From the NCBI GenBank assembly GCA_025056215.1, contig JANWWC010000001.1, positions 744,001-808,000 of the forward strand: 64,000 bases of DNA, in the 5' to 3' direction. Both the position numbers and the translations under genes were made by a program. The notes beneath the pieces are model-generated. The model searched no databases. It was given only the letters and a program-made list of their open reading frames with translations, and was not told the DNA's origin. Below, piece after piece: positions 1-64,000 of this stretch (position 1 is the first letter of the stretch; each line of letters starts with the position of its first letter). Source of the DNA: Cytophagales bacterium. GTDB taxonomy: Bacteria; Bacteroidota; Bacteroidia; Cytophagales; Flammeovirgaceae.

Positions 1-351
1 TTTGAGGTTTTCAAGTAAATTCTCAACAGTTTCATCCAAAAAAAAAGAAATTCCGTTTTGCTTAATAAATGCCATATTATCAAAAAAACAAGGAGTTCCC
101 CCACCACAGGCAATGATAGCTCGGTTGGGCAATGTTGCATGTAAAACTTCTCTTTCTTTCCATCTAAAATATTCTTCACCTTTTTGAGCAAAAATTTGTT
201 GAACCGAAATACCTTCTTGCTCTTCAATAATATTATCTAAATCAAAAAAAGAATAGTTAAGAAGAGAAGCGACTGCTTTTCCTAAAGACGTTTTTCCAGA
301 GGCAGGCATCCCTATCAAATAAATTCGATTAGGAAACCGAATGTCGTTCAT
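1..351 (-). CDS. aroK: Shikimate kinase (3'-truncated by window edge)
   Basis: Phosphorylates shikimate to shikimate 3-phosphate with ATP in aromatic amino acid synthesis; cytosolic. The reading frame is open from the ATG at 349-351 to the window edge, giving 117 residues of a family usually about 165-175 long. Visible motifs: a Walker A loop near residue 14 (GMPASGKTS), the DLD metal/substrate motif near residue 37, an F-R-x-x-E segment for shikimate binding, and the GGG of the substrate pocket near residue 87. The start lies inside the 3' end of nuoA, so the two overlap by 23 bases and are probably co-transcribed. The C-terminal lid region lies outside the window. Identification is firm; only the 3' end is missing. 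Confidence 0.93.
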   Translation of the reverse strand, partial: MNDIRFPNRIYLIGMPASGKTSLGKAVASLLNYSFFDLDNIIEEQEGISVQQIFAQKGEEYFRWKEREVLHATLPNRAIIACGGGTPCFFDNMAFIKQNGISFFLDETVENLLENLK

Positions 352-808
352 ACTTTTTATTAATTTGTTCATAAAGATATGAGGGTACCTTTGCACAAGG
401 TACTTTGGGCGATATAGTAGGTTTTATCCAAGTGAGATGACCTTTTTTCCAAGGATAAATCAACCCAAATCCAAGAATTCCGATAAACAGTATTCCTTCT
501 AAAACCCCTATCCATAGTCCCCATCCTTTTGTTTGTACAAAAAAAAGCTCATTTCCGAAAGTTACTGCCCATGGAAATAAAAAAACCATTTCTATTTCAA
601 AAAGTACAAATACGAGTGCAATAACGTAAAAACGAACGTTAAACTGTCTCCACGCACTCCCTAACGTTTCTTCACCACACTCATAAGTAGATAGTTTTTC
701 TATGTTAGGATTATTCGCACGAAAAAGGCGCGTAACCCACAGCCCTAACCTAATAAAAATAATAGCGCCAACGATAAACAATAAAATATTCCCAAAATCT
801 GAAACCAT
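329..808 (-). CDS. nuoA: NADH-quinone oxidoreductase subunit A
   Basis: Small membrane subunit of respiratory complex I, at the interface of the peripheral and membrane arms. It is 159 residues with three predicted membrane helices (about 8-27, 77-100, 105-130). The conserved loop between helices 1 and 2 has the family signature Y-E-C-G-E-E with the conserved cysteine, followed by W-R-Q-F-N-V-R-F-Y. The start codon is one base after the stop of the SPFH gene, and its 3' end overlaps aroK. No nuoB, C or D follows, so it is detached from the usual nuo operon; nuoJ is about 2 kb upstream on the same strand. Confidence 0.96.
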   Translation of the reverse strand: MVSDFGNILLFIVGAIIFIRLGLWVTRLFRANNPNIEKLSTYECGEETLGSAWRQFNVRFYVIALVFVLFEIEMVFLFPWAVTFGNELFFVQTKGWGLWIGVLEGILFIGILGFGLIYPWKKGHLTWIKPTISPKVPCAKVPSYLYEQINKKYERHSVS

Positions 809-809
809 A

Positions 810-1670
810 TTATTCTACTCCTTTCCACAATTTAGGAACTTCTCCGTAAACAGGAAGTTTACCGTCCCACTTTTCAATCCATTTTTGTTGAATGATTAAC
901 TGATTTAGGGTTTGTTGTCTTAATCGGTTAGCTTCTGCCTCAGCTCTTGCACGAATTAGCAAACTTTCCGCTTCTCCCCGTGCTTCTTCGATTTTTTTAT
1001 CTGCATCGGCGCGCGCTTGTGCCACTTCTTGTTGTTTTTTAATAGCAATCTGCGTTGCTGCTACTTTTTGATTGATATTTTCTACCACAGATTCGGGCAA
1101 ACGCAATTCGTTTAGAATCACCACTTGTTCGATAACAAATCCTTCTGGTTCTAAAATGGCTCGAATCAGACTATCTGAAATTGCCTCAAACTCGGCTCTT
1201 CGCTCGTAGAGCATATCAGCTGTAAACTGAGAAGCTGTTTTGTTGAATGCATCTCGGAGGTAGTTTCTCAAAACAGTTTTTTCGAGTTCGTAAACAGGCT
1301 TTCTGTATTTCTTAAAAATTTTAACTACATTTTCGGGCGGTGTCAAATAGTTGAGAGAAACATCAAAACTAGCAATTAAGCCGTCTTTTGAGGTTACGCG
1401 AAACTCTTCATTTGTATAACTTCCTTCGCTTTCATCGCGCGTATACACTGCATTCTGAACATAAGTAGGAACTTCATAAATGCGCGTAGTAAGCGGATTA
1501 TACCAAACAATTCCTGTAACTTCCGTCACATCGTCGACTCCTCGCTCTGAACCATACAAGTTTACGCGTATGCCCACATGTCCCGCATCGATTCGCGTAC
1601 ATGAGCTGCTTAGCACAAAAATCAATGCGACAAAGCATGAGCCTATCACAAACACCTTAAACAAATTCAT
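810..1670 (-). CDS. SPFH/band-7 (prohibitin-like) membrane protein
   Basis: 286 residues. One hydrophobic segment at residues 7-23 ends in SSSC, so it is either a membrane anchor or a poor-match lipoprotein signal. It is followed by an SPFH/band-7 domain (about 24-205) and an Ala/Glu/Arg-rich coiled coil (about 205-262). SPFH proteins form large oligomeric rings at membranes and modulate proteases such as FtsH or organise microdomains; that role is family knowledge and was not shown for this protein. It starts 6 bases after the SiaC-like gene and ends one base before nuoA, so all three are probably on one transcript. A specific partner cannot be named from the sequence. Confidence 0.85.
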   Translation of the reverse strand: MNLFKVFVIGSCFVALIFVLSSSCTRIDAGHVGIRVNLYGSERGVDDVTEVTGIVWYNPLTTRIYEVPTYVQNAVYTRDESEGSYTNEEFRVTSKDGLIASFDVSLNYLTPPENVVKIFKKYRKPVYELEKTVLRNYLRDAFNKTASQFTADMLYERRAEFEAISDSLIRAILEPEGFVIEQVVILNELRLPESVVENINQKVAATQIAIKKQQEVAQARADADKKIEEARGEAESLLIRARAEAEANRLRQQTLNQLIIQQKWIEKWDGKLPVYGEVPKLWKGVE

Positions 1671-1676
1671 AATTAA

Positions 1677-2054
1677 TCAGGAAATAGTAAGAATATTAAA
1701 AGGAAGCCCCACAAGATCTTGATAGTCTTCTCCTGCTTCTCTCATTTCATCATCTACCTCTTCACACCACCAATTTACTTCAACAGGAGTACCGCTTCGT
1801 GAAATTGCAGCAAACTTTTTAAAAACATCTAACAAACATTTAGAAGAACTCGTATTAAAATACTCTAATTGTACTTCTAACACAACCTTTTGTTTAGGAT
1901 AATTCTTATATTCTTCTAACCACTTAACAACAGGCGCATAAAAGCTAAGAGGATTTTCAGTAACTGAACGCCCGCGAATGGTCATTATTCCTGTCTGAGA
2001 ATCAAAATGTATAAGAGGAGTAGTGTCCGTTTTTTCAATATGAAGTGTTTCCAT
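1677..2054 (-). CDS. SiaC-family regulatory phosphoprotein (copy 1)
   Basis: 125 residues matching the DUF1987/SiaC fold, an anti-anti-sigma-like regulator. In Pseudomonas aeruginosa SiaC is phosphorylated on Thr68 by SiaB and dephosphorylated by SiaA, and the unphosphorylated form activates the diguanylate cyclase SiaD. Here the motif YFNTSSSK places a threonine at exactly residue 68. The C-terminal acidic stretch (EEVDDEMREAGEDYQDL) is also typical. It lies 32 bases downstream of a SiaB-like kinase gene and 6 bases upstream of the SPFH gene. A paralogue sits at 54698-55060. No diguanylate cyclase is in the window, so the output target is unknown. Confidence 0.88.
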   Translation of the reverse strand: METLHIEKTDTTPLIHFDSQTGIMTIRGRSVTENPLSFYAPVVKWLEEYKNYPKQKVVLEVQLEYFNTSSSKCLLDVFKKFAAISRSGTPVEVNWWCEEVDDEMREAGEDYQDLVGLPFNILTIS

Positions 2055-2086
2055 CTACGCGAAAGATTGAACAAAATACAATTTTA

Positions 2087-2629
2087 CTATTTAGATTTTT
2101 CTTTCCAAATTTCTACTTTCAAAGTAAAAAAAGAAATATCATTCTGAACTGGGACGAAGTTGTATTCAATTTTTTCGTCTGCTTTTCGAGCAATATCAAT
2201 AAAGCCAAGACCTGCTGTGCCCTTCTCTGTGAACTGGTTGTTATCTAACATTTTTTTGTACAAATCACGCAACTCATCTTTTGAAAGACTATTCACTAAA
2301 TCGATTCGCTCACGTAGGCGAGCAATTTGACTATTATAAATATGGTTTCCCGTAATAATCAAATACTTATCTGGCAGAATCTCTACTCGAATAAATCCAT
2401 TTTTTCCTAAAGGACACGTTTCATCGATATGATGACTGAGATTTTGTATACATTCTGTTGCAATGCTATAAACCTTTTTCTTAACCCTTACATCAGGTTC
2501 TGTAGTCTCGAGCCGAAGCTCTACCATTTTCAACAAGGAATTTGTTTGCTCGAAACTTACATGTCCTTTGTAAGAAATTGTGAGATGATTAGCTACCATT
2601 TCGTCGTACAAGGTATTGTAACTTATCAT
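2087..2629 (-). CDS. SiaB-family protein kinase (copy 1)
   Basis: 180 residues from the ATG at 2627-2629. A start 30 bases further upstream is possible, but it would lie about 6 bases from the predicted transcription start, and the paralogue at 54124 aligns with the shorter form. The fold is the GHKL/histidine-kinase-like ATPase of SiaB, which phosphorylates SiaC on threonine. Visible are an N-box-like helix near residue 60 (ECIQNLSHH) and a G-box-like segment (GTAGLGFIDIARKA) near residue 139. It probably forms a kinase/substrate pair with the gene directly downstream. The gap to nuoJ upstream holds a plausible promoter, suggesting a transcript siaB-siaC-SPFH-nuoA-aroK. Confidence 0.85.
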   Translation of the reverse strand: MISYNTLYDEMVANHLTISYKGHVSFEQTNSLLKMVELRLETTEPDVRVKKKVYSIATECIQNLSHHIDETCPLGKNGFIRVEILPDKYLIITGNHIYNSQIARLRERIDLVNSLSKDELRDLYKKMLDNNQFTEKGTAGLGFIDIARKADEKIEYNFVPVQNDISFFTLKVEIWKEKSK

Positions 2630-2671
2630 TACTATAAAAAAGTGTACTTTTCTGTTCAAGAATTTCTTTAT

Positions 2672-2679
2672 CGAAGTTA
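2672..2679 (-). promoter_or_regulatory. Candidate -7 promoter element for siaB copy 1
   Basis: Reading on the minus strand, TAACTTCG matches the Bacteroidota -7 consensus TAnnTTTG with one change. It lies about 43 bases before the chosen ATG at 2629. No clear TTTG -33 element is seen at the right distance. It supports the shorter SiaB start. Confidence 0.35.
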
Positions 2680-2713
2680 TAGAAAAAGAATAAGAAGTAA
2701 AAATATTGGAAAA

Positions 2714-3202
2714 TTATTTTTTAGCACTTATAAAAACAGCACTCACTAAAGCCACTAAAAGCAAGATTCCAGCAATCTCAAACGGAACTAAAAAATTCGT
2801 AAGAAGCTGATATCCAATATCATACAATGTAGTATTTATATAAAATTCGCTTTCACATAAAGGAATAAGTCTCACTAACCAAATAAGAAATAACAAAAGC
2901 CCAGAAGCAAGAGCTAAACCTGAAAAACGCCCCGTTTTGCGCTTGGTAGCAGTATCAGCTCCTACAAACATGATTCCAAATAAAAGCAAAACTAAAACCC
3001 CGCCTACATATGCAATGACTTGAGCAATTGCTATAAAATCAGCACCTAGAAACAAAAAAATGCCTGCAATTCCTAACAAAGTACATAAAAGCCAATAAGC
3101 TGCCTGTAAGATTTGATTCGCCAAAACAATAGCAAAAGCCGCAAAAGCTGTGAGGCAAACAAATGCTATGAAAATAATATCTACCATATCGACCAAATTC
3201 AT
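2714..3202 (-). CDS. nuoJ: NADH-quinone oxidoreductase subunit J
   Basis: 162-residue antiporter-arm membrane subunit of complex I with five predicted helices. Recognised by the conserved helix 3 region (AIAQVIAYVGGVLVLLLFGIM), which carries the pi-bulge region of this subunit, and by the N-terminal Q-A-A-Y-W-L segment. The C-terminal helix ends in SAKK. It is not followed by nuoK; the next gene is the SiaB-like kinase. htpG lies upstream with a perfect palindrome in the gap. The start at 3202 gives a normal N-terminus for the family. Confidence 0.95.
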   Translation of the reverse strand: MNLVDMVDIIFIAFVCLTAFAAFAIVLANQILQAAYWLLCTLLGIAGIFLFLGADFIAIAQVIAYVGGVLVLLLFGIMFVGADTATKRKTGRFSGLALASGLLLFLIWLVRLIPLCESEFYINTTLYDIGYQLLTNFLVPFEIAGILLLVALVSAVFISAKK

Positions 3203-3213
3203 GCAATAATAAC

Positions 3214-3238
3214 CTACAAGGTTTTTTAAACCTTGTAG
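3214..3238 (-). terminator. Perfect 11-bp inverted repeat between htpG and nuoJ
   Basis: Arms at 3214-3224 and 3228-3238 (CTACAAGGTTT / AAACCTTGTAG) around a 3-base loop, 6 bases after the htpG stop. There is no strong U-tract on the minus strand, so it may be a weak terminator, an mRNA 3'-end stabiliser or an intergenic processing hairpin rather than a full stop before nuoJ. Confidence 0.5.
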
Positions 3239-3243
3239 ACTTC

Positions 3244-5058
3244 TTATAGTAAAGAAATACTTCGCTCAATAAATTTAGTCAGATCGCTTCCTTTAAGCAT
3301 ATTTTGAGCTAATAAAGCCAAATCGTACGCCTGTTTGGCGAGCTGAGTTTGCTTCTCCTCATCTATTGTGCGAAGAATTCGATGAACCACAGCATGATTA
3401 GCATTCACAGAAATGTTGTGGAAAGAAGGTAATTTTCCAGCACCTAACATGCCACTTCCTGTATACATATCTTGCATGCGCCTCATAAATTCGGGTTGTG
3501 TAATCACTACTGGCATTTCATCAGTAGGCATGGGCACTACTTCCACCGTTGCTTTATCGTCTCCTATGGCTTTTTTAAATATTTCTTTAACGCGCTCAGT
3601 TTCTGAGTCTGATAAAACAGAGAGGGGCTTTTGTTCTTTTTCAATAAGTTTATCAATAATGTCGGCATCTACTCGCTTTAAACTAACTCCATCGAGCTTT
3701 TGTTCAATTCGGTTCACCCAGTGAGCATCAATAAGTACATCGTCGAGTACTAATACATCATAGCTCCGCTTCTTAGCTGACTGAATATAAGCATCTTGCT
3801 TAGGGGGATCAGTAGTATAAAGGAAAACCACTTTATGATTTTTATCAGTCTGATTAGGAGCTACTTTTTCTTTGTACTCATCGAGAGTAAACTTCTGTTT
3901 ATCGAGGTTTTCTACAAGTGCAAATTTAATAGCTTTTTCATAGAACTTATCTTCTGTTATCATTCCATATTTGACAAACAACCCTAAGCTTTCCCATTTA
4001 GCTTCAAAAGAAGAACGATCGTTCTTAAATAACTCTTCTAACTTTTCGGCTACTTTTCGAGTAATATAAGAGTTAATTTTCTTTACGTTACTATCAGACT
4101 GCAAATAACTGCGCGAAACATTTAAAGGTATATCGGGCGAATCAATTACTCCGTGCAATAACATCAAAAACTCTGGAACAATATCTTTTACCTCATCGGT
4201 AATAAAAACTTGACGACAATACAGCTGAATTTTGTCTTTATGTCGTGTAATATCGTTCTTAATTTTAGGGAAGTAGAGCACTCCCGTAAGATTAAAAGGA
4301 TAATCTACATTTAAATGAATCCAAAACAAGGGATTTTCTTCTGCAGGATAAAGCTCTTTGTAAAACTTTAAGTAGTCTTCGTCGGTGAGTTCAGAAGGTT
4401 TTTTGGTCCAGATAGGAGTTGTTTCATTGATGGTTTCCCCGTCGAACACAATGGGGATTGGCATAAAACGGCAGTATTTTCGGAGAATAGAGCGGATTTT
4501 CCATTTATCTAAAAACTCCTCGGATTCTTGTTGGATATGTAGAATCACCTCTGTTCCCCGCTCATGTTTGTCTGCCTTTGTAATTTCAAACTCGGTAGTG
4601 CCATTGCAAACCCAATGAGCTGCTTCTGCTTCTTCCTGATAAGATTTCGTAAGAATCTCTACCTTATCAGCTACCATAAAAGCAGAATAAAACCCTAATC
4701 CAAACTTGCCGATAATTGTTTGAGCATCTTCTGCAGTTTTGTACTTTTCAAGAAACTCCGTAGCACCCGAAAACGCAATCTGGTTGATGTACTTTTTGAT
4801 TTCTTCCGCAGTCATCCCGATGCCACGGTCAAGAATACGAATTTGCTTTTTTTCTTTATCCAATACAACCTCTATTTTAAGGTCGCCGAGTTCCTGCTTA
4901 TACTCTCCTAATGATGCTAATCGTTTAATTTTTTGAGTAGCATCGGTCGCGTTAGCAACTAATTCTCTTAAAAAAATATCTGTATCCGAATACAAAAACT
5001 TTTTAATAATTGGAAAAATGTTTTCAGTATTCACTGAAATAGTTCCGCGCTCTGTCAT
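3244..5058 (-). CDS. htpG: Molecular chaperone HtpG (Hsp90)
   Basis: 604-residue ATP-dependent dimeric chaperone of the cytosol. N-terminal GHKL ATPase domain: FLRELVANATDATQKI near residue 26, DRGIGMT near 77, and IGKFGLGFYSAFMVAD near 115. Middle domain about 220-480, with the catalytic-loop arginine in the NVSRSYLQ segment near residue 317. C-terminal dimerisation domain to 604. Length is normal for Bacteroidota HtpG. It stands between the repeat protein gene (109 bases upstream) and nuoJ. Confidence 0.97.
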   Translation of the reverse strand: MTERGTISVNTENIFPIIKKFLYSDTDIFLRELVANATDATQKIKRLASLGEYKQELGDLKIEVVLDKEKKQIRILDRGIGMTAEEIKKYINQIAFSGATEFLEKYKTAEDAQTIIGKFGLGFYSAFMVADKVEILTKSYQEEAEAAHWVCNGTTEFEITKADKHERGTEVILHIQQESEEFLDKWKIRSILRKYCRFMPIPIVFDGETINETTPIWTKKPSELTDEDYLKFYKELYPAEENPLFWIHLNVDYPFNLTGVLYFPKIKNDITRHKDKIQLYCRQVFITDEVKDIVPEFLMLLHGVIDSPDIPLNVSRSYLQSDSNVKKINSYITRKVAEKLEELFKNDRSSFEAKWESLGLFVKYGMITEDKFYEKAIKFALVENLDKQKFTLDEYKEKVAPNQTDKNHKVVFLYTTDPPKQDAYIQSAKKRSYDVLVLDDVLIDAHWVNRIEQKLDGVSLKRVDADIIDKLIEKEQKPLSVLSDSETERVKEIFKKAIGDDKATVEVVPMPTDEMPVVITQPEFMRRMQDMYTGSGMLGAGKLPSFHNISVNANHAVVHRILRTIDEEKQTQLAKQAYDLALLAQNMLKGSDLTKFIERSISLL

Positions 5059-5166
5059 ACCTTACTTATCTTTAAGTTCATAAACCTTCTAGCCAAAAAC
5101 AATACCGCAAAAGAAAACTGTAAATTTGTCAGAGTTAAAACAACAAACAATCCATTTGCAAAATAA

Positions 5167-6174
5167 TTATTTCTTAGGAGTAGAAACTGTGCGAGTGTTT
5201 TGCCAAATTTGAGCTTCATTTTTATCATACATATCTTTTTTTCTTATTTTTTTAGATTTTGTGAATACGGTCGGATTGCCTACTATTCCTCTATCCTCCG
5301 GATCCACAACGTAAATTTGGTTTTCTATATCGCGACGCTTTCTACTCTTAGGGTCAGTTCCTATAGTAGGACTTCCTTGTACTTCTCTCTTATCAGGTCT
5401 TATGATATTTACTTTGTTTTCTATATCGCGACGCCTCCGGTCTTTCAAACTCGTACCTTCACTCGGATTGCTATTTATCACCCCTTCATCATACCGAAAC
5501 TGAGTCGGATTCCCTACTACGCCCCTCTCTTCTGGATTTGGAACGTTTACCCTGTTCTCTATATCGCGGCGATTCCGATCCCTTAAACTCGTGCCTTTGC
5601 TAGGATTGCTGTTTATCACTTTTTCATCATACCGAAACTGAGTCGGATTCCCTACTACGCCCCTCTCTTCTGGATTCGGAACATTTACCCTGTTCTCTAT
5701 ATCGCGGCGATTCCGATCCCTTAAACTCATGCCTTTGCTAGGATTGCTGTTTATCACTTTTTCATCATACCGAAACTGAGTCGGATTCCCTACTACGCCC
5801 CTCTCTTCTGGATTCGGAACATTTACCCTGTTCTCTATATCGCGGCGATTCCGATCCCTTAAACTCGTGCCTTTGCTGGGATTGCTGCCGAAAGAGCTCT
5901 GTTCTTCTTGAGAACGCGTCGGGTTTCCTATCGTTCTTCTATCTTCTGGATTTGGAACATTTACCTTGTTTTCTATATCGCGGCGATTCTTGGCAGGAGA
6001 TTCAATTTCTGTTGTAAAATTCCCCTGAGGCTTTCTTTTATCGGGTCTAATAACATTTACTTTATTCTCTATATCGCGGCGCTTTCTCCCTGGCTTTTTT
6101 TGAGCGAAAACATCTTGCCCCTGCACAACACAACAAAAAACTATTACAAGCCAGAATAGTATACAATGATTCAT
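5167..6174 (-). CDS. Secreted protein of seven RRDIEN tandem repeats, unknown function
   Basis: 335 residues. An N-terminal hydrophobic signal (about 3-20) ends near VQGQDVFAQ, so export is likely. The mature protein consists of seven units, each beginning R-R-D-I-E-N-(K/R/Q)-(V/I)-N/Y-(V/I) and continuing with a charged PNPEERGVVGNP-like stretch. The DNA copies of this motif recur at 5327, 5423, 5561, 5699, 5837, 5975 and 6071, that is with steps 96, 138, 138, 138, 138, 96 bases (32 or 46 residues). The middle units are nearly identical at DNA level, so they duplicated recently or are kept uniform by recombination. No cysteines or known catalytic motifs. Composition is very polar, probably extended or disordered. 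It starts 38 bases after the SpoIIE phosphatase gene and may be co-transcribed with it. I do not recognise the family. Confidence 0.8.
   Translation of the reverse strand: MNHCILFWLVIVFCCVVQGQDVFAQKKPGRKRRDIENKVNVIRPDKRKPQGNFTTEIESPAKNRRDIENKVNVPNPEDRRTIGNPTRSQEEQSSFGSNPSKGTSLRDRNRRDIENRVNVPNPEERGVVGNPTQFRYDEKVINSNPSKGMSLRDRNRRDIENRVNVPNPEERGVVGNPTQFRYDEKVINSNPSKGTSLRDRNRRDIENRVNVPNPEERGVVGNPTQFRYDEGVINSNPSEGTSLKDRRRRDIENKVNIIRPDKREVQGSPTIGTDPKSRKRRDIENQIYVVDPEDRGIVGNPTVFTKSKKIRKKDMYDKNEAQIWQNTRTVSTPKK
5327..6080 (-). repeat. In-frame tandem DNA repeats (138-bp units flanked by 96-bp units)
   Basis: Seven copies of the core ATATCGCG(G/A)CG (plus-strand sense) at 5327, 5423, 5561, 5699, 5837, 5975 and 6071. 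The five inner copies are exactly 138 bases apart; the two terminal steps are 96 bases. The period is a multiple of three, so copy number can change without frameshift. Confidence 0.92.
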
Positions 6175-6212
6175 TCGAAAGAGCTTTTTTCAAAAATAAA
6201 AAAGTTTTATGA

Positions 6213-8144
6213 TTACACATTAATACCTAACACTAAAATATCATCTGTTTGCTTTTCATCCCCTTGCCATTTTCTGAGTTCTGCCTCTAACCATGCTTGT
6301 TGCTCATGCATGGGCAACTTATGAATTTGTAGCAATATTTCCTTAAAGCGTTTATTAGAAAATTTTTTACGCTCCTGTCCGATTTGATCTTTATAGCCAT
6401 CAGAAAATAAATAGAGATAGTCCCCTTTTACCAAAGAGATTTCATGAATCTGTACTGCAAAATCTGTAAATTTTTCTGCTTTTTTAAGAGAAATTTTACT
6501 AATCCCTCCCACTGTAATCTTATTTCCCTCGATTTCGTGAAGTTCTCCATTTCTAATAATCCATAAAGGACGTCCGCAGCCTGCGAACTTAAGTTTTTTC
6601 GATTCGAGATCTAAAGATACTAAGGCAATTTCCATTCCGTCTTGGCTATTATCAGGAGTATCCGCTTGATGCAAAATTTGAACAATATTTGCGTGAAGCG
6701 CAGTAAGTACTTTTTCTAAATCGGTTTTTCGTCCGTAAGTAACAATATTAGTCATAAGATTGCTGCCCAAGATAGACATCACTGCACCTGGTACGCCGTG
6801 CCCTGTACAATCCATAACAGCAATCATAAGATATTCGCGGTTGGTGTGTTTATCGCTTACTACATCAAACCAATAAATATCTCCGCTTACGATATCTTTG
6901 GGCAAATACAATACAAAAGCATCTTCAAAATATTGGGTAAGTTTAAGCACATCAGGCATCATAGAGGCCTGAATTTTTTTAGCATAGTTAATACTCGCTA
7001 AAGTTTGTTTATTTTTATAATCGAGCTCTCGATATGCTCTTTCGAGTTCTTGTTTTTGAGTTTCAATTTGAGCTTTTTGTTGCTGAATTTCCTTTACTCT
7101 TTTTTTGATGTTAGCAGCCATTACTTTGAAGTGTTTGGCGAGATATCCAATTTCATCATGGGTTTCTACTTGGATAGGAGCATCAAAATTACCACTTGCG
7201 ACCTGATCTGCTACTATTGCCAAACGTCGAATAGGGCGAGAAAATCTTCTGGAGGTAAGATAACCTATGATTCCTGCTACAGCTACTACAATTACACTAA
7301 TATAGGTAAACTTTTTGCGAATCTCTATCAAAGGACGAAATGCAATGGAGGTGGGAATGCTCATAATAAGTTGCCACCCATTAACGTCTTTATGAAAACG
7401 AGCATAAAAATAAAGCTTAGACTTTGTTTCATAATAATAAACTGGGTTTTGCTTTAACTTTTTTAAAATTATATTTTCTTGGCGCAAAGAGGTGCCTGCA
7501 GCATATTCATTAGAGTATATTATTATATCTGAAGAATCTACCAAAAAGATTTTAATCGAATCTGTAATAAGAGGAGAAATTTCGCTCATCTCTATCATAG
7601 GATTTACATCAAACAAATGGCTAATCTCTTGTGCAGTTATCACTCCCGTAAAAAATCCTACTTTTTTATAATCATGATATATTGGAACGGCATAGCAAAC
7701 AACATTCAAACTATCAAGCTCTGTAATCCAATAAGTACCTTCTCTATCTACTTGTTTTAAGAATTCTACTTGTTGTAAATGGTTTGACAAAACTTTTTGA
7801 GAAGAAGCGACCTCTTGGTAAAGAGTATCATATACTGTTAAATCAACATAAGCAGAATCAAACTTTTGAAGTTGCCCTAAATGTTCAGACAAAGAATCAA
7901 TATAGAGAAAGTAACGTTCTATCAAAAAGTCGCTCGCCAAAAACCTTATATTTTGCAAATGAAGTTGATTGTACTGTTCTACTTTCTGAATATAAAAATC
8001 AGTAGTGATTGCAAACTCAGAAAGGATTCTCTTTCTGAGCACTGATTGCATTTCTTGGTTAGCAAAATGGAAAAGTATTAAACTCGTAAAAACAACAAGT
8101 GCTAAACTCAAAAAAGTGAGTTTCAAAGAAATTTTTAAAGTCAT
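6213..8144 (-). CDS. Membrane HAMP-SpoIIE (PP2C-type) phosphatase sensor
   Basis: 643 residues. Membrane helix about 7-28, extracytoplasmic sensor region about 29-275 (Cache-like by position and size), second helix about 277-300, HAMP about 300-352, coiled coil about 352-390, and a SpoIIE/PP2C serine/threonine phosphatase domain from about 410. Metal-binding segments are visible: VSGDIYW, MDCTGHGVPGAVMS, FSDGYKDQ and QTDDILVLG. The layout matches SiaA/RsbU-type phosphatases that dephosphorylate anti-anti-sigma-like proteins such as SiaC. A SiaB/SiaC pair lies 3.6 kb downstream on the same strand, making it a candidate partner; this pairing is inference. The repeat protein gene follows 38 bases later. 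Confidence 0.9.
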   Translation of the reverse strand: MTLKISLKLTFLSLALVVFTSLILFHFANQEMQSVLRKRILSEFAITTDFYIQKVEQYNQLHLQNIRFLASDFLIERYFLYIDSLSEHLGQLQKFDSAYVDLTVYDTLYQEVASSQKVLSNHLQQVEFLKQVDREGTYWITELDSLNVVCYAVPIYHDYKKVGFFTGVITAQEISHLFDVNPMIEMSEISPLITDSIKIFLVDSSDIIIYSNEYAAGTSLRQENIILKKLKQNPVYYYETKSKLYFYARFHKDVNGWQLIMSIPTSIAFRPLIEIRKKFTYISVIVVAVAGIIGYLTSRRFSRPIRRLAIVADQVASGNFDAPIQVETHDEIGYLAKHFKVMAANIKKRVKEIQQQKAQIETQKQELERAYRELDYKNKQTLASINYAKKIQASMMPDVLKLTQYFEDAFVLYLPKDIVSGDIYWFDVVSDKHTNREYLMIAVMDCTGHGVPGAVMSILGSNLMTNIVTYGRKTDLEKVLTALHANIVQILHQADTPDNSQDGMEIALVSLDLESKKLKFAGCGRPLWIIRNGELHEIEGNKITVGGISKISLKKAEKFTDFAVQIHEISLVKGDYLYLFSDGYKDQIGQERKKFSNKRFKEILLQIHKLPMHEQQAWLEAELRKWQGDEKQTDDILVLGINV

Positions 8145-8286
8145 TTCGTCGATTGTGTTTCTTTAGTACCTTGTTTACTTAACAGTTTGCAAAGTTAATA
8201 TTTGTTAATTCGGTTTCAAAAGAACGATTAAAAAATTCCTAAAAAGAATCAAGACTTTTTGAAAACATTGTGAAATTATTATCAGA

Positions 8287-8318
8287 TTTGTAAGGATAAT
8301 CGATTTTGTATATTTTCG
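8287..8318 (+). promoter_or_regulatory. Bacteroidota-type promoter for the coxC operon
   Basis: TTTG at 8287-8290, a 20-base spacer, then TATTTTCG at 8311-8318, a good match to the TTTG-N19/20-TAnnTTTG consensus. Transcription would begin near 8325, about 22 bases before the coxC ATG. Confidence 0.55.
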
Positions 8319-8346
8319 CAGCGTATAAAAAAACCACTTAAAGAAA

Positions 8347-9090
8347 ATGGCACAAGCAGTAGTTTCTACAAAACGCACAATTTGGGATGGAGGTGTTTCT
8401 CCTTTAAAAGCAAGCTACGGAAAACTCATGATGTGGTTTTTCTTGTTATCTGATGCTTTTACTTTTTCAGCTTTCTTAGTTACATACGGGATGATTCGAT
8501 ACATGCATCCTGCTTATGAAGGTAAATCTTCTGAATTTACTTTTTCTGATGCTTATTGGCCTATTCCTGAGAAAGTATTTAATGCTGCTCCTTTTTTTCA
8601 TGGCGTAGATTTACCTTTGGTATTTGTCGGAATTATGACCTTTATTTTGATCTTAAGTTCTGTTACAATGGTTTTGGCTGTTGAAGCAGGACATCGCAAA
8701 TCACAAAAAGAGGTAGAAAAATGGATGTTATGGACAATCGTAGGAGGGTTAGCTTTTTTAGGTTGCCAAGCATGGGAGTGGACTCACTTTATTCATGGAC
8801 TAGATAAACCTACTTTTTTAACTCGTTTAGGAGTTGAATATTATGGAGCAACTTTATTTGCTAATCAGTACGGGCCTCAGTCTTTTGCAGCACTTTTCTT
8901 CTTCATTACAGGATTTCATGGACTGCACGTGTTTAGCGGCGTGATTTTAAACATTATAGTTTTTTATCAAACTGTTATGGGCGAATTTGAGCGCCGTGGA
9001 CATTACGAAATGGTAGAAAAAGTAGGCCTATATTGGCACTTTGTAGACTTAGTTTGGGTGTTTGTTTTCACATTGTTTTACTTGATCTAA
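8347..9090 (+). CDS. coxC: Cytochrome c oxidase subunit III (heme-copper oxidase)
   Basis: 247-residue integral membrane subunit of an aa3/caa3-type terminal oxidase, with six to seven predicted helices. Recognised by the family segments W-E-W-T-H-F, F-F-F-I-T-G-F-H-G-L-H-V and the C-terminal Y-W-H-F-V-D-L-V-W-V-F-V-F. Subunit III does not bind the redox metals but stabilises subunit I and helps proton uptake. It is followed 13 bases later by the subunit IV-like gene. Subunits I and II are not in the window. Start at ATG 8347 fits the mapped promoter. Confidence 0.95.
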   Translation: MAQAVVSTKRTIWDGGVSPLKASYGKLMMWFFLLSDAFTFSAFLVTYGMIRYMHPAYEGKSSEFTFSDAYWPIPEKVFNAAPFFHGVDLPLVFVGIMTFILILSSVTMVLAVEAGHRKSQKEVEKWMLWTIVGGLAFLGCQAWEWTHFIHGLDKPTFLTRLGVEYYGATLFANQYGPQSFAALFFFITGFHGLHVFSGVILNIIVFYQTVMGEFERRGHYEMVEKVGLYWHFVDLVWVFVFTLFYLI

Positions 9091-9103
9091 AAATCTGAAT
9101 TTT

Positions 9104-9433
9104 ATGGGAATAACACATGATGCAAATCTCTCGCAAGACGAAATTAGAAAAGCCAATCAAGCTAAAATTTGGCGAGTAGCGCTCATCCTGGCAATTGTTA
9201 CGATCATTGAGTTTATTTTTGCTTTCTCAATGGAGCCAGGGATCGTAAGAACTTCTTTGTTCTTTGCGCTCACTATCATCAAAGCGTTTTACATTGTAGC
9301 CGAATTTATGCATTTACGCCATGAAGTAAAGACTCTCATTTACGCTATTATTATGCCAATGGTTTTTGTGATATGGCTAGTAATTGCTCTTCTCTACGAC
9401 GGCTCTTCCATTTTTAGTTATCTTGTAAAGTAA
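9104..9433 (+). CDS. Cytochrome c oxidase subunit IV-family protein
   Basis: 109 residues with three predicted membrane helices (about 26-45, 50-69, 80-103) and the AEFMHLRHE segment typical of the bacterial caa3 subunit IV / COX4_pro family. It probably assembles with subunit III encoded 13 bases upstream. A clear intrinsic terminator follows the stop, so the operon seems to consist of just these two genes. Confidence 0.88.
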   Translation: MGITHDANLSQDEIRKANQAKIWRVALILAIVTIIEFIFAFSMEPGIVRTSLFFALTIIKAFYIVAEFMHLRHEVKTLIYAIIMPMVFVIWLVIALLYDGSSIFSYLVK

Positions 9434-9444
9434 CTCTTTTAAAT

Positions 9445-9478
9445 AATCCTACAAAGAGAGTATCGATGTAGGATTTTT
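9445..9478 (+). terminator. Intrinsic terminator after the cox III-IV operon
   Basis: Perfect 9-bp arms AATCCTACA (9445-9453) and TGTAGGATT (9467-9475) with a 13-base loop, followed by TTT. It lies 11 bases after the stop. A-rich sequence on the other side may let it serve the small convergent gene at 9499-9660 too. Confidence 0.75.
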
Positions 9479-9498
9479 CCATTATAATAAGATTTTTG

Positions 9499-9660
9499 TT
9501 AAAACCAGATAGCAAAAAAGAGTGCTAAACATATAGTTAGAAATAAAAGCATCGTAATTGACGCAAACACGCTCCATTTATGTTCCTGCTCAGGTGTAAA
9601 AATGGGCGCTAGATCGTCGTCTTCCTCAAAAGAATGAAGATTCATTTTGTGAGATGACAT
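9499..9660 (-). CDS. Small single-pass membrane protein, 53 aa
   Basis: A short frame from ATG at 9658-9660 to TAA at 9499-9501. The N-terminus is acidic (FEEDDDLAPIF), followed by a polar stretch ending HKWS, then one membrane helix of about 20 residues at 31-52 finishing in AIWF. The size, acidic start and single helix resemble small accessory subunits of respiratory enzymes, and it lies next to the oxidase genes, but on the opposite strand and in the same direction as glmS. No family is recognised. The coherent topology supports a real gene. Confidence 0.55.
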   Translation of the reverse strand: MSSHKMNLHSFEEDDDLAPIFTPEQEHKWSVFASITMLLFLTICLALFFAIWF

Positions 9661-9743
9661 AGTAAATCAAGTCCTTGGATTGATATGGTATTATTATAAC
9701 GTAAAATCATCAAAAGAGTTTGAATAAAACTGTTAATTTTTAA

Positions 9744-11588
9744 TTACTCTACTGTAACAGATTTGGCAAGATTTCGAGGTTGATCCACGTTGCAACCGCG
9801 CATTACTGCAATATGATAAGCTAGCAATTGCAATGGAATAACAGCCAATATTGGCATAAAAGCTTCTGCCGTATAAGGAATTTCAATTACATAATCTACC
9901 ATTTTAGGAATGAGTGTATCCCCTTTTGTAACAATAGCAATTACTTTTCCTTTTCTGGCTTTTACTTCTTGAATATTAGAAACAATCTTATCGTAAGAAC
10001 TATCGCGTGTAGCAATAAAACAAACAGGCATTTGCTCATCTATGAGAGCAATAGGCCCGTGTTTCATTTCAGCAGCAGGATAACCTTCTGCATGAATATA
10101 AGAAATTTCTTTTAGTTTAAGGGCTCCTTCTAAGGCTACAGGAAAGTTGTATCCTCTCCCTAAATACAAAAAGTTATGAGCATCCTTAAAAACTGACGAA
10201 ATATGTTGAATTTGTGGGTTAATCTTAAGCGTTTCTGCTACCTTTTCTGGGATCTGGTCGAGTTCTCGCATCAAATCGCGAAGTTGAAAAATGGAGAGAG
10301 TACCTTTCGCTTTGGCAACCATGAGTGCAAAAAGCGACAATACAGCTAACTGAGCTGTGAATGCTTTTGTACTGGCTACTCCAATTTCAGGACCTGCATG
10401 CGTATAAGCACCTTCGTGCGAAGCACGCGCAATTGAAGAACCTACCACGTTACATATACCTAAAATGATAGCTCCCCTCGACTTAGCAAGTTCAATTGCT
10501 GCAAGAGTATCTGCAGTTTCTCCCGATTGAGAAATTGCAATAACCACATCTCCTTTATGGATAATCGGATTGCGATAACGAAACTCAGAAGCGTATTCTA
10601 CTTCTACAGGAATGCGCGTAAACTCTTCGATGATATACTCTGCTACTAAACCAGCGTGCCAAGAAGTTCCGCATCCTACAATAATAAACCTTTGAGCATT
10701 TATCACATTAGAAAAATACTTGCGAATTCCTCCTAATGCGACGTGGTCTTTATCGGGAATAAGCCTTCCGCGCAAACAATCGCGAATCGAATTAGGTTGC
10801 TCGAAAATTTCTTTTAACATAAAAAAATCGTAGCCTCCTTTTTCGATTTCTTCGAGTTGCATGTCGATAGTTTGCACGTAAGGAGCAATAAGCGTATCTT
10901 GTATGCTCTTAATAGTAAGTTCTTTTCCTTTGATGATAGCTAGTTCTTCATCATTAAGATAAATCACTTCTTGAGTATATTCAATGATAGGGGTTGCATC
11001 AGAAGCAATAAAGTACTCTTCTTGATTTTTCCCAATTCCAATCACTAACGGACTTCCTTTCCGCGCTGCAATGAGTTGATCGGGATAATCTGCTGAAAGG
11101 ATCACAATTGCATAAGCTCCTACTACTTGCGTCATCGACAAACGAACAGCTTCCTCCAAAGAACACCCTACGTTTTCCCAAATATCTTCAATAAAATGAA
11201 TAAAGACTTCTGTGTCAGTTTGGCTAAAAAAAGTATGTCCCTTTTGTTCAAGCTCTTTTTTGAGAGTAGCATAATTTTCAATAATTCCGTTATGAATAAT
11301 TGCCAGCTTTTTAGATTGCGAAAAATGAGGGTGAGCATTTATATCGTTAGGTTCACCATGAGTAGCCCAACGCGTATGCCCCATGCCAATATTTCCTGCA
11401 GTATTTTTATCTTTTATAAAATTTTCTAAATCAGCTACTTTTCCTTGTTTTTTATAGATGTGAATTTCATTTGAGTCGATCAACGCAATTCCTGCACTAT
11501 CATATCCGCGATATTCCAAACGCTTCAAGCCTTTGATAATCACATCTTTTGCTTCCCGATTGCCAATGTAGCCAACTATTCCACACAT
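9744..11588 (-). CDS. glmS: Glutamine-fructose-6-phosphate aminotransferase (isomerizing)
   Basis: 614-residue enzyme making glucosamine 6-phosphate from fructose 6-phosphate and glutamine, the first committed step to UDP-GlcNAc for peptidoglycan and lipid A. N-terminal class II glutamine amidotransferase domain with the catalytic Cys2 (MCGIVGYIG) exposed after Met removal, and the GHTRWATHG loop near residue 70. Two SIS sugar-isomerase domains follow (about 290-430 and 460-600), with CGTSWHAG, SQSGETADT and the C-terminal PRNLAKSVTVE tail. Full length. It is divergently transcribed from the M16 protease. No glmS ribozyme-like sequence is apparent upstream. Confidence 0.97.
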   Translation of the reverse strand: MCGIVGYIGNREAKDVIIKGLKRLEYRGYDSAGIALIDSNEIHIYKKQGKVADLENFIKDKNTAGNIGMGHTRWATHGEPNDINAHPHFSQSKKLAIIHNGIIENYATLKKELEQKGHTFFSQTDTEVFIHFIEDIWENVGCSLEEAVRLSMTQVVGAYAIVILSADYPDQLIAARKGSPLVIGIGKNQEEYFIASDATPIIEYTQEVIYLNDEELAIIKGKELTIKSIQDTLIAPYVQTIDMQLEEIEKGGYDFFMLKEIFEQPNSIRDCLRGRLIPDKDHVALGGIRKYFSNVINAQRFIIVGCGTSWHAGLVAEYIIEEFTRIPVEVEYASEFRYRNPIIHKGDVVIAISQSGETADTLAAIELAKSRGAIILGICNVVGSSIARASHEGAYTHAGPEIGVASTKAFTAQLAVLSLFALMVAKAKGTLSIFQLRDLMRELDQIPEKVAETLKINPQIQHISSVFKDAHNFLYLGRGYNFPVALEGALKLKEISYIHAEGYPAAEMKHGPIALIDEQMPVCFIATRDSSYDKIVSNIQEVKARKGKVIAIVTKGDTLIPKMVDYVIEIPYTAEAFMPILAVIPLQLLAYHIAVMRGCNVDQPRNLAKSVTVE

Positions 11589-11690
11589 ATATAATACATA
11601 TAGCTTTTCCTGAAGACTTATCTAAAAGTATGCAAGGATAGTAAGAATTGCAAACAGTTCCACTACTTTTGCGCTCAAAAATCTATTGCT

Positions 11691-12926
11691 GTGAAAGAAT
11701 ACGAGTTATACACCTTTCCAAATGGAATCCGCTTTATACACAAGCAAGTTAAATACACTAAGATTGCACATTGTTGTATCATGGCAGACATAGGAAGCAG
11801 AGATGAACAACCTCATCAAGTCGGAATTGCCCACTTTTGGGAACACTTAGCTTTTAAAGGAACTCAAAAACGAAAATCTTACCATATTCTCAATGCTATC
11901 GATGGACTCGGAGGAGAACTTAACGCTTTTACTACTAAAGAAAAAATTTGCTTTCATGTTTCAGTTTTGGATAGCCATTTTGATAAAGCTGCAGATATAC
12001 TCTCTGACATCACTTTCCATTCTACATTTCCTCAAAAAGAAATTGAAAAAGAAAGAAATGTTATTTTAGAAGAAATGCATTCATACGAAAACGACTTATC
12101 AGACTCTATTGCGGATGATTTTGATAATTTAATTTTTCAAAGCCATCCATTAGGAAATAATATTTTAGGTACAGTAGAAAGTGTATCTCGATTTCAAAAG
12201 TCAGATTTTGATGAGTTCATAGAGCAAAATTTGGATACATCTCGCTTAGTATTTGCATCTATCAGTTCGCTTTCGTTTCAAAAGGCGTTTCGCATTGCAA
12301 GGAAATATTTAGAACCAATTCCTCTAAAGCAAAGTTTTCGAAAAAGAGTTGCTTTTTCTGGATACAAGCCTGTTCATCAAACAAAAAACAAAGGACAAAA
12401 TCAAGTACACTGTGCGATTGGAACTACATGCTATTCACTATTCGATTCTAAAAGAATTCCTTTCTTTTTACTAGCAAATTTATTGGGAGGACCCGCTTCC
12501 AATTCAAGGCTAAATATGGCAATTCGTGAAAAACACGGTTTTGTATATTCTATCGAAGCTAGCACTAGTTTTTTTAGCGACGTAGGCGAGTTCGCTATTT
12601 TTTATGCTACAGAACCTTCTAAACATGAACGCTGTTATGAACTTGTGATGCGAGAACTTCAGAAATTGCGCCAGTCGAAACTTTCTACGTTGCAACTTCA
12701 TAAAGCAAAGCAACAACTCATGGGACAAATGGCAATGTCTGAAGAAAGTAATCAAAGTCTCATGTTATTATTTGCAAAAAGCATTTTAGATTTCGGTTAT
12801 GTACCTACTCTCAACGATATTTTTCGCCAGATCGAACAAATTACTCCTGAAATCTTACAAGAAGTTGCTAACGAAATTTTTTCTGAGTCCCGATTGAGTA
12901 CATTAGTTTATTTTTCAGCGAAATAG
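11691..12926 (+). CDS. M16-family zinc metallopeptidase
   Basis: 411 residues. The inverted zinc motif HxxEH is present as HFWEH at 48-52, with the distal glutamate in the EKERNVILEEMHS segment near 120-130. The N-terminal catalytic half and the C-terminal inactive-half-like domain (with the R-E-K-H-G-F-V-Y-S segment near 280) are both present, as in PqqL/mitochondrial-processing-peptidase-like enzymes of about 410 residues. No signal peptide is seen, so it is probably cytoplasmic. Unlike many Bacteroidota genomes, no second M16 gene follows. The 3' end overlaps the broken J-domain gene on the opposite strand by 12 bases. Confidence 0.9.
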   Translation: MKEYELYTFPNGIRFIHKQVKYTKIAHCCIMADIGSRDEQPHQVGIAHFWEHLAFKGTQKRKSYHILNAIDGLGGELNAFTTKEKICFHVSVLDSHFDKAADILSDITFHSTFPQKEIEKERNVILEEMHSYENDLSDSIADDFDNLIFQSHPLGNNILGTVESVSRFQKSDFDEFIEQNLDTSRLVFASISSLSFQKAFRIARKYLEPIPLKQSFRKRVAFSGYKPVHQTKNKGQNQVHCAIGTTCYSLFDSKRIPFFLLANLLGGPASNSRLNMAIREKHGFVYSIEASTSFFSDVGEFAIFYATEPSKHERCYELVMRELQKLRQSKLSTLQLHKAKQQLMGQMAMSEESNQSLMLLFAKSILDFGYVPTLNDIFRQIEQITPEILQEVANEIFSESRLSTLVYFSAK

Positions 12927-13965
12927 TTCTTTTTCCACTGAATAAAGAATGTTATAAGTTTCTGCTAAAATAGAAATCTGATGAGGATTTCTTTGTATTT
13001 CTTCCCAGTCTTTTTGCATGCGCTTCAACATGTTTTGCTTTACTTGGAGCAACAATTTAAAGTTTTCCCGATAATACTTTTTGGCATTATGAAATATAAA
13101 ATACCATTCTCTATGAAAAGGCTTAGAATAAGAAAAAACATGACAATTCCGACGATATTCGTACTCCAATTTTTGGGTTCGTAGTTTAAAATACTTAATG
13201 AGTGCCTCTATTTGAGAATCATCAATTTTATCCCAAATCCTTTTATCTGAGCCTAAAAGGAGATAATATTGAAACAAACTCAACCAATCGCCAGTTTGAT
13301 AAGCAATAGTTATGCATTTTTACGTATTTTTCTTTTTCGTCAGGCTCTTTAGCAGGGTGAAAATGCCTGATTAACGCTGTATAGATACCTCTAACGCTTT
13401 TTTGTAGAAAGGAACTATATTGCTCCTGAGAGGTTTTTTGTTCAGAAATAATTTCTTGTTTTTGTTCATCCAAAATAGCCCACCAATCTGGCTAAATCCG
13501 CCTGACAACCTACGTTGTAATCTTTTATTACATCCATGCATAACTCAGTAATCTTCTTTTTAAGAGATTCAATAAAATTTCTCTTTGTTGTTGTCGTAAA
13601 TCTTCATAAGAAAAGCCAGCATAATAAGAAAAAATGTGGAGGAGTGCATTTTTTTCATAAACGCTAATAAGTTCAAAAGATATGTCAGAAATCCAATTCG
13701 CTATGAGGTTTCTTTCTTTACGCGCAATTTTCTTATTATTTTTTAAATAATCATATAACACAAAAATGAGTTTATACTGAATCTCTGCTTTTTGATGATT
13801 AAGAATCATTTTTTGATAGTCTTCAGAAAACAAACTTGAATTTTTTTTGATATTCCAAGGCTCTTTTAATTTTTTTTTGAACGTTTTAATAGCTCTGTTA
13901 AAACACTTTTGCAAGCTATTGAGAGGCTTTTGCGGATTAGATTTAAAAATCAAATTATTTGTCAT
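12915..13965 (-). pseudogene. J-domain-type protein gene broken by three homopolymer frameshifts
   Basis: Three adjacent minus-strand frames read as one protein only if three indels are corrected. Piece 1 (13965-13528) is a helical N-terminus. Its frame must change at the run of five T (13557-13561; one more needed), giving KKITELCMDVIKDYN and then CQADLARLVGY. The frame changes again at the A run 13472-13475 (one fewer), entering the J-like segment SVRGIYTALIRHFHPAKE. It changes a third time at the T run 13317-13321 (one fewer), giving ITIAYQTGDWLSLFQYYLL and the C-terminal helices to 12915. The J-like motif has HPA instead of HPD. The arrangement resembles long bacterial J-domain-containing proteins of about 350 residues. 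Either this is a decaying gene or the assembly has clustered homopolymer errors. Flanking genes are intact. Confidence 0.75.
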
Positions 13966-14019
13966 AAAATTGTTTTTTGAAAAGGATCAACATTATTTAG
14001 TTTTAAACAAATATAAAAA

Positions 14020-15033
14020 GTGATCGATAAATACGTTACTCATTTTAATGAAATTGCTGTAATTGGTGGTGGAAGTTGGGCAACTGCTCTTGTGAAAATA
14101 TTATCAGAAAAAGAAGTTAAAATTCGCTGGTGGCTAAGGCGCGAAGACGATATTCGTCATATAGAAACCTTCCGACATAACAAACGCTATTTGAGCTCTG
14201 TAGAAATCAACCTGCAAAAAGTGAAGCCGATGCGGCAACTCGATAAAGTAGTAGAAAATGCAGAACTAGTAATTTTAGCGGTTCCATCGGCTTTCGTTCG
14301 CCCTGTGATTGAAAGCTTAGGCATCAATGGTTTTCGCAATAAAAAAGTGATCTCTGCTATTAAAGGAATGATAGCGGGGGAAAACAAGGTAATTACAGAT
14401 TTTTTAGCAGACTCTTTTGAAATAAGCCACGAAAATTTAGGAGTTATCGCAGGACCTTGTCATGCTGAGGAAGTTGCAATGGAAAAACAGTCTTACCTGA
14501 CTATAGCCTCTTCTAACAAAGAACTAGCCCAACAAGTAGCACAAACGCTTCAAGGAAAATACATTAAAGCCACCGCAAACTCCGATATATATGGAGTAGA
14601 ATACTGTGCTATCATGAAGAACATTTATGCTATTGCTTGCGGTATGGCGCGCGGCTTAAACTACGGCGATAATTTTCAAGCTGTCTTAGTATCAAACGCA
14701 ATGACAGAAATGAAACGCTTCCTAAAAGTTATACACCCTCGCAAGCGAAAATTACATCAATCTGCCTATTTAGGGGATTTACTTGTGACTGCTTATTCGC
14801 AATTTAGCAGAAATAGACATTTTGGCATGATGCTTGGGCAAGGATATTCTGTGAAAGCTGCTCAACTCGATATGGGCATGGTCGCTGAAGGATATTACGC
14901 CGTAAAATGCATTTACGAAATTGCACAAAAACACAATATCGATATGCCCATTCTCAAAGCAATGTACTATATTATTTACGAAAGAATCTCTCCCGTTCCA
15001 GAATTCAGAATTTTAGCAGGTTACCTTAAATAG
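14020..15033 (+). CDS. gpsA: Glycerol-3-phosphate dehydrogenase [NAD(P)+]
   Basis: 337 residues; reduces dihydroxyacetone phosphate to sn-glycerol 3-phosphate for phospholipid synthesis. The nucleotide-binding motif IGGGSWATAL is near residue 15, the substrate/catalytic segment with the conserved lysine is YGVEYCAIMKNIYAIACG near 190-207, and GDLLVTAYSQFSRNRHFG follows near 245. The frame starts with GTG at 14020; no better ATG precedes the Rossmann motif, so GTG is likely. It is followed by plsC, the acyltransferase that acts later on the same pathway, so the two form a small phospholipid cluster. Confidence 0.95.
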   Translation: MIDKYVTHFNEIAVIGGGSWATALVKILSEKEVKIRWWLRREDDIRHIETFRHNKRYLSSVEINLQKVKPMRQLDKVVENAELVILAVPSAFVRPVIESLGINGFRNKKVISAIKGMIAGENKVITDFLADSFEISHENLGVIAGPCHAEEVAMEKQSYLTIASSNKELAQQVAQTLQGKYIKATANSDIYGVEYCAIMKNIYAIACGMARGLNYGDNFQAVLVSNAMTEMKRFLKVIHPRKRKLHQSAYLGDLLVTAYSQFSRNRHFGMMLGQGYSVKAAQLDMGMVAEGYYAVKCIYEIAQKHNIDMPILKAMYYIIYERISPVPEFRILAGYLK

Positions 15034-15137
15034 CAAATTTGCGTAGACACTTTTACTTTTTTTGAAAAGATTTTTGTAAAAAAACAAATCATGTGGAATT
15101 TACTTTCAAATTTTGTAAGCAAAGGTCTATTAAAAAC

Positions 15138-15902
15138 ATGTTCAGAAAAATTTTTGCACTCTTTTATGGATTTTTAGGTTTTTTCTGGTTTTGGCTGATC
15201 CTGCTAATACTCTATCCTTTTTTTATGTACGTAATGTACGATCCTAAAAGGCACAAGCAGGCATTTTGGCTCAACCGAATTTGGGCACGCGTAGTCTATG
15301 CGCTTATGTTCGCAAAGGTAGAAATAGAGATGCGATTTCAACCCAATAAGAATCAAGTGTATATTTATTGCCCCAACCACACCTCTTATTTAGATATTTC
15401 ACTTATGTGCTACGCTGCACCTGAATTTGTAAAATTTGTGGGAAAAAGCGCTCTATTGAAAATCCCTCTTTTCGGACACATGTTTCGCCATTTGCATATA
15501 GCGGTCAATCGGAAAGACTCTAAAAGTCGTTATGCTTCTTATCAAAAAGCCAAAGAAGCACTTTTAAACGGAATTAGCGTTTGTATTTTTCCCGAAGGAG
15601 GAATCTACAGCAAACAGCCTCCTGTAATGGTGCCTTTTAAAGACGGCGCATTTCGGCTAGCTATAGAATTACGAGTTCCTATTGTCCCTGTAACGATTCC
15701 TCATCATTGGAAAATGCTTCCTGGAATCTCTCCTTTTTTATATTGGCACAAAATTAAAATTATCTTTCATGAACCGATTTCTACAAACGACATGACGCTC
15801 CAGCACACAGAACAGCTCAAACAACAAACTTTTAATATCATCACAGAGGAGCTTAAAAAATATTATCCCGAACGCTTTCATCATATTAGTTCCACACTTT
15901 AG
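15138..15902 (+). CDS. plsC: 1-acyl-sn-glycerol-3-phosphate acyltransferase
   Basis: Acylates lysophosphatidic acid to phosphatidic acid at the inner membrane. The ATG at 15138 is preferred (254 residues) over an upstream GTG at 15093, because it directly precedes the hydrophobic N-terminal segment (about 5-33). Acyltransferase motif I NHTSYLD (HX4D) is near residue 80 and motif III FPEGG near 151. The 3' end overlaps the convergent radical SAM gene by 17 bases. It fits functionally with gpsA immediately upstream. Confidence 0.92.
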   Translation: MFRKIFALFYGFLGFFWFWLILLILYPFFMYVMYDPKRHKQAFWLNRIWARVVYALMFAKVEIEMRFQPNKNQVYIYCPNHTSYLDISLMCYAAPEFVKFVGKSALLKIPLFGHMFRHLHIAVNRKDSKSRYASYQKAKEALLNGISVCIFPEGGIYSKQPPVMVPFKDGAFRLAIELRVPIVPVTIPHHWKMLPGISPFLYWHKIKIIFHEPISTNDMTLQHTEQLKQQTFNIITEELKKYYPERFHHISSTL

Positions 15903-16962
15903 TTCCTTCTGTGCAATTTTGACACATTTCGATATTGCTGCGCGATTGCAATATTTTTGATCTAAAACTTCGATATTCTTGAGATTTCCAAACTTTTTTA
16001 AGAGACTGCTCTGCAGATAGTTGTCCGAGAGTATGATGGGCATCTTTATCAAAACAACAAGGTACCACTTTGCCGTCCCATGTTATTACACAGGAGTGCC
16101 ACATTTTCCAACAGCTATGTGTTAGCCGATTTTTAATGTAATATTTTCCGTCATTTCCAAGAGCATAACGACTGTATTGAGAAATTGTTGGTATGAGTTC
16201 AGAACCATTCTGATAGTCGTAGATTTGCGCTGTCTTCAGTCGCACTTCATCTACGCCAAGTTGATGAGCTAACTGATAAACTTGAGGAATCTCATGTTCA
16301 TTAGGTTTTACCACAAGAAATTGGAACACGACATGAGGAACAGAAGATTTTAAAAGTTTTTTCCATTTAACAATATTTTTCGTGCCTTCTATCACTTTCT
16401 GAAGACTACCTCCTTTGCGATATGATTGATAAGTCTCTTGAGTAACTCCGTCAATTGAAATAATTAAGCAATCTAAGCTTGAAAGAACCGTTCTTTGAGC
16501 TATTTCATCTGTAAGATAGTGCCCATTCGTGGATGTAATGGTATAAATATTTCGTTGGGTTGCGTAAGAAACCATTTCTAAAAATCGCGGATTGAGATAG
16601 GGTTCGCCCTGAAAGTAAAAAGTAAGATACAAGAGAACATCTTGAAGTTCATCGATAATCTGATATAAAAGACTTTCGGATAACATTCCTGTCGGGCGCG
16701 TAAATGCACGAAGTCCACTCGGACATTCAGGACAGCGCAAATTACAAGCTGTAGTAGGTTCAATCGCTACTGCTACAGGAAATCCCCAGTGAATTGGCTT
16801 TTTACTCCATTTTGATAAATAAAAGCTTATCACTAACTTCAAGAAATTCCACACCTTTCGCAAGGTACATTTTTTCAACAACCGAAGAGTATTTTTTACT
16901 TTCGATCTTTGATTCTGAAAAAAAAATAAAACACTTGTAGTAGTTTTATAAACGCTCTTCAT
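15886..16962 (-). CDS. Radical SAM/SPASM domain protein
   Basis: 358 residues. The N-terminal about 45 residues are basic. The radical SAM cluster motif is CNLRCPEC (CxxxCxxC) near residue 73, with core strands to about 270. A C-terminal SPASM region contains CWKMWHSC, VVPCCFD and EMCQNC, ligands for one or two auxiliary 4Fe-4S clusters. Proteins of this class modify peptides, nucleosides or carbohydrates. No precursor peptide gene is evident nearby, so the substrate is unknown. It is convergent with plsC and divergent from infB. Confidence 0.88.
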   Translation of the reverse strand: MKSVYKTTTSVLFFFQNQRSKVKNTLRLLKKCTLRKVWNFLKLVISFYLSKWSKKPIHWGFPVAVAIEPTTACNLRCPECPSGLRAFTRPTGMLSESLLYQIIDELQDVLLYLTFYFQGEPYLNPRFLEMVSYATQRNIYTITSTNGHYLTDEIAQRTVLSSLDCLIISIDGVTQETYQSYRKGGSLQKVIEGTKNIVKWKKLLKSSVPHVVFQFLVVKPNEHEIPQVYQLAHQLGVDEVRLKTAQIYDYQNGSELIPTISQYSRYALGNDGKYYIKNRLTHSCWKMWHSCVITWDGKVVPCCFDKDAHHTLGQLSAEQSLKKVWKSQEYRSFRSKILQSRSNIEMCQNCTEGTKVWN

Positions 16963-17029
16963 TATTTGCTAGATTTGCAGCGCTAAGAATTAACATTTTT
17001 TAATTTTTTTTCCTTTTGATGTACAAACA

Positions 17030-17063
17030 TTTGTAGAAAATTCTAAAATAGGTATTATCTTTG
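17030..17063 (+). promoter_or_regulatory. Bacteroidota-type promoter for infB
   Basis: TTTG at 17030-17033, a 22-base spacer, then a perfect TAnnTTTG (TATCTTTG) at 17056-17063. The infB ATG at 17095 lies about 25 bases after the expected start site. Confidence 0.55.
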
Positions 17064-17094
17064 TTACAAAAATTAGAAAAATCCATTATTTTTC

Positions 17095-19875
17095 ATGATA
17101 GAATCATCAAAAACTCACAATATTGCGCGAATAGCAAGCCAACTTAATGTCTCAGTAGATGATGTTCGCGAATATCTCAAGGGAAGAGGCTACCAAATCC
17201 AAGAGGGACCTAATGCACGTCTGACCGACGAACAAATAGATATCTTAAAAAAACATTTTGCTTCTTCTAAAGCTGAAAAAGATGCTGCTTCCAAGGTAGG
17301 ATTTCATCAAGAGGAGAAATCAAAAAAAAAGGCTGACGCTGATAAAAATACTCTCGTAAAAAATAGTCAGAGAGAACCTGAACTTATTAAAGCAGAAACC
17401 CAAAAACTTTCTGGGCCAAAAATTTTAGGAAAAATAGAGCTGGATCAGTTTGAAAAGCGCAAAAAAAAAGAAGAAAAATCGGCTTCTACCATAGTTTCAT
17501 CCGATAAATCCGCTAAAATAGAGTTGCAAGAACATCCAGTGGATAACCTTAAAGAACCTACTAAAAAGTCAGAAACTGAAGCAAATAAAGAAAGTACAGA
17601 ACCTATAACTCGTTCCTCCGATTCTAATACAATCAAAGCACAAAGTGATAACAAACTAAAAGGACTTACTGTCATAGGCAAAATTGACATTGACCCTAAA
17701 AAAATGTCTACTAAGCCTTTGCCTTCCCCCTCCGAAGCAAAAGTGCCAGAAGCAGAAGAAAATAATAAATTAGATACTGGAAAAAGAAAGCGTCGCCGTG
17801 TTCAAATAAAAGAAGAAATTTCAAAGGAAAAACTTCAAAAAGATCTTCGGAAAGCAGAAAAAGCAACTTTTTTAGAAGAAGAATATTTCGAAAAAATTAG
17901 TAAAAAAGATCGACGCGAAAAGCGAGAAAAATATCGCAAAGAAGAAATTTCTCAAGAAGAAATAGAGCTTTCTTTTAAGAAAACATTAGCAGATCTCCAC
18001 TCAAAAGGCAATAAACAAGCCACCAAGCTGGAGTATAAAGAAAAGAAAAAATCGAAAGTACAAGCCCGTTTAGAAAGAGACCAAGCCGAACAAGCAGAAG
18101 AGCAAGGCATTTTAAAAGTAACCGAATATATTACTACAAGTGAATTAGCCACATTAATGAACAAAACACCCAGTGAAGTGATTGCAAAATGTTTAGAAAT
18201 CGGTGCTTTTGTTTCGATTAACCAACGCTTAGATGCCGATATTATTAAACTAGTGGCAGAAGAATTCGGTTTCGAAGTGCAGTTTGTCACAGCAGAAGAA
18301 GAAATAGAAGCCCAAATAGAAGAAGAAGATACTCCTGATAAATTAAAGCCACGCGATCCCATCGTAACTATCATGGGGCACGTAGACCACGGGAAAACTA
18401 CTCTACTCGACTTTATACGAAAATCGAAAGTGGCAGAAGCAGAAGCAGGAGGAATCACTCAACACATAGGTGCTTATGAAGTATTTACGAATAATGGAAG
18501 AAGAATTGTTTTCTTAGATACGCCAGGACATGAAGCGTTTACTGCTATGCGTGCGCGTGGTGCTAAAGTCACAGATGTTGCAATTATTGTAGTAGCTGCT
18601 GATGACAACGTGATGCCTCAAACCATTGAAGCCATCAACCACGCCCAAGTAGCAGGTGTCCCGTTTGTAATTGCTATTAACAAAATCGACAAAGAGGGAG
18701 CTAACCCAACCAAAATTAAAGAACAACTCGCTACAAAAGTAAATGTTTTGGTAGAAGAATGGGGCGGGAAAGTGCAATCTCAAGAAATTTCCGCCAAAAA
18801 AGGAATTGGCATTGATGAACTACTTGAAAAAGTTATCTTAGAAGCCGATTTGTTAGACCTTAAAGCAAATCCTGACAAAAAAGCCGTTGGCACCGTAATA
18901 GAATCTTCTCTCGACAAAGGGAGAGGCTACGTAGCTACTGTACTAGTACAATCAGGTACTTTGCATGTCGGCGACCCTATTTTAGCGGGCTATCACTATG
19001 GCAAAGTAAAGGCTATGTATAACCACAGGGGAGAAAAATTACAAAAAGCAATCCCTTCTACTCCCGTCCAAATTTTAGGTTTTAATGGTGCACCGCAAGC
19101 AGGCGATAAATTTACGGTGATGAACAGCGAGCGAGAGGCAAGAGAAATTGCTATGAAACGCGAACAAATCATTCGAGAACAAAGCATTCGCACTACTAAA
19201 CGCGTCACACTCGCCGAGTTAGGAAGAAGAATTTCGTTAGGCACTTATAAAAAACTCAATATCATTCTTAAAGGAGACGTCGATGGTTCTGTAGAGGCGC
19301 TCTCTGATGCCCTTGTTAAACTCTCTACAGAAGAAATCGATGTAAATATTTTACACAAAGGCGTAGGCCCTGTTACAGAATCTGATGTATTATTAGCAGC
19401 TACCGCCGATGCTATCATTATAGGCTTCCAAGTGCGTCCTACTCCATCTGCGCGAAAAACAGCCGAACAAGAAAACGTAGAAATTCGCTTGTATTCGATT
19501 ATCTACTCTGCTATTGATGATGTAAAAGCAGCGATGGAAGGAATGTTAGCTCCTAAAATAGAAGAAAAAATTATCGGTAACTTGGAAGTAAGAGAATTAT
19601 TCAAAATTCGAGGCGTAGGTACAATTGCGGGCTGTATGGTAACTGAAGGACTTGTTAAGCGAAATGCTAAAGTACGCATCGTAAGAAATGGAATCGTGAT
19701 TTTTGGAGGAGATCAAGGAGGCGAAATTGCTTCTCTCAAACGACTCAAAGACGACGTAAATGAAGTAAAACAAGGATTTGACTGCGGTGTACTCATTAAA
19801 AACTTCAGCGATTTCGAAAAAGGAGATATTATCGAGGTGTTTGAACAAACAGAAGTAAAGCGTACTCTAAAATAA
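17095..19875 (+). CDS. infB: Translation initiation factor IF-2
   Basis: 926-residue GTPase that brings fMet-tRNA to the 30S subunit. N-terminal winged-helix IF2_N module (residues 8-55), then a long Lys/Glu-rich linker (about 60-335), a second IF2_N module (about 345-395), the G domain with GHVDHGKT near 428, DTPGHE near 476 and NKID near 528, then domains II-IV to 926. Length and low-complexity linker are normal for Bacteroidota. It has its own promoter and a downstream terminator. nusA and rimP, the usual upstream partners, are absent here; a divergent radical SAM gene precedes it. Confidence 0.98.
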
Positions 19876-19881
19876 AACGAA

Positions 19882-19917
19882 AACTATAAAGTTCCTTAAA
19901 CCTTCGTAGTTCTTTTT
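19882..19917 (+). terminator. Intrinsic terminator after infB
   Basis: Imperfect 10-bp stem AACTATAAAG (19882-19891) / CTTCGTAGTT (19902-19911) with one mismatch and one G-U pair, followed by TCTTTTT. It starts 7 bases after the infB stop. Confidence 0.55.
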
Positions 19918-19961
19918 CGTACATTCAAACATTCGAACAACAATCATAAAATTTCTTTACC

Positions 19962-20930
19962 ATGATTTCAGTAGGCATCATCGGCGGAGCAGGTTATACA
20001 GCAGGAGAATTGTTAAGAATTCTGATTCATCACCCACATGTAACAATTGATTTCGTACACAGCAGTAGCAACGCAGGCAATCCTATCACGAAAGTACACA
20101 CTGACCTGCTCGGAGATACTAGTCTCACTTTTAGCAGTAGCTATCATGCTTCGGTAGATGTCGTATTTTTTTGCTCTGGGCATGGCGCTACAGACAAGTT
20201 TCTGCACGATCACCCTGAGTTTCTCAAAACCAAAATTATTGACTTAAGTCAAGATTTTCGCATTTACCAACCCTCTCACGACTTTGTGTACGGATTACCA
20301 GAAATGAATAAATCACAAATTCAAAAAGCAAAGCACATAGCAAACCCTGGCTGCTTTGCTACGTGCATTCAATTAGGCATTCTACCTCTCGCAAACGCAG
20401 GAAAACTCATCGACGATATTCACGTAAATGCCATCACAGGCTCTACAGGCGCAGGACACCAACCCACTGAAACCACTCATTTTAGTTGGCGCGATAGCAA
20501 CGTATCTGTTTACAAACCTTTTAATCATCAACACCTTAAAGAAATCATTCAAAGCATTAAACAACTACAGCCATATTTTCACCATCGAATAAACTTCATT
20601 CCTATGAGAGGTCCCTTCACCCGTGGTATTATGGCAACGATGTATACTAAAACAACTTTATTATCCCTTTCAGAAGCCAAAGAACTTTATCAAGAGTATT
20701 ACAACGACTCTCCTTTTGTAGTGATTAGCCATGAAAGTCCTGATTTGAAACAAGTAATTAATACTAATAAAGCGATAGTTTACCTTGAAAAACATGAAGA
20801 TTTGTTATTCGCTATCGTCGTAATTGACAACTTACTCAAAGGAGCATCAGGGCAAGCAGTACAAAATATGAATTTGATGTTCGGACTCCCCGAGAACAGC
20901 GGACTAAAACTCAAACCAACCGCTTTCTAA
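19962..20930 (+). CDS. argC: N-acetyl-gamma-glutamyl-phosphate reductase
   Basis: 322 residues; NADPH-dependent reduction of N-acetylglutamyl phosphate to the semialdehyde in arginine synthesis. Rossmann motif GIIGGAGYTAGELLRIL at 5-21, catalytic cysteine in NPGCFATCIQLG near residue 131, and the segment HFSWRDSNVSVYKP near 175. The conserved C-terminal DNLLKGASGQAVQNMN is intact. No other arg genes are adjacent. tsaE starts 14 bases downstream. Confidence 0.95.
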   Translation: MISVGIIGGAGYTAGELLRILIHHPHVTIDFVHSSSNAGNPITKVHTDLLGDTSLTFSSSYHASVDVVFFCSGHGATDKFLHDHPEFLKTKIIDLSQDFRIYQPSHDFVYGLPEMNKSQIQKAKHIANPGCFATCIQLGILPLANAGKLIDDIHVNAITGSTGAGHQPTETTHFSWRDSNVSVYKPFNHQHLKEIIQSIKQLQPYFHHRINFIPMRGPFTRGIMATMYTKTTLLSLSEAKELYQEYYNDSPFVVISHESPDLKQVINTNKAIVYLEKHEDLLFAIVVIDNLLKGASGQAVQNMNLMFGLPENSGLKLKPTAF

Positions 20931-20944
20931 AAACAAGCGCTGCA

Positions 20945-21370
20945 ATGATAACGCGCCAATATCATATCAGCCAGATTTCCCAAATTGCTCGATGGTTGAG
21001 TCAACTGCTTGCTAATTCTACTATTATTGTGTTTGAAGGTTCGATGGGAACAGGCAAAACAACTCTTATACGAGCTTTATGCAAACTTTGGAAAGTAGAT
21101 TCAGGAGTGAGCAGTCCAACTTTTTCATTAGTGAATGCCTACAAAACTATCTATGGAGAGCTTATCTATCATTTCGACTTTTATCGCCTTCGCAATGAAG
21201 AGGAAGCGCTCGATATAGGAATAGAAGAATACTTCGAATCTGGAAATCGATGTTTGATTGAATGGGCTGAAAAAATTCCTAACCTTTTACCTTCTCAATA
21301 CACCAAAATTCAACTGCAAACCACAACTCAACCTGATGTCCGTACCTTAACGTTTCAACATTATGGCTAA
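20945..21370 (+). CDS. tsaE: tRNA threonylcarbamoyladenosine biosynthesis ATPase TsaE
   Basis: 141 residues; ATPase of the TsaBDE complex that adds t6A to ANN-decoding tRNAs. Walker A loop GSMGTGKTTL is near residue 33, with switch-like residues in the SSPTFSLVNAY segment near 58 and the C-terminal CLIEWAEKIP motif near 110. Normal length. Its stop overlaps the ald start by 8 bases, a tight coupling that I associate with Bacteroidota. Confidence 0.93.
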   Translation: MITRQYHISQISQIARWLSQLLANSTIIVFEGSMGTGKTTLIRALCKLWKVDSGVSSPTFSLVNAYKTIYGELIYHFDFYRLRNEEEALDIGIEEYFESGNRCLIEWAEKIPNLLPSQYTKIQLQTTTQPDVRTLTFQHYG

Positions 21371-22592
21371 GAAAGAAATATCAAAAGGAATTACGGAAGA
21401 ACTTTTGCAAATACAGCCTCAAGAAAAATTAGCAGAGGTAAAACCCAAAAAATCTCTTGTGATTGGAATTCCTAAAGAGATTGCGCGAGGAGAGAGGCGA
21501 GTTCCTTTACGTCCTGAAGCAGTTCATTTGCTGGTAAACGATGGATTTGAAATTCTTGTCGAAACAGGGGCGGGCAACTCTTGTAAACATCAAGACAAAG
21601 AATATAGCGATGCAGGAGCAAGAATTGTATATTCTCCTAAAGAAGTATTTGAATGTCCGATTATTCTCAAAATAGCCCCTCCTAGCTTTGAAGAAATTGA
21701 GATGATGAAACACGGCACCACACTAATTTCTACAATGCAAATCAACTCAATGACAGCCGACTATTTGCACGCTATTAATCGCAAAAATATTACTGCCATA
21801 GGATTTGGATTGATTGAAGACAAAGTAGGTGGATTGCCCTTAGTGCGCGCCATGAGTGAAATTGCAGGTAGTACAGTGATGCTCATCGCTGCTGAACTAC
21901 TGAGCAGCGTACACGATGGGAAAGGCGTGATTCTAGGAGGCGTTACAGGAGTTCCTCCAACAAGTGTAGTAATTATCGGAGCTGGAACAGTAGCAGAATT
22001 CGCAGCTCGCACAGCTTTAGGACTTGGTGCAGAACTTAAAGTATTTGACAATCACCTCTATCGTTTGCGACGCATCAAAGAACACTTAGGACAACAAATT
22101 TATACATCTACAATCGATAACATTACGCTAAGAGAAGCACTTCAACGCGCGGATGTCGTCATCGGAGCTATGCGTCCCGAAAACGGAAGAACGCCTATTG
22201 TTGTCACAGAGGAAATGGTAGCTTCTATGAAGCCTAATTCTGTAATTATTGATGTGAGTATCGACCACGGCGGTTGTTTCGAAACTTCCGAAGCTACTAC
22301 TCACATCAACCCCGTTTATCGCAAATACGAGGTAATTCATTATTGTGTACCTAATATTCCTTCTCGCGTAGCTCGAACTGCTACGACTGCTATTTCTAAT
22401 ATCCTAACCCCTATCTTGCGAGATGTTGCAGAACTCGGCGGAATTGAAGAAATGATTTATAATAAATCGTGGTTCGCTAAAGGAGTATATGCTTATCGCG
22501 GCAAAATTACTAACGAAGGGCTTGCTAAGCAATTCGGACTGCCTTATAAAAGTCTTGAACTTCTCATCGCAGCTCGATTTGCTCAAAAGTAA
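21363..22592 (+). CDS. ald: Alanine dehydrogenase
   Basis: 409 residues; reversible NAD-dependent deamination of L-alanine to pyruvate. It belongs to the AlaDH/PNT family: the N-terminal substrate domain has GIPKEIARGERRVPLRPEAV near residue 35, and the NAD-binding fold has VVIIGAGTVAEFAARTALG near 205. It is about 35 residues longer at the N-terminus than the classic 371-residue enzymes. The missing transmembrane part and single-gene form argue against a transhydrogenase subunit. It overlaps tsaE by 8 bases. Confidence 0.9.
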   Translation: MAKKEISKGITEELLQIQPQEKLAEVKPKKSLVIGIPKEIARGERRVPLRPEAVHLLVNDGFEILVETGAGNSCKHQDKEYSDAGARIVYSPKEVFECPIILKIAPPSFEEIEMMKHGTTLISTMQINSMTADYLHAINRKNITAIGFGLIEDKVGGLPLVRAMSEIAGSTVMLIAAELLSSVHDGKGVILGGVTGVPPTSVVIIGAGTVAEFAARTALGLGAELKVFDNHLYRLRRIKEHLGQQIYTSTIDNITLREALQRADVVIGAMRPENGRTPIVVTEEMVASMKPNSVIIDVSIDHGGCFETSEATTHINPVYRKYEVIHYCVPNIPSRVARTATTAISNILTPILRDVAELGGIEEMIYNKSWFAKGVYAYRGKITNEGLAKQFGLPYKSLELLIAARFAQK

Positions 22593-22625
22593 TTTTTTTC
22601 CAAACTTGCGCCAAATATTTTAACG

Positions 22626-23459
22626 ATGAACTTTTACGAATATCGCTTTAATAGACAAGAATTGCTTCAAAAAGCTGAGGAACTTGCTCCTCAGTACCAA
22701 AAGGCTTATCCTTTTCCTCACATTGTAATCGATAATTTTTTTGATGACAAAATCTTAGAGCAAGTATTAGAAGAATTCCCCGATGCTCATCAGATTGACT
22801 GGCAACGCTACAACTCTCCTAACGAACGCAAATTAGCCTGTAATAAAGAAGAGGAGTTCGGCAACAAAACTCTCCATTTCATTCATATGCTCAACTCGAG
22901 TATTTTTATCGAGTTTTTAGAAAAACTCACAGGCATTCAAAATCTGATTCCCGACCAGAACCTAATAGGAGGAGGATTGCACCAAATCTTACCAGGTGGA
23001 CTACTAAAAATCCATGCCGACTTTAATTTACATCCGAAAACTAAACTATCGCGCCGACTCAATGTGTTGATTTACCTCAATAAAAATTGGAAAGAAGAAT
23101 ATGGCGGACACTTCGAACTATGGGATACCGAAATGAAAGCGTGTAGAGTAAAGGTTCTTCCTATTTTCAATCGCATGGCAATCTTTTCTACGACTAGTAC
23201 ATCTTATCATGGGCATCCTGATCCGCTTACTTGCCCCGAAGGAATGAGTCGTAAGTCGATTGCAATGTATTATTATACCAACGGGCGCCCTGAAAATGAG
23301 ATTATCGCTGGATTAGAAGAACATACTACTATTTTTAAACCAAGAGATCAAAACGAAAAAATCGCAAAAAATTGGCGCGTCATCGCTTTAAAAATCGCAA
23401 GAGAAACAATTCCGCCTTTCATTTATCGAAAGTTGAGCAAATGGGCAGGCAAAAGTTAA
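22626..23459 (+). CDS. 2-oxoglutarate/Fe(II)-dependent oxygenase
   Basis: 277 residues with a double-stranded beta-helix typical of prolyl-4-hydroxylase-like 2OG-Fe(II) enzymes. The iron-binding HxD is HAD near residue 130, the distal histidine lies in SYHGHPDP near 194, and the 2OG-binding arginine in SRKSIAMYYY near 209. The substrate is unknown; relatives hydroxylate protein side chains or small molecules. It starts 33 bases after ald on the same strand and converges with the glycosyltransferase gene. Confidence 0.88.
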   Translation: MNFYEYRFNRQELLQKAEELAPQYQKAYPFPHIVIDNFFDDKILEQVLEEFPDAHQIDWQRYNSPNERKLACNKEEEFGNKTLHFIHMLNSSIFIEFLEKLTGIQNLIPDQNLIGGGLHQILPGGLLKIHADFNLHPKTKLSRRLNVLIYLNKNWKEEYGGHFELWDTEMKACRVKVLPIFNRMAIFSTTSTSYHGHPDPLTCPEGMSRKSIAMYYYTNGRPENEIIAGLEEHTTIFKPRDQNEKIAKNWRVIALKIARETIPPFIYRKLSKWAGKS

Positions 23460-23497
23460 AACTAAAAAGGTTCTAAAAAGCATACGAAAAGAATATC

Positions 23498-25315
23498 TTA
23501 AGGACGAGGGTTTACTTCCACAAAATATAAGAAGTATCCATTCGTACCATATTTTGTTTTAGAGCTAAACTCTAGCTCAGTAATTGAATAAATTTGTTTG
23601 ATAGGCACAATTCTGTAATGATGATTCATAGGAATACTATCAAAAATATCTTTCAACTGAGGAACTTTCAAAAACATAACCGATTGTAAATTGTTCGTTT
23701 GAAGGGGAGCAGAAAAATACATTCGATTTAAACTATCATTTTCAGGCAACGACAAGGGAAGATGTTGGCTATATGCTAAAAAGCTTTCAGTAGGAAAAGG
23801 TACCTTCAAGATTTGAATTTTTTTAGCTGTGTCGTAATAGCTGATGTAATGGTCGTAAGTAGTAGTAAATTTGATACCCGAAAAGTTTGTTAAATTTTTT
23901 AATAATTCTCCTGTTGCTGTTTTCCCATAGCAAACTACTTGTTTCGTACGGTACAGATCGATATACTTTTCAAACTCTTTTTCTTCAAATTTATCTTTTC
24001 TTTCGTGCCAAAACTTAGGATAACTATTTAAAAAGGCAACTCCAAGCGCTATACTCAACAAGTAAGCTATAGGAAATTGACGAAAAACTCGCAAGCTTTG
24101 TAGAAAATCCACTCCTAGTATTACCCAGACAATCAGAACAGGAAGCACGATTAGATTATGCCTAGTAGGACTAAGAGTAAACTTTTGTATCCATATCATT
24201 ACGATCCATATTAAAATTACTCCAATTGAGTAAATCCACAATTTATTTAAAAAAAGATTTCGCGATTTTAGCAAGCAAAATCCACCGAGAACTCCTGTAG
24301 TTCCCCAAAAAATGTTTTGTAAAAAATAGAAAGGCGAATCTTCATTCACACAAGAAAGCATTGCTGCACAGGTCTCATATCCTTTTTTCAAAAAAAATGA
24401 AACTGTGTATACAAACCCTTGAGGAAATTCTAATGCTTTAGAGGAGTCGAACACATACTCGTTCATTAATCCATTCTTCCAAGGCCAAAGTCCCAAATCA
24501 TGTAAGTTCCTTAAAAAAAGGATGTAAAGAAATCCGAAACTGATAAAAGGAAGTGCCAAACCCCAGTAATTCTTAAAAAACTTGGCAGATAAAAAAGGAG
24601 TTTTTTTGAAATAAATTACCGTTATAGCAAAAGAAATCGCTAGAAAAAAAGCCTGATATTGTGCGAAAGGAATTAAAAAAAGAAGTAGCTTATCTTTTAA
24701 AGTTAACACTTCTTTATCATACGTCGTCATGATAAGCAAAATTAGGTGAGCAGTAACTCCTACTGCATAATTGAGCATGAGTTGCGAAAAAATCAGATGT
24801 TCGTGAGAAAATGCGATAAGCAGCGTCCCTAAAACAACAGTTGAATGATGAATAATTTGTTGCTGGTAGATTCTAAAAAGAAAAAAAGCCATCAAAAATA
24901 TGTTGAAGCAACCGCAAAGAGCAGAAGGAAGCCTGCCCCAAAACAAAATTTCTCGGTAAGACATATCAGGATTGATGAATAAATCCATTGCGACATATTG
25001 CAAGGGAGCATAACTCCATGCCCATGAAACTACAACCATTTGGACAATAGGTTTCAAAATTCCTATGCTATCTGCTTTTCTTAAAAGCTGATACAATTTT
25101 GAATGATAGCGAGCATGGGTAGGATTATTCAAATTTGTTTTTTTAAATGATTCATAATGTGAAAGCACTGTAATAGCAGGACCAATATCATCTTTATCAG
25201 TTCTATGAAAAGGGAAGCAAAGAATTCTCAGAGCAACTCCAAAAACTAAAATTAAGAAAAGAGCTATTTTTGCAGAAAGTGGGATCTGGTTCAATTGGTG
25301 AATGTGTGGTATCAT
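23498..25315 (-). CDS. GT-C-type membrane glycosyltransferase (ArnT/GT39-like)
   Basis: 605 residues with roughly ten to eleven predicted membrane helices over residues 14-425 and a soluble extracytoplasmic C-terminal domain (about 430-605). An acidic motif in the first periplasmic loop (RTDKDDIGPA near residue 40) is typical of polyprenyl-phosphate sugar-dependent GT-C enzymes. The acceptor, lipid or protein, cannot be told from sequence. It starts 9 bases after the epimerase gene ends, so the two likely form an operon. Confidence 0.75.
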   Translation of the reverse strand: MIPHIHQLNQIPLSAKIALFLILVFGVALRILCFPFHRTDKDDIGPAITVLSHYESFKKTNLNNPTHARYHSKLYQLLRKADSIGILKPIVQMVVVSWAWSYAPLQYVAMDLFINPDMSYREILFWGRLPSALCGCFNIFLMAFFLFRIYQQQIIHHSTVVLGTLLIAFSHEHLIFSQLMLNYAVGVTAHLILLIMTTYDKEVLTLKDKLLLFLIPFAQYQAFFLAISFAITVIYFKKTPFLSAKFFKNYWGLALPFISFGFLYILFLRNLHDLGLWPWKNGLMNEYVFDSSKALEFPQGFVYTVSFFLKKGYETCAAMLSCVNEDSPFYFLQNIFWGTTGVLGGFCLLKSRNLFLNKLWIYSIGVILIWIVMIWIQKFTLSPTRHNLIVLPVLIVWVILGVDFLQSLRVFRQFPIAYLLSIALGVAFLNSYPKFWHERKDKFEEKEFEKYIDLYRTKQVVCYGKTATGELLKNLTNFSGIKFTTTYDHYISYYDTAKKIQILKVPFPTESFLAYSQHLPLSLPENDSLNRMYFSAPLQTNNLQSVMFLKVPQLKDIFDSIPMNHHYRIVPIKQIYSITELEFSSKTKYGTNGYFLYFVEVNPRP

Positions 25316-25324
25316 CTTATGAGA

Positions 25325-26293
25325 CTATTTCTCATTTTTATAAATCCATTCTAAGGTTTCATCTAAAGTTCTAAAGCGAAAACCTAATGATCGAATTTTA
25401 GAAGTATCGTAAATAAAATTTTGCATGGAGGCGCGAGCAGTTTCTTTGTTGAAAAAGCTTTCTTTTCCAGTCAGAAAACTTGCTACCGCAAACACTCTCC
25501 AAGCTATCTCGCTCATCCAAGGGCGAATAGCTATTGTGGGTGGAGAAAATTGGTTTAACTTGGCAATCTTAGTAAAAAACTCCCGAAAAGAAACGGTACC
25601 TCCGTCTAAAATAAATCTTTCATTAATAATATCAGACAACGCTAACCGAACTGTTATATGAGCAACATCTCTTACATCCACATAATTAAGAGATCCAATC
25701 GGATAAAAAGGAAGTTTTTGCTCTGCAAAACTTAGAATTTGTAAACTGCTCCTCGATTTGTCTCCTCTTCCGAGCACAACTGAAGGATTTACAACTAACA
25801 CAGGCAATCCTTCTTCTGAGGCTCTCCAAACCTCCATTTCAGAGTGAAATTTTGTAATTGCGTATTCTGTATTTTCGTCAGAGTCTTCCCATTGGGTTTG
25901 TTCATTGATAATTTTCAGTTTTTTGCTTCTCCCTAATGCGGCAACTGAACTAATGTGTATAAATTTTCTAATAGGAAACTTTTTAGCTACGTTTAACATG
26001 TTAGCAGTTCCTTGAATGTTGTATTCATACATTTTTTTTCTGTCTTTTTTAGCAAAAGACACAATAGCTGCTGCATGAACAACATAATCTACATTTTCAA
26101 AGAATTGTTGTAGGGCCATCGTATCCAACACATCACCTTCGCACCACTCAACGCGATGAACGAAGTCTTGCACAAAATTGAATTGGCTGTTGGATCGCTT
26201 GAGCGCTTTAACAGAATGTCCGAGCTCTAAAAGTTCTCTTGCAATGTAACTTCCTACAAAACCTGTTGCTCCAGTAATGAAAAATCTTGCCAT
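25325..26293 (-). CDS. NAD-dependent epimerase/dehydratase (extended SDR)
   Basis: 322 residues. N-terminal Rossmann motif GATGFVGSYIA at 8-18, catalytic serine in HISSVAALG near 117, and Y-x-x-x-K as YAITK near 147. The pattern resembles dihydroflavonol-reductase-like or hopanoid-associated SDRs rather than a classical UDP-galactose epimerase. The substrate is unknown; possible roles are lipid, sterol or sugar modification. It is co-directional with the downstream glycosyltransferase and divergent from prs. Confidence 0.85.
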   Translation of the reverse strand: MARFFITGATGFVGSYIARELLELGHSVKALKRSNSQFNFVQDFVHRVEWCEGDVLDTMALQQFFENVDYVVHAAAIVSFAKKDRKKMYEYNIQGTANMLNVAKKFPIRKFIHISSVAALGRSKKLKIINEQTQWEDSDENTEYAITKFHSEMEVWRASEEGLPVLVVNPSVVLGRGDKSRSSLQILSFAEQKLPFYPIGSLNYVDVRDVAHITVRLALSDIINERFILDGGTVSFREFFTKIAKLNQFSPPTIAIRPWMSEIAWRVFAVASFLTGKESFFNKETARASMQNFIYDTSKIRSLGFRFRTLDETLEWIYKNEK

Positions 26294-26362
26294 ATGGTCG
26301 TTTTATGCTTAACGTTGTGTAATAAAAACAATGTTCTACAAACTTGCAATAAATTCAATTTT

Positions 26363-27292
26363 ATGGCATCGACAGTTCGCATCTTCTCAGGTTCTTGTAC
26401 CCGATATTTAGCGGAAAAAATCGCATTTTCATACGGCACAAAATTAGGAGAAGTAGTTCTTCAGAAATTTAGCGATGGAGAACTCGCTCCCTATTTCAAT
26501 GAGTCTATTCGTGGCATGGATGTTTTTATTATTCAATCTACTTATCCGCCAGCAGAAAACATTTTAGAACTACTTTTGATGATTGATGGCGCTAAAAGAG
26601 CCTCTGCAAATACAGTAAACGTGATGATGCCTTATTTCGGATATGCACGCCAAGATAGGAAAGATAAACCGCGCGTTTCGATTGGAGCAAAACTTATGGC
26701 GAACATGCTCACAGCAGCAGGAGCTAGCCGCGTTGTTACTTGTGAACTACATGCAGGCCAAATCCAAGGTTTTTTTGATATTCCAGTAGACCATTTACAG
26801 AGCTCTGCTATTTTTGTTCCTTATATTCAAAGCTTAAATTTAGAAAACTTAGTATTTGCAACTCCTGATGTAGGAGGCGTGACCAGAGCGCGCGCCTATG
26901 CTAAACATCTAGGAGCAGAACTCGTGATTTGCGACAAACATCGCGTCCGACCCAATGAAATCGCTTCCATGCAAGTAATTGGAAACGTAGAAGGCGCAAA
27001 TGTCGTTTTAGTGGATGACCTTATAGACACTGCAGGCACTATTTGTGCAGCAGGGCAAGCAATTATGGAAAAAGGAGCTAAATCTGTAAGAGCAATTTGC
27101 ACGCATCCTATTCTTTCAGGGCAAGCCTACGAGCGCATTGAAAACTCCGTACTAACAGAAGTTTGCGTAACAGATTCTATTCCGCTTAAACAAACTTGTT
27201 CTAAAATAAAAGTACTTTCTATGGCGGATATCTTTGCCAAAGCCATTCGCAAAATCACGGACCACGAATCGATAAGTTCCTTATTTATTTAA
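26363..27292 (+). CDS. prs: Ribose-phosphate pyrophosphokinase
   Basis: 309 residues from the ATG at 26363; an upstream in-frame start at 26294 would add an atypical 23-residue leader and overlap the divergent gene's start. It makes PRPP from ribose 5-phosphate and ATP for nucleotide, His and Trp synthesis. Visible are MPYFGYARQDRK near residue 93, CELHAGQIQGFFDIPVDHL near 127, and the PRPP loop VVLVDDLIDTAGT near 217. Confidence 0.95.
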   Translation: MASTVRIFSGSCTRYLAEKIAFSYGTKLGEVVLQKFSDGELAPYFNESIRGMDVFIIQSTYPPAENILELLLMIDGAKRASANTVNVMMPYFGYARQDRKDKPRVSIGAKLMANMLTAAGASRVVTCELHAGQIQGFFDIPVDHLQSSAIFVPYIQSLNLENLVFATPDVGGVTRARAYAKHLGAELVICDKHRVRPNEIASMQVIGNVEGANVVLVDDLIDTAGTICAAGQAIMEKGAKSVRAICTHPILSGQAYERIENSVLTEVCVTDSIPLKQTCSKIKVLSMADIFAKAIRKITDHESISSLFI

Positions 27293-27539
27293 AACTACAT
27301 TAATAATTAAAACTTTGCACTACAAGTCTTTTGCACTCAAAAAGCAAAAGGCTCTTTACTTTTTGGAAAGGAATATATAATAGCTTTCAGATATACAAAT
27401 ACCTGCTAAACGGTATTTAAAACCATAAAAAATGCAAAAAATCCTTCTTTTAATTAAAAACTAATTACTGAAAACTGCGTTAAACCAAATAATTCAACAG
27501 ATGTAAAGGAATTACAAACTCTTATACATATTCACTTCT
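27293..27539 (+). other. Non-coding leader between prs and the hybrid kinase
   Basis: 247 bases without a convincing gene. A weak hairpin with arms CAAAAAG (27338-27344) and CTTTTTG (27359-27365) could terminate prs. A tiny frame of 10 codons (27432-27464) reads MQKILLLIKN but has no supporting context. The end of the region is the 5' leader of the kinase gene. Confidence 0.35.
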
Positions 27540-30293
27540 ATGCAAATTTCTAAACAGGCAGAAGGAGAAGCTTTATCTAATAATCAAACTTTTGATGCTA
27601 TTAGTTATTTTTGGCAACATACACCCGATATTTTATATGTTTGTTCCTTTCCTCACCGAGAAATTTTATACATCAACAAATCATTCAGCGATATTTTTGG
27701 ATATACGACCGATGAGATTGATTGCCGCAATTTAAATGATTTAGTAGCCTTTTTCCTACATCCAGACGATGTATCCAATTTTGCACATTTTCTAGAAAAA
27801 TTACATCAATCCCCAAAAAATGAAATTGTAAGCATTGAATGCCGATTTAAACACAAAAATGGCAATTATTTATGGCAATATATCCGCGAAATGATAATAG
27901 AGCGAGATCCTCTGGGAGAACCTTTAAAATCTATCGGAATTCAAGAAAACATCCAAGAAAGAAAAACAAATGAAATAAGTCTTTCTTCATCTTTGCATCT
28001 TTATAAAACTATTGTCGAAAGCCAGGATGACATTATCTGCCGATTTCTTCCTGATTTAACGCTTACTTTTGTCAATAAAAATTATGCCAATTTATGGGGA
28101 TACGAGCCAGCTGAGGTAATAGGAATGCCACTTACTCACTTCTTGCGCCCAGACCAACCTGAAAAAGTAAAAAATTACTTAGCTTCCTTTTCTCCTTCTA
28201 AACCTTTTAGCAAAGAAATTGAATTTAGTATTACGCCCAAAGGCATCGTCTGGTTCGAGTGGGCTACGCGCGCCTTTTTTAATAAAGAAGATGAAATTAC
28301 TGAATTTCAATCTGTAGGAAGAGATATTACAAAACAATATCAAACTGAGTTAGAACTCCGAGAAAATGAAACGCTTCTCAAAGAATCTCAAAAAATCGCT
28401 AACATCGGTAGCTGGCTCTACCGAATTGACGAACAAAAAGCAAAATTTTCAGATGGATTTTTCGATATACTCAAAATCTGTAACCCATACGAAAAAAAAC
28501 TCGTTACTCATAATCTAAAAATTATTTTCCAACGTTTATCCTTGCAAGATCGATGGCAACTTAAAAGAAAAATTATAGCTGCCTATCGGCATCATCAGGA
28601 ATCTCAATACGAATTTTGTTACATCATTTCATCAGGAGAAGAAATATACATCAACATCATTCTTAAACCGCATATTGTTGAAAATAAAACCTTATGGTTA
28701 TATGGCATAATTCAAGACATTACTTTTAGAAAAAAACGAGAGACGGAACTCCTATTAGCCAAAAAACGAGCTGAAGAGGCAGTCGCCTCTAAACAGCATT
28801 TTCTTTCTACAATGAGCCATGAAATCCGCAATCCTTTGAACGCTATTATCGGAATTACCAGATTGCTTTTAGAATCTCATTTAGGAGGAGAAATCCAGGA
28901 AAATCTTAAAAATCTCAAGTTTTCAGCTGATAATTTGTTGGCTATCATTAACAACGTACTGGACATCAATCGAATTGAATCGGGAAAAATAGAATTAGAA
29001 AGAGTTCCGCTGAACATCAAAAACCTTGTAGAACGCATCAAAGAATCGCATAAATACTTAGCAATTCAAAAAAATATAGACCTCAAACTCATCATAGATG
29101 CTGACATTCCTACCTGGGTTATAGGAGATCCTATTCGACTAACACAAGTTCTCAACAATCTGATTGGAAATGCAATTAAATTTACAGAAAAAGGATTTGT
29201 CAAAATAGAAGTGTTGTTAGTAAATGAAACTTTTCACACTGCTCAAATCAAATTTTCTGTTAGCGATACTGGTATAGGCATACCTTCCGAGAAAATTCCT
29301 TACATCTTTGATAGTTTTACACAAGGAGACTCCTCTACTACTCGAAAATTCGGAGGAAGTGGATTAGGACTTGCTATTAGCAAAAAAATTCTTGAACTTT
29401 ATCATTCATCAATACAAGTAGAAAGCAAAGTCAATCAGGGCTCTACCTTTAGCTTTGAAATTATCTTTAACAAATGCAAAGAAGATAGCAAACCTCATCA
29501 ACAGTACTCTGTAAGTATTCCTGAAGATACCATTCGAAAAGATTGCAGAGTATTACTCGTAGAAGATAATGCAGTCAATCGTTTAGTGGCTACTCGTTTT
29601 CTAAACCAGCTTGGCATACAACCCGACATTGCAGAAACTGGAAAAGAAGCACTACAAAAAGTTCTCCAAAACCATTACGACGTAGTGCTCATGGATTTGC
29701 AAATGCCTGAAATGAATGGATTTGAAGCTACACAAGCTATCAGGCAACAAATAGGAATTTATTATAAAAAACTACCCATTATCGCCCTTACTGCTGATGC
29801 AATGCCAGAAACAAAAGAAAAAATTCATAACTATCTTATGAATGGACTTTTAACCAAACCTTTTACGCCTGAGCAGCTTTTTGAAGTAATTAGGCCGTAT
29901 ATCCAAGAAAAACTTCCTATCAACTTTCAAAAGTTATGTGATAAAACAGATCATCGTTTAGCTAAAGAATATGATTTTCAAATTCAAGTCAGCGAACTCT
30001 ATATCAAACTTTTTGAAGAATACCAATTGAACGCTTGCCATGCTGTGCAAAAAAATCAACCTGAAATTTTTCGATTTTATACACACAAAATCAAAACAGC
30101 TATTCAACTTTTAGAACTCCAAGAGCTCGATAAACTTACGCAAGAAATCAAAAATTACTTGTCATGCGAAAAAATTGATTCCTCCTCTTTACAAAATTAT
30201 ACTTCTTTGTTAAACAACGAATGCCAAAAAATCATTGCTATATTGAATCAAAACATAGAACAACTCAAATTAAAATATCGCTCCACTCCATGA
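27540..30293 (+). CDS. PAS-rich hybrid histidine kinase/response regulator
   Basis: 917 residues without membrane helices, so a cytosolic sensor. PAS domains about 22-140 and 155-275 and a third PAS-like region about 285-400, then a HisKA dimerisation helix with the phospho-acceptor His in MSHEIRNPLNAIIG near 427, and a HATPase_c domain (NLIGNAIKF near 540; DTGIGI; GGSGLGLAI). A receiver domain at about 667-785 has Asp in VLMDLQMPEM near 717 and KPF near 774. The C-terminal helices include THKIKTAIQ near 847, resembling a degenerate HPt motif. No DNA-binding domain. The stop codon overlaps the mgsA start (ATGA), suggesting translational coupling. Confidence 0.93.
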   Translation: MQISKQAEGEALSNNQTFDAISYFWQHTPDILYVCSFPHREILYINKSFSDIFGYTTDEIDCRNLNDLVAFFLHPDDVSNFAHFLEKLHQSPKNEIVSIECRFKHKNGNYLWQYIREMIIERDPLGEPLKSIGIQENIQERKTNEISLSSSLHLYKTIVESQDDIICRFLPDLTLTFVNKNYANLWGYEPAEVIGMPLTHFLRPDQPEKVKNYLASFSPSKPFSKEIEFSITPKGIVWFEWATRAFFNKEDEITEFQSVGRDITKQYQTELELRENETLLKESQKIANIGSWLYRIDEQKAKFSDGFFDILKICNPYEKKLVTHNLKIIFQRLSLQDRWQLKRKIIAAYRHHQESQYEFCYIISSGEEIYINIILKPHIVENKTLWLYGIIQDITFRKKRETELLLAKKRAEEAVASKQHFLSTMSHEIRNPLNAIIGITRLLLESHLGGEIQENLKNLKFSADNLLAIINNVLDINRIESGKIELERVPLNIKNLVERIKESHKYLAIQKNIDLKLIIDADIPTWVIGDPIRLTQVLNNLIGNAIKFTEKGFVKIEVLLVNETFHTAQIKFSVSDTGIGIPSEKIPYIFDSFTQGDSSTTRKFGGSGLGLAISKKILELYHSSIQVESKVNQGSTFSFEIIFNKCKEDSKPHQQYSVSIPEDTIRKDCRVLLVEDNAVNRLVATRFLNQLGIQPDIAETGKEALQKVLQNHYDVVLMDLQMPEMNGFEATQAIRQQIGIYYKKLPIIALTADAMPETKEKIHNYLMNGLLTKPFTPEQLFEVIRPYIQEKLPINFQKLCDKTDHRLAKEYDFQIQVSELYIKLFEEYQLNACHAVQKNQPEIFRFYTHKIKTAIQLLELQELDKLTQEIKNYLSCEKIDSSSLQNYTSLLNNECQKIIAILNQNIEQLKLKYRSTP

Positions 30294-30670
30294 AACCTAA
30301 AATTGCTATTATTGCCCACGACGGTAAAAAAGCAGAAATGGTAGCTTTCTTAAAAGATCACTTAGCAGAACTCTCGGGCTTAGATATTGTAGCTACAGGA
30401 ACCACAGGAGGTTTTGTGCGTCAGGCAGGATTGAACGTAGAATGCAAACTCTCGGGACCTATGGGAGGAGATGCCCAAATTGCAGCAATGGCAGCTGAAA
30501 AACAACTCTCTGCTGTCATTTTCTTTCGAGACCCCCTAGGAAAACATCCGCATGAACCAGATGTACAAATGCTCATGCGAATTTGCGATTTGCACAACGT
30601 GCCTCTGGCAACCAATCCAGCAGGAGCGCATTTTTTACTACGGGGAATGGCTTTAGAAAAAAAAATTTAG
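30290..30670 (+). CDS. mgsA: Methylglyoxal synthase
   Basis: 126 residues from the ATG at 30290, which overlaps the kinase stop by four bases; a start 69 bases earlier would only add an unrelated extension. Converts dihydroxyacetone phosphate to methylglyoxal and phosphate, a bypass relieving sugar-phosphate stress. Catalytic Asp61 is in SGPMGGDAQ, the conserved histidine in IAHDGKK at residue 10, and FFRDPLGKHPHEPDV near 78 contains the phosphate-binding and catalytic histidine region. Normal length for compact Bacteroidota MgsA. No glyoxalase gene is adjacent. Confidence 0.93.
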   Translation: MKPKIAIIAHDGKKAEMVAFLKDHLAELSGLDIVATGTTGGFVRQAGLNVECKLSGPMGGDAQIAAMAAEKQLSAVIFFRDPLGKHPHEPDVQMLMRICDLHNVPLATNPAGAHFLLRGMALEKKI

Positions 30671-30697
30671 ACTTATCAGATTGATTGCTTTTTATTT

Positions 30698-31483
30698 ATG
30701 TCGCAAGATTTAAATGTTAGCTTGGTGCAATACGATATTTTTTGGCAAGACAAGATAGCAAATTTAGCTTATCTCGAAGAACTATTAGCTTCTTTGCCTA
30801 CGACCGAATTAGTGCTTCTTCCCGAAATGTTTACTACAGGCTTTACGATGTCTGTTGAAAAGTTTGCAGAACCTCATAATCTCACTACTTTTCGATGGTT
30901 ACAACAAATGGCAAAGCAAAAAAACACTTGTATAGCAGGCAGTTATATCGTTTCAGAAAATCAACTCTACTACAACCGATTGGTGTATGTTCAACCTGAT
31001 GGCAGTTTTTCTTACTACAATAAGCGCCATCTCTTTAGAATGGGAGAGGAACATCTTTATTATACAGCAGGCAAAAAACATCTGGTTGTAACACAAAAAA
31101 ATTGGAGAATTGCTTTTTTTATTTGCTACGATTTGCGCTTTCCTGTGTGGTGTCGCAATTCTAAAGACAATCCTTATGATGTAGCTGTTTTTTTGGCTAA
31201 CTTTCCTTCTTCTCGCCAACATGTTTGGAGTACACTCCTGAAAGCGCGTGCCATCGAAAACGCATGTTATACAATCGGCGTCAATCGGGTTGGCATTGAC
31301 GGACGCGATATCGAATATAAAGGAGGTTCAATGATAGTGAACTTTAAAGGAGAAATTGTCGCTGAGTTGTTTGATACTATAAGTATTCTTAACCACACGC
31401 TTTCTTGGGAAGAATTAGTAGCTTTTCGCCAAAAGTTCCCCGTTCTACTTGACGCCGATGATTTTGAGATTCATTTATCATAA
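30698..31483 (+). CDS. Nitrilase-superfamily omega-amidase (YafV/Nit2-like)
   Basis: 261 residues with the Glu-Lys-Cys triad of carbon-nitrogen hydrolases: Glu in LLPEMFTTGF near 43, Lys in YYNKRHLF near 109, and Cys in FFICYDLRFP near 143. The context F-P-V-W-C-R-N after the cysteine fits the YafV/omega-amidase branch, which hydrolyses alpha-ketoglutaramate or ketosuccinamate in metabolite repair or methionine salvage. The substrate assignment is by family only. It follows mgsA by 27 bases on the same strand. Confidence 0.85.
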   Translation: MSQDLNVSLVQYDIFWQDKIANLAYLEELLASLPTTELVLLPEMFTTGFTMSVEKFAEPHNLTTFRWLQQMAKQKNTCIAGSYIVSENQLYYNRLVYVQPDGSFSYYNKRHLFRMGEEHLYYTAGKKHLVVTQKNWRIAFFICYDLRFPVWCRNSKDNPYDVAVFLANFPSSRQHVWSTLLKARAIENACYTIGVNRVGIDGRDIEYKGGSMIVNFKGEIVAELFDTISILNHTLSWEELVAFRQKFPVLLDADDFEIHLS

Positions 31484-31525
31484 TGGAAGAATCCTTCTTA
31501 CATTTGTTGAAAATTGTGAACAAGT

Positions 31526-32143
31526 ATGAAAATCTATTTTAACGACCTTACTGCATGGATTCTTTTGCCGCTAGTTTCTGGCGGAATCGGCTGGATTACA
31601 AATTATTTAGCTATCAAAATGTTATTTCACCCACGTAAACCGCGTCATTTATTTTTTATCACTCTACAAGGCGTCTTTCCTAAAAGAAAATCTCTATTAG
31701 CTGACAAGATAGGAAAATTAGTAGCTGAACAACTTCTTTCTACTGCTCAATTAAAGCAATACATCGATACTGTAGAAACCCGCCAAGAAATCAAACGAGC
31801 TATCTTAAAAGAAATTGAAGAGATGATTCTTAAGTTCAAAGCGCAAAACCCTATGGTAGGAATGTTTTTGTCGGAGGCTATTGTAGCTCAACTGGGCGAA
31901 AAGATTAGCAACTATTTAGACGAATCCTTGCCTTCTATTATTGGAAAAATTAGCAACAAACTCGATTCTATTGATATTCAACAAATCGTTGCTCAAAAAG
32001 TACGAGACTTTTCCAACGAAGAATTAGAAAAGGTACTGATGAATGTCATTAATCGAGAACTCAAATTCATCGAAAGAACAGGAGGAGTACTAGGGTTTTT
32101 GATTGGAATTCTTCAAATGCTAATTCTTTATATTATACGTTAG
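31526..32143 (+). CDS. DUF445-family membrane protein
   Basis: 205 residues. An N-terminal membrane helix (about 10-28), the signature GGIGWITNYLAIKMLFHPRKP near 19-39, a helical soluble middle and a C-terminal helix (about 188-204) define the DUF445/YheB-like family, of unknown function. It is shorter than the proteobacterial members. It converges with purN with only six bases between the stops. Confidence 0.82.
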   Translation: MKIYFNDLTAWILLPLVSGGIGWITNYLAIKMLFHPRKPRHLFFITLQGVFPKRKSLLADKIGKLVAEQLLSTAQLKQYIDTVETRQEIKRAILKEIEEMILKFKAQNPMVGMFLSEAIVAQLGEKISNYLDESLPSIIGKISNKLDSIDIQQIVAQKVRDFSNEELEKVLMNVINRELKFIERTGGVLGFLIGILQMLILYIIR

Positions 32144-32149
32144 GTTCTT

Positions 32150-32728
32150 TCAGATACGGCGTTGATGATGAAGAATACGCTCAATGATAGCAGGATAGTC
32201 TTGATGCTCCAATTTTTGCACTTTTTGAGCTACAATCTCAGGAGTATCTTCGGGCGCAATCAGAATGACATGTCTGAATATAATTTCACCTTCATCATAA
32301 TTTTCGTTTACGTAATGAATCGTAATACCCGTATGCTTTTCACGGTTATGAACTACGGCTTGATGTACTTTCATGCCATACATCCCTTTTCCGCCGTACT
32401 TGGGGAGTAAAGAAGGGTGAAGGTTGATAATCTGACGAGGAAATTCTTTGATAATTTTAGAAGGTATTAACCACAAAAATCCTGCTAATACTATCAATTC
32501 AGGTTTAAAAGCTCTCAAATCATCTAAGAGTAAACTTGTTTGATAGCACTCTTCTCGATTAAAAACCATTGTATCAATTTTTAGGCTTTTAGCCTTTTGA
32601 ACAACAGGCGCTTCTGATTTATTAGAATATACTTTATAAAGTGCGCGTTCTTTGAAATATTCAACGATGTTCATTACGTTAGAACCTGTTCCAGAAGCAA
32701 AAAGCGCAAGGCGATAAGGAGTTTCCAT
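32150..32728 (-). CDS. purN: Phosphoribosylglycinamide formyltransferase
   Basis: 192 residues; transfers formyl from 10-formyltetrahydrofolate to GAR in purine synthesis. Substrate-binding ASGTGSNVMNI is at 10-20. The catalytic Asn-His-Asp set appears in INLHPSLLPKYGGKGMYG near 102-119 and HYVNENYDEGEII near 138-150. Length is normal. It follows the lipoprotein gene by 3 bases. Confidence 0.95.
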   Translation of the reverse strand: METPYRLALFASGTGSNVMNIVEYFKERALYKVYSNKSEAPVVQKAKSLKIDTMVFNREECYQTSLLLDDLRAFKPELIVLAGFLWLIPSKIIKEFPRQIINLHPSLLPKYGGKGMYGMKVHQAVVHNREKHTGITIHYVNENYDEGEIIFRHVILIAPEDTPEIVAQKVQKLEHQDYPAIIERILHHQRRI

Positions 32729-32731
32729 ACT

Positions 32732-33310
32732 TTAATGTTTTTGTTCCCAGCAACCTGTACTTACATTAAAATAATTGGTTTGGTCGGGAAATTCTATTAT
32801 TTCTTCTGAGCTATTCTGAGGGTAATATCTTGTTAAGTCTTTTCCTTCAATATATTCTTGAAAAACCATTTGAGATTTGCGTTTCATTTCTTCTATTTTC
32901 ATCTTATAAAGACGAAACGCCTCTTCATAATATATTATACTATCTTTTTCGTCGAGTGCAATCTTCCCTCCGATAGCTACTCTCTTTTCATAAAGACTAG
33001 GAGCAGAACGACTTACTAAAAAGAAGTATTCTTTTTTATTTGAGGCAGGGTAAATCCCTTCCCAGCGGTATTTTTTTAACTCTTCTTGATAATAAGCATC
33101 AAATTGGCTATCAAACTGTTTTCCACAAGATACATTTTTAGGTCTTTTGGCAGCGTAACGGCAGATTTTGGCTAAAAGTTTTTTTTGTGCAACTGAATCA
33201 AGATAAGTACTTACATTAACATTAATATCAGATCGATTGTGATTATTATTGCAGTTTCCTAAAAAACTCAGTACTAAAACACCTACACTAATCTTATAAC
33301 TATTTTTCAT
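32732..33310 (-). CDS. Putative lipoprotein, unknown function
   Basis: 192 residues from the ATG at 33308-33310, which overlaps the hydroxylase stop by 11 bases. The frame is open further upstream, but only this start gives a signal sequence: positive N-terminus, hydrophobic core, and a cysteine at residue 20 in SFLGNC (a lipobox with unusual Asn at -1). The mature part is charged and rich in Lys, Tyr and Glu, with no recognised domain. It is sandwiched between the fatty acid hydroxylase and purN on one strand. Confidence 0.65.
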   Translation of the reverse strand: MKNSYKISVGVLVLSFLGNCNNNHNRSDINVNVSTYLDSVAQKKLLAKICRYAAKRPKNVSCGKQFDSQFDAYYQEELKKYRWEGIYPASNKKEYFFLVSRSAPSLYEKRVAIGGKIALDEKDSIIYYEEAFRLYKMKIEEMKRKSQMVFQEYIEGKDLTRYYPQNSSEEIIEFPDQTNYFNVSTGCWEQKH

Positions 33311-33923
33311 ACTTAGGCATTGTTCCAAATACATAGTCCCAAAGAGGAGACGAAACTCCGAAAGCACGCGTGCTATCCTTGTAGTGGTGAATGCTATGAT
33401 GTATCCACAATATTTTTAAAAAATTCTTAGGAGGAGCAAAAACGTGTACTGCATAATGAATTATTAAATACGTAGCGTATCCACTCAAAAAACCAGGCAA
33501 AAAAGCAAACACATAATCTTTAAAAAAAACATAAAATAAAATAAAAAATAAAAAAGCCAACACAATGCTTATTATAGGAGGCATTACTAGTCGTTCTTTA
33601 TCCTTGGGATAATCGTGGTGAACTCCGTGAAAATTATACTGAAATTTCTTTTTAAGAGGAGTATCAGGCTTAATGTGAAAGGCAAACCTATGCACTAAAT
33701 ATTCAAATAGTGTAAACCCTAAAAAACCAAATGCAAACAGCAAACACGCCTTCCCTAGCTCGAGTTTTTGAGATGTGAATCCAAAGTATAAAAGTCCTAT
33801 CGAAATTCCATAATATAATACCAAAGGTACTGCAATATGTGTTCGAGTAAGCCTTTCCAAAATAGAGTTTTTGAATAAACGCGCTGTTTGAGAATCTTGT
33901 GAAGGGTAAGTAAGTTTCTTCAT
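33300..33923 (-). CDS. Fatty acid hydroxylase/sterol desaturase superfamily protein
   Basis: 207 residues with four to five membrane helices. The di-iron histidine clusters of the superfamily are present: HRFAFH near 76, HGVHHDYP near 98, HYAVH near 160 and HHSIHHYKD near 178. Bacteroidota members hydroxylate lipid acyl chains or carotenoids; compact proteins of this size are often 2-hydroxylases of sphingolipid-like fatty acids. Given a phosphosulfolactate synthase 1 kb away, a role in sulfonolipid acyl hydroxylation is conceivable but unproven. Confidence 0.82.
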   Translation of the reverse strand: MKKLTYPSQDSQTARLFKNSILERLTRTHIAVPLVLYYGISIGLLYFGFTSQKLELGKACLLFAFGFLGFTLFEYLVHRFAFHIKPDTPLKKKFQYNFHGVHHDYPKDKERLVMPPIISIVLAFLFFILFYVFFKDYVFAFLPGFLSGYATYLIIHYAVHVFAPPKNFLKILWIHHSIHHYKDSTRAFGVSSPLWDYVFGTMPKYEK

Positions 33924-34084
33924 TATCTTGAAAAGTTTGTTTTAAGTCAAAAAAGTAACGTAAAATTTCATATAACAACCTCTCAAGCAAAATTAAATTT
34001 CATTTTCAATACTAACAAAATTAAATTATAAATTGATTTGCTTCTTATCTGAATATTTTTTCTTTTGTAGAAAAAGAAAAGGAT

Positions 34085-34771
34085 ATGTTTATCCCGAAAG
34101 ATTCGCCGACCGATGAGCTTCCTTTGTCAGAATTAAAGCGATTGGTGCGCGGGGGCGAAAATACAGAAGTAGAATTTAAACATAAAGTAGCAGACCCTCT
34201 TAAAATTGCTAAGGAAGTAGTAGCTTTCGCAAATACCAAAGGAGGCTGGTTGCTACTAGGAGTTAATGATGACAAAACCATTCCCGGCTTGAAATTCCCA
34301 GATGAAGAAAGAGCAAGTCTAGAAGAAGAACTTTCGATGCGTTGTCCACAAATCAAATACAAAGTATGGCGCACTCCTATTACTTCTTCGCGCGATGTAT
34401 TAGCATTTCAAATTTTTGAGAGCCCTCAAAAGCCAATATTCTTATGGTATAACCTTCGCCGAAAAACAGGCAAAGCGTATTACCGCGTACATGACAAAAG
34501 TGTACAAATCAGCAAAGAAATGCGCAAGATTTTACAAATCAGAACCCACCAGCGCCCACAAAAACCCGTTAGATACGGAGAAAATGAAAAAGTTGCCTTA
34601 CAATACGTGGCGCAACATCATAAGATTAACAAATTTGAATTAGCTTCTACAGCTCATATCTCAGAAGAGCAAGCTGCTGAAATTCTCATTACACTTACTG
34701 TAAACAGCATCTTAGAAATTCATCCAGGCGATACGCTCGATTATTATACACTTCCTTCTGTTTCTTTATGA
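34085..34771 (+). CDS. AlbA_2 (Schlafen-like) domain protein
   Basis: 228 residues. Near the N-terminus, LVRGGENTEVEFKHKV is followed by VVAFANTKGGWLLLGVNDD, the typical AlbA_2/Schlafen-type nucleic-acid-binding domain (about 18-130). The C-terminal part (about 160-225) looks like a winged helix. Such proteins are often annotated as transcriptional regulators or ATP-binding proteins; the target is unknown. It stands alone, 80 bases before the phosphosulfolactate synthase gene on the same strand. Confidence 0.82.
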   Translation: MFIPKDSPTDELPLSELKRLVRGGENTEVEFKHKVADPLKIAKEVVAFANTKGGWLLLGVNDDKTIPGLKFPDEERASLEEELSMRCPQIKYKVWRTPITSSRDVLAFQIFESPQKPIFLWYNLRRKTGKAYYRVHDKSVQISKEMRKILQIRTHQRPQKPVRYGENEKVALQYVAQHHKINKFELASTAHISEEQAAEILITLTVNSILEIHPGDTLDYYTLPSVSL

Positions 34772-34850
34772 ACTTTCCTTCAAACAAATAAAAAGAGAAT
34801 TTGAAATCTAACGTTTGAAAAGTAAGTTTGTACAAACATTCTTGTAAAAC

Positions 34851-35651
34851 ATGAACTTTGAACTGAAATACCTTCCAGAGCGCACAGCAAAGCCCCGTGA
34901 AAGCGGTCTTACCATGGTAATGGATAAAGGGCTTTCTGTTAAAGAAGCAGCTGCCATTCTAGAAACGTCTTCCGACTACATCGATATTATCAAACTCGGT
35001 TGGGCTACTTCTGCCTTTACGCCCAGTTTAGACGAAAAACTCAGTCTTTATAAACAGGCAGGAATCCCTTATTACTTCGGCGGAACTCTTTTTGAAGCGT
35101 TTATCGTACGCGGACAATTTGACGACTATAGGCGACTTCTCGACCGCTACGATATGAGTTTTGCAGAAGTATCAGACGGCTCTATTAACATTGAACATGA
35201 TATTAAATGTGAATATATCCGCATTCTTTCAAGACAGGTCACGGTACTTTCAGAAGTAGGTTCTAAAGATGCAGAAAAAATTATCCCTCCTTATAAATGG
35301 ATAGAACAAATTCAGAAAGAGCTCGATGCAGGCTCTTGGAAAGTGATTGGAGAAGCTCGCGAAGGAGGAACTGTCGGTTTGTTTCGTTCTACAGGCGAAG
35401 TGCGAATGGGGCTTGTTGATGAAATTCTCACCAAAATTCCTTACGAAAAAATCATCTGGGAGGCTCCTCAAAAAGAACAACAAGTTTGGTTTATCAAGCT
35501 ATTGGGCTCAAATGTAAATTTAGGCAACATTGCACCTCACGAAGTAATTCCTTTAGAGACCATTCGTTTAGGATTACGCGGCGATACTTTTGACTTTTTC
35601 CTTAAAAAATATGGGAAATGGAATGAAAACATCGCAAAACTAACATCTTAG
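34851..35651 (+). CDS. comA: Phosphosulfolactate synthase (ComA family)
   Basis: 266 residues. ComA adds sulfite to phosphoenolpyruvate, giving (2R)-phospho-3-sulfolactate, the first step to coenzyme M in methanogens; bacterial homologues feed sulfolactate or sulfonate pathways. The (beta/alpha)8-type core shows TMVMDKGLSVKEAA near 21, DIIKLGWATSAF near 45, YYFGGTLFEAF near 74, the EVSDGSINI segment near 104, and EAREGGTVG near 165. No comB or comC homologue is adjacent, so the product's fate here is unknown; in Bacteroidota a link to sulfonolipids is possible. Confidence 0.85.
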   Translation: MNFELKYLPERTAKPRESGLTMVMDKGLSVKEAAAILETSSDYIDIIKLGWATSAFTPSLDEKLSLYKQAGIPYYFGGTLFEAFIVRGQFDDYRRLLDRYDMSFAEVSDGSINIEHDIKCEYIRILSRQVTVLSEVGSKDAEKIIPPYKWIEQIQKELDAGSWKVIGEAREGGTVGLFRSTGEVRMGLVDEILTKIPYEKIIWEAPQKEQQVWFIKLLGSNVNLGNIAPHEVIPLETIRLGLRGDTFDFFLKKYGKWNENIAKLTS

Positions 35652-35675
35652 TTTATAATTTAAATTTTTTATCAG

Positions 35676-35711
35676 AACGCCGAAACTTATTTATTTATGT
35701 TTCTCGGTGTT
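35676..35711. terminator. Hairpin between convergent comA and ettA
   Basis: AACGCCGAAAC (35676-35686) can pair with GTTTCTCGGTGTT (35699-35711) with one G-U pair and a small bulge, in the 68-base gap between the two stops. A/T-rich flanks on both sides make it a possible bidirectional terminator. Confidence 0.45.
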
Positions 35712-35719
35712 GTATTCAT

Positions 35720-37396
35720 TCATTGAAGAGCTTTATATTTAATTCTTTTAGGTATTAGTTCTCCGAGTTCTTCTCTTCGCTTGGCTTCATAATCTGAGTA
35801 GTTTCCTTCGAACCAACGAACTTTTGAGTCTCCTTCAAAAGCAAGAATGTGGGTAGCAACCCTATCCAAAAACCAACGGTCATGGCTAATAATTACAGCA
35901 CAGCCTGCAAAATTTTCTAATGCTTCCTCTAACGCGCGCAATGTATTAACATCCAAATCGTTTGTAGGCTCATCTAACAACAACACATTTGCTCCTTGTT
36001 TAAGAGTCATTGCTAAATGGACGCGGTTTCTTTCGCCACCTGAAAGATTTCTTACTTTTTTATTTTGGTCAGCACCCGAAAAGTTAAATTTACTGACGTA
36101 AGCGCGAGAATTCACTTCTCTTCCTCCAATTTTAATGGTTTCTTCTCCTCCTGAAATAACCTCCCAAACTGTCTTATCAGGGTCTAAATTGTCGTGTTCC
36201 TGATCGACATAAGCAATCTGAACAGAAGGTCCGATCTCTATAGTTCCTTTATCAGGTTTGAGCTGTCCAGTAATAAGTTTAAACAAAGTAGTTTTGCCAG
36301 CGCCATTAGGTCCGATGACACCCACAATACCAGCAGGAGGCAGATTAAAATCCAGATTTTCGTACAGAAGCTTATTTCCAAAAGCTTTCGAAACCCCTTT
36401 AGCGACAATCACTTTGTCTCCCAAACGAGGTCCTGGAGGAATAAAAAGTTCTAATTTCGCTTCTTTTTCTTTGACTTCTTCAGATAATAATTTCTCATAT
36501 GCCGATAAACGCGCTTTTGACTTGGCTTGTCGAGCTTTTGGGGACATTCGAACCCATTCTAACTCTCTCTCTAAAGCTTTTTGACGTTTAGATTCAGTTT
36601 TCTCTTCAATCTCTAAACGTTTGCGCTTTTGTTCTAACCAAGAAGAATAATTTCCTTTCCAAGGAATTCCCTCGCCCCTATCGAGTTCTAATATCCAGCC
36701 AGCGACATTATCCAAAAAATACCGGTCGTGAGTAACTGCAATTACTGTTCCTTTGTATTTTTGGAGATGCTGCTCAAGCCATTCCACTGATTCTGCATCT
36801 AAATGGTTGGTTGGTTCATCGAGCAACAACACATCAGGCTCTTGTAGAAGCAAGCGACACAAGGCCACTCGGCGCTTTTCTCCTCCTGAACAATGAGCAA
36901 TTAACTGATCTTCAGGCGGACACCGCAATGCGTCCATCGCGCGTTCCAGTCTGTGATCTAAATCCCATGCCCCTAAACGGTCTAATTTTTCTTGTACTTC
37001 TCCTTGTCGAGCAATAAGCGACTCCATTTTTTCAGGGTCGTTTATCACATCTTCATCAGCAAATCGCGCATTGATTTGATCAAACTCTTTAAGAAGACAA
37101 GCAATTTCATGAACTCCCTCCATCACTACTTCTTTAACTGTTTTAGAAGGATCGAGTTGAGGTTCTTGCTCCAAATATCCGACAGAATAGCCTGGCGAAA
37201 ATACTACTTCTCCCTGATACGATTTATCAATCCCTGCTATAATGCGCAATAAAGTAGATTTCCCTGAGCCATTCAGACCTATGACACCTATTTTAGCTCC
37301 GTAAAAAAATGATAAATAAATATCCTTTAATATCTGACGCTGAGGCGGTACGATTTTACTCACCTTTTGCATCGAAAAAATAATGGTTTCACTCAT
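35720..37396 (-). CDS. ettA: Energy-dependent translational throttle protein EttA (ABC-F)
   Basis: 558 residues; a soluble ABC-F ATPase that binds the ribosomal E site and gates translation by ATP level. Two ABC domains: the first has GLNGSGKST near 40, signature CSGGEKRR and LLLDEPTNHLD near 200; the second has GPNGAGKTT near 359, LSGGERNR and LLLDEPTNDLD near 477. The arm and P-site tRNA-interaction linker (about 250-320) are present. Length matches EttA rather than Uup. It is divergent from mraZ across a 379-base gap. Confidence 0.94.
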   Translation of the reverse strand: MSETIIFSMQKVSKIVPPQRQILKDIYLSFFYGAKIGVIGLNGSGKSTLLRIIAGIDKSYQGEVVFSPGYSVGYLEQEPQLDPSKTVKEVVMEGVHEIACLLKEFDQINARFADEDVINDPEKMESLIARQGEVQEKLDRLGAWDLDHRLERAMDALRCPPEDQLIAHCSGGEKRRVALCRLLLQEPDVLLLDEPTNHLDAESVEWLEQHLQKYKGTVIAVTHDRYFLDNVAGWILELDRGEGIPWKGNYSSWLEQKRKRLEIEEKTESKRQKALERELEWVRMSPKARQAKSKARLSAYEKLLSEEVKEKEAKLELFIPPGPRLGDKVIVAKGVSKAFGNKLLYENLDFNLPPAGIVGVIGPNGAGKTTLFKLITGQLKPDKGTIEIGPSVQIAYVDQEHDNLDPDKTVWEVISGGEETIKIGGREVNSRAYVSKFNFSGADQNKKVRNLSGGERNRVHLAMTLKQGANVLLLDEPTNDLDVNTLRALEEALENFAGCAVIISHDRWFLDRVATHILAFEGDSKVRWFEGNYSDYEAKRREELGELIPKRIKYKALQ

Positions 37397-37510
37397 ATAA
37401 TATTGTTGCAGTTATTCTTTCAATTATACGCACAAATTTAAAATACTAAAAATTTCGAATACAAAACAAACCTACTTTAAAAAAACCTGATAAGTACAAC
37501 TTTATAAAAA

Positions 37511-37545
37511 GGTAAAAAAGTGGAAAAAAATGGTAATTTGTGGTA
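37511..37545 (+). promoter_or_regulatory. MraZ-binding box array (10-bp period)
   Basis: GG at 37511 and TGG at 37521, 37531 and 37541, spaced exactly 10 bases apart with A/T-rich spacers. MraZ proteins bind such short G-rich direct repeats with one-helical-turn spacing upstream of their own gene. The array ends about 20 bases before the -7 element, a position suited to autorepression. Confidence 0.6.
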
Positions 37546-37565
37546 GGAATTTTAAAATTTCTTTT

Positions 37566-37573
37566 TATATTTG
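37566..37573 (+). promoter_or_regulatory. Candidate mraZ promoter -7 element
   Basis: TATATTTG matches TAnnTTTG exactly. The nearest TTTG upstream (37537-37540) is 25 bases away, longer than the usual 19-21, and overlaps the MraZ box array. The predicted start near 37580 implies a leader of about 195 bases. Confidence 0.45.
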
Positions 37574-37661
37574 TCGTATGAACTATGCAACTATTTATTG
37601 TACCAAACGCAAAACTCGAAAACTAAATTCATTAGCCATACATTAAACCAAATAATTCCTT

Positions 37662-37698
37662 AAAGAGAAGAAAGGAGCTTTGTTTCTTTCTTCTTTTT
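37662..37698 (+). terminator. Terminator-like hairpin inside the mraZ leader
   Basis: Perfect 9-bp arms AGAAGAAAG (37666-37674) and CTTTCTTCT (37686-37694), 11-base loop, followed by TTTT that can also pair with the preceding AAAG. It lies between the promoter and the mraZ ATG, so it would act as an attenuator if it forms during transcription; the stem is A/G-rich and only moderately stable. Confidence 0.4.
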
Positions 37699-37750
37699 AC
37701 TTATGAACCAACATTTAATTGAACTATGCAATAAATAAATAAATAAAATG

Positions 37751-37766
37751 TTCCACTTTTTTCCAC
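37751..37766 (-). promoter_or_regulatory. Second, inverted MraZ-type box pair at the mraZ start
   Basis: TTCCAC at 37751-37756 and again at 37761-37766, exactly 10 bases apart, are the reverse complement of the GTGGAA-type boxes upstream. They end about 10 bases before the ATG. Confidence 0.45.
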
Positions 37767-37775
37767 CTTAAAAAT

Positions 37776-38300
37776 ATGATAAAAGGTTTTTTTGGTGAAT
37801 ACGAATGCAAACTCGACGACAAAAATCGTCTAGTGCTTCCTGCTCGCCTAAAATCCGAAATTACTAGTGAAAACAATGAAGAAGAAATTACTCTTATCCT
37901 GTGTAAAGGTTTCGAACCATGTTTAAATCTTTATCTACCCTCTACATGGGAAAGTGTCATATTAGAAAAAATGCGCCAGCTAGACTTCTACCACTCAGAA
38001 CACAGGGCCTTACAACGAACCTTTTTAGGAGGAAGCACAGAGGTTAGCATGGATAAAACAGGCCGCATTTTATTGCCTCGACTTATGCAAAAATACGCTC
38101 TCCTTGAAAAAGACCTGCTTATTGTAGGAGTAGATCAACGCATTGAAATTTGGAATCCTGATAAATATCAAGAATACATTCTTACAGGAGAACAATTCTC
38201 ACAAGCAGCACACGAATACCTTACTAAGCCTACTATCCAACCTATTTCAAAAGTATTTAATATCAGTTTGCAAGAAAATCAGTCAAAGGCAGTAGATTAG
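37776..38300 (+). CDS. mraZ: Transcriptional regulator MraZ
   Basis: 174 residues, slightly longer than the usual 140-155. Two SpoVT/AbrB-like half-sites form the fold: FFGEYECKLDDKNRLVLPARLK near 4-25 and FLGGSTEVSMDKTGRILLPRLM near 84-105, both with the D-x-(K/T)-x-R-(L/I)-(V/L)-L-P signature. MraZ binds box repeats upstream of the division/cell-wall cluster and controls it. Here rsmH (mraW) and ftsL do not follow; the next gene is a SerC-like aminotransferase 8 bases downstream. Box arrays in the leader fit autoregulation. Confidence 0.93.
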   Translation: MIKGFFGEYECKLDDKNRLVLPARLKSEITSENNEEEITLILCKGFEPCLNLYLPSTWESVILEKMRQLDFYHSEHRALQRTFLGGSTEVSMDKTGRILLPRLMQKYALLEKDLLIVGVDQRIEIWNPDKYQEYILTGEQFSQAAHEYLTKPTIQPISKVFNISLQENQSKAVD

Positions 38301-38308
38301 CGCGCAAA

Positions 38309-39397
38309 TTGAAGCCTTATATGAAATACTATTACCTAACTCCTGGACCTAGCGAGCTTTATTTCACTGTTCCTCAGCATATTCAAACGGCTCTCAGTCA
38401 TGATATATGCTCTATTTCTCATCGAAGTGCAAAATTTCAGGAAATTTTCAAGGAAGCTGTTAACAATTTGAAAACTCTTTTAAATATTCCTGATGATTTT
38501 TACGTCGTATTTACGGGCTCAGCTAACGAAATATGGGAGAGAATCATTCAAAATTGCGTGAGAAATTACGTATTCCACTTAATAAACGGCTCTTTTTCAA
38601 AGCGATTTTACGAGACATCATTAGAACTCGGCAAAAAAGCGCTCTCTTCAGAAGTTCCCTTTGGAAAAGGATTTGAGGATGTTAGCTCTTTGAAAATTCC
38701 TGATGAAGTAGAAATGATTTGTATTACACATAACGAAACAAGTTCAGGAGTTAGCATGCCATTAGAAGATATTTACACCTTACGCAAGCACTACCCCGAA
38801 AAACTAATTGTAGTAGATGCAGTCTCTTCTCTTCCTTATCCTGATTTCGATTATCGTCTGATTGACTCAGTATTTTTTTCTGTACAAAAGGGTTTTGGGC
38901 TCCCTGCAGGTCTGGGCGTATGGATATTCAATCAACGATGTGTAGAAAAAGCTCTTGCCCTCCAAAAAGAAGGGATTTGTATTGGAACTTACCACAAAAT
39001 TCCTGAGTTGATTGAAAAAGCCTCAAAATATCAGACTCCTGAAACTCCTAATGTTCTTGGAATTTATTTGTTAGGAAAAGTTTGCAGCGATATGCTCTCT
39101 AAAGGAATTCAAACCATTCGCAAAGAAACTGCCTATAAAGCCACCTTGCTTTATCAACGATTGTCAGAGCATTCTTTCTTAAGACCTGCTGTTGAGAACC
39201 CTTCCCATCGCTCTTCCACTGTTATCGTAGCGCACATCACCGACGGTAGAACTTCAGAAGAAATTATCAACCTTTATAAACCTCACGGCTTCATCCTGGG
39301 GAAAGGATACGGAAAAGCAAAAGATACACAAATTCGCATCGCCAACTTCCCTACTTTTTCCAAAGAATTATTTGAAAAATTATCGGATATTTTATAA
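38309..39397 (+). CDS. Class V aminotransferase (SerC-like)
   Basis: 362 residues; PLP-dependent fold type I. The N-terminus YYLTPGPSELYF resembles phosphoserine aminotransferase, and the PLP lysine lies in FFSVQKGFGLPAGLG near 198. Asp of the VVDAVSS motif near 171 contacts the PLP ring nitrogen. It is likely phosphoserine:2-oxoglutarate aminotransferase (serC) or an alanine-glyoxylate-type enzyme; sequence alone does not decide. No serA neighbour is present. It probably shares the mraZ transcript, with a gap of 8 bases. Confidence 0.8.
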   Translation: MKPYMKYYYLTPGPSELYFTVPQHIQTALSHDICSISHRSAKFQEIFKEAVNNLKTLLNIPDDFYVVFTGSANEIWERIIQNCVRNYVFHLINGSFSKRFYETSLELGKKALSSEVPFGKGFEDVSSLKIPDEVEMICITHNETSSGVSMPLEDIYTLRKHYPEKLIVVDAVSSLPYPDFDYRLIDSVFFSVQKGFGLPAGLGVWIFNQRCVEKALALQKEGICIGTYHKIPELIEKASKYQTPETPNVLGIYLLGKVCSDMLSKGIQTIRKETAYKATLLYQRLSEHSFLRPAVENPSHRSSTVIVAHITDGRTSEEIINLYKPHGFILGKGYGKAKDTQIRIANFPTFSKELFEKLSDIL

Positions 39398-39427
39398 GAA
39401 TTTCAAAGAAATACATTTCTAAAAAAA

Positions 39428-39449
39428 GCCTTGCAAAAGCAAGGCCTTT
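39428..39449. terminator. Bidirectional terminator between aminotransferase and rpoB
   Basis: Perfect 7-bp stem GCCTTGC (39428-39434) / GCAAGGC (39439-39445) with an AAAA loop, flanked by seven A on the left and CTTTT on the right. It therefore has a U-tract in both directions and serves both convergent genes. Confidence 0.8.
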
Positions 39450-39454
39450 TAAAA

Positions 39455-42400
39455 TTATGAGAGTGTAATTTCGAGAGCTAATCCTCGTAATTCATGAACT
39501 AATACGTTAAACGACTCTGGAACGTTAGGCTTAGGCATGTTCTCGCCTTTTGCAATTGCTTCATATACCTTAGAGCGTCCCACAACGTCGTCAGATTTAA
39601 CGGTAAGAATTTCTTGCAGTATATGTGCCGCTCCGAAGGCTTCTAATGCCCATACTTCCATTTCTCCGAATCGTTGTCCTCCAAACTGCGCTTTGCCACC
39701 TAGTGGTTGTTGAGTAATAAGAGAATAAGGTCCAATTGAACGCGCGTGCATTTTATCATCCACTAAGTGAGCAAGTTTCAGCATATAAATTACGCCGACG
39801 GTTACAGGCTGATCGAAAGGCTCTCCTGTTAAGCCATCATATAAGATAGTTCTTCCGTAAGGAGGCAAGCCTGCTTCTTTCATTTCGGCGAGTACATCTT
39901 CTTCAGATGCACCATCAAATATTGGAGTAGCGTATTTTCTACCAAGTTTCTGACCTGCCCATCCTAAAATAGTTTCGTAAATCTGCCCAATGTTCATCCG
40001 AGAAGGAACTCCTAGAGGATTTAGCACGATATCCATTGGAGTACCATCCTCCAAGAAAGGCATATCTTCCTCGCGCACGATCTTCGCTACTACTCCTTTA
40101 TTTCCGTGTCGTCCGGCCATTTTATCTCCTACTTTTAGCTTGCGCTTTTTCGCAACATATACTTTTGCTAGTTTAAGAATACCTGAAGGAAGTTCGTCTC
40201 CTACCTCTATTGCAAATCGCTCGCGCTTAAATCTGGCAGTTATTTCATTGCGTCTTCGAATATAGTTTTTAACTAATTTTTCTACATAAAGATTGATTTC
40301 TGGGTCATCTGTCCAACCACTTAAATTTACATCAGCAATAAAGTTCACTTCTTCAGGTACTTCATAAGCGCTTTCATCGCGATAAAGATTTTTTTCAGGG
40401 AATAAGTTTTCTTTTATGTTGGAGTAGTTGAATTTAACTCCTTTGCTAATCACCTCTTCGCCGAATTTGTGCTTTACTCCTTGGGAAATGCGTCCTTCTA
40501 AAAGTTGAGTAAGTTTTTGAATAGCCGTTGCGCGCAAAGCAGAAAGTTCTTTTGCGTAACTTTGTTTAAGTTGCTCCACCTCCTTCTTAGCTTTCAAGCG
40601 CATTTCTTTATCTTTTCGCGGACGCGAAAAGAGTTTAGTATCGATGACAACTCCCTCTAAAGAAGCAGGAGCTTTGAGAGAGGCGTCTTTTACATCACCT
40701 GCTTTATCGCCAAAAATTGCGCGCAAAAGTTTTTCTTCAGGAGTTGGATCTGTTTCTCCTTTAGGGGTAATCTTTCCGATGAGAATATCTTGCTCGCGCA
40801 CTATCGAACCTACGCGCACAATGCCATTTTCGTCGAGGTGTTTTACAGATTCTTCACTTACGTTCGGAATCTCGGGGGTAAGTTCTTCTTCTCCTCGCTT
40901 AGTATCGCGCACTTCTAAATCGAACTCTTCAATATGAATAGAAGTAAAGATATCTTCTTTAATAACGCGCTCAGAGATTACGATAGCATCTTCAAAGTTA
41001 TAGCCTTGCCAAGGCATGAAGGCTACTAAAAGGTTTCGACCTAAAGCAAGTTCACCTTTTTCAGTAGCATATCCTTCTACTAGCACGTCACCCTTTTTTA
41101 CGCGCTGTCCTACCTTTACAATAGGCCTATGATTGATGCATGTATCCTGGTTAGTTCTTCTAAATTTGGTAAGCTTATGTTCTACAATTTCATCATCAAA
41201 AGATACAATCTTGTCAAGTTCAGAAAGGTCGTACTTGATTTTAATCACATTTGCATCTACGTACACCACCTCTCCATCTCCTTGAGCATAGAGCAAAGTT
41301 TTAGAGTCTAACGCTACACGCCTTTCAAGACCTGTTCCCACAATAGGAGCTTCAGGTCTCAAGAGAGGAACTGCTTGACGCTGCATATTAGAACCCATAA
41401 GAGCACGGTTAGCATCATCGTGCTCAAGGAATGGAATAAGAGAAGCTGCTACGGAAACAATTTGATTAGGTGCCACGTCCATATAATCCAGTTGAGAAGG
41501 AGAAACCAAGGGGAAATCTCCCTCAAATCGAGCTTTTACTAATTCTTCTAAAAAGTTACCTTCATCATCAATAGGAGCTTTAGCTTGAGCAATGTTTTTT
41601 TGGTCTTCTTCTTCTGCGCTCAAGTAAACCACAGAATCCAGATCTACTTTTCCATTTTTAACAACGCGATAAGGCGTTTCAATAAAGCCCATTTCATTTA
41701 CTTTAGCAAACACACATAAAGAGGAAATGAGCCCAATATTAGGACCTTCTGGCGTTTCAATAGTACACAAGCGGCCATAGTGAGTATAATGAACATCTCT
41801 CACTTCAAATCCAGCACGCTCTCGACTCAGTCCACCGGGTCCTAAAGCAGAAACGCGACGTTTATGCGTAATTTCGGCTAAAGGATTAGTTTGGTCCATG
41901 AACTGAGAGAGCTGATTGGTACCAAAAAAAGTATTTATAACAGACGATAAAGTGCGCGCATTAATCAAATCCACAGGTTTGAAGTCTTCGTTATCTCGAA
42001 CGTTCATGCGTTCTTTGATAGTTCTAGCCATACGCGCCAATCCTACACCAAATTGGCCGTAAAGTTGTTCTCCTACAGTTCTTACGCGCCGATTGGACAA
42101 ATGATCGATATCATCAACATTAGCTCGAGAATTTATCAATCCGATAAGATACTTGACAATGTTAATAATATCTTCTCTTGTAAGCACTCTAATGTTGTCA
42201 TCAACATTGCTATTTAGTTTTTTGTTGATACGATAGCGCCCTACTTCTCCTAAATCGTACCTTTTATCGGAGAAGAAAAGATTTTGGATAACTTCGCGAG
42301 CTGTGTTTTCATCTGGAGCCTCTGCATTTCGAAGTTGTCGGTAAATCTGCTCTACAGCTTCTTTTTCAGAATTAGAATTATCTTTTTGAAGAGTATTATA

Positions 42401-43321
42401 AATAATCTGAAAATCAGAGATATTTACGTCTTCTTTGTGCAAAATGATGGACTTTACACCTGAACTAAGAATAATCTTGATATCTTCTTCTTCGATAATA
42501 TGATCGCGTTCTAGAAGGACTTCATGCCGCTCAATAGTAGAGTTTTCTCCTGTTTCTTCATCTACAAAATCTTCTGTCCACGTGCGCAGCACGCGAGCAG
42601 CAAGCTTTCTACCAATATAGTTTTTTAGATTGGAAGCAGTTGCTTCTACTTCTTCCGAAAGTCCGAATATATCTAAAATTTCTTTATCAGTTCCGAAACC
42701 GATTGCGCGCAGCAAGGTTGTTACAGGGAATTTTTTCTTGCGGTCAATATAAGCGTACATTACATTATTGACATCAGTAGCAAACTCAATCCATGAGCCT
42801 TTGAAAGGAATGATGCGCGCAGAATATAATTTTGTACCATTGGTATGTCTGCTTTGTGCAAAAAACACGCCCGGGGAGCGGTGTAACTGTGATACGATTA
42901 CTCGTTCAGCTCCATTGATAACAAAAGAGCCTCTTTCTGTCATGTAAGGAATATTTCCTAAGAATACTTCTTGTTCAATGGTTTGAAAATCTTCGTTATC
43001 TTCATCGTTACAAGAAAGTCTCAACTTCGCTTTTAAAGGAACAGAATAGGTTAAGCCTCTGTCTATGCATTCTTCTACAGAATACTTCGGAGGATCGATA
43101 GTATAATCGATAAATTCTAACTTGTAGTTCTCTCTCGAATCGGTGATGGGGAAATTTTCGTTAAATACTTTATAAAGCCCTTCTTGTTTACGCTTATCTG
43201 GCGGAGTATCCAATTGGAGAAACTCTCTGAATGATTTTAATTGCACATCTAAGAAATTAGGGTACTCCAGCATGCGCTTCGTAGAAGCAAAGTTTTTTCT
43301 TCCGTCTTTGAACGTTGCCAA
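39455..43321 (-). CDS. rpoB: DNA-directed RNA polymerase subunit beta
   Basis: 1288 residues, full length. Recognised by the rifampicin-pocket region ([19 protein letters not shown] and the [11 protein letters not shown] segment), [14 protein letters not shown] near the C-terminus, and the final [24 protein letters not shown] segment. The beta subunit contributes to the active site and binds rifamycins. The stop is followed at once by a terminator and a convergent gene, so rpoC does not follow. Upstream lies ispH, not rplL. The start at 43321 (ATG) gives the expected N-terminus. Confidence 0.99.
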
Positions 43322-43422
43322 GGTTGGTAAGAATTTAGGGTTTGAGAATTAATTTTTATGTTGCAAACTAAACACTTTTAGCCAGCAAATTTGAGATGAT
43401 AATTTTAAAAAAGCAAACAAAA

Positions 43423-44310
43423 TTATACAAACATTTTTTGGATGTAATCAGCTACTTGTTTCATGAGCCACATGGGTGTAGAGGTAGCCCCACAAATTCC
43501 TACTTTATCAGAGCTTTGAATCCAAGAAGGTTCTATTTCAAGTTCATTTTCTACAAAATAACTTCTCGGATTATGATGTAAGCATACCTGATAAAGAGCT
43601 CTTCCGTTAGAACTCTTTTTTCCACTCACAAAAATGACAACATCTACTTGCTGAGCAAACCTTGCCATTTGAGGTTCTCGATTAGATACTTGACGGCAAA
43701 TACTATCGTTCACGTCTAACCATTCTTCTGATATTTCTTCCAACTGAAGTTCTTCTTTCATGCGTTGTTCAATTGCAGACTTTAACTTGTAGAAGCCCTC
43801 AGTGCTTTTTGTGGTTTGACTAAACAAAAAAATAGGTCTATGAAAATCAATGCCATTTAGCTCAGACTCATCGCTTACTACTATAGCCTGATTATCAATT
43901 TGCCCATTTAAACCAATGACTTCTGGATGTTGGTCTTTGCCGTAAATGACTATTTGACCATTTTTTTGTCGAGCACGGTCATAAGCGTGCTTAATCCTAT
44001 TTTGTAGTTTTAACACCACAGGACAAGAAGCGTCTATAAGCTCTAAATTGTTTTCTATAGCAATTCTATAAGTTTCGGGTGGCTCTCCGTGTGCACGAAT
44101 CAACACTTTAGAATTTTTAAGAGTTTTTAGTTGTTCTCGGTCTATAAATCGCAATCCTTTCTCATATAATCGTTTGACTTCCATGCTATTATGCACAATA
44201 TCGCCAAGACAATAGAGCGTTCCTGACTCTTTGATTTCATCTTCTGCCATTTGAATAGCAAACTCTACCCCAAAACAATATCCCGATTTTTCATCAATAA
44301 CAATTTCCAT
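43423..44310 (-). CDS. ispH: 4-hydroxy-3-methylbut-2-enyl diphosphate reductase
   Basis: 295 residues from ATG 44310; a TTG 21 bases earlier would overlap the upstream stop and is less likely. Last enzyme of the MEP pathway, producing IPP and DMAPP with a 4Fe-4S cluster. Three cluster cysteines are visible: Cys12 (SGYCFGVEF), Cys96 (DASCPVV) and Cys205 (DSICRQVSN); the first two have the same numbers as in E. coli. GICGATSTP is near the C-terminus. It begins 4 bases after the SpoIIE phosphatase ends, so the two are likely co-transcribed. Confidence 0.95.
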   Translation of the reverse strand: MEIVIDEKSGYCFGVEFAIQMAEDEIKESGTLYCLGDIVHNSMEVKRLYEKGLRFIDREQLKTLKNSKVLIRAHGEPPETYRIAIENNLELIDASCPVVLKLQNRIKHAYDRARQKNGQIVIYGKDQHPEVIGLNGQIDNQAIVVSDESELNGIDFHRPIFLFSQTTKSTEGFYKLKSAIEQRMKEELQLEEISEEWLDVNDSICRQVSNREPQMARFAQQVDVVIFVSGKKSSNGRALYQVCLHHNPRSYFVENELEIEPSWIQSSDKVGICGATSTPMWLMKQVADYIQKMFV

Positions 44311-44314
44311 AGTT

Positions 44315-47300
44315 TCAAAATCTAATTCCAATCATCAACACATCGTCAGTTTGTTTTCCGTTTCCACGCCATGAGTCAAATTCCTCATCAAACCGGCGCT
44401 TAATATCTTCCATAGGTCTTCCCTTTTCTTCTAAAATAATATCTCGAATTCGCTTCAAAGAAAATTTGCGATTGGTAGTACCTCCGAATTGGTCTGGCAA
44501 TCCATCAGAAAACATATAAATTTCATCTCCTTCGTGAAGTTGAATAAAAGTAGTGGTAAAGTGGTCGTTTTCGTACAGTTGTCCTCCTCCCACAGGGATT
44601 TTGTTACCTCTAATTTCTTCTAAACTACCATCAGAACTAGAATAATACAACAAAGGACGATGAGCTCCTGAATACTCAAGCTGGTAAGTTTTCTGATTGA
44701 TTTTACAGAAAGCAATGTCCATACCATCGCGCGTTTTTGTGGCGCTTTCATCGTCTTGACGAAGAGTTCTGGTCATAGCTTCGTCAAGTTTATCAAGGAT
44801 TTCACCTGCAGAAAGATGTCCATAATTGCTTACAGTATCGCGCAATAAAAAATATCCAATTAAAGAAATAAGAGCACCTGGCACACCATGCCCTGTACAA
44901 TCTGCCACTGCAACAAATATATCGTCGCCTTTCTGCATGAGCCAAGGGAAATCTCCACTTACAACATCTCGCGGTTTGAACAACATATATGCGTTAGGAA
45001 ATACGCGCTTTATTACGGTACTATCGGGCATTATTGCCGATTGGATGCGTTGCGCATAGTTAATCGATTCTGTAATTTTCTTATTAGTGTTTCGAATTTC
45101 GAGCTCGGCTTGCTTTCTTTCTGTAATATCATGCACAACAAATAAAACAGACTCGATATTGTCTCTATCGTTCATTTCAGGAATAGCGTTCACCTGCATG
45201 ATATGCAGGCCATCGAGCGCTGGAAACTCTATTTCTAAAGAAACTTTTTGTTTTTCTCTCAACACCGTTTGGATCGTATCGTACAAAATGCTTGTAGTTT
45301 GCGGATCGAGTTGGATATCTTTAAGCGAAAGCGAAAGCAGTTGTTCTGGTGTTTTACCAATGAGCTGCGTAATTACAGGATTGATATAAAAAATAATTCC
45401 ATCTGGATTGACGCGCGTAATGAGGTCGGGTGAGTTCTCAGAGAGAGATTGCATCTGACTTCGCATCCGTTGTTCTTTTTCCGCTCTTCGGCGTTCTGTA
45501 ATGTCGCGCGTATTAACTACAAAACCTTGTACGGCAGCGTCATTCAACAAATTGGTTCCTGTAGCTTCAAGCCAAACCCAGTCTCCTGCTTTTCGCTTAT
45601 AAGTGAATTGTATCGTAACTTTTTGTTCTGGATTAGCAACAAGTTTTTCGAACATTCCTTTAAAATCTGCTTTTCCTTCTGCATGCACATATACTACATC
45701 ATCGATACCAATCATTTCATCTTGGGTATATCCTAAAATTCGCTGAACAGAAGGAGAAATATATCGTATTTTGCCGTCCCTTTCATAAATTGTAATAATC
45801 TCAGAAGCGTTCTCAAGAAGTAATTGCGTGCGTTTCTGGGTACGATTCACTTCAATGATTTGCTCTTCTAGTCGCTGGTTAGCGCGCTTAAGTTCTTCTT
45901 GAGTTTCTGCCATTACTTGAGCATTTTGCTTGAGAATCGCTTGTTGATGCTTGAGTTCTTCACTCATTTTTTGGGATTCTTCTAATAGTCGAACTGTGCG
46001 TTCATTGACTTTTATATTAAAAATTGTTCTTGCGATAATAACAGAAATCTCCTCTACAAAACTGATTTCCGTAGGAGTAAAACGGTGAAATCCTGCAAAT
46101 TCCAGCACACCATATACTTTTTCATTGGTGATAAGCGGAACAATAAGCAAACATTTGGGTTTCTTATCGCCCAGAATTCCTGAAGTAATAAAAAAGTAGT
46201 TGTCAGGAATCTCAGTGCGCAAAATTTTATCTTGTTCTATAGCAGCTTGCCCTACAAGTCCTTCTGCAAAACGAAACTTTGTTTTCAAATACTTTTTTTT
46301 ATGAAACGCGTAAGCGGCTTTCAGTTCTATGAGAGGTTCTCCTTCTTTTTCTTCGTCTACCACGTAAAAAGCACCTTGTATGGCTTTAATTTTTTCACAA
46401 ATAAATCCGATGATTTCATTGCCTAAATCTTCTAAATTGTCATGAAGGCGCAATAATTGTCCAATTTCTGCAATTCCAGAAACAATCCATGTGCGTTCAC
46501 GTTCTTTCTGGTCGGAGCTTTGGATATTATCACGCATAGCAATAAGTGCATTACCCAAAGCATCATCTTTGCTAAGAGGCTGAAAATCGTACTGAAAATT
46601 TCCTTGTCCGATTTGATACGTAAATTCTGTAGTTCTCTTAAGAGCTGTAACAAGTTCTACTAACGCACGCCCCATCTGACCAATTTCATCGTTCGATTTA
46701 ACCTCAATATTTTCAGGAAGAATACCCTGGGCTACCAATTCCATGCGATCGCGCAACGATGCGATAGGCTTAGTCAAATAATTGGAAAACATTACAGCTA
46801 TAAAGAACGATAACAACAAAATAATACTCCCGAACTGAATAAATGTTTTAGTCAAATTATCCAAATCTTGGTTGATTTCTTCGAGATCTTGTTTAATGAT
46901 AATCCCCCAATGAACATTAGGAATAAATGTCCAGTATGCCAATACTTCTTGGTTACGGTAATCGATATCATGCCCGTAATCTGATGAGTTTCCTAAAGCT
47001 GCCTTTTGGACAGATAGAAAATGAGGATCTCCATATACCATTACTTTAGAAAGAACTTGTGCGTTGTTGTGCCTCATAGGACTTAAAATGCGGACGCTAT
47101 TTCCCACTTTTCGACTCAACAAAATTTCCCCTGTTCTTCCCATGCCTATCGAGTCTGTAATTAGCGGATATATGTTAGCACTGATATCATAAGAAACAAT
47201 AATATTTCCTATGAAAATACGCTCATAATTAAAGACGGGAGTCGCAATATACATAAGCACTTCATTGCCCCTTCGGAAAGGTTCTCCGAAAGTAGTACTA

Positions 47301-47767
47301 TCTAAAAAACCATTAATTACTTGCTCAAAGGGAGGATATAAAACCCCTAGACGAGGTTCTACTGTTTTGTCAAACGCTTTATAAATTAAGCGCTGTTGGA
47401 TATCCGTAATATAAAAGTTTTTATAGTTATAAATATTACATATAGGAATGATTGTAGAGTCCAAAAATCTGGTTTTTTCGAGATAATCAACACTCTCATG
47501 ATTGCTTTCGTGGTGTATTCTTTCAATACCTCGAATAATTTCAGGAGATTTTCTTAAATACGCTAAGTTAAAATTGATTTCTTGAAATTTATTTTCAATT
47601 TGACTAGATTTAAGCTTCCCAATCACAGCGAAGCTCTCTGCATATCGTTTCTCAACAGTTTCTTTATTTTTCAGATAGAACAAATAACTCATCGCTGCTA
47701 TAGAAAGAAACACTACACTCAGCAGCAAAGAAGTAATTTTTGTTCTGATTTTGATTACTTTTGCCAT
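44315..47767 (-). CDS. Multi-sensor SpoIIE (PP2C-type) phosphatase
   Basis: 1150 residues. Membrane helix about 10-30, extracytoplasmic sensor about 31-305 (dCache-like by size), second helix about 310-332, HAMP about 333-390, GAF about 442-580, coiled coil about 585-645, PAS domains about 645-765 and 770-895, and a PP2C/SpoIIE phosphatase domain 912-1150. Metal-binding motifs: VSGDFPW, ADCTGHGVPGALIS, FSDGLPDQ and QTDDVLMIG. It probably dephosphorylates a SiaC- or RsbV-like protein in response to membrane and cytosolic signals. No direct SiaC neighbour; the nearest pair is at 54124-55060. ispH follows with a 4-base gap. Confidence 0.9.
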   Translation of the reverse strand: MAKVIKIRTKITSLLLSVVFLSIAAMSYLFYLKNKETVEKRYAESFAVIGKLKSSQIENKFQEINFNLAYLRKSPEIIRGIERIHHESNHESVDYLEKTRFLDSTIIPICNIYNYKNFYITDIQQRLIYKAFDKTVEPRLGVLYPPFEQVINGFLDSTTFGEPFRRGNEVLMYIATPVFNYERIFIGNIIVSYDISANIYPLITDSIGMGRTGEILLSRKVGNSVRILSPMRHNNAQVLSKVMVYGDPHFLSVQKAALGNSSDYGHDIDYRNQEVLAYWTFIPNVHWGIIIKQDLEEINQDLDNLTKTFIQFGSIILLLSFFIAVMFSNYLTKPIASLRDRMELVAQGILPENIEVKSNDEIGQMGRALVELVTALKRTTEFTYQIGQGNFQYDFQPLSKDDALGNALIAMRDNIQSSDQKERERTWIVSGIAEIGQLLRLHDNLEDLGNEIIGFICEKIKAIQGAFYVVDEEKEGEPLIELKAAYAFHKKKYLKTKFRFAEGLVGQAAIEQDKILRTEIPDNYFFITSGILGDKKPKCLLIVPLITNEKVYGVLEFAGFHRFTPTEISFVEEISVIIARTIFNIKVNERTVRLLEESQKMSEELKHQQAILKQNAQVMAETQEELKRANQRLEEQIIEVNRTQKRTQLLLENASEIITIYERDGKIRYISPSVQRILGYTQDEMIGIDDVVYVHAEGKADFKGMFEKLVANPEQKVTIQFTYKRKAGDWVWLEATGTNLLNDAAVQGFVVNTRDITERRRAEKEQRMRSQMQSLSENSPDLITRVNPDGIIFYINPVITQLIGKTPEQLLSLSLKDIQLDPQTTSILYDTIQTVLREKQKVSLEIEFPALDGLHIMQVNAIPEMNDRDNIESVLFVVHDITERKQAELEIRNTNKKITESINYAQRIQSAIMPDSTVIKRVFPNAYMLFKPRDVVSGDFPWLMQKGDDIFVAVADCTGHGVPGALISLIGYFLLRDTVSNYGHLSAGEILDKLDEAMTRTLRQDDESATKTRDGMDIAFCKINQKTYQLEYSGAHRPLLYYSSSDGSLEEIRGNKIPVGGGQLYENDHFTTTFIQLHEGDEIYMFSDGLPDQFGGTTNRKFSLKRIRDIILEEKGRPMEDIKRRFDEEFDSWRGNGKQTDDVLMIGIRF

Positions 47768-47887
47768 TTTTTGAATTTACTTACCTGATTTCAAAATTTC
47801 AAATACTTTTTGTGAAACACAAATAAAAGCGATAAGATAAATTTCCAGAAACTCTTGCTATCTTGAAGGAGTAGCAATTTAAAATTT

Positions 47888-47921
47888 TTTGTAAAACATA
47901 CCGAACAATTCCTTAACTTCG
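47888..47921 (+). promoter_or_regulatory. Bacteroidota-type promoter for thrS
   Basis: TTTG at 47888-47891 and TAACTTCG at 47914-47921 with a 22-base spacer; the -7 box differs from TAnnTTTG at one base. The thrS ATG is about 40 bases after the expected start site, leaving no room for a T-box. Confidence 0.45.
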
Positions 47922-47966
47922 CAGAACTTTTTCAGTTGTACGAAAAAGAAAACTTAACCTCAAACT

Positions 47967-49898
47967 ATGATACATATTACGCTCCCCGATGGATCAGTAC
48001 GCCAATACGAAAAAGGAATTACAGGCTTACAAATCGCTTTAAGTATCAGTGAAGGATTGGCAAGAAACGTGCTTGCTGCTCAAATTAATCAAAAAGTATG
48101 TGATGCTACTTTGCCTATTCAAGAGGATGCAACCGTAAAACTTCTCACCTGGAACGATGCAGAGGGGAAAGCCGTATTTTGGCATTCATCTGCTCATTTG
48201 TTAGCCGAGGCATTAGAAGCGCTCTACCCGGGTATAAAGTTTGGCATTGGGCCAGCTATCGAAACTGGGTTTTATTACGATATAGATTTTGGCGACTACA
48301 AATTTTCACAAGAAGATTTTGCTAAAGTAGAGCAAAAAATGATAGAGCTCGCCCAAAAAAAATCAGAATATATTCGCAAAGAAGTTCCTAAAAAGGAAGC
48401 CATTGATTACTTTACTCAAAAAAACGATCCCTATAAATTAGAACTCATAGAAGGATTGCAAGATGGGCAAATTACTTTCTATCAGCAGGGAAACTTTATC
48501 GATTTATGTAAAGGACCTCATATTCCACATACTGGCTTTATTAAGGCGGTCAAAATCTTGAACGTAGCAGGCGCTTACTGGCGGGGGAACGAAAAAAACA
48601 AGATGCTCACACGCGTCTATGCAGTAAGTTTTCCTAAAGAAAAGGAATTAAGGGATTATCTACACATGTTAGAAGAGGCGCGCAAGCGCGACCATCGAAA
48701 ACTTGGAAAAGAACTAGAACTCTTTACATTTTCGGAATCTGTAGGAATGGGCTTGCCTTTGTGGCTTCCTAAAGGTGCTATTTTGCGTGAAAGATTGCAA
48801 ACTTTTCTAAGAAAAGCCCAAATCAAAGCGGGCTATCAAGAAGTGGTAACTCCTCATATTGGAGGAAAAGCGTTGTACATCACCTCAGGGCACTATGAAA
48901 AATATGGAAAAGATTCATTTCAACCTATTCGCACTCCTGAAGCTGATGAAGAATTTTTGCTTAAGCCTATGAATTGTCCTCATCATTGTGAAATCTATGC
49001 TTCTCGTCCGCGCTCTTATAAGGAACTGCCACTGCGATTAGCCGAATTCGGAACCGTGTATCGCTACGAACAACACGGAGAACTGCATGGATTATCACGC
49101 GTGAGAGGCTTTACGCAAGATGATGCCCATATTTTTTGCAGACCTGATCAAGTAAAAGAAGAATTCGCAAAAGTAATTGACCTAGTTCAATATGTTTTCA
49201 AAGCTCTTGGGTTCGAAGAGTACACTGCTCAAATCTCATTAAGAGATCGCGAGGACAAATCAAAATACATCGGTTCCGAAGAATTGTGGAATCAAGCTGA
49301 GCAAGTTATTCAAGAAGTAGCTCAAGAAAAAGGACTTAAAACTACTGTCGAATACGGAGAAGCTGCATTCTATGGACCTAAACTCGATTTTATGGTGCGC
49401 GACGCCATTGGGAGAAAATGGCAGCTGGGCACTATTCAAGTAGATTATAACTTACCCGAAAGATTCAAATTAGAATACATAGGTCCTGATAATCAGAGAC
49501 ATCGCCCTGTAATGATTCATCGCGCTCCTTTTGGCTCCCTCGAACGCTTTATCTCGATTCTTATCGAACATTGTGCTGGTAATTTTCCTCTCTGGTTATC
49601 GCCAGAGCAGTTTGCCGTGCTCACTATCTCAGAACGCTACAATGAATATGCTAGTGAAGTGTATACTAAATGCATCGAACATGGAATGCGAGGAATTCTT
49701 GACAATCGAGACGAAAAAATTGGAAAAAAAATTCGAGATGCTGAAGTAAACAAAATTCCTTATATGATTATTGTAGGAGAAAAAGAGATGCAATCACAAA
49801 CTATTTCCGTTCGCAAAAAACTTGAAGGTGATCTTGGAAGAATGACTTTCGAAGAATTATTAGCTCATTTTAAATCTGAAACGAAAGAATATTTATAA
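47967..49898 (+). CDS. thrS: Threonine-tRNA ligase
   Basis: 643 residues; class II synthetase charging tRNA-Thr. N-terminal TGS domain (1-60), then the second additional domain with the editing-site residues [11 protein letters not shown] near 73 and a CKGPHIP motif near 182. The catalytic core has motif 2 near [11 protein letters not shown], the zinc ligand Cys in [10 protein letters not shown] near 334, and motif 3 near [11 protein letters not shown]. The C-terminal anticodon-binding domain is about 540-643. It has its own promoter and converges with rplL. Confidence 0.97.
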
Positions 49899-49922
49899 AT
49901 AAAGCTAATTCTGAAATACAAA

Positions 49923-49949
49923 AGCAACTCCCTCAAAAGAGGGGTTGCT
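49923..49949 (-). terminator. Terminator of the rplKAJL operon (convergent with thrS)
   Basis: Stem AGCAACTCCCTC (49923-49934) / GAGGGGTTGCT (49939-49949), 11 base pairs with one bulged base and an AAAA loop. On the minus strand it is followed by TTTTGTATTT, a good U-rich tract, about 18 bases after the rplL stop. On the plus strand no U-tract follows, so it mainly serves rplL. Confidence 0.75.
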
Positions 49950-49967
49950 GGCCTACGAAAAAAAATA

Positions 49968-50360
49968 TTACTTAATTTCTACTTCTGCTCCTGCATCCTT
50001 CAGCTTTTTAGCGAGCTCTTCTGCCTCTGTTTTGTTAACTCCTTCTTTTATAGGCTTAGGAGCTCCATCAACAAGGTCTTTAGCTTCTTTCAGTCCTAAA
50101 CCTGTAAGCTCTTTAACGATTTTAACGATTTCGAGCTTTTTGGCTCCAGGTGATTTCAAAATTACATCGAAAGTTGTTTTTTCAGGAGCTGCTTCAGCCG
50201 CTGCGCTCGCTCCGCCCGCTGCTGGACCTGCTACCATTACAGGAGCTGATGCCGCTGGTTCAATCCCATATTTTTCTTTTAAAATAGCGGCTAACTCATT
50301 AACCTCTTTTACAGTAAGATTAACAAGTTGTTCTGCAAATGCATTTAAATCTGTTGCCAT
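49968..50360 (-). CDS. rplL: 50S ribosomal protein L7/L12
   Basis: 130 residues: N-terminal dimerisation helices (1-35), an Ala/Pro-rich hinge (about 36-58) and a globular C-terminal domain with [21 protein letters not shown] and [20 protein letters not shown], the factor-binding surface. Forms dimers on the L10 stalk. Separated from rplJ by 107 bases with two hairpins. Unlike most bacteria it is not followed by rpoBC. Confidence 0.98.
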
Positions 50361-50402
50361 TGTAGTATAAAATTAAAAGTTAATAAACTAAACTAAATAA
50401 AA

Positions 50403-50464
50403 GTAGTCGTACTGGAAGCAAATACGAACTACAAAAGAATCTTAGTACCGTAACACATACTAAG
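50403..50464 (-). promoter_or_regulatory. Two stem-loops in the rplJ-rplL intergenic region
   Basis: First, arms CTTAGTA (50441-50447) and TACTAAG (50458-50464), perfect, starting 3 bases after the rplJ stop. Second, GTAGTCGTA (50403-50411) and TACGAACTAC (50423-50432), nine pairs with one bulge. They could tune read-through or mRNA processing so that L7/L12 is made in excess over L10; this is inference. Confidence 0.45.
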
Positions 50465-50467
50465 AAA

Positions 50468-50998
50468 TTAATTTTCTTTTTCAGAAAGCGTTTTAAGAAT
50501 GCCTGCCAATTTAGCTCCGCTGCTTTTCAATGCACTTACAACATTCTTCGCAGGAGATTGTAAGATACTGATAACTTCGCCAATAAGCTCATTTTTTGAT
50601 TTGAGTTTCTTTAAAGTTTCTAGTTCTTTATCGCCTACGAAAGGAGTAGAATCGATAAGTGCAACTTTAAGCAAAGGTTTTTCTAACTTAGGGTTTTTTT
50701 TGCGGAACTCTAAAATCAGCTCAGCCGGAAGTTTTCCTGTTGAAGAAAACAAAATGCCTGAGAACCCTTTTAAAGAAGATTTAAAAGAAGAGTAATCAAT
50801 ACTATTAGCTTCTAAAGCTTTTTTTATGAGAGAGTTTTTAACAACTTTATATTCTATTCCTTTGTTAAAACATTCTCTTCTGAACTGGTTAGTAGAAGCA
50901 ACGTCCATGCCTGAAGCATCAGTGATATAAAAATATGGCGTTTGTGCAATCTTTTGCGTAAGTTCTTTTACTATTTCGTATTTTTTATCTTTGCTCAT
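50468..50998 (-). CDS. rplJ: 50S ribosomal protein L10
   Basis: 176-residue base of the ribosomal stalk. N-terminal rRNA/L11-binding domain with the FYITDASGMDVASTNQFRRE segment near 22-41 and NSLIKKALE near 58; the C-terminal helix that binds L7/L12 dimers is at about 140-172. It follows rplA by 13 bases. The N-terminus starts MSKDKKYEIVKEL, normal for Bacteroidota. Confidence 0.97.
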   Translation of the reverse strand: MSKDKKYEIVKELTQKIAQTPYFYITDASGMDVASTNQFRRECFNKGIEYKVVKNSLIKKALEANSIDYSSFKSSLKGFSGILFSSTGKLPAELILEFRKKNPKLEKPLLKVALIDSTPFVGDKELETLKKLKSKNELIGEVISILQSPAKNVVSALKSSGAKLAGILKTLSEKEN

Positions 50999-51011
50999 GT
51001 CTCAAATATGT

Positions 51012-51710
51012 TTAAATTCCTGGAACAGTGGTTTTATCAATTAAAATAGAAGGACTCATCGTACTAGAAAGTGAAATTTTTTGAATATAAGTGCCTTTGG
51101 CAGATGCAGGCTTAAGACGAGCTAAAGTGGTTAAAAACTCGATTGCATTTTCTTTAATTTGCTCTGGGGTAAAAGAAACTTTTCCGATTGAGCTATGAAC
51201 AATACCTGTTTTATCTACTTTAAAATCTATCTTTCCTGCTTTTACTTCTTTTACTGCCTTGCCTACTTCTAAAGTAACAGTGCCAGATTTAGGATTAGGC
51301 ATTAGTCCTCTTGGTCCAAGGATTCTTCCTAATTTACCTACTTTTGCCATAACACTAGGCGTACAAATGATAACATCTACATCTGTCCAACCTGCTTCAA
51401 TCTTAGCAATGTAGTCATCCAAGCCTACATATTCAGCACCTGCTGCGGTTGCCTCTGTTTCTTTATCAGGAGTACAAAGCACTAGTACGCGAACTTGTTT
51501 CCCTGTTCCGTGAGGTAAGGCTACAACTCCACGCACCATTTGATCGGACTTGCGAGGGTCTACGCCCAAATTGACATCTAAATCTACAGAAGCATTAAAC
51601 TTAGTGTAAGTAATTTCTTTTACAAGTTTACATGCTTCGTCAAGGCTGTATGCTTTACCCTTTTGAATTTTGGAAAGCGCCTCTTTGTGTTTTTTGGATA
51701 GTTTTGCCAT
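51012..51710 (-). CDS. rplA: 50S ribosomal protein L1
   Basis: 232-residue rRNA-binding protein of the L1 stalk and, in many bacteria, a translational repressor of its own operon. Recognised by [19 protein letters not shown] near 43, [18 protein letters not shown] near 128, and [14 protein letters not shown] near 178. It lies 80 bases downstream of rplK; that gap contains a possible structured RNA. Confidence 0.98.
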
Positions 51711-51790
51711 AAAAATTTAAGTTTTAATGGTTTGCGCTTCTCGGTCTACGGTAGATTACCTCCCGATTTAACCTATAAAAAACTGATTTT
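51711..51790 (-). promoter_or_regulatory. Possible L1-type autoregulatory leader between rplK and rplA
   Basis: The 80-base gap contains, on the minus strand, a G/C-richer block (CGGGAGGTAATCTACCG) in an otherwise A/T-rich setting, with GGTA and TACC able to pair around ATC. L1 proteins bind short hairpins in their mRNA, so this is a candidate site. The fold is too small to be sure. Confidence 0.25.
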
Positions 51791-52228
51791 CTAAAAAGGC
51801 TTAGGTCCTTCTATAGTTACACCCATGCTTCTGGCTGCTCCTGCTACCATGCTCATAGCCGACTCAATTGTATAGCAATTCAAGTCAGGCATTTTGATTT
51901 CGGCAATTTTGCGAACTTGCTCCCATGTTAATTTCCCTACTTTTTTGCGGTTAGGTTCTGCACTTCCTGTTTGGATTTTAACCGCTTCCTTAATAAGAAC
52001 TGCAACAGGAGGAGTTTTAATTACAAAATCGAAAGATTTATCGCTATAAATCGTAATTACCACGGGTAGCACTTGTCCCATTTTATCTTGAGTTCTTGCA
52101 TTGAACTCTTTGCAAAACTGCATAATGTTTAATCCTTTAGAACCAAGAGCAGGACCGATGGGGGGAGCTGGATTAGCTTGCCCTCCTTTGACTTGGATTT
52201 TAAGAAAACCTGTAACTTCTTTTGCCAT
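51791..52228 (-). CDS. rplK: 50S ribosomal protein L11
   Basis: 145 residues; binds the GTPase-associated centre of 23S rRNA. The N-terminal domain has the signature [23 protein letters not shown] split over residues 14-36, and the C-terminal RNA-binding domain has [15 protein letters not shown] near 97 and SMGVTIEGP at the end. It starts 4 bases after nusG. Confidence 0.98.
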
Positions 52229-52232
52229 AACT

Positions 52233-52826
52233 CTACTCTACTTTTTCAACCTGACTATAATTAAGTTCTACGGGCGCGTTGCGTCCAAAAATTTTTACCA
52301 TTACATTTAATTTTTTGCGCTCTTCAAAAACTTCTTCCACTGTCCCTAAAAAACCGTTGAAAGGCCCATCAAGCACTTTGACTTGTTCGCCAATATTAAA
52401 TCTAATATCGTGCTTAATTTCGTATTGGTCGGTATCCTCCACCTTGCCCAGCAAACGGTTTACCTCGCTTTCTCGCATGGGTTTAGGAAGTATAGTTCTA
52501 TCTTTAGTATCTGTATTTAAAAACCCTATCACACCTGGAACACTCTTAATCAAATGAGGAATTTCTCCGTTTTGCAGGTCTAACTGCATAATAATGTACC
52601 CTGGAAAAAAGTTTTTTTCTACTGCAACTTTTTTACTTTTTCCATCTTTTGTTTTGCGAATTTGCAGAACTTTTTCACTTGGAATCAGAATTTGCTTGAT
52701 AAAATCGTGTAACTTGCGCTTTTCAATTTCTTTTTCCAAGTACGCCTTAATTTTACGCTCCTGACCGGCAATTGCCCGAACAACATACCAGCCCAACGAA
52801 CTTTCTTTTTCATCATTTTCAGCCAT
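52233..52826 (-). CDS. nusG: Transcription termination/antitermination protein NusG
   Basis: 197 residues; NGN domain (about 9-125) that binds the polymerase clamp, with [19 protein letters not shown] near 13 and [11 protein letters not shown] near 74, and a KOW domain (about 145-197) with [20 protein letters not shown] near 146. It follows secE by 12 bases. Full length. Confidence 0.97.
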
Positions 52827-52838
52827 AGTTACAGAAAT

Positions 52839-53033
52839 TTAGAAAGATTTATAGAAAGCCCCTAGGCCTAAGTTAAAAACATAATCCATCAATCCGATAA
52901 GCAAAGCAAATATAAAAGTAGCAATGATCACCAAAGTAGCACTTTGATACAACTCTGGCAAACTGGACCACGTTACATTAGTGACAATCTCTGTATAAGA
53001 ATCTTTCAAATAATCTTTTATCTTTTGAAGCAT
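52839..53033 (-). CDS. secE: Preprotein translocase subunit SecE
   Basis: 64 residues from the ATG at 53031-53033 (MLQKIKDYLKDSY). A longer reading would run into the tRNA gene, so the short start is right. One membrane helix (about 32-55) is preceded by the conserved amphipathic region EIVTNVTWSSLPELYQSA. SecE is the clamp subunit of SecYEG. It lies between tRNA-Trp and nusG. Confidence 0.95.
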   Translation of the reverse strand: MLQKIKDYLKDSYTEIVTNVTWSSLPELYQSATLVIIATFIFALLIGLMDYVFNLGLGAFYKSF

Positions 53034-53051
53034 AACCACACACAAATTTAG

Positions 53052-53122
53052 CACGGGTGGCAAGAATCGAACTCGCATCAACGGTTTTGGAGACCGCTAT
53101 TCTACCATTGAACTACACCCGT
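53052..53122 (-). tRNA. tRNA-Trp (anticodon CCA)
   Basis: 71 bases on the minus strand. The acceptor stem ACGGGTG (53116-53122) pairs with CACCCGT (53053-53059), discriminator G. The anticodon arm GCGGT-CTCCAAA-ACCGT has CCA in the loop, and the T arm has GCGAG-TTCGATT-CTTGC. CCA is not encoded (CTA follows the discriminator). Placement directly before secE is the usual Bacteroidota arrangement. Confidence 0.95.
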
Positions 53123-53207
53123 AAGATCTCTCTTATAAAACGGAGCGCAAATATAAATTTAACTGTTTTTATTTGCCAAAAAAACTAAAAAAAATAATAT
53201 TGCCTTC

Positions 53208-53330
53208 TCACTTTTTCTTCTTAGGATTCAGCATCTTTTTTCGATGCAAAAAATCTAAATAATAACCAAATAAAGGAAATGCTATAGAAGCCGTTAGAAT
53301 GAATACAATAATCCAAGCTGTTTTTGACAT
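53208..53330 (-). CDS. Small membrane protein, 40 aa
   Basis: ATG at 53328-53330 to TGA at 53208-53210. One hydrophobic helix (about 5-25, AWIIVFILTASIAFPLFGYY) is followed by a strongly basic tail with HRKK and KKKK, so an inside-positive single-pass protein. It lies 86 bases upstream of tRNA-Trp, where many relatives have tuf. No family recognised; the signal-anchor-like composition supports it moderately. Confidence 0.5.
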   Translation of the reverse strand: MSKTAWIIVFILTASIAFPLFGYYLDFLHRKKMLNPKKKK

Positions 53331-53420
53331 AAAAGAAAATGTTTTTTTACAAAATTATTTAAAATATGCACAAGATAGTAAAATTTGTAACAAAGTTTTT
53401 TCAAGTTGAGTTTATAATAT

Positions 53421-53428
53421 TACCTTTG
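53421..53428 (+). promoter_or_regulatory. Candidate def promoter -7 element
   Basis: TACCTTTG matches TAnnTTTG exactly, 20 bases before the def ATG at 53449. No clear TTTG at -33; only a T-rich run is at the right distance. Confidence 0.4.
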
Positions 53429-53448
53429 CAAGGTTATAAACTACTAAG

Positions 53449-54003
53449 ATGATTTACCCTATCATAGCTTACGGAGATCCTATTCTAAAAAAACGCGCAA
53501 AGCCTGTTGAAAAAGATGATTCTTTTGATCTTAAGCAACTCGTTTCCGATATGTTCGATACGATGTATCAAGCTAATGGAGTGGGATTAGCTGCCCCTCA
53601 AATAGGTTTGAGCATCAGAGTGTTTGTAGTGGACGCTGAACAAATGGAAGAAAAGTCCATTAAAGGATTCAAAAAAACATTTATCAACCCCACTATTTTA
53701 GATGAAAGCGGAGACGAGTGGACTTATGAGGAAGGTTGTCTGAGTATTCCTCAAGTACGTGCTGAAGTAAATCGAAAGAGCACCGTAAAAATCCGCTATT
53801 ACGATGAAAACTGGAAAGAATTCACAGAAACGTACGACGGGATTGCAGCGCGCATCATTCAGCACGAATACGACCATTTAGAAGGAATCTTGTTTATTGA
53901 TAGGATTTCTATGTTTAAACGCAAACTCATACAAGGGAAACTTAACGATATTTTAAAAGGAACTGTAAAGCACGATTACAAAATGAAGTTTCATTCAAAA
54001 TAA
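53449..54003 (+). CDS. def: Peptide deformylase
   Basis: 184 residues; removes formyl from nascent N-terminal methionine using a metal-bound water. All three active-site motifs are present: GVGLAAPQIG near 46, EGCLSIP near 100 (metal ligand Cys) and HEYDHLEG near 144 (two His ligands and catalytic Glu). Normal length for a type 1 enzyme. In many bacteria fmt follows; here the next gene is the second SiaB. Confidence 0.96.
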   Translation: MIYPIIAYGDPILKKRAKPVEKDDSFDLKQLVSDMFDTMYQANGVGLAAPQIGLSIRVFVVDAEQMEEKSIKGFKKTFINPTILDESGDEWTYEEGCLSIPQVRAEVNRKSTVKIRYYDENWKEFTETYDGIAARIIQHEYDHLEGILFIDRISMFKRKLIQGKLNDILKGTVKHDYKMKFHSK

Positions 54004-54123
54004 GCCCCAACAGATTTATCAAAAATTCTTAAAATAAACTTGATTAAATTTATAAATAAATTTTAAATTTCGTGCCAAAAATGATTCTTAGAAATTCCGA
54101 CCATACATAAACACCTAATAGCA

Positions 54124-54678
54124 ATGAAATATATATATGATTTGCACCGAACAATGCAGCGCAACCATATCATTTTGGTGTATGAGGGTGAATTTAATCA
54201 AGACATCACCAAATCCGTTTTAGCAATGGCAGAACGGAATATGGATGCATACGGTGAAGACAATAATGTCAAAAGAAAGGTATTTAATGTAATGGTGGAG
54301 TGTTTGCAAAACATTTGTAAGCATGCTGAAAACTACGATAAAAATAGCAACGCAAAAAATAATGCAGTATTTATGATAGGTAAGCAAGATATGGAGTATT
54401 TTATTACTTCTGGCAATGCAATACCCAATTCTGCCGTCCCAGAGATGCGCAAGCGCTTAGATCGCGTTAATTCTTTAGACAAAGAAGGTCTCAAAGCACT
54501 CTACAAAGATATCATTAAGAATGGCTCTCTCTCTGACAAAGGAGGAGCAGGGCTAGGCTTTGTAGACATGGCAAGAAAATCAGGAAACAAGCTATACTAC
54601 GATTTTGAACCTATCAATCAAGAACTTTCTTTCTTTTCTTTGAAAACAGTTATTTCAAGAGATACATCAAAAGATTAA
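54124..54678 (+). CDS. SiaB-family protein kinase (copy 2)
   Basis: 184 residues, clearly paralogous to the product of 2087-2629. Shared landmarks: the N-box-like helix ECLQNICKHAE near 60, (R/D)RVNSL near 114, and GGAGLGFVDMARKSGN near 141. The GHKL-like fold is expected to phosphorylate the SiaC-type protein encoded 19 bases downstream. Identity between the two kinase copies is moderate, so the duplication is old and they may serve different SiaC partners. Confidence 0.85.
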   Translation: MKYIYDLHRTMQRNHIILVYEGEFNQDITKSVLAMAERNMDAYGEDNNVKRKVFNVMVECLQNICKHAENYDKNSNAKNNAVFMIGKQDMEYFITSGNAIPNSAVPEMRKRLDRVNSLDKEGLKALYKDIIKNGSLSDKGGAGLGFVDMARKSGNKLYYDFEPINQELSFFSLKTVISRDTSKD

Positions 54679-54697
54679 CAAAATAACGCTTACAGAA

Positions 54698-55060
54698 ATG
54701 AACGTACTTAGTTTAGAGGGAACAGAGGATACTCCCAGAATTATCCTTGACAAGGCCAATAATATCTTCGAGATTTCGGGGCGTTCTCTTCCCGAAGATT
54801 CCGCAGAGTTTTTTCAACCAGTCTTGGACTGGCTCGATGAGTATCAGAAACAAGCCAATCCTGAAACCAATTTCGTTTTTAAACTTGAGTATTTTAACAC
54901 TGCCTCCTCTAAATTAATCCTGGATATATTATCCAAATTAGAGGACATAAAAGGTTGTTCCGTTACTTGGTACTTCCACGAAGACGATGAAGATATGGAA
55001 GAAGCAGGGGAAGAGTTTTCTGAACTCGTCGACGTGCCGTTTACCTTCAAGACGTATTAA
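54698..55060 (+). CDS. SiaC-family regulatory phosphoprotein (copy 2)
   Basis: 120 residues with the DUF1987/SiaC fold. The phospho-acceptor motif is YFNTASSK with threonine again at residue 68. The acidic C-terminus (HEDDEDMEEAGEEF) matches that of copy 1. It lies 19 bases after its presumed kinase and 30 bases before anmK. No diguanylate cyclase or sigma factor is close, so the target of the switch is open. Confidence 0.87.
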   Translation: MNVLSLEGTEDTPRIILDKANNIFEISGRSLPEDSAEFFQPVLDWLDEYQKQANPETNFVFKLEYFNTASSKLILDILSKLEDIKGCSVTWYFHEDDEDMEEAGEEFSELVDVPFTFKTY

Positions 55061-55090
55061 AGCCTGATTTTACTCAGGCATTTTTAGCAA

Positions 55091-56149
55091 ATGCCTTTTA
55101 GTACAAGTTACAAAGTGATTGGAGTCATGTCGGGTACTTCTGCTGATGGACTCGACATGGCTTATTGTGAATTCAAAAGAACATCCAACAAATGGAATTA
55201 TCGCCTTGAACAAGCGATCACTATCCCTTATTCTTCTGACTGGCAAAACCTTCTGAATAACCTGATTAACGCTTCTGGAATTGAACTTGTAAAAGTTCAC
55301 GTAGAGTTAGGCAAATTTATAGGAAAACAAGTAAAGCAATTCATAGAAACTTATAAACTGAAAGTAGATTTTATCGCTTCTCACGGTCACACGGTTTTTC
55401 ATCAACCTCAACATCATATTACATATCAAATAGGAAGTGGCGCTCATATTCAAGCAATTGTTCAAAAACCTGTAGTATGCGATTTTCGGATGCAAGATGT
55501 AGCCCTTGGAGGACAAGGAGCCCCTCTTGTCCCCGTAGGTGATGCACTTTTATTTTCAGAATACGAATATTGCCTAAACATAGGAGGAATTGCAAATGTA
55601 TCTTTTGAGAAGAATTCTCAAAGGGTTGCACACGATATTTGCCCTGCCAATATAGTACTGAATTATTTAGCTTCTCGAAAAGGACTTCCTTACGACGCTA
55701 ACGGTACCTTAGCTCAACAAGGCAAACCCATTCCGGAGATATTAACACAACTTAATGCAATTCCATTCTACAAACAATCTCCCCCCAAATCGCTCGGGAA
55801 GGAGTGGGTTGAAACCTTTATACTGCCGATATTATCAAAAAACTATTCTATAGAAGATTTATCGGCTACTTTTTGTGAACATATAGCCCAACAAGTTGCC
55901 CAAAGCTGTCCTCAAAAAGGAAAAATGCTGGTTACGGGCGGAGGAGCTTATCATTTATACTTAATAGAAAAAATTCGACAATACGCTCATTGGCTTGAAA
56001 TAATAATCCCCGAAAAAAAAATAATAGATTTTAAAGAGGCATTAATATTTGCTTTCTTAGGAGTTCTTTCTGCCAGAAAAGAAAAAAATTGTTGGTCTTC
56101 AGTAACAGGTGCTCAACGGGATAGTTGCAGCGGAGTGTGGTATTATTGA
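55091..56149 (+). CDS. anmK: Anhydro-N-acetylmuramic acid kinase
   Basis: 352 residues; converts anhydroMurNAc from recycled cell wall to MurNAc 6-phosphate with ATP and water. ASKHA-type fold: GVMSGTSADGLDMA near 11 (phosphate 1), SHGHTVFHQP near 98, DFRMQDVALGGQGAPLVPVGD near 136, and LVTGGGAYHLYL near 280. MurQ is not adjacent. It is in line with the SiaBC pair upstream and the periplasmic chaperone genes downstream. Confidence 0.93.
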   Translation: MPFSTSYKVIGVMSGTSADGLDMAYCEFKRTSNKWNYRLEQAITIPYSSDWQNLLNNLINASGIELVKVHVELGKFIGKQVKQFIETYKLKVDFIASHGHTVFHQPQHHITYQIGSGAHIQAIVQKPVVCDFRMQDVALGGQGAPLVPVGDALLFSEYEYCLNIGGIANVSFEKNSQRVAHDICPANIVLNYLASRKGLPYDANGTLAQQGKPIPEILTQLNAIPFYKQSPPKSLGKEWVETFILPILSKNYSIEDLSATFCEHIAQQVAQSCPQKGKMLVTGGGAYHLYLIEKIRQYAHWLEIIIPEKKIIDFKEALIFAFLGVLSARKEKNCWSSVTGAQRDSCSGVWYY

Positions 56150-56199
56150 GAGTTTTCTTATAGTTTTGAAATTCGTAGGAACTATACAAAGAATCCATT

Positions 56200-57051
56200 A
56201 TGAGATTTTTATTTATTTTTCTGAGCTCTTTTTTATTATCTTCTTGTAACTTGCTAAAAGATAAAGACACTGTTTTAGCCAAAGTAGGAGACAACTTGTT
56301 GTACTATTCAGAGGTAGTTTCTTTGATACAACCTTCTACCACTCCCAAAGACAGCGCTAATATTGTACAAAGGTATATTAACAATTGGTTAAGAAAACAA
56401 CTTCTTATGCAGCAAGCAAAATCATTAATTAGTGATGCTGATGAATCCGAAATCGAAAAAAAAGTAAATGAGTATCGCCAACAACTCTATATTTATTATG
56501 CGGAAAAAAAATTCGTGGAAGAATTTTTAGATACTACGATTACCTACGAACAAATTAAAGAATACTATGATTCTAATCAATCAAATTTTGAGCTTAAACA
56601 AAATATTATACAAGGTATTTTTGTAAAAATTCCAAAAGAAATTCCGTACATACATAAAATCAGAATCATGCTACAGACTACTCAACCTCCTAGAGAAACT
56701 CTTGCTCCTATCCTTGCGCAATATACCGAAGAGTTTTTTGTTACTGATACTAACTGGATATATATCGATGAGCTACTATTTGGAACTCCTCTTGCTCATC
56801 TTCTAAAAAATCAAACTGAAACCTTAAGAGCTTCTTCTTTTTTTGAAGCCAAAGACGAAAACTACATATATATGCTTCGCGTGTTGAAATACAAGTTTTC
56901 TAACGAAATTTCACCCCTCAATTTGGTAGAAAAGAATATACGCAACATCCTTATCAATAAACGCAAAATAGAATTGCGCCAGCAATACGAAAGAGAAATT
57001 TTTGAAAAATCAGTTCAAGGAAAAGATTATGAAATATTGGTTTCTTATTAG
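56200..57051 (+). CDS. SurA/PpiC-like lipoprotein lacking a clear PPIase domain
   Basis: 283 residues. The signal peptide ends in LLSSC, a good lipobox, so lipidation at residue 16 is likely. The N-terminal helices (about 45-130) resemble the SurA/PrsA chaperone fold (KVGDNLLYYSEVVSLI, RYINNWLRKQLLMQQAKSLI), but no parvulin motif (such as FHIIQ) follows; the 130-240 region is divergent. It overlaps surA by 23 bases. It probably helps outer-membrane protein folding together with SurA; that role is inference. Confidence 0.75.
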   Translation: MRFLFIFLSSFLLSSCNLLKDKDTVLAKVGDNLLYYSEVVSLIQPSTTPKDSANIVQRYINNWLRKQLLMQQAKSLISDADESEIEKKVNEYRQQLYIYYAEKKFVEEFLDTTITYEQIKEYYDSNQSNFELKQNIIQGIFVKIPKEIPYIHKIRIMLQTTQPPRETLAPILAQYTEEFFVTDTNWIYIDELLFGTPLAHLLKNQTETLRASSFFEAKDENYIYMLRVLKYKFSNEISPLNLVEKNIRNILINKRKIELRQQYEREIFEKSVQGKDYEILVSY

Positions 57052-58360
57052 CGCCTATTTGCTTTGCAAAAGTGCTGTTGCACAAGAAATTTTAGTGGAC
57101 AAAATTATTGCGCGAGTAGACAACTACATCATTTTGAAATCAGATATAGAAGCAACCTATTTACAAATGCAAGCTAGTCATCAAAAAGTGCCTGAAAATG
57201 CTCGTTGCGAAATTTTAAAATCTATGATTATGAGCAAGATGCTTATGGCAAAATCAGAAATTGACTCTATCAAAGTAAGCGACAAAGAAATAGAAAACGA
57301 ACTCGACCGTCGTATGGCTTATTTTATTGCTCAAGCTGGCGATGAGAGCAAACTAGAAAAAACCTTAGGTAAAACAATTTCCCAACTTAAAGATGAACTC
57401 CGTGAACAAGTAAAAGAACAAATGATAGTGCGAGAAGTACAAAAAGAAATTACTAAAAACATCAAGGTAACTCCTGCTCAAGTCAAAAAGTTCTATCAAA
57501 AAATCCCACCAGATAGTCTTCCTTTTTTAGCAGCAGAAGTAGAAGTAGGTCAAATAGTCAAAATTCCACAAGTAAGCGCTGAAGAAAAAAGCAACATACG
57601 CGCTTTTTTGCTTTCTTTAAAATATGCTATTGAAAGAGGAGAAATGACATTTTCAGAAGCAGCGCGAAAATATTCAGAAGATCCTGGTTCAGCCCAAAGT
57701 GGCGGAGAACTCGGTTGGCGCTCAAGAGGTGAATTAGTTCCCGAATTTGAGGCTGTAGCTATGAAAATAAAACCAGGAGAAATTGCAGACCCGGTAGAAT
57801 CTGAATTCGGATTTCACCTCATACAACTTCTTAACCGAAAGGGAAACCGATTTCAGGCCAGACACATTTTAATTCGCCCTAAATCGAGCCTAGAAGATAT
57901 TAAAGTAGCCGCCCGTTTTTTAGATAGCCTTCGCACCAAAATCTTGCAAGATAGCATCACCTTTCGCGCTGCAGCAAAGCAATTCTCTGACGACAAAACC
58001 ACTAAAGGAAATGCAGGCTTTTTTAAAGATGTAAACACAGGTAGCCAAAAAATTCCTATGGATGAAATTGAAGACCCTACTATTTTTTTTGTGCTCGATA
58101 CTATGAAGGTAGGCAGTATATCGCCTGTTTTAAGATTTCGCACTGAAGATGGAAAAGAAGCAGTACGTATTTTATATTATAAAGCCTATTATCCTCCACA
58201 CTACGCCAATCTTACGGACGATTATCAAAAAATAGCCCTTATTGCAGAAAATGAAGAAAAGCAGGCAGCCTTAGATCGTTGGTTGCAAAAAGCTCAAAAA
58301 GATGTTTATATCTATATCGATAGCGATTACGATAAATGCAATATCCTGCAAAAAATGTAA
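57029..58360 (+). CDS. surA: Periplasmic chaperone/PPIase SurA
   Basis: 443 residues from ATG 57029; the upstream ATG at 57002 would put charged residues before the signal peptide. Signal peptide about 1-18 ending SAVAQ. SurA N-terminal chaperone region about 20-160 (DKIIARVDNYIILKSDIE), then two parvulin domains: the first about 163-270 (YSEDPGSAQSGGELGWRSRG ... GFHLIQLL), the second about 274-375 (RHILIRPK, KGNAGFF). Chaperone for outer-membrane proteins in the periplasm. It overlaps the lipoprotein gene by 23 bases. Confidence 0.92.
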   Translation: MKYWFLISAYLLCKSAVAQEILVDKIIARVDNYIILKSDIEATYLQMQASHQKVPENARCEILKSMIMSKMLMAKSEIDSIKVSDKEIENELDRRMAYFIAQAGDESKLEKTLGKTISQLKDELREQVKEQMIVREVQKEITKNIKVTPAQVKKFYQKIPPDSLPFLAAEVEVGQIVKIPQVSAEEKSNIRAFLLSLKYAIERGEMTFSEAARKYSEDPGSAQSGGELGWRSRGELVPEFEAVAMKIKPGEIADPVESEFGFHLIQLLNRKGNRFQARHILIRPKSSLEDIKVAARFLDSLRTKILQDSITFRAAAKQFSDDKTTKGNAGFFKDVNTGSQKIPMDEIEDPTIFFVLDTMKVGSISPVLRFRTEDGKEAVRILYYKAYYPPHYANLTDDYQKIALIAENEEKQAALDRWLQKAQKDVYIYIDSDYDKCNILQKM

Positions 58361-58383
58361 AAACAAGGCAAACCCCATTATGT

Positions 58384-59349
58384 TCACTCACAAAAAAGAA
58401 CCTTAGAGATAGCTTTCCTAACTTCTTCTACAGTAATATTATCTACTGAATCTTCTTCAATCAAAATAACATTTCTCCCAATAGCGCCCCAGCGCCCCGC
58501 GTGAATCGGACGAACAGCGGCGTACAACCCTACTGTTTTTTTACCAAGAGCAGCAGCAAGATGAAGAGGTCCTGTACTACAAGCAACTAATCCGTCTGCT
58601 TGATTGATAAATGCCATTAGTTCTGCTAATGAAAATTTGCCTGTCATATCAATAGCGCCAGATTCAAAAAAATGAGGAAGTGCTTTCCTGATTCTTTCGC
58701 CCTCTTGTTGAGTACCTGTTACATAGAAGTTAATTTTATCTCTTAAAGAAACAATGAGCTCAAAATACTTTTTTAAATCCCACTCTTGCGCACTACCTCG
58801 AGACTTTGGATGAATAACCCAATGAAATTTAGTGTTTTTGATAAAAAATTGTTCTACATGAGAAGAAAAGCTGACATTCAACAAGTTTAAAGAAGCTATC
58901 TCACTCAAAGAAGGTATGAACTTTATACCAATAGCGCGAAGAAGTTGAAAGTTGAGTTGTGTTTCATGCAACTCAGAATTTTTTCGGCTAAAAAAAACCA
59001 AACGATTGCATAAAAACCAATGAAACCAACGGTGTCCAGTACCGATGCGCACTGGAATCTGGGCTTGTTTAGCCATTTGAGCTATCTTTTTTTCTGGAAA
59101 GACATGAAAAATAGTACTTATTTGCAAAGACTTCAAAGTTTGAACATCCAACTTTTGACTATCTAAGAAAACATCCACTGATTTACAAGCCTGAATAACA
59201 GCTCTCGTATATTCCTTACCGATAAAAAAAATACGAGCGGATGGAAATTGCCGCTTCAGATACTCGCACAGCGGAAGGGTAAGCACTACATCTCCAATAC
59301 TATCCGTTCTACTAATTGCGATGTTTTGAGAAAAATTATATGAACTCAT
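58384..59349 (-). CDS. Glycosyltransferase family 9 (heptosyltransferase-like)
   Basis: 321 residues from ATG 59349; the frame stays open upstream through the gltA terminator, so the longer reading is rejected. GT-B fold: IAISRTDSIGDVVLTLPL near 10-27 and LVACSTGPLHLAAALGKKTVGLYAA near 255-279 with the nucleotide-sugar-binding S-T-G-P-L-H-L-A motif. Probably adds heptose or a related sugar to the LPS core. No other LPS genes are adjacent. Confidence 0.88.
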   Translation of the reverse strand: MSSYNFSQNIAISRTDSIGDVVLTLPLCEYLKRQFPSARIFFIGKEYTRAVIQACKSVDVFLDSQKLDVQTLKSLQISTIFHVFPEKKIAQMAKQAQIPVRIGTGHRWFHWFLCNRLVFFSRKNSELHETQLNFQLLRAIGIKFIPSLSEIASLNLLNVSFSSHVEQFFIKNTKFHWVIHPKSRGSAQEWDLKKYFELIVSLRDKINFYVTGTQQEGERIRKALPHFFESGAIDMTGKFSLAELMAFINQADGLVACSTGPLHLAAALGKKTVGLYAAVRPIHAGRWGAIGRNVILIEEDSVDNITVEEVRKAISKVLFCE

Positions 59350-59398
59350 CACAAGAAAAATCCCACCTAAAAAAATAAACAAATACGCAACAAATAAC

Positions 59399-59421
59399 AA
59401 ATCCGCTGTATTAGCGGATTT
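59399..59421 (-). terminator. Intrinsic terminator after gltA
   Basis: Perfect 9-bp arms AAATCCGCT (59399-59407) and AGCGGATTT (59413-59421) with a 5-base loop, 4 bases past the gltA stop; on the minus strand it is followed by GTTATTTGTT. The GT9 gene starts 50 bases further on, so it needs read-through or its own promoter. Confidence 0.7.
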
Positions 59422-59425
59422 ATCC

Positions 59426-60715
59426 TTATTTTCTTTCTGCAAGAGGCACAAAAGCTCTTTGTTTAGGACCTATATAAATCTGACGAGGACGCACGATGGC
59501 CTGTTTTTGTTCTATCATTTCTTTCCATTGAGCAATCCAACCTGGCAAACGTCCAATTGCAAACATCAAAGTAAACATTTCTACTGGAATACCCAAAGCT
59601 CTATAAATAATTCCTGAATAAAAATCAACATTAGGAAACAACTTGCGAGAAATAAAATACTCATCTTTGAGAGCAATTTCTTCAAGCTTCTTGGCAATTT
59701 CGAGTGTAGGATCGGAAATTCCGAGTTTTCCGAGTACTTCGTCAGCGGCTTTTTTAATGATTTTAGCGCGAGGATCAAAATTTTTATAGACGCGATGCCC
59801 AAAGCCCATCAATCGGAAAGAATTATTTTTATCCTTTGCCATTTCTACGTACTTAGCTACATTCCCGCCATCTGCTTTAATTTGTTCTAACATCTCGATC
59901 ACTTCTTGATTAGCGCCTCCATGAGACTTGCCCCATAAAGCGCTGATGCCTGCAGAAATACAAGAATACAATCCAGCTTGAGAGGAACCCACCGTCCGAA
60001 CGGTAGAGGTAGAGCAATTTTGTTCATGGTCAGCATGAAGAATAAGGAGTTTATCAAGCGCTTGGGCAACTACCGGATAAGGTGTATACAAAATCCCTGG
60101 CGTAGAAAACATCATGTTCAAAAAATTCGAGCAATAATCGTACTTCGGATTAGGCATGATTTTAGGGGCTTTCATGCTGTTCTTGTAGCACATGGCTGCC
60201 AACACGGGCATCATACCTATCAAACGGTAAATGGTGGGCATAATTTCGTCTTTATTAACAGATAAGTCCCAAGATTTGGGATAAAACGCTGTCAAAGCGC
60301 TAACAAGAGCCGCTACTACGCCCATAGGATGTGCTTCTGAAGGAATATGGTCAAGCATTTTAACAATTCCTTCTGGTGGAAGGCTGTGAGCTTTGATTTG
60401 CTCTTCAAAATGCGAAAGTTGAGACTGAGTAGGTAAATCGCCAAAAATCAACAAATAAGATACTTCTAAAAAAGTCGCTTTCTCCGCTAGCTCTTCGATG
60501 TCATACCCGCGATAGCGCAAAATTCCTTGTTCACCGTCTAAAAAAGTAATGCTACTATACGTAGAGCCCGTATTTTTGTAGCCCACATCCATGGTGATAA
60601 GGCCAGTCTCGTCGCGAAGTTTGCTAATATCAATAGCTTTTTCATTTTCTGTTCCTTCCTTAATAGGATACGTGTAGCTTTTTCCTTCGTAGATAAGTTC
60701 AACAGTCTGTGACAT
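59426..60715 (-). CDS. gltA: Citrate synthase
   Basis: 429 residues, type II (hexameric) form by length. Condenses oxaloacetate and acetyl-CoA at the entry of the TCA cycle. Catalytic residues: His in LHADHEQNCST near 233, His in MGFGHRVYKNFDPR near 308, and Asp in NVDFYSGIIYRALG near 365. The N-terminal domain (1-60) includes YKNTGSTYSSITFLDG. It has a TTTG-N20 promoter upstream and a terminator downstream, so it is a monocistronic unit. Confidence 0.97.
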   Translation of the reverse strand: MSQTVELIYEGKSYTYPIKEGTENEKAIDISKLRDETGLITMDVGYKNTGSTYSSITFLDGEQGILRYRGYDIEELAEKATFLEVSYLLIFGDLPTQSQLSHFEEQIKAHSLPPEGIVKMLDHIPSEAHPMGVVAALVSALTAFYPKSWDLSVNKDEIMPTIYRLIGMMPVLAAMCYKNSMKAPKIMPNPKYDYCSNFLNMMFSTPGILYTPYPVVAQALDKLLILHADHEQNCSTSTVRTVGSSQAGLYSCISAGISALWGKSHGGANQEVIEMLEQIKADGGNVAKYVEMAKDKNNSFRLMGFGHRVYKNFDPRAKIIKKAADEVLGKLGISDPTLEIAKKLEEIALKDEYFISRKLFPNVDFYSGIIYRALGIPVEMFTLMFAIGRLPGWIAQWKEMIEQKQAIVRPRQIYIGPKQRAFVPLAERK

Positions 60716-60736
60716 AGAATTTATATTTTACGAGAA

Positions 60737-60768
60737 CAAACTAAAACTTTTTTGCGATTTACTACAAA
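60737..60768 (-). promoter_or_regulatory. Bacteroidota-type promoter for gltA
   Basis: On the minus strand TTTG (60765-60768), a 20-base spacer, then TTAGTTTG (60737-60744), one mismatch to TAnnTTTG. The gltA ATG is 22 bases downstream. Confidence 0.45.
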
Positions 60769-60990
60769 TTAAACAAGTGATTTTCGAATTATTACTGGAA
60801 AACTTCAAAAAAAACCTCTATCGAAACCAAGATTTTTTGAGAAAAATTTTCTTTTTTATTTTATAACGGATAACTCTTTCGAGACAAGAATGTTTAAAAT
60901 TTGTTATCTCTAAGGGGCACATAAGAGACTGCAACAAATATTTCTACTTTTAAATGCTCAGTTGTATTTTAGAAAAAGATTTTTAGAGCT

Positions 60991-63633
60991 ATGATAGATG
61001 CCGAACGAGAAAGATTGCGCCACACTCCTACCAACCACGGTTGGAAAGAATGGGGACCTTATTTAGCAGAGCGCCAGTGGGGAACTGTACGAGAGGATTA
61101 CTCGCACGACGGAAATGCATGGAACTACGTAACTCATGACCTTTCACGCAGCAAGGCTTACCGTTGGGGCGAAGACGGAATAGCAGGCTACACAGACGGC
61201 AAAAATATTCTCTGCTTCTCGGTAGCGCTTTGGAATGAAAAAGATCCTATCATCAAAGAACGCCTTTTTGGACTGGCTAATGCAGAGGGAAATCACGGAG
61301 AAGATGTCAAAGAACTCTACTATTATCTAGATGCAACGCCTACCCACTCTTACTTAAAAATGCTTTATAAATACCCAATAGATACTTTCCCATATAATAA
61401 ACTGGTTGAAGAAAATCGAAAGCGCTCTCGGTTAGAGCCCGAATTTGAAATATTAGAAACAGGCGTATTTGACAATAACCGCTACTTCGACGTATTTATA
61501 GAATACGCCAAAGTGTCACCCTTCGATACACTTATCAAAATTAGTGCTTATAATCGCAGTCAAGAATCTGCCGTACTTCATTTACTACCTACTCTTTGGT
61601 ATCGGAATACGTGGTCGTGGGGTTACCCAGATTATAGCTATCGCCCTATTATCAATTGGCACAATCAAAAAGCACTGTATGCTCAGCATCCAGAATACGG
61701 AAATTATTGGCTTTACTATCAGGGAAATGGGAAACCACTTTTTTGTAATAATGAAACAAATCCAAAACGCTTTCAAGATGGCACAAACTCTCATTCGCTA
61801 TATTTTAAAGATGGTATCAACAATTTTTTTATAAACGGATTCGATACTCAATACATCAATTTAGATTTATTTGGCACAAAAGCCTCTATTTGGTACGCAA
61901 GCACTATAGAACCCCACCAATCCGTAACAATTCGTTTGCGGTTATGTCAAGAAAAATACGAACGTCCTTTTGAGATGTTTGAAGAAGTGTTTGCTCAACG
62001 AATCAAAGAAGCAAATGAGTTTTACAGCGTTCTCCAAAAGAATATTCAAGACGAAGAACTCAAAAACATACAGCGTCAAGCCTATGCAGGCATGATTTGG
62101 AGCAAACAACGATACTACTACAACGTAAACGAATGGATGAACGGAGACCCTGCTCTCCCTAAACCTCCAGAACATCGGAAATACATTCGCAACTACCATT
62201 GGCAACATCTTTACAATGCTAACATTCTTTCGATGCCCGATAAATGGGAATATCCCTGGTACGCTGCATGGGATTTGGCTTTTCATTGTATTCCTTTAGC
62301 AAGATTAGACCCAGAATTTGCAAAAAGACAACTCGTATTAATGCTGCGCGAATACTACATGCATCCTAATGGGCAAATACCCGCATATGAATGGAATTTT
62401 GGCGATACTAATCCACCAGTACACGCATGGGGTGCTTGGAAAGTGTATTGTATCGATAAAGAAATGAATGGGAAAGGCGATACAGACTTTTTAAGTAAAG
62501 TATTCCATAAATTGCTGATGAATTTCACGTGGTGGGTCAATCAAAAAGATGCTGAAGGAAACAACATTTTTGAAGGCGGTTTCCTAGGATTAGACAACAT
62601 AGGCGTATTTGATAGAAGTAAGCCTTTGCCTACAGGGGGAACTATCGAACAAGCAGACGGCACAAGTTGGATGGCAATGTATTCCCTTAATATGCTGCGC
62701 ATTGCTATTGAATTAGCCAAAGAAAAACCTTATTATCAAGAAACTGCTTCTAAATTTTTTGATCATTTCTTGAGAATAGCGGGTTCTTTAGCCAACCTAG
62801 GAGGCTCTGGATTAGACCTCTGGGACGAAGAAGACGAATTCTATTACGATATTCTTCACCCTCCTCACGGAAAAAGCCATCGCCTAAAAGTGCGCTCTTT
62901 AGTAGGATTAGTGCCGCTCTTTGCTGTAGAAACGCTTTCTCCATCCGAACTAGAAGGAATGCCTGACTTTCAACGGCGCTTAGAGTGGATGCTCAAACAC
63001 CGCCCTGACTTAGCCAAACTTATCTCAAGATGGCATGTTGTCGGGCATGGTGACTCGCATCTTTTAGCACTTTTGCGGTTGCATCGCCTTAAATGCATCC
63101 TTAGACACATGCTCGACGAAAATGAATTTTTATCGGAATATGGAATAAGAAGTTTGTCTCGTTATCATTTAGAACATCCTTATCGGTATTACATAGGCGA
63201 CCAGGTATGGGAAGTAAAATACGTGCCAGGAGACTCCGATTCAAGTATGTTCGGTGGAAATTCCAACTGGCGCGGTCCTATTTGGTTTCCTATGAATTTC
63301 CTGATTATTGAGTCTTTATTGCAGTACTACGAATACTATGGAGATTCCGTTCAAGTTCAATTCCCAACAGGCTCAGGAAATTTGTGTAATCTTAAAGAAG
63401 TAGCCATCGGAATTGCGAAACGCCTTATCAATATTTTTTTACCCAATGAGCAAGGTAAAAGACCTGTTCATGCAACAGATGAAGTGTATGCGACAGACCC
63501 GCATTTTAAACATTTAGTATTGTTCTACGAATACTTTCACGGCGATAATGGCAAAGGGCTAGGAGCCTCCCATCAAACAGGGTGGACAGGCTTAGTCGCT
63601 GAACTAATTCACTGGGTTTCTCAAAATAAGTAA
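60991..63633 (+). CDS. GH63-like glucosidase (MGH1 family)
   Basis: 880 residues with no signal peptide, so probably cytoplasmic. The N-terminal beta-sandwich (about 20-340) has LAERQWGTVREDYSHDG near 25, and an (alpha/alpha)6 barrel follows with WYAAWDLAFHCIPLARLDP near 426, NWRGPIWFPMNFLI near 757 and HQTGWTGLVAEL near the C-terminus, as in mannosyl-oligosaccharide glucosidase-like bacterial proteins. Known relatives act on glucosylglycerate, mannosylglycerate or alpha-glucosides; the substrate here is unknown. No other sugar genes are adjacent. Confidence 0.85.
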   Translation: MIDAERERLRHTPTNHGWKEWGPYLAERQWGTVREDYSHDGNAWNYVTHDLSRSKAYRWGEDGIAGYTDGKNILCFSVALWNEKDPIIKERLFGLANAEGNHGEDVKELYYYLDATPTHSYLKMLYKYPIDTFPYNKLVEENRKRSRLEPEFEILETGVFDNNRYFDVFIEYAKVSPFDTLIKISAYNRSQESAVLHLLPTLWYRNTWSWGYPDYSYRPIINWHNQKALYAQHPEYGNYWLYYQGNGKPLFCNNETNPKRFQDGTNSHSLYFKDGINNFFINGFDTQYINLDLFGTKASIWYASTIEPHQSVTIRLRLCQEKYERPFEMFEEVFAQRIKEANEFYSVLQKNIQDEELKNIQRQAYAGMIWSKQRYYYNVNEWMNGDPALPKPPEHRKYIRNYHWQHLYNANILSMPDKWEYPWYAAWDLAFHCIPLARLDPEFAKRQLVLMLREYYMHPNGQIPAYEWNFGDTNPPVHAWGAWKVYCIDKEMNGKGDTDFLSKVFHKLLMNFTWWVNQKDAEGNNIFEGGFLGLDNIGVFDRSKPLPTGGTIEQADGTSWMAMYSLNMLRIAIELAKEKPYYQETASKFFDHFLRIAGSLANLGGSGLDLWDEEDEFYYDILHPPHGKSHRLKVRSLVGLVPLFAVETLSPSELEGMPDFQRRLEWMLKHRPDLAKLISRWHVVGHGDSHLLALLRLHRLKCILRHMLDENEFLSEYGIRSLSRYHLEHPYRYYIGDQVWEVKYVPGDSDSSMFGGNSNWRGPIWFPMNFLIIESLLQYYEYYGDSVQVQFPTGSGNLCNLKEVAIGIAKRLINIFLPNEQGKRPVHATDEVYATDPHFKHLVLFYEYFHGDNGKGLGASHQTGWTGLVAELIHWVSQNK

Positions 63634-63712
63634 GCATCAAAGAATAAATCTCGATTGCTTGTTGTTGCAAATTACTTCAATTATGTTAGCAAGTGAATTA
63701 ACTCTTTGAAAA

Positions 63713-64000
63713 ATGTGTTTATATTCTTCCGCATTGCGTTCTTTATTATTTTGTTTAGAACCTGAAACATCTCATTCGATAGCCTTACAATCTTTAAAAT
63801 GGAGCACATCAATTCCTTTCTTAAAGAAAGCAATACAAAAAAGATATACATTTTCTCACATCGGCTTAGAGCGAAAATTATGGGGAATTACATTTGTTAA
63901 CCCAATTGGATTAGCTGCAGGATTTGACAAAAATGCTTCTTACATAGACGAATTAGCATGTTTAGGATTTGGATTTATAGAAATCGGAACTGTAACACCT
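63713..64000 (+). CDS. pyrD: Dihydroorotate dehydrogenase (quinone), 5' part
   Basis: The first 96 residues up to the window edge. The N-terminal membrane-associated helices (about 1-45) mark the class 2, quinone-linked enzyme. The FMN-binding start of the barrel is visible as [13 protein letters not shown] near residue 63, followed by [13 protein letters not shown] at the edge. It oxidises dihydroorotate to orotate in pyrimidine synthesis at the inner membrane. ATG at 63713 gives the family's usual N-terminus. Confidence 0.92.

Follow-up and report, generated by a model that had tools for sequence, protein, structure and literature searches.

The original study of MraZ, in Escherichia coli, is said to be that of Eraso et al. 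2014. MraZ has been reported to be a repressor whose binding sites are repeats in the promoter region of its own gene (PMC8475190, PMC7761207). The MraZ boxes of mollicutes are described as direct repeats of AAAGTG[T/G], through which the protein controls its own gene cluster (PMC8475190). The mraZ operator of Burkholderia cenocepacia is reported to consist of four seven-nucleotide repeats with 3-nt spacers, located, 'as in E. coli', downstream of the -10 box (PMC7761207). In Rhodobacter sphaeroides, the 5′ leader of the dcw cluster is given as 268 nt, with a Rho-independent terminator that makes the sRNA UpsM (PMC5089854). Among titles and abstract beginnings in the open-access literature, no paper on facing or inverted MraZ arrays was found, which is not a claim that such arrays are unpublished.

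The window, meaning the whole stretch of 64,000 nucleotides analysed here, carries the single MraZ locus of a 2.83-Mb genome that is 99.5% complete (Table 1). The mraZ product matches PF02381 above the curated cut-off and possesses two MraZ domains. The gene is located on contig C9 and precedes a class V aminotransferase gene (window 37776-39397). It is not adjacent to rsmH, as it would be in a dcw cluster; rsmH was found on contig C14 (G000:C14:112147-113034). No array was seen in front of rsmH, and in a matrix scan of that locus the top pair score was 7.7 bits; because no strong pair is present there, mraZ itself is the likely target. Related MraZ proteins were found on contigs labelled Bacteroidetes, Bacteroidia, Cyclobacteriaceae and Saprospirales. 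No MraZ match was obtained in any of the nine genomes of genus g3 (G003-G011), which belongs to the same family as the window organism.

Table 1. Features of the mraZ locus, with positions in the window.
Feature	Position	Strand	Remark
ABC-F-type ATPase gene	35720..37396	-	divergent, 5′ of mraZ
Main MraZ-type array, 10-bp period	37510..37546	+	three RTGG boxes and a degenerate fourth
TATATTTG, predicted -7 element of mraZ	37566..37573	+	22 nt past third box, TAnnTTTG match
Predicted mraZ leader, ~198 nt	37578..37775	+	start inferred from position of -7 box
12-bp direct repeat TGAACTATGCAA, copy 1	37579..37590	+	
12-bp direct repeat TGAACTATGCAA, copy 2	37720..37731	+	
A/U-rich hairpin in leader	37661..37699	+	without T run after it
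Inverted two-box MraZ-type array	37750..37769	-	CCAC at 37753 and 37763, 10 bp apart
mraZ	37776..38300	+	174 aa, two MraZ domains
Class V aminotransferase gene	38309..39397	+	directly downstream of mraZ

Similar to mollicutes, the mraZ promoter of the window contains direct repeats of the same core (PMC8475190). The preliminary description had reported TGG boxes with a 10-bp period on the plus strand, and these were recovered as RTGG boxes at 37520-37523 (GTGG), 37530-37533 (ATGG) and 37540-37543 (GTGG), spaced at exactly 10 bp; a degenerate further box (AGGT) precedes them at 37510. The array therefore has the direct repeats with GTG core, the 10-bp period and the place in the mraZ promoter by which MraZ boxes are recognised. 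The pattern RTGG-N6-RTGG-N6-RTGG occurs once in the 2.83-Mb genome, at this array, and its reversed control does not occur at all. GTG-containing repeats with a 10-bp period at the mraZ promoter are also reported for Burkholderia cenocepacia; however, the passages on that operator describe one array, downstream of the -10 box, whereas the main array in the order of the window organism is located upstream of the -7 element (PMC7761207). Compared with what is described for mollicutes, the window differs in possessing a second, inverted two-box array and in having mraZ apart from rsmH (PMC8475190).

For comparison, mraZ genes were located by profile search in relatives that all lie outside the genus of the window organism, and their leaders were drawn mostly from the best-scoring MraZ matches. 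The order set comprises 98 leaders, 93 of them from 154 MraZ-bearing genomes and the others from five of six contigs (L008 gave no usable leader). The set for the rest of the class was taken from 70 of 229 MraZ-bearing genomes and comprises 69 leaders, after L151 was dropped as partial. In 95 of the 98 order-set leaders, TAnnTTTG lies at most 60 nt from a two-box array, and the spacing is 22 nt in 72/98, counts in which members of a single genus are not independent samples. Among the leaders from the remainder of the class, such a TAnnTTTG was present in just 11/69, one of them with 22 nt, which limits the 22-nt spacing rule to the order. Since the window has the geometry of these 72 leaders, its plus array is, judged by sequence motifs, the usual MraZ-type array of the order and sits, with respect to the promoter, where the array of its order relatives does. 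TAnnTTTG is described as the sigma-A -7 box, located at -12 to -5 (PMC9723704), and on this basis transcription is predicted to begin close to 37578. With such a start the third box adjoins the -33 region, which suggests repression of initiation.

The preliminary description had further reported inverted boxes of the same type, about 210 bases away and just before the ATG. TTCCAC is present at 37751-37756 and 37761-37766, with CCAC cores at 37753-37756 and 37763-37766; 209 bp separate the last plus box and the first inverted CCAC, and the second CCAC ends 9 bp 5′ of the ATG at 37776, so that both statements hold. The pair has the box sequence and the 10-bp period of a MraZ-box operator. It was scored with a matrix for which 65 distinct inverted pairs had been collected from relatives, excluding the window. 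As these training sequences were chosen for two RTGG cores, the flanks are the independent part of this test. At 22.7 bits the inverted pair is the top site of the 64-kb window, close to the median of the relatives (23.1 bits). The plus array scored 19.3 and 13.6 bits, and the best site outside both arrays 13.2 bits. With one mismatch allowed, the two-box pattern was found at 15 places genome-wide, versus 9 for the control, and two of the 15 are the arrays of the window; additional targets are not proposed from this count. A site at 802-831 of the window (9.6 bits with a three-box matrix) overlaps the start of an ORF and was taken as chance.

In 62 of 163 mraZ leaders of Bacteroidia, the main array is preceded by an inverted two-box array with 10-bp period, namely in 38/95 of the order set and 24/68 of the rest of the class. 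These spacing counts required at least 600 bp upstream of the gene, which 95 of 98 and 68 of 69 leaders offered, and refer to the region from -600 to -130. Other periods of the inverted RTGG pair occurred in 0-10 of the 95 leaders (periods 4 to 25) and in 1-6 of the 68 leaders (periods 5 to 21). On the plus strand, the RTGG pair with period 10 was present in 6/95 and 2/68 leaders. Sites of at least 14 bits were found on the minus strand in 61/163 leaders and on the plus strand in 6/163, but the spacing count is the cleaner control, because these same minus-strand pairs had served to train the matrix. By a hand count, the pair is present in six families within the order and in 16 more elsewhere in the class, and it was seen upstream in four of the five usable same-family leaders (L009-L012, not L014; L013 is incomplete). 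In ten leaders of family f13 the pair forms a conserved island in diverged DNA, and five leaders of f39 and three of f33 look similar. Both arrays, their spacing, the promoter motif and this comparative pattern are shown directly by the sequences. In L010, a dense row of inverted GTGG boxes, with three period-10 pairs, is located about 330-460 bp before mraZ.

The upstream gene is divergent in 37, co-oriented in 23 and missing in one of the leaders with the pair, and divergent in 70, co-oriented in 27 and missing in four of those without it (162 leaders in total). A divergent gene is therefore not required, and the upstream inverted pair is thus probably a second operator of mraZ. An assignment of the pair to divergent promoters was rejected as a general account, since the pair does not follow upstream-gene orientation. 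It is possible for part of family f13, where the divergent gene starts beside the pair (L042, L052, L062, L082, L097 and kin). A minus-strand -7 element was detected within 70 nt past the pair in 14/61 relatives, compared with 11% at control positions, so some pairs may also serve a divergent promoter.

The position of the pair in the window is a different matter. Relatives carry the pair on the upstream side of the main array, with the two arrays pointing apart, whereas in the window it lies downstream of the promoter and the arrays face each other. The region from -600 to -130 of the window contains no inverted pair, its top minus-strand score being -4.6. The preliminary description had named beforehand a lack of conservation of the start-codon pair as refuting, and a minus-strand period-10 pair was indeed found in -130..0 in 0/95 and 0/68 leaders of relatives. 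Pairs at the start codon (-32 to +14) were not enriched either, with period 10 in 2/167 leaders and other spacings in 0-3/167. Between the main array and +60 of the gene, 160 leaders including the window gave more than 10 bits in two cases, with 22.7 bits in the window and 15.2 bits in L132, whose pair straddles its own start codon. Of the second layer of autorepression proposed at the start codon, the position is therefore not conserved, while the inverted companion array that recurs at Bacteroidia mraZ promoters makes two-site autorepression plausible.

We regard it as somewhat probable that the two arrays of the window form a two-operator autorepression module for mraZ, in which two bound sites act together by bridging and/or by halting polymerase. 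MraZ would bind the three-box array at the promoter, where the third box abuts the -33 region, and initiation would be blocked. It would also bind the inverted two-box site just 5′ of the start codon. Both bound sites would most likely cooperate, by bridging about 209 bp and/or by arresting polymerase after its escape. In this reading, the pair of the window would do on the transcribed side what the inverted pair of relatives does upstream. We infer MraZ occupancy, and with it repression, bridging or roadblock at these arrays, from their sequence and arrangement. Two-operator repression by DNA looping is known from lac and gal. The proposed layout resembles these in its promoter-proximal and remote operator for one repressor, but looping by MraZ was not reported in the MraZ literature surveyed. 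A rigid loop is disfavoured, because the gap between the arrays of relatives ranges from 60 to 507 bp without clear helical phase. For 60 leaders, the resultants were 0.11, 0.24 and 0.34 at 10, 10.5 and 11 bp, giving no clear sign of phase, and with one leader per genus they were 0.09, 0.16 and 0.29, the last of which was reached by 4% of random sets.

More tentatively, and with rather less confidence, MraZ rings of Bacteroidia may commonly bridge two oppositely oriented arrays, orientation and the 10-bp period outweighing the side of the promoter. The second array of the window could then lie at the start codon instead of upstream, with a distance between arrays still near that of two same-family relatives. 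Measured from centre to centre, this distance is 228 bp in the window, and 225, 222 and 262 bp in L009, L011 and L010, respectively. If two-operator autorepression is true, the recurrent inverted second array (62/163 leaders) would mean that MraZ, a ring-shaped repressor, operates through two sites at a single promoter. It would raise the concrete question of whether MraZ bridges the arrays. The window would add a natural experiment, with the second array on the transcribed rather than the upstream side.

The inverted pair could instead bind MraZ and act alone, as a roadblock or as a block of the start codon at the DNA level, without contact to the main array. Counted from the predicted start, the pair falls at about 176-189 nt and hence inside the transcript, and the absence of a helical phase preference between the arrays of relatives agrees with such independent action. 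A pair upstream of the promoter, as relatives have it, cannot however be a roadblock to mraZ, which disfavours the roadblock as a general role; we consider this reading unlikely.

The predicted leader itself is unusual. The stretch after the -7 element is 202 nt long in the window, versus a median of 35 nt in the order set, where L061 and L063 (208 and 321 nt) are the only other leaders above 100 nt. Both of these belong to genus g47 of family f4. The two copies of TGAACTATGCAA lie 141 bp apart from start to start, and a repeat length of 12 was reached in 18/2000 shuffles. Together with the A/U-rich hairpin, this direct repeat hints that the leader was expanded, perhaps through insertion; subtraction of 141 bp leaves 61 nt, inside the usual range. 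The leader as a repeated element was rejected, since it is present in single copy in the genome and the next match has 19 bases, and so was a known RNA family, as the two matches obtained stayed far under the gathering score. Similar to Rhodobacter sphaeroides, the window has a hairpin in a mraZ leader of unusual length (268 nt there versus about 198 nt predicted here), but the scan detected no terminator-like site in the mraZ leader of the window, in contrast to the Rho-independent terminator described there (PMC5089854). The inverted pair might be a neutral relict, a second array displaced by rearrangement or expansion of the leader and no longer important. The direct repeat and the long leader suggest such a rearrangement, and the position of the pair is not common to relatives. 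Nevertheless, a score at the median of relatives is unexpected for a decaying relict, and we hold this to be improbable.

That the inverted pair serves as operator for an antisense promoter firing into the leader, towards the ABC-F gene, is very unlikely. The orientation of the boxes fits, as do the minus-strand -7 elements that follow some pairs of relatives. The sole minus-strand TAnnTTTG motifs between the two genes, at 37440 and 37474, lie however at least about 280 bp from the pair and near the ABC-F start, and could be promoter elements of the ABC-F gene itself. An equally slight chance is given to coincidence, or to a C/U-rich RNA element around the start codon unrelated to MraZ: a minus-strand RTGG-N6-RTGG occurred in 22/5000 dinucleotide shuffles of 37550-37775 and the predicted fold pairs the inverted-pair stretch with the first codons, but the pair has the top matrix score of the window, a score of 22.7 bits was not attained at any of 4 million positions of a first-order Markov sequence, and the exact pattern TTCCACNNNNTTCCAC was found at one place in the genome (with one mismatch at 12 places versus 11 in the control, that is at control level).

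A further motif in the leaders of relatives is TTATCCACA, which we take to be the DnaA-box consensus. It was found within 600 bp upstream of mraZ on the plus strand in 28/167 leaders and on the minus strand in 22/167, compared with 0-3 for four 9-mer controls; within 600 bp of the mraZ of the window there is none. The motif may link replication initiation to the control of mraZ. Because CCAC is also an inverted MraZ-like core, the DnaA-box and MraZ-box readings of it are not separated. It lies just upstream of the main array in, for example, L042, L052, L062 and L081, and 19 of the 31 plus-strand copies directly abut a MraZ box. In ten leaders of family f13, the TTATCCACA block is nearly invariant.
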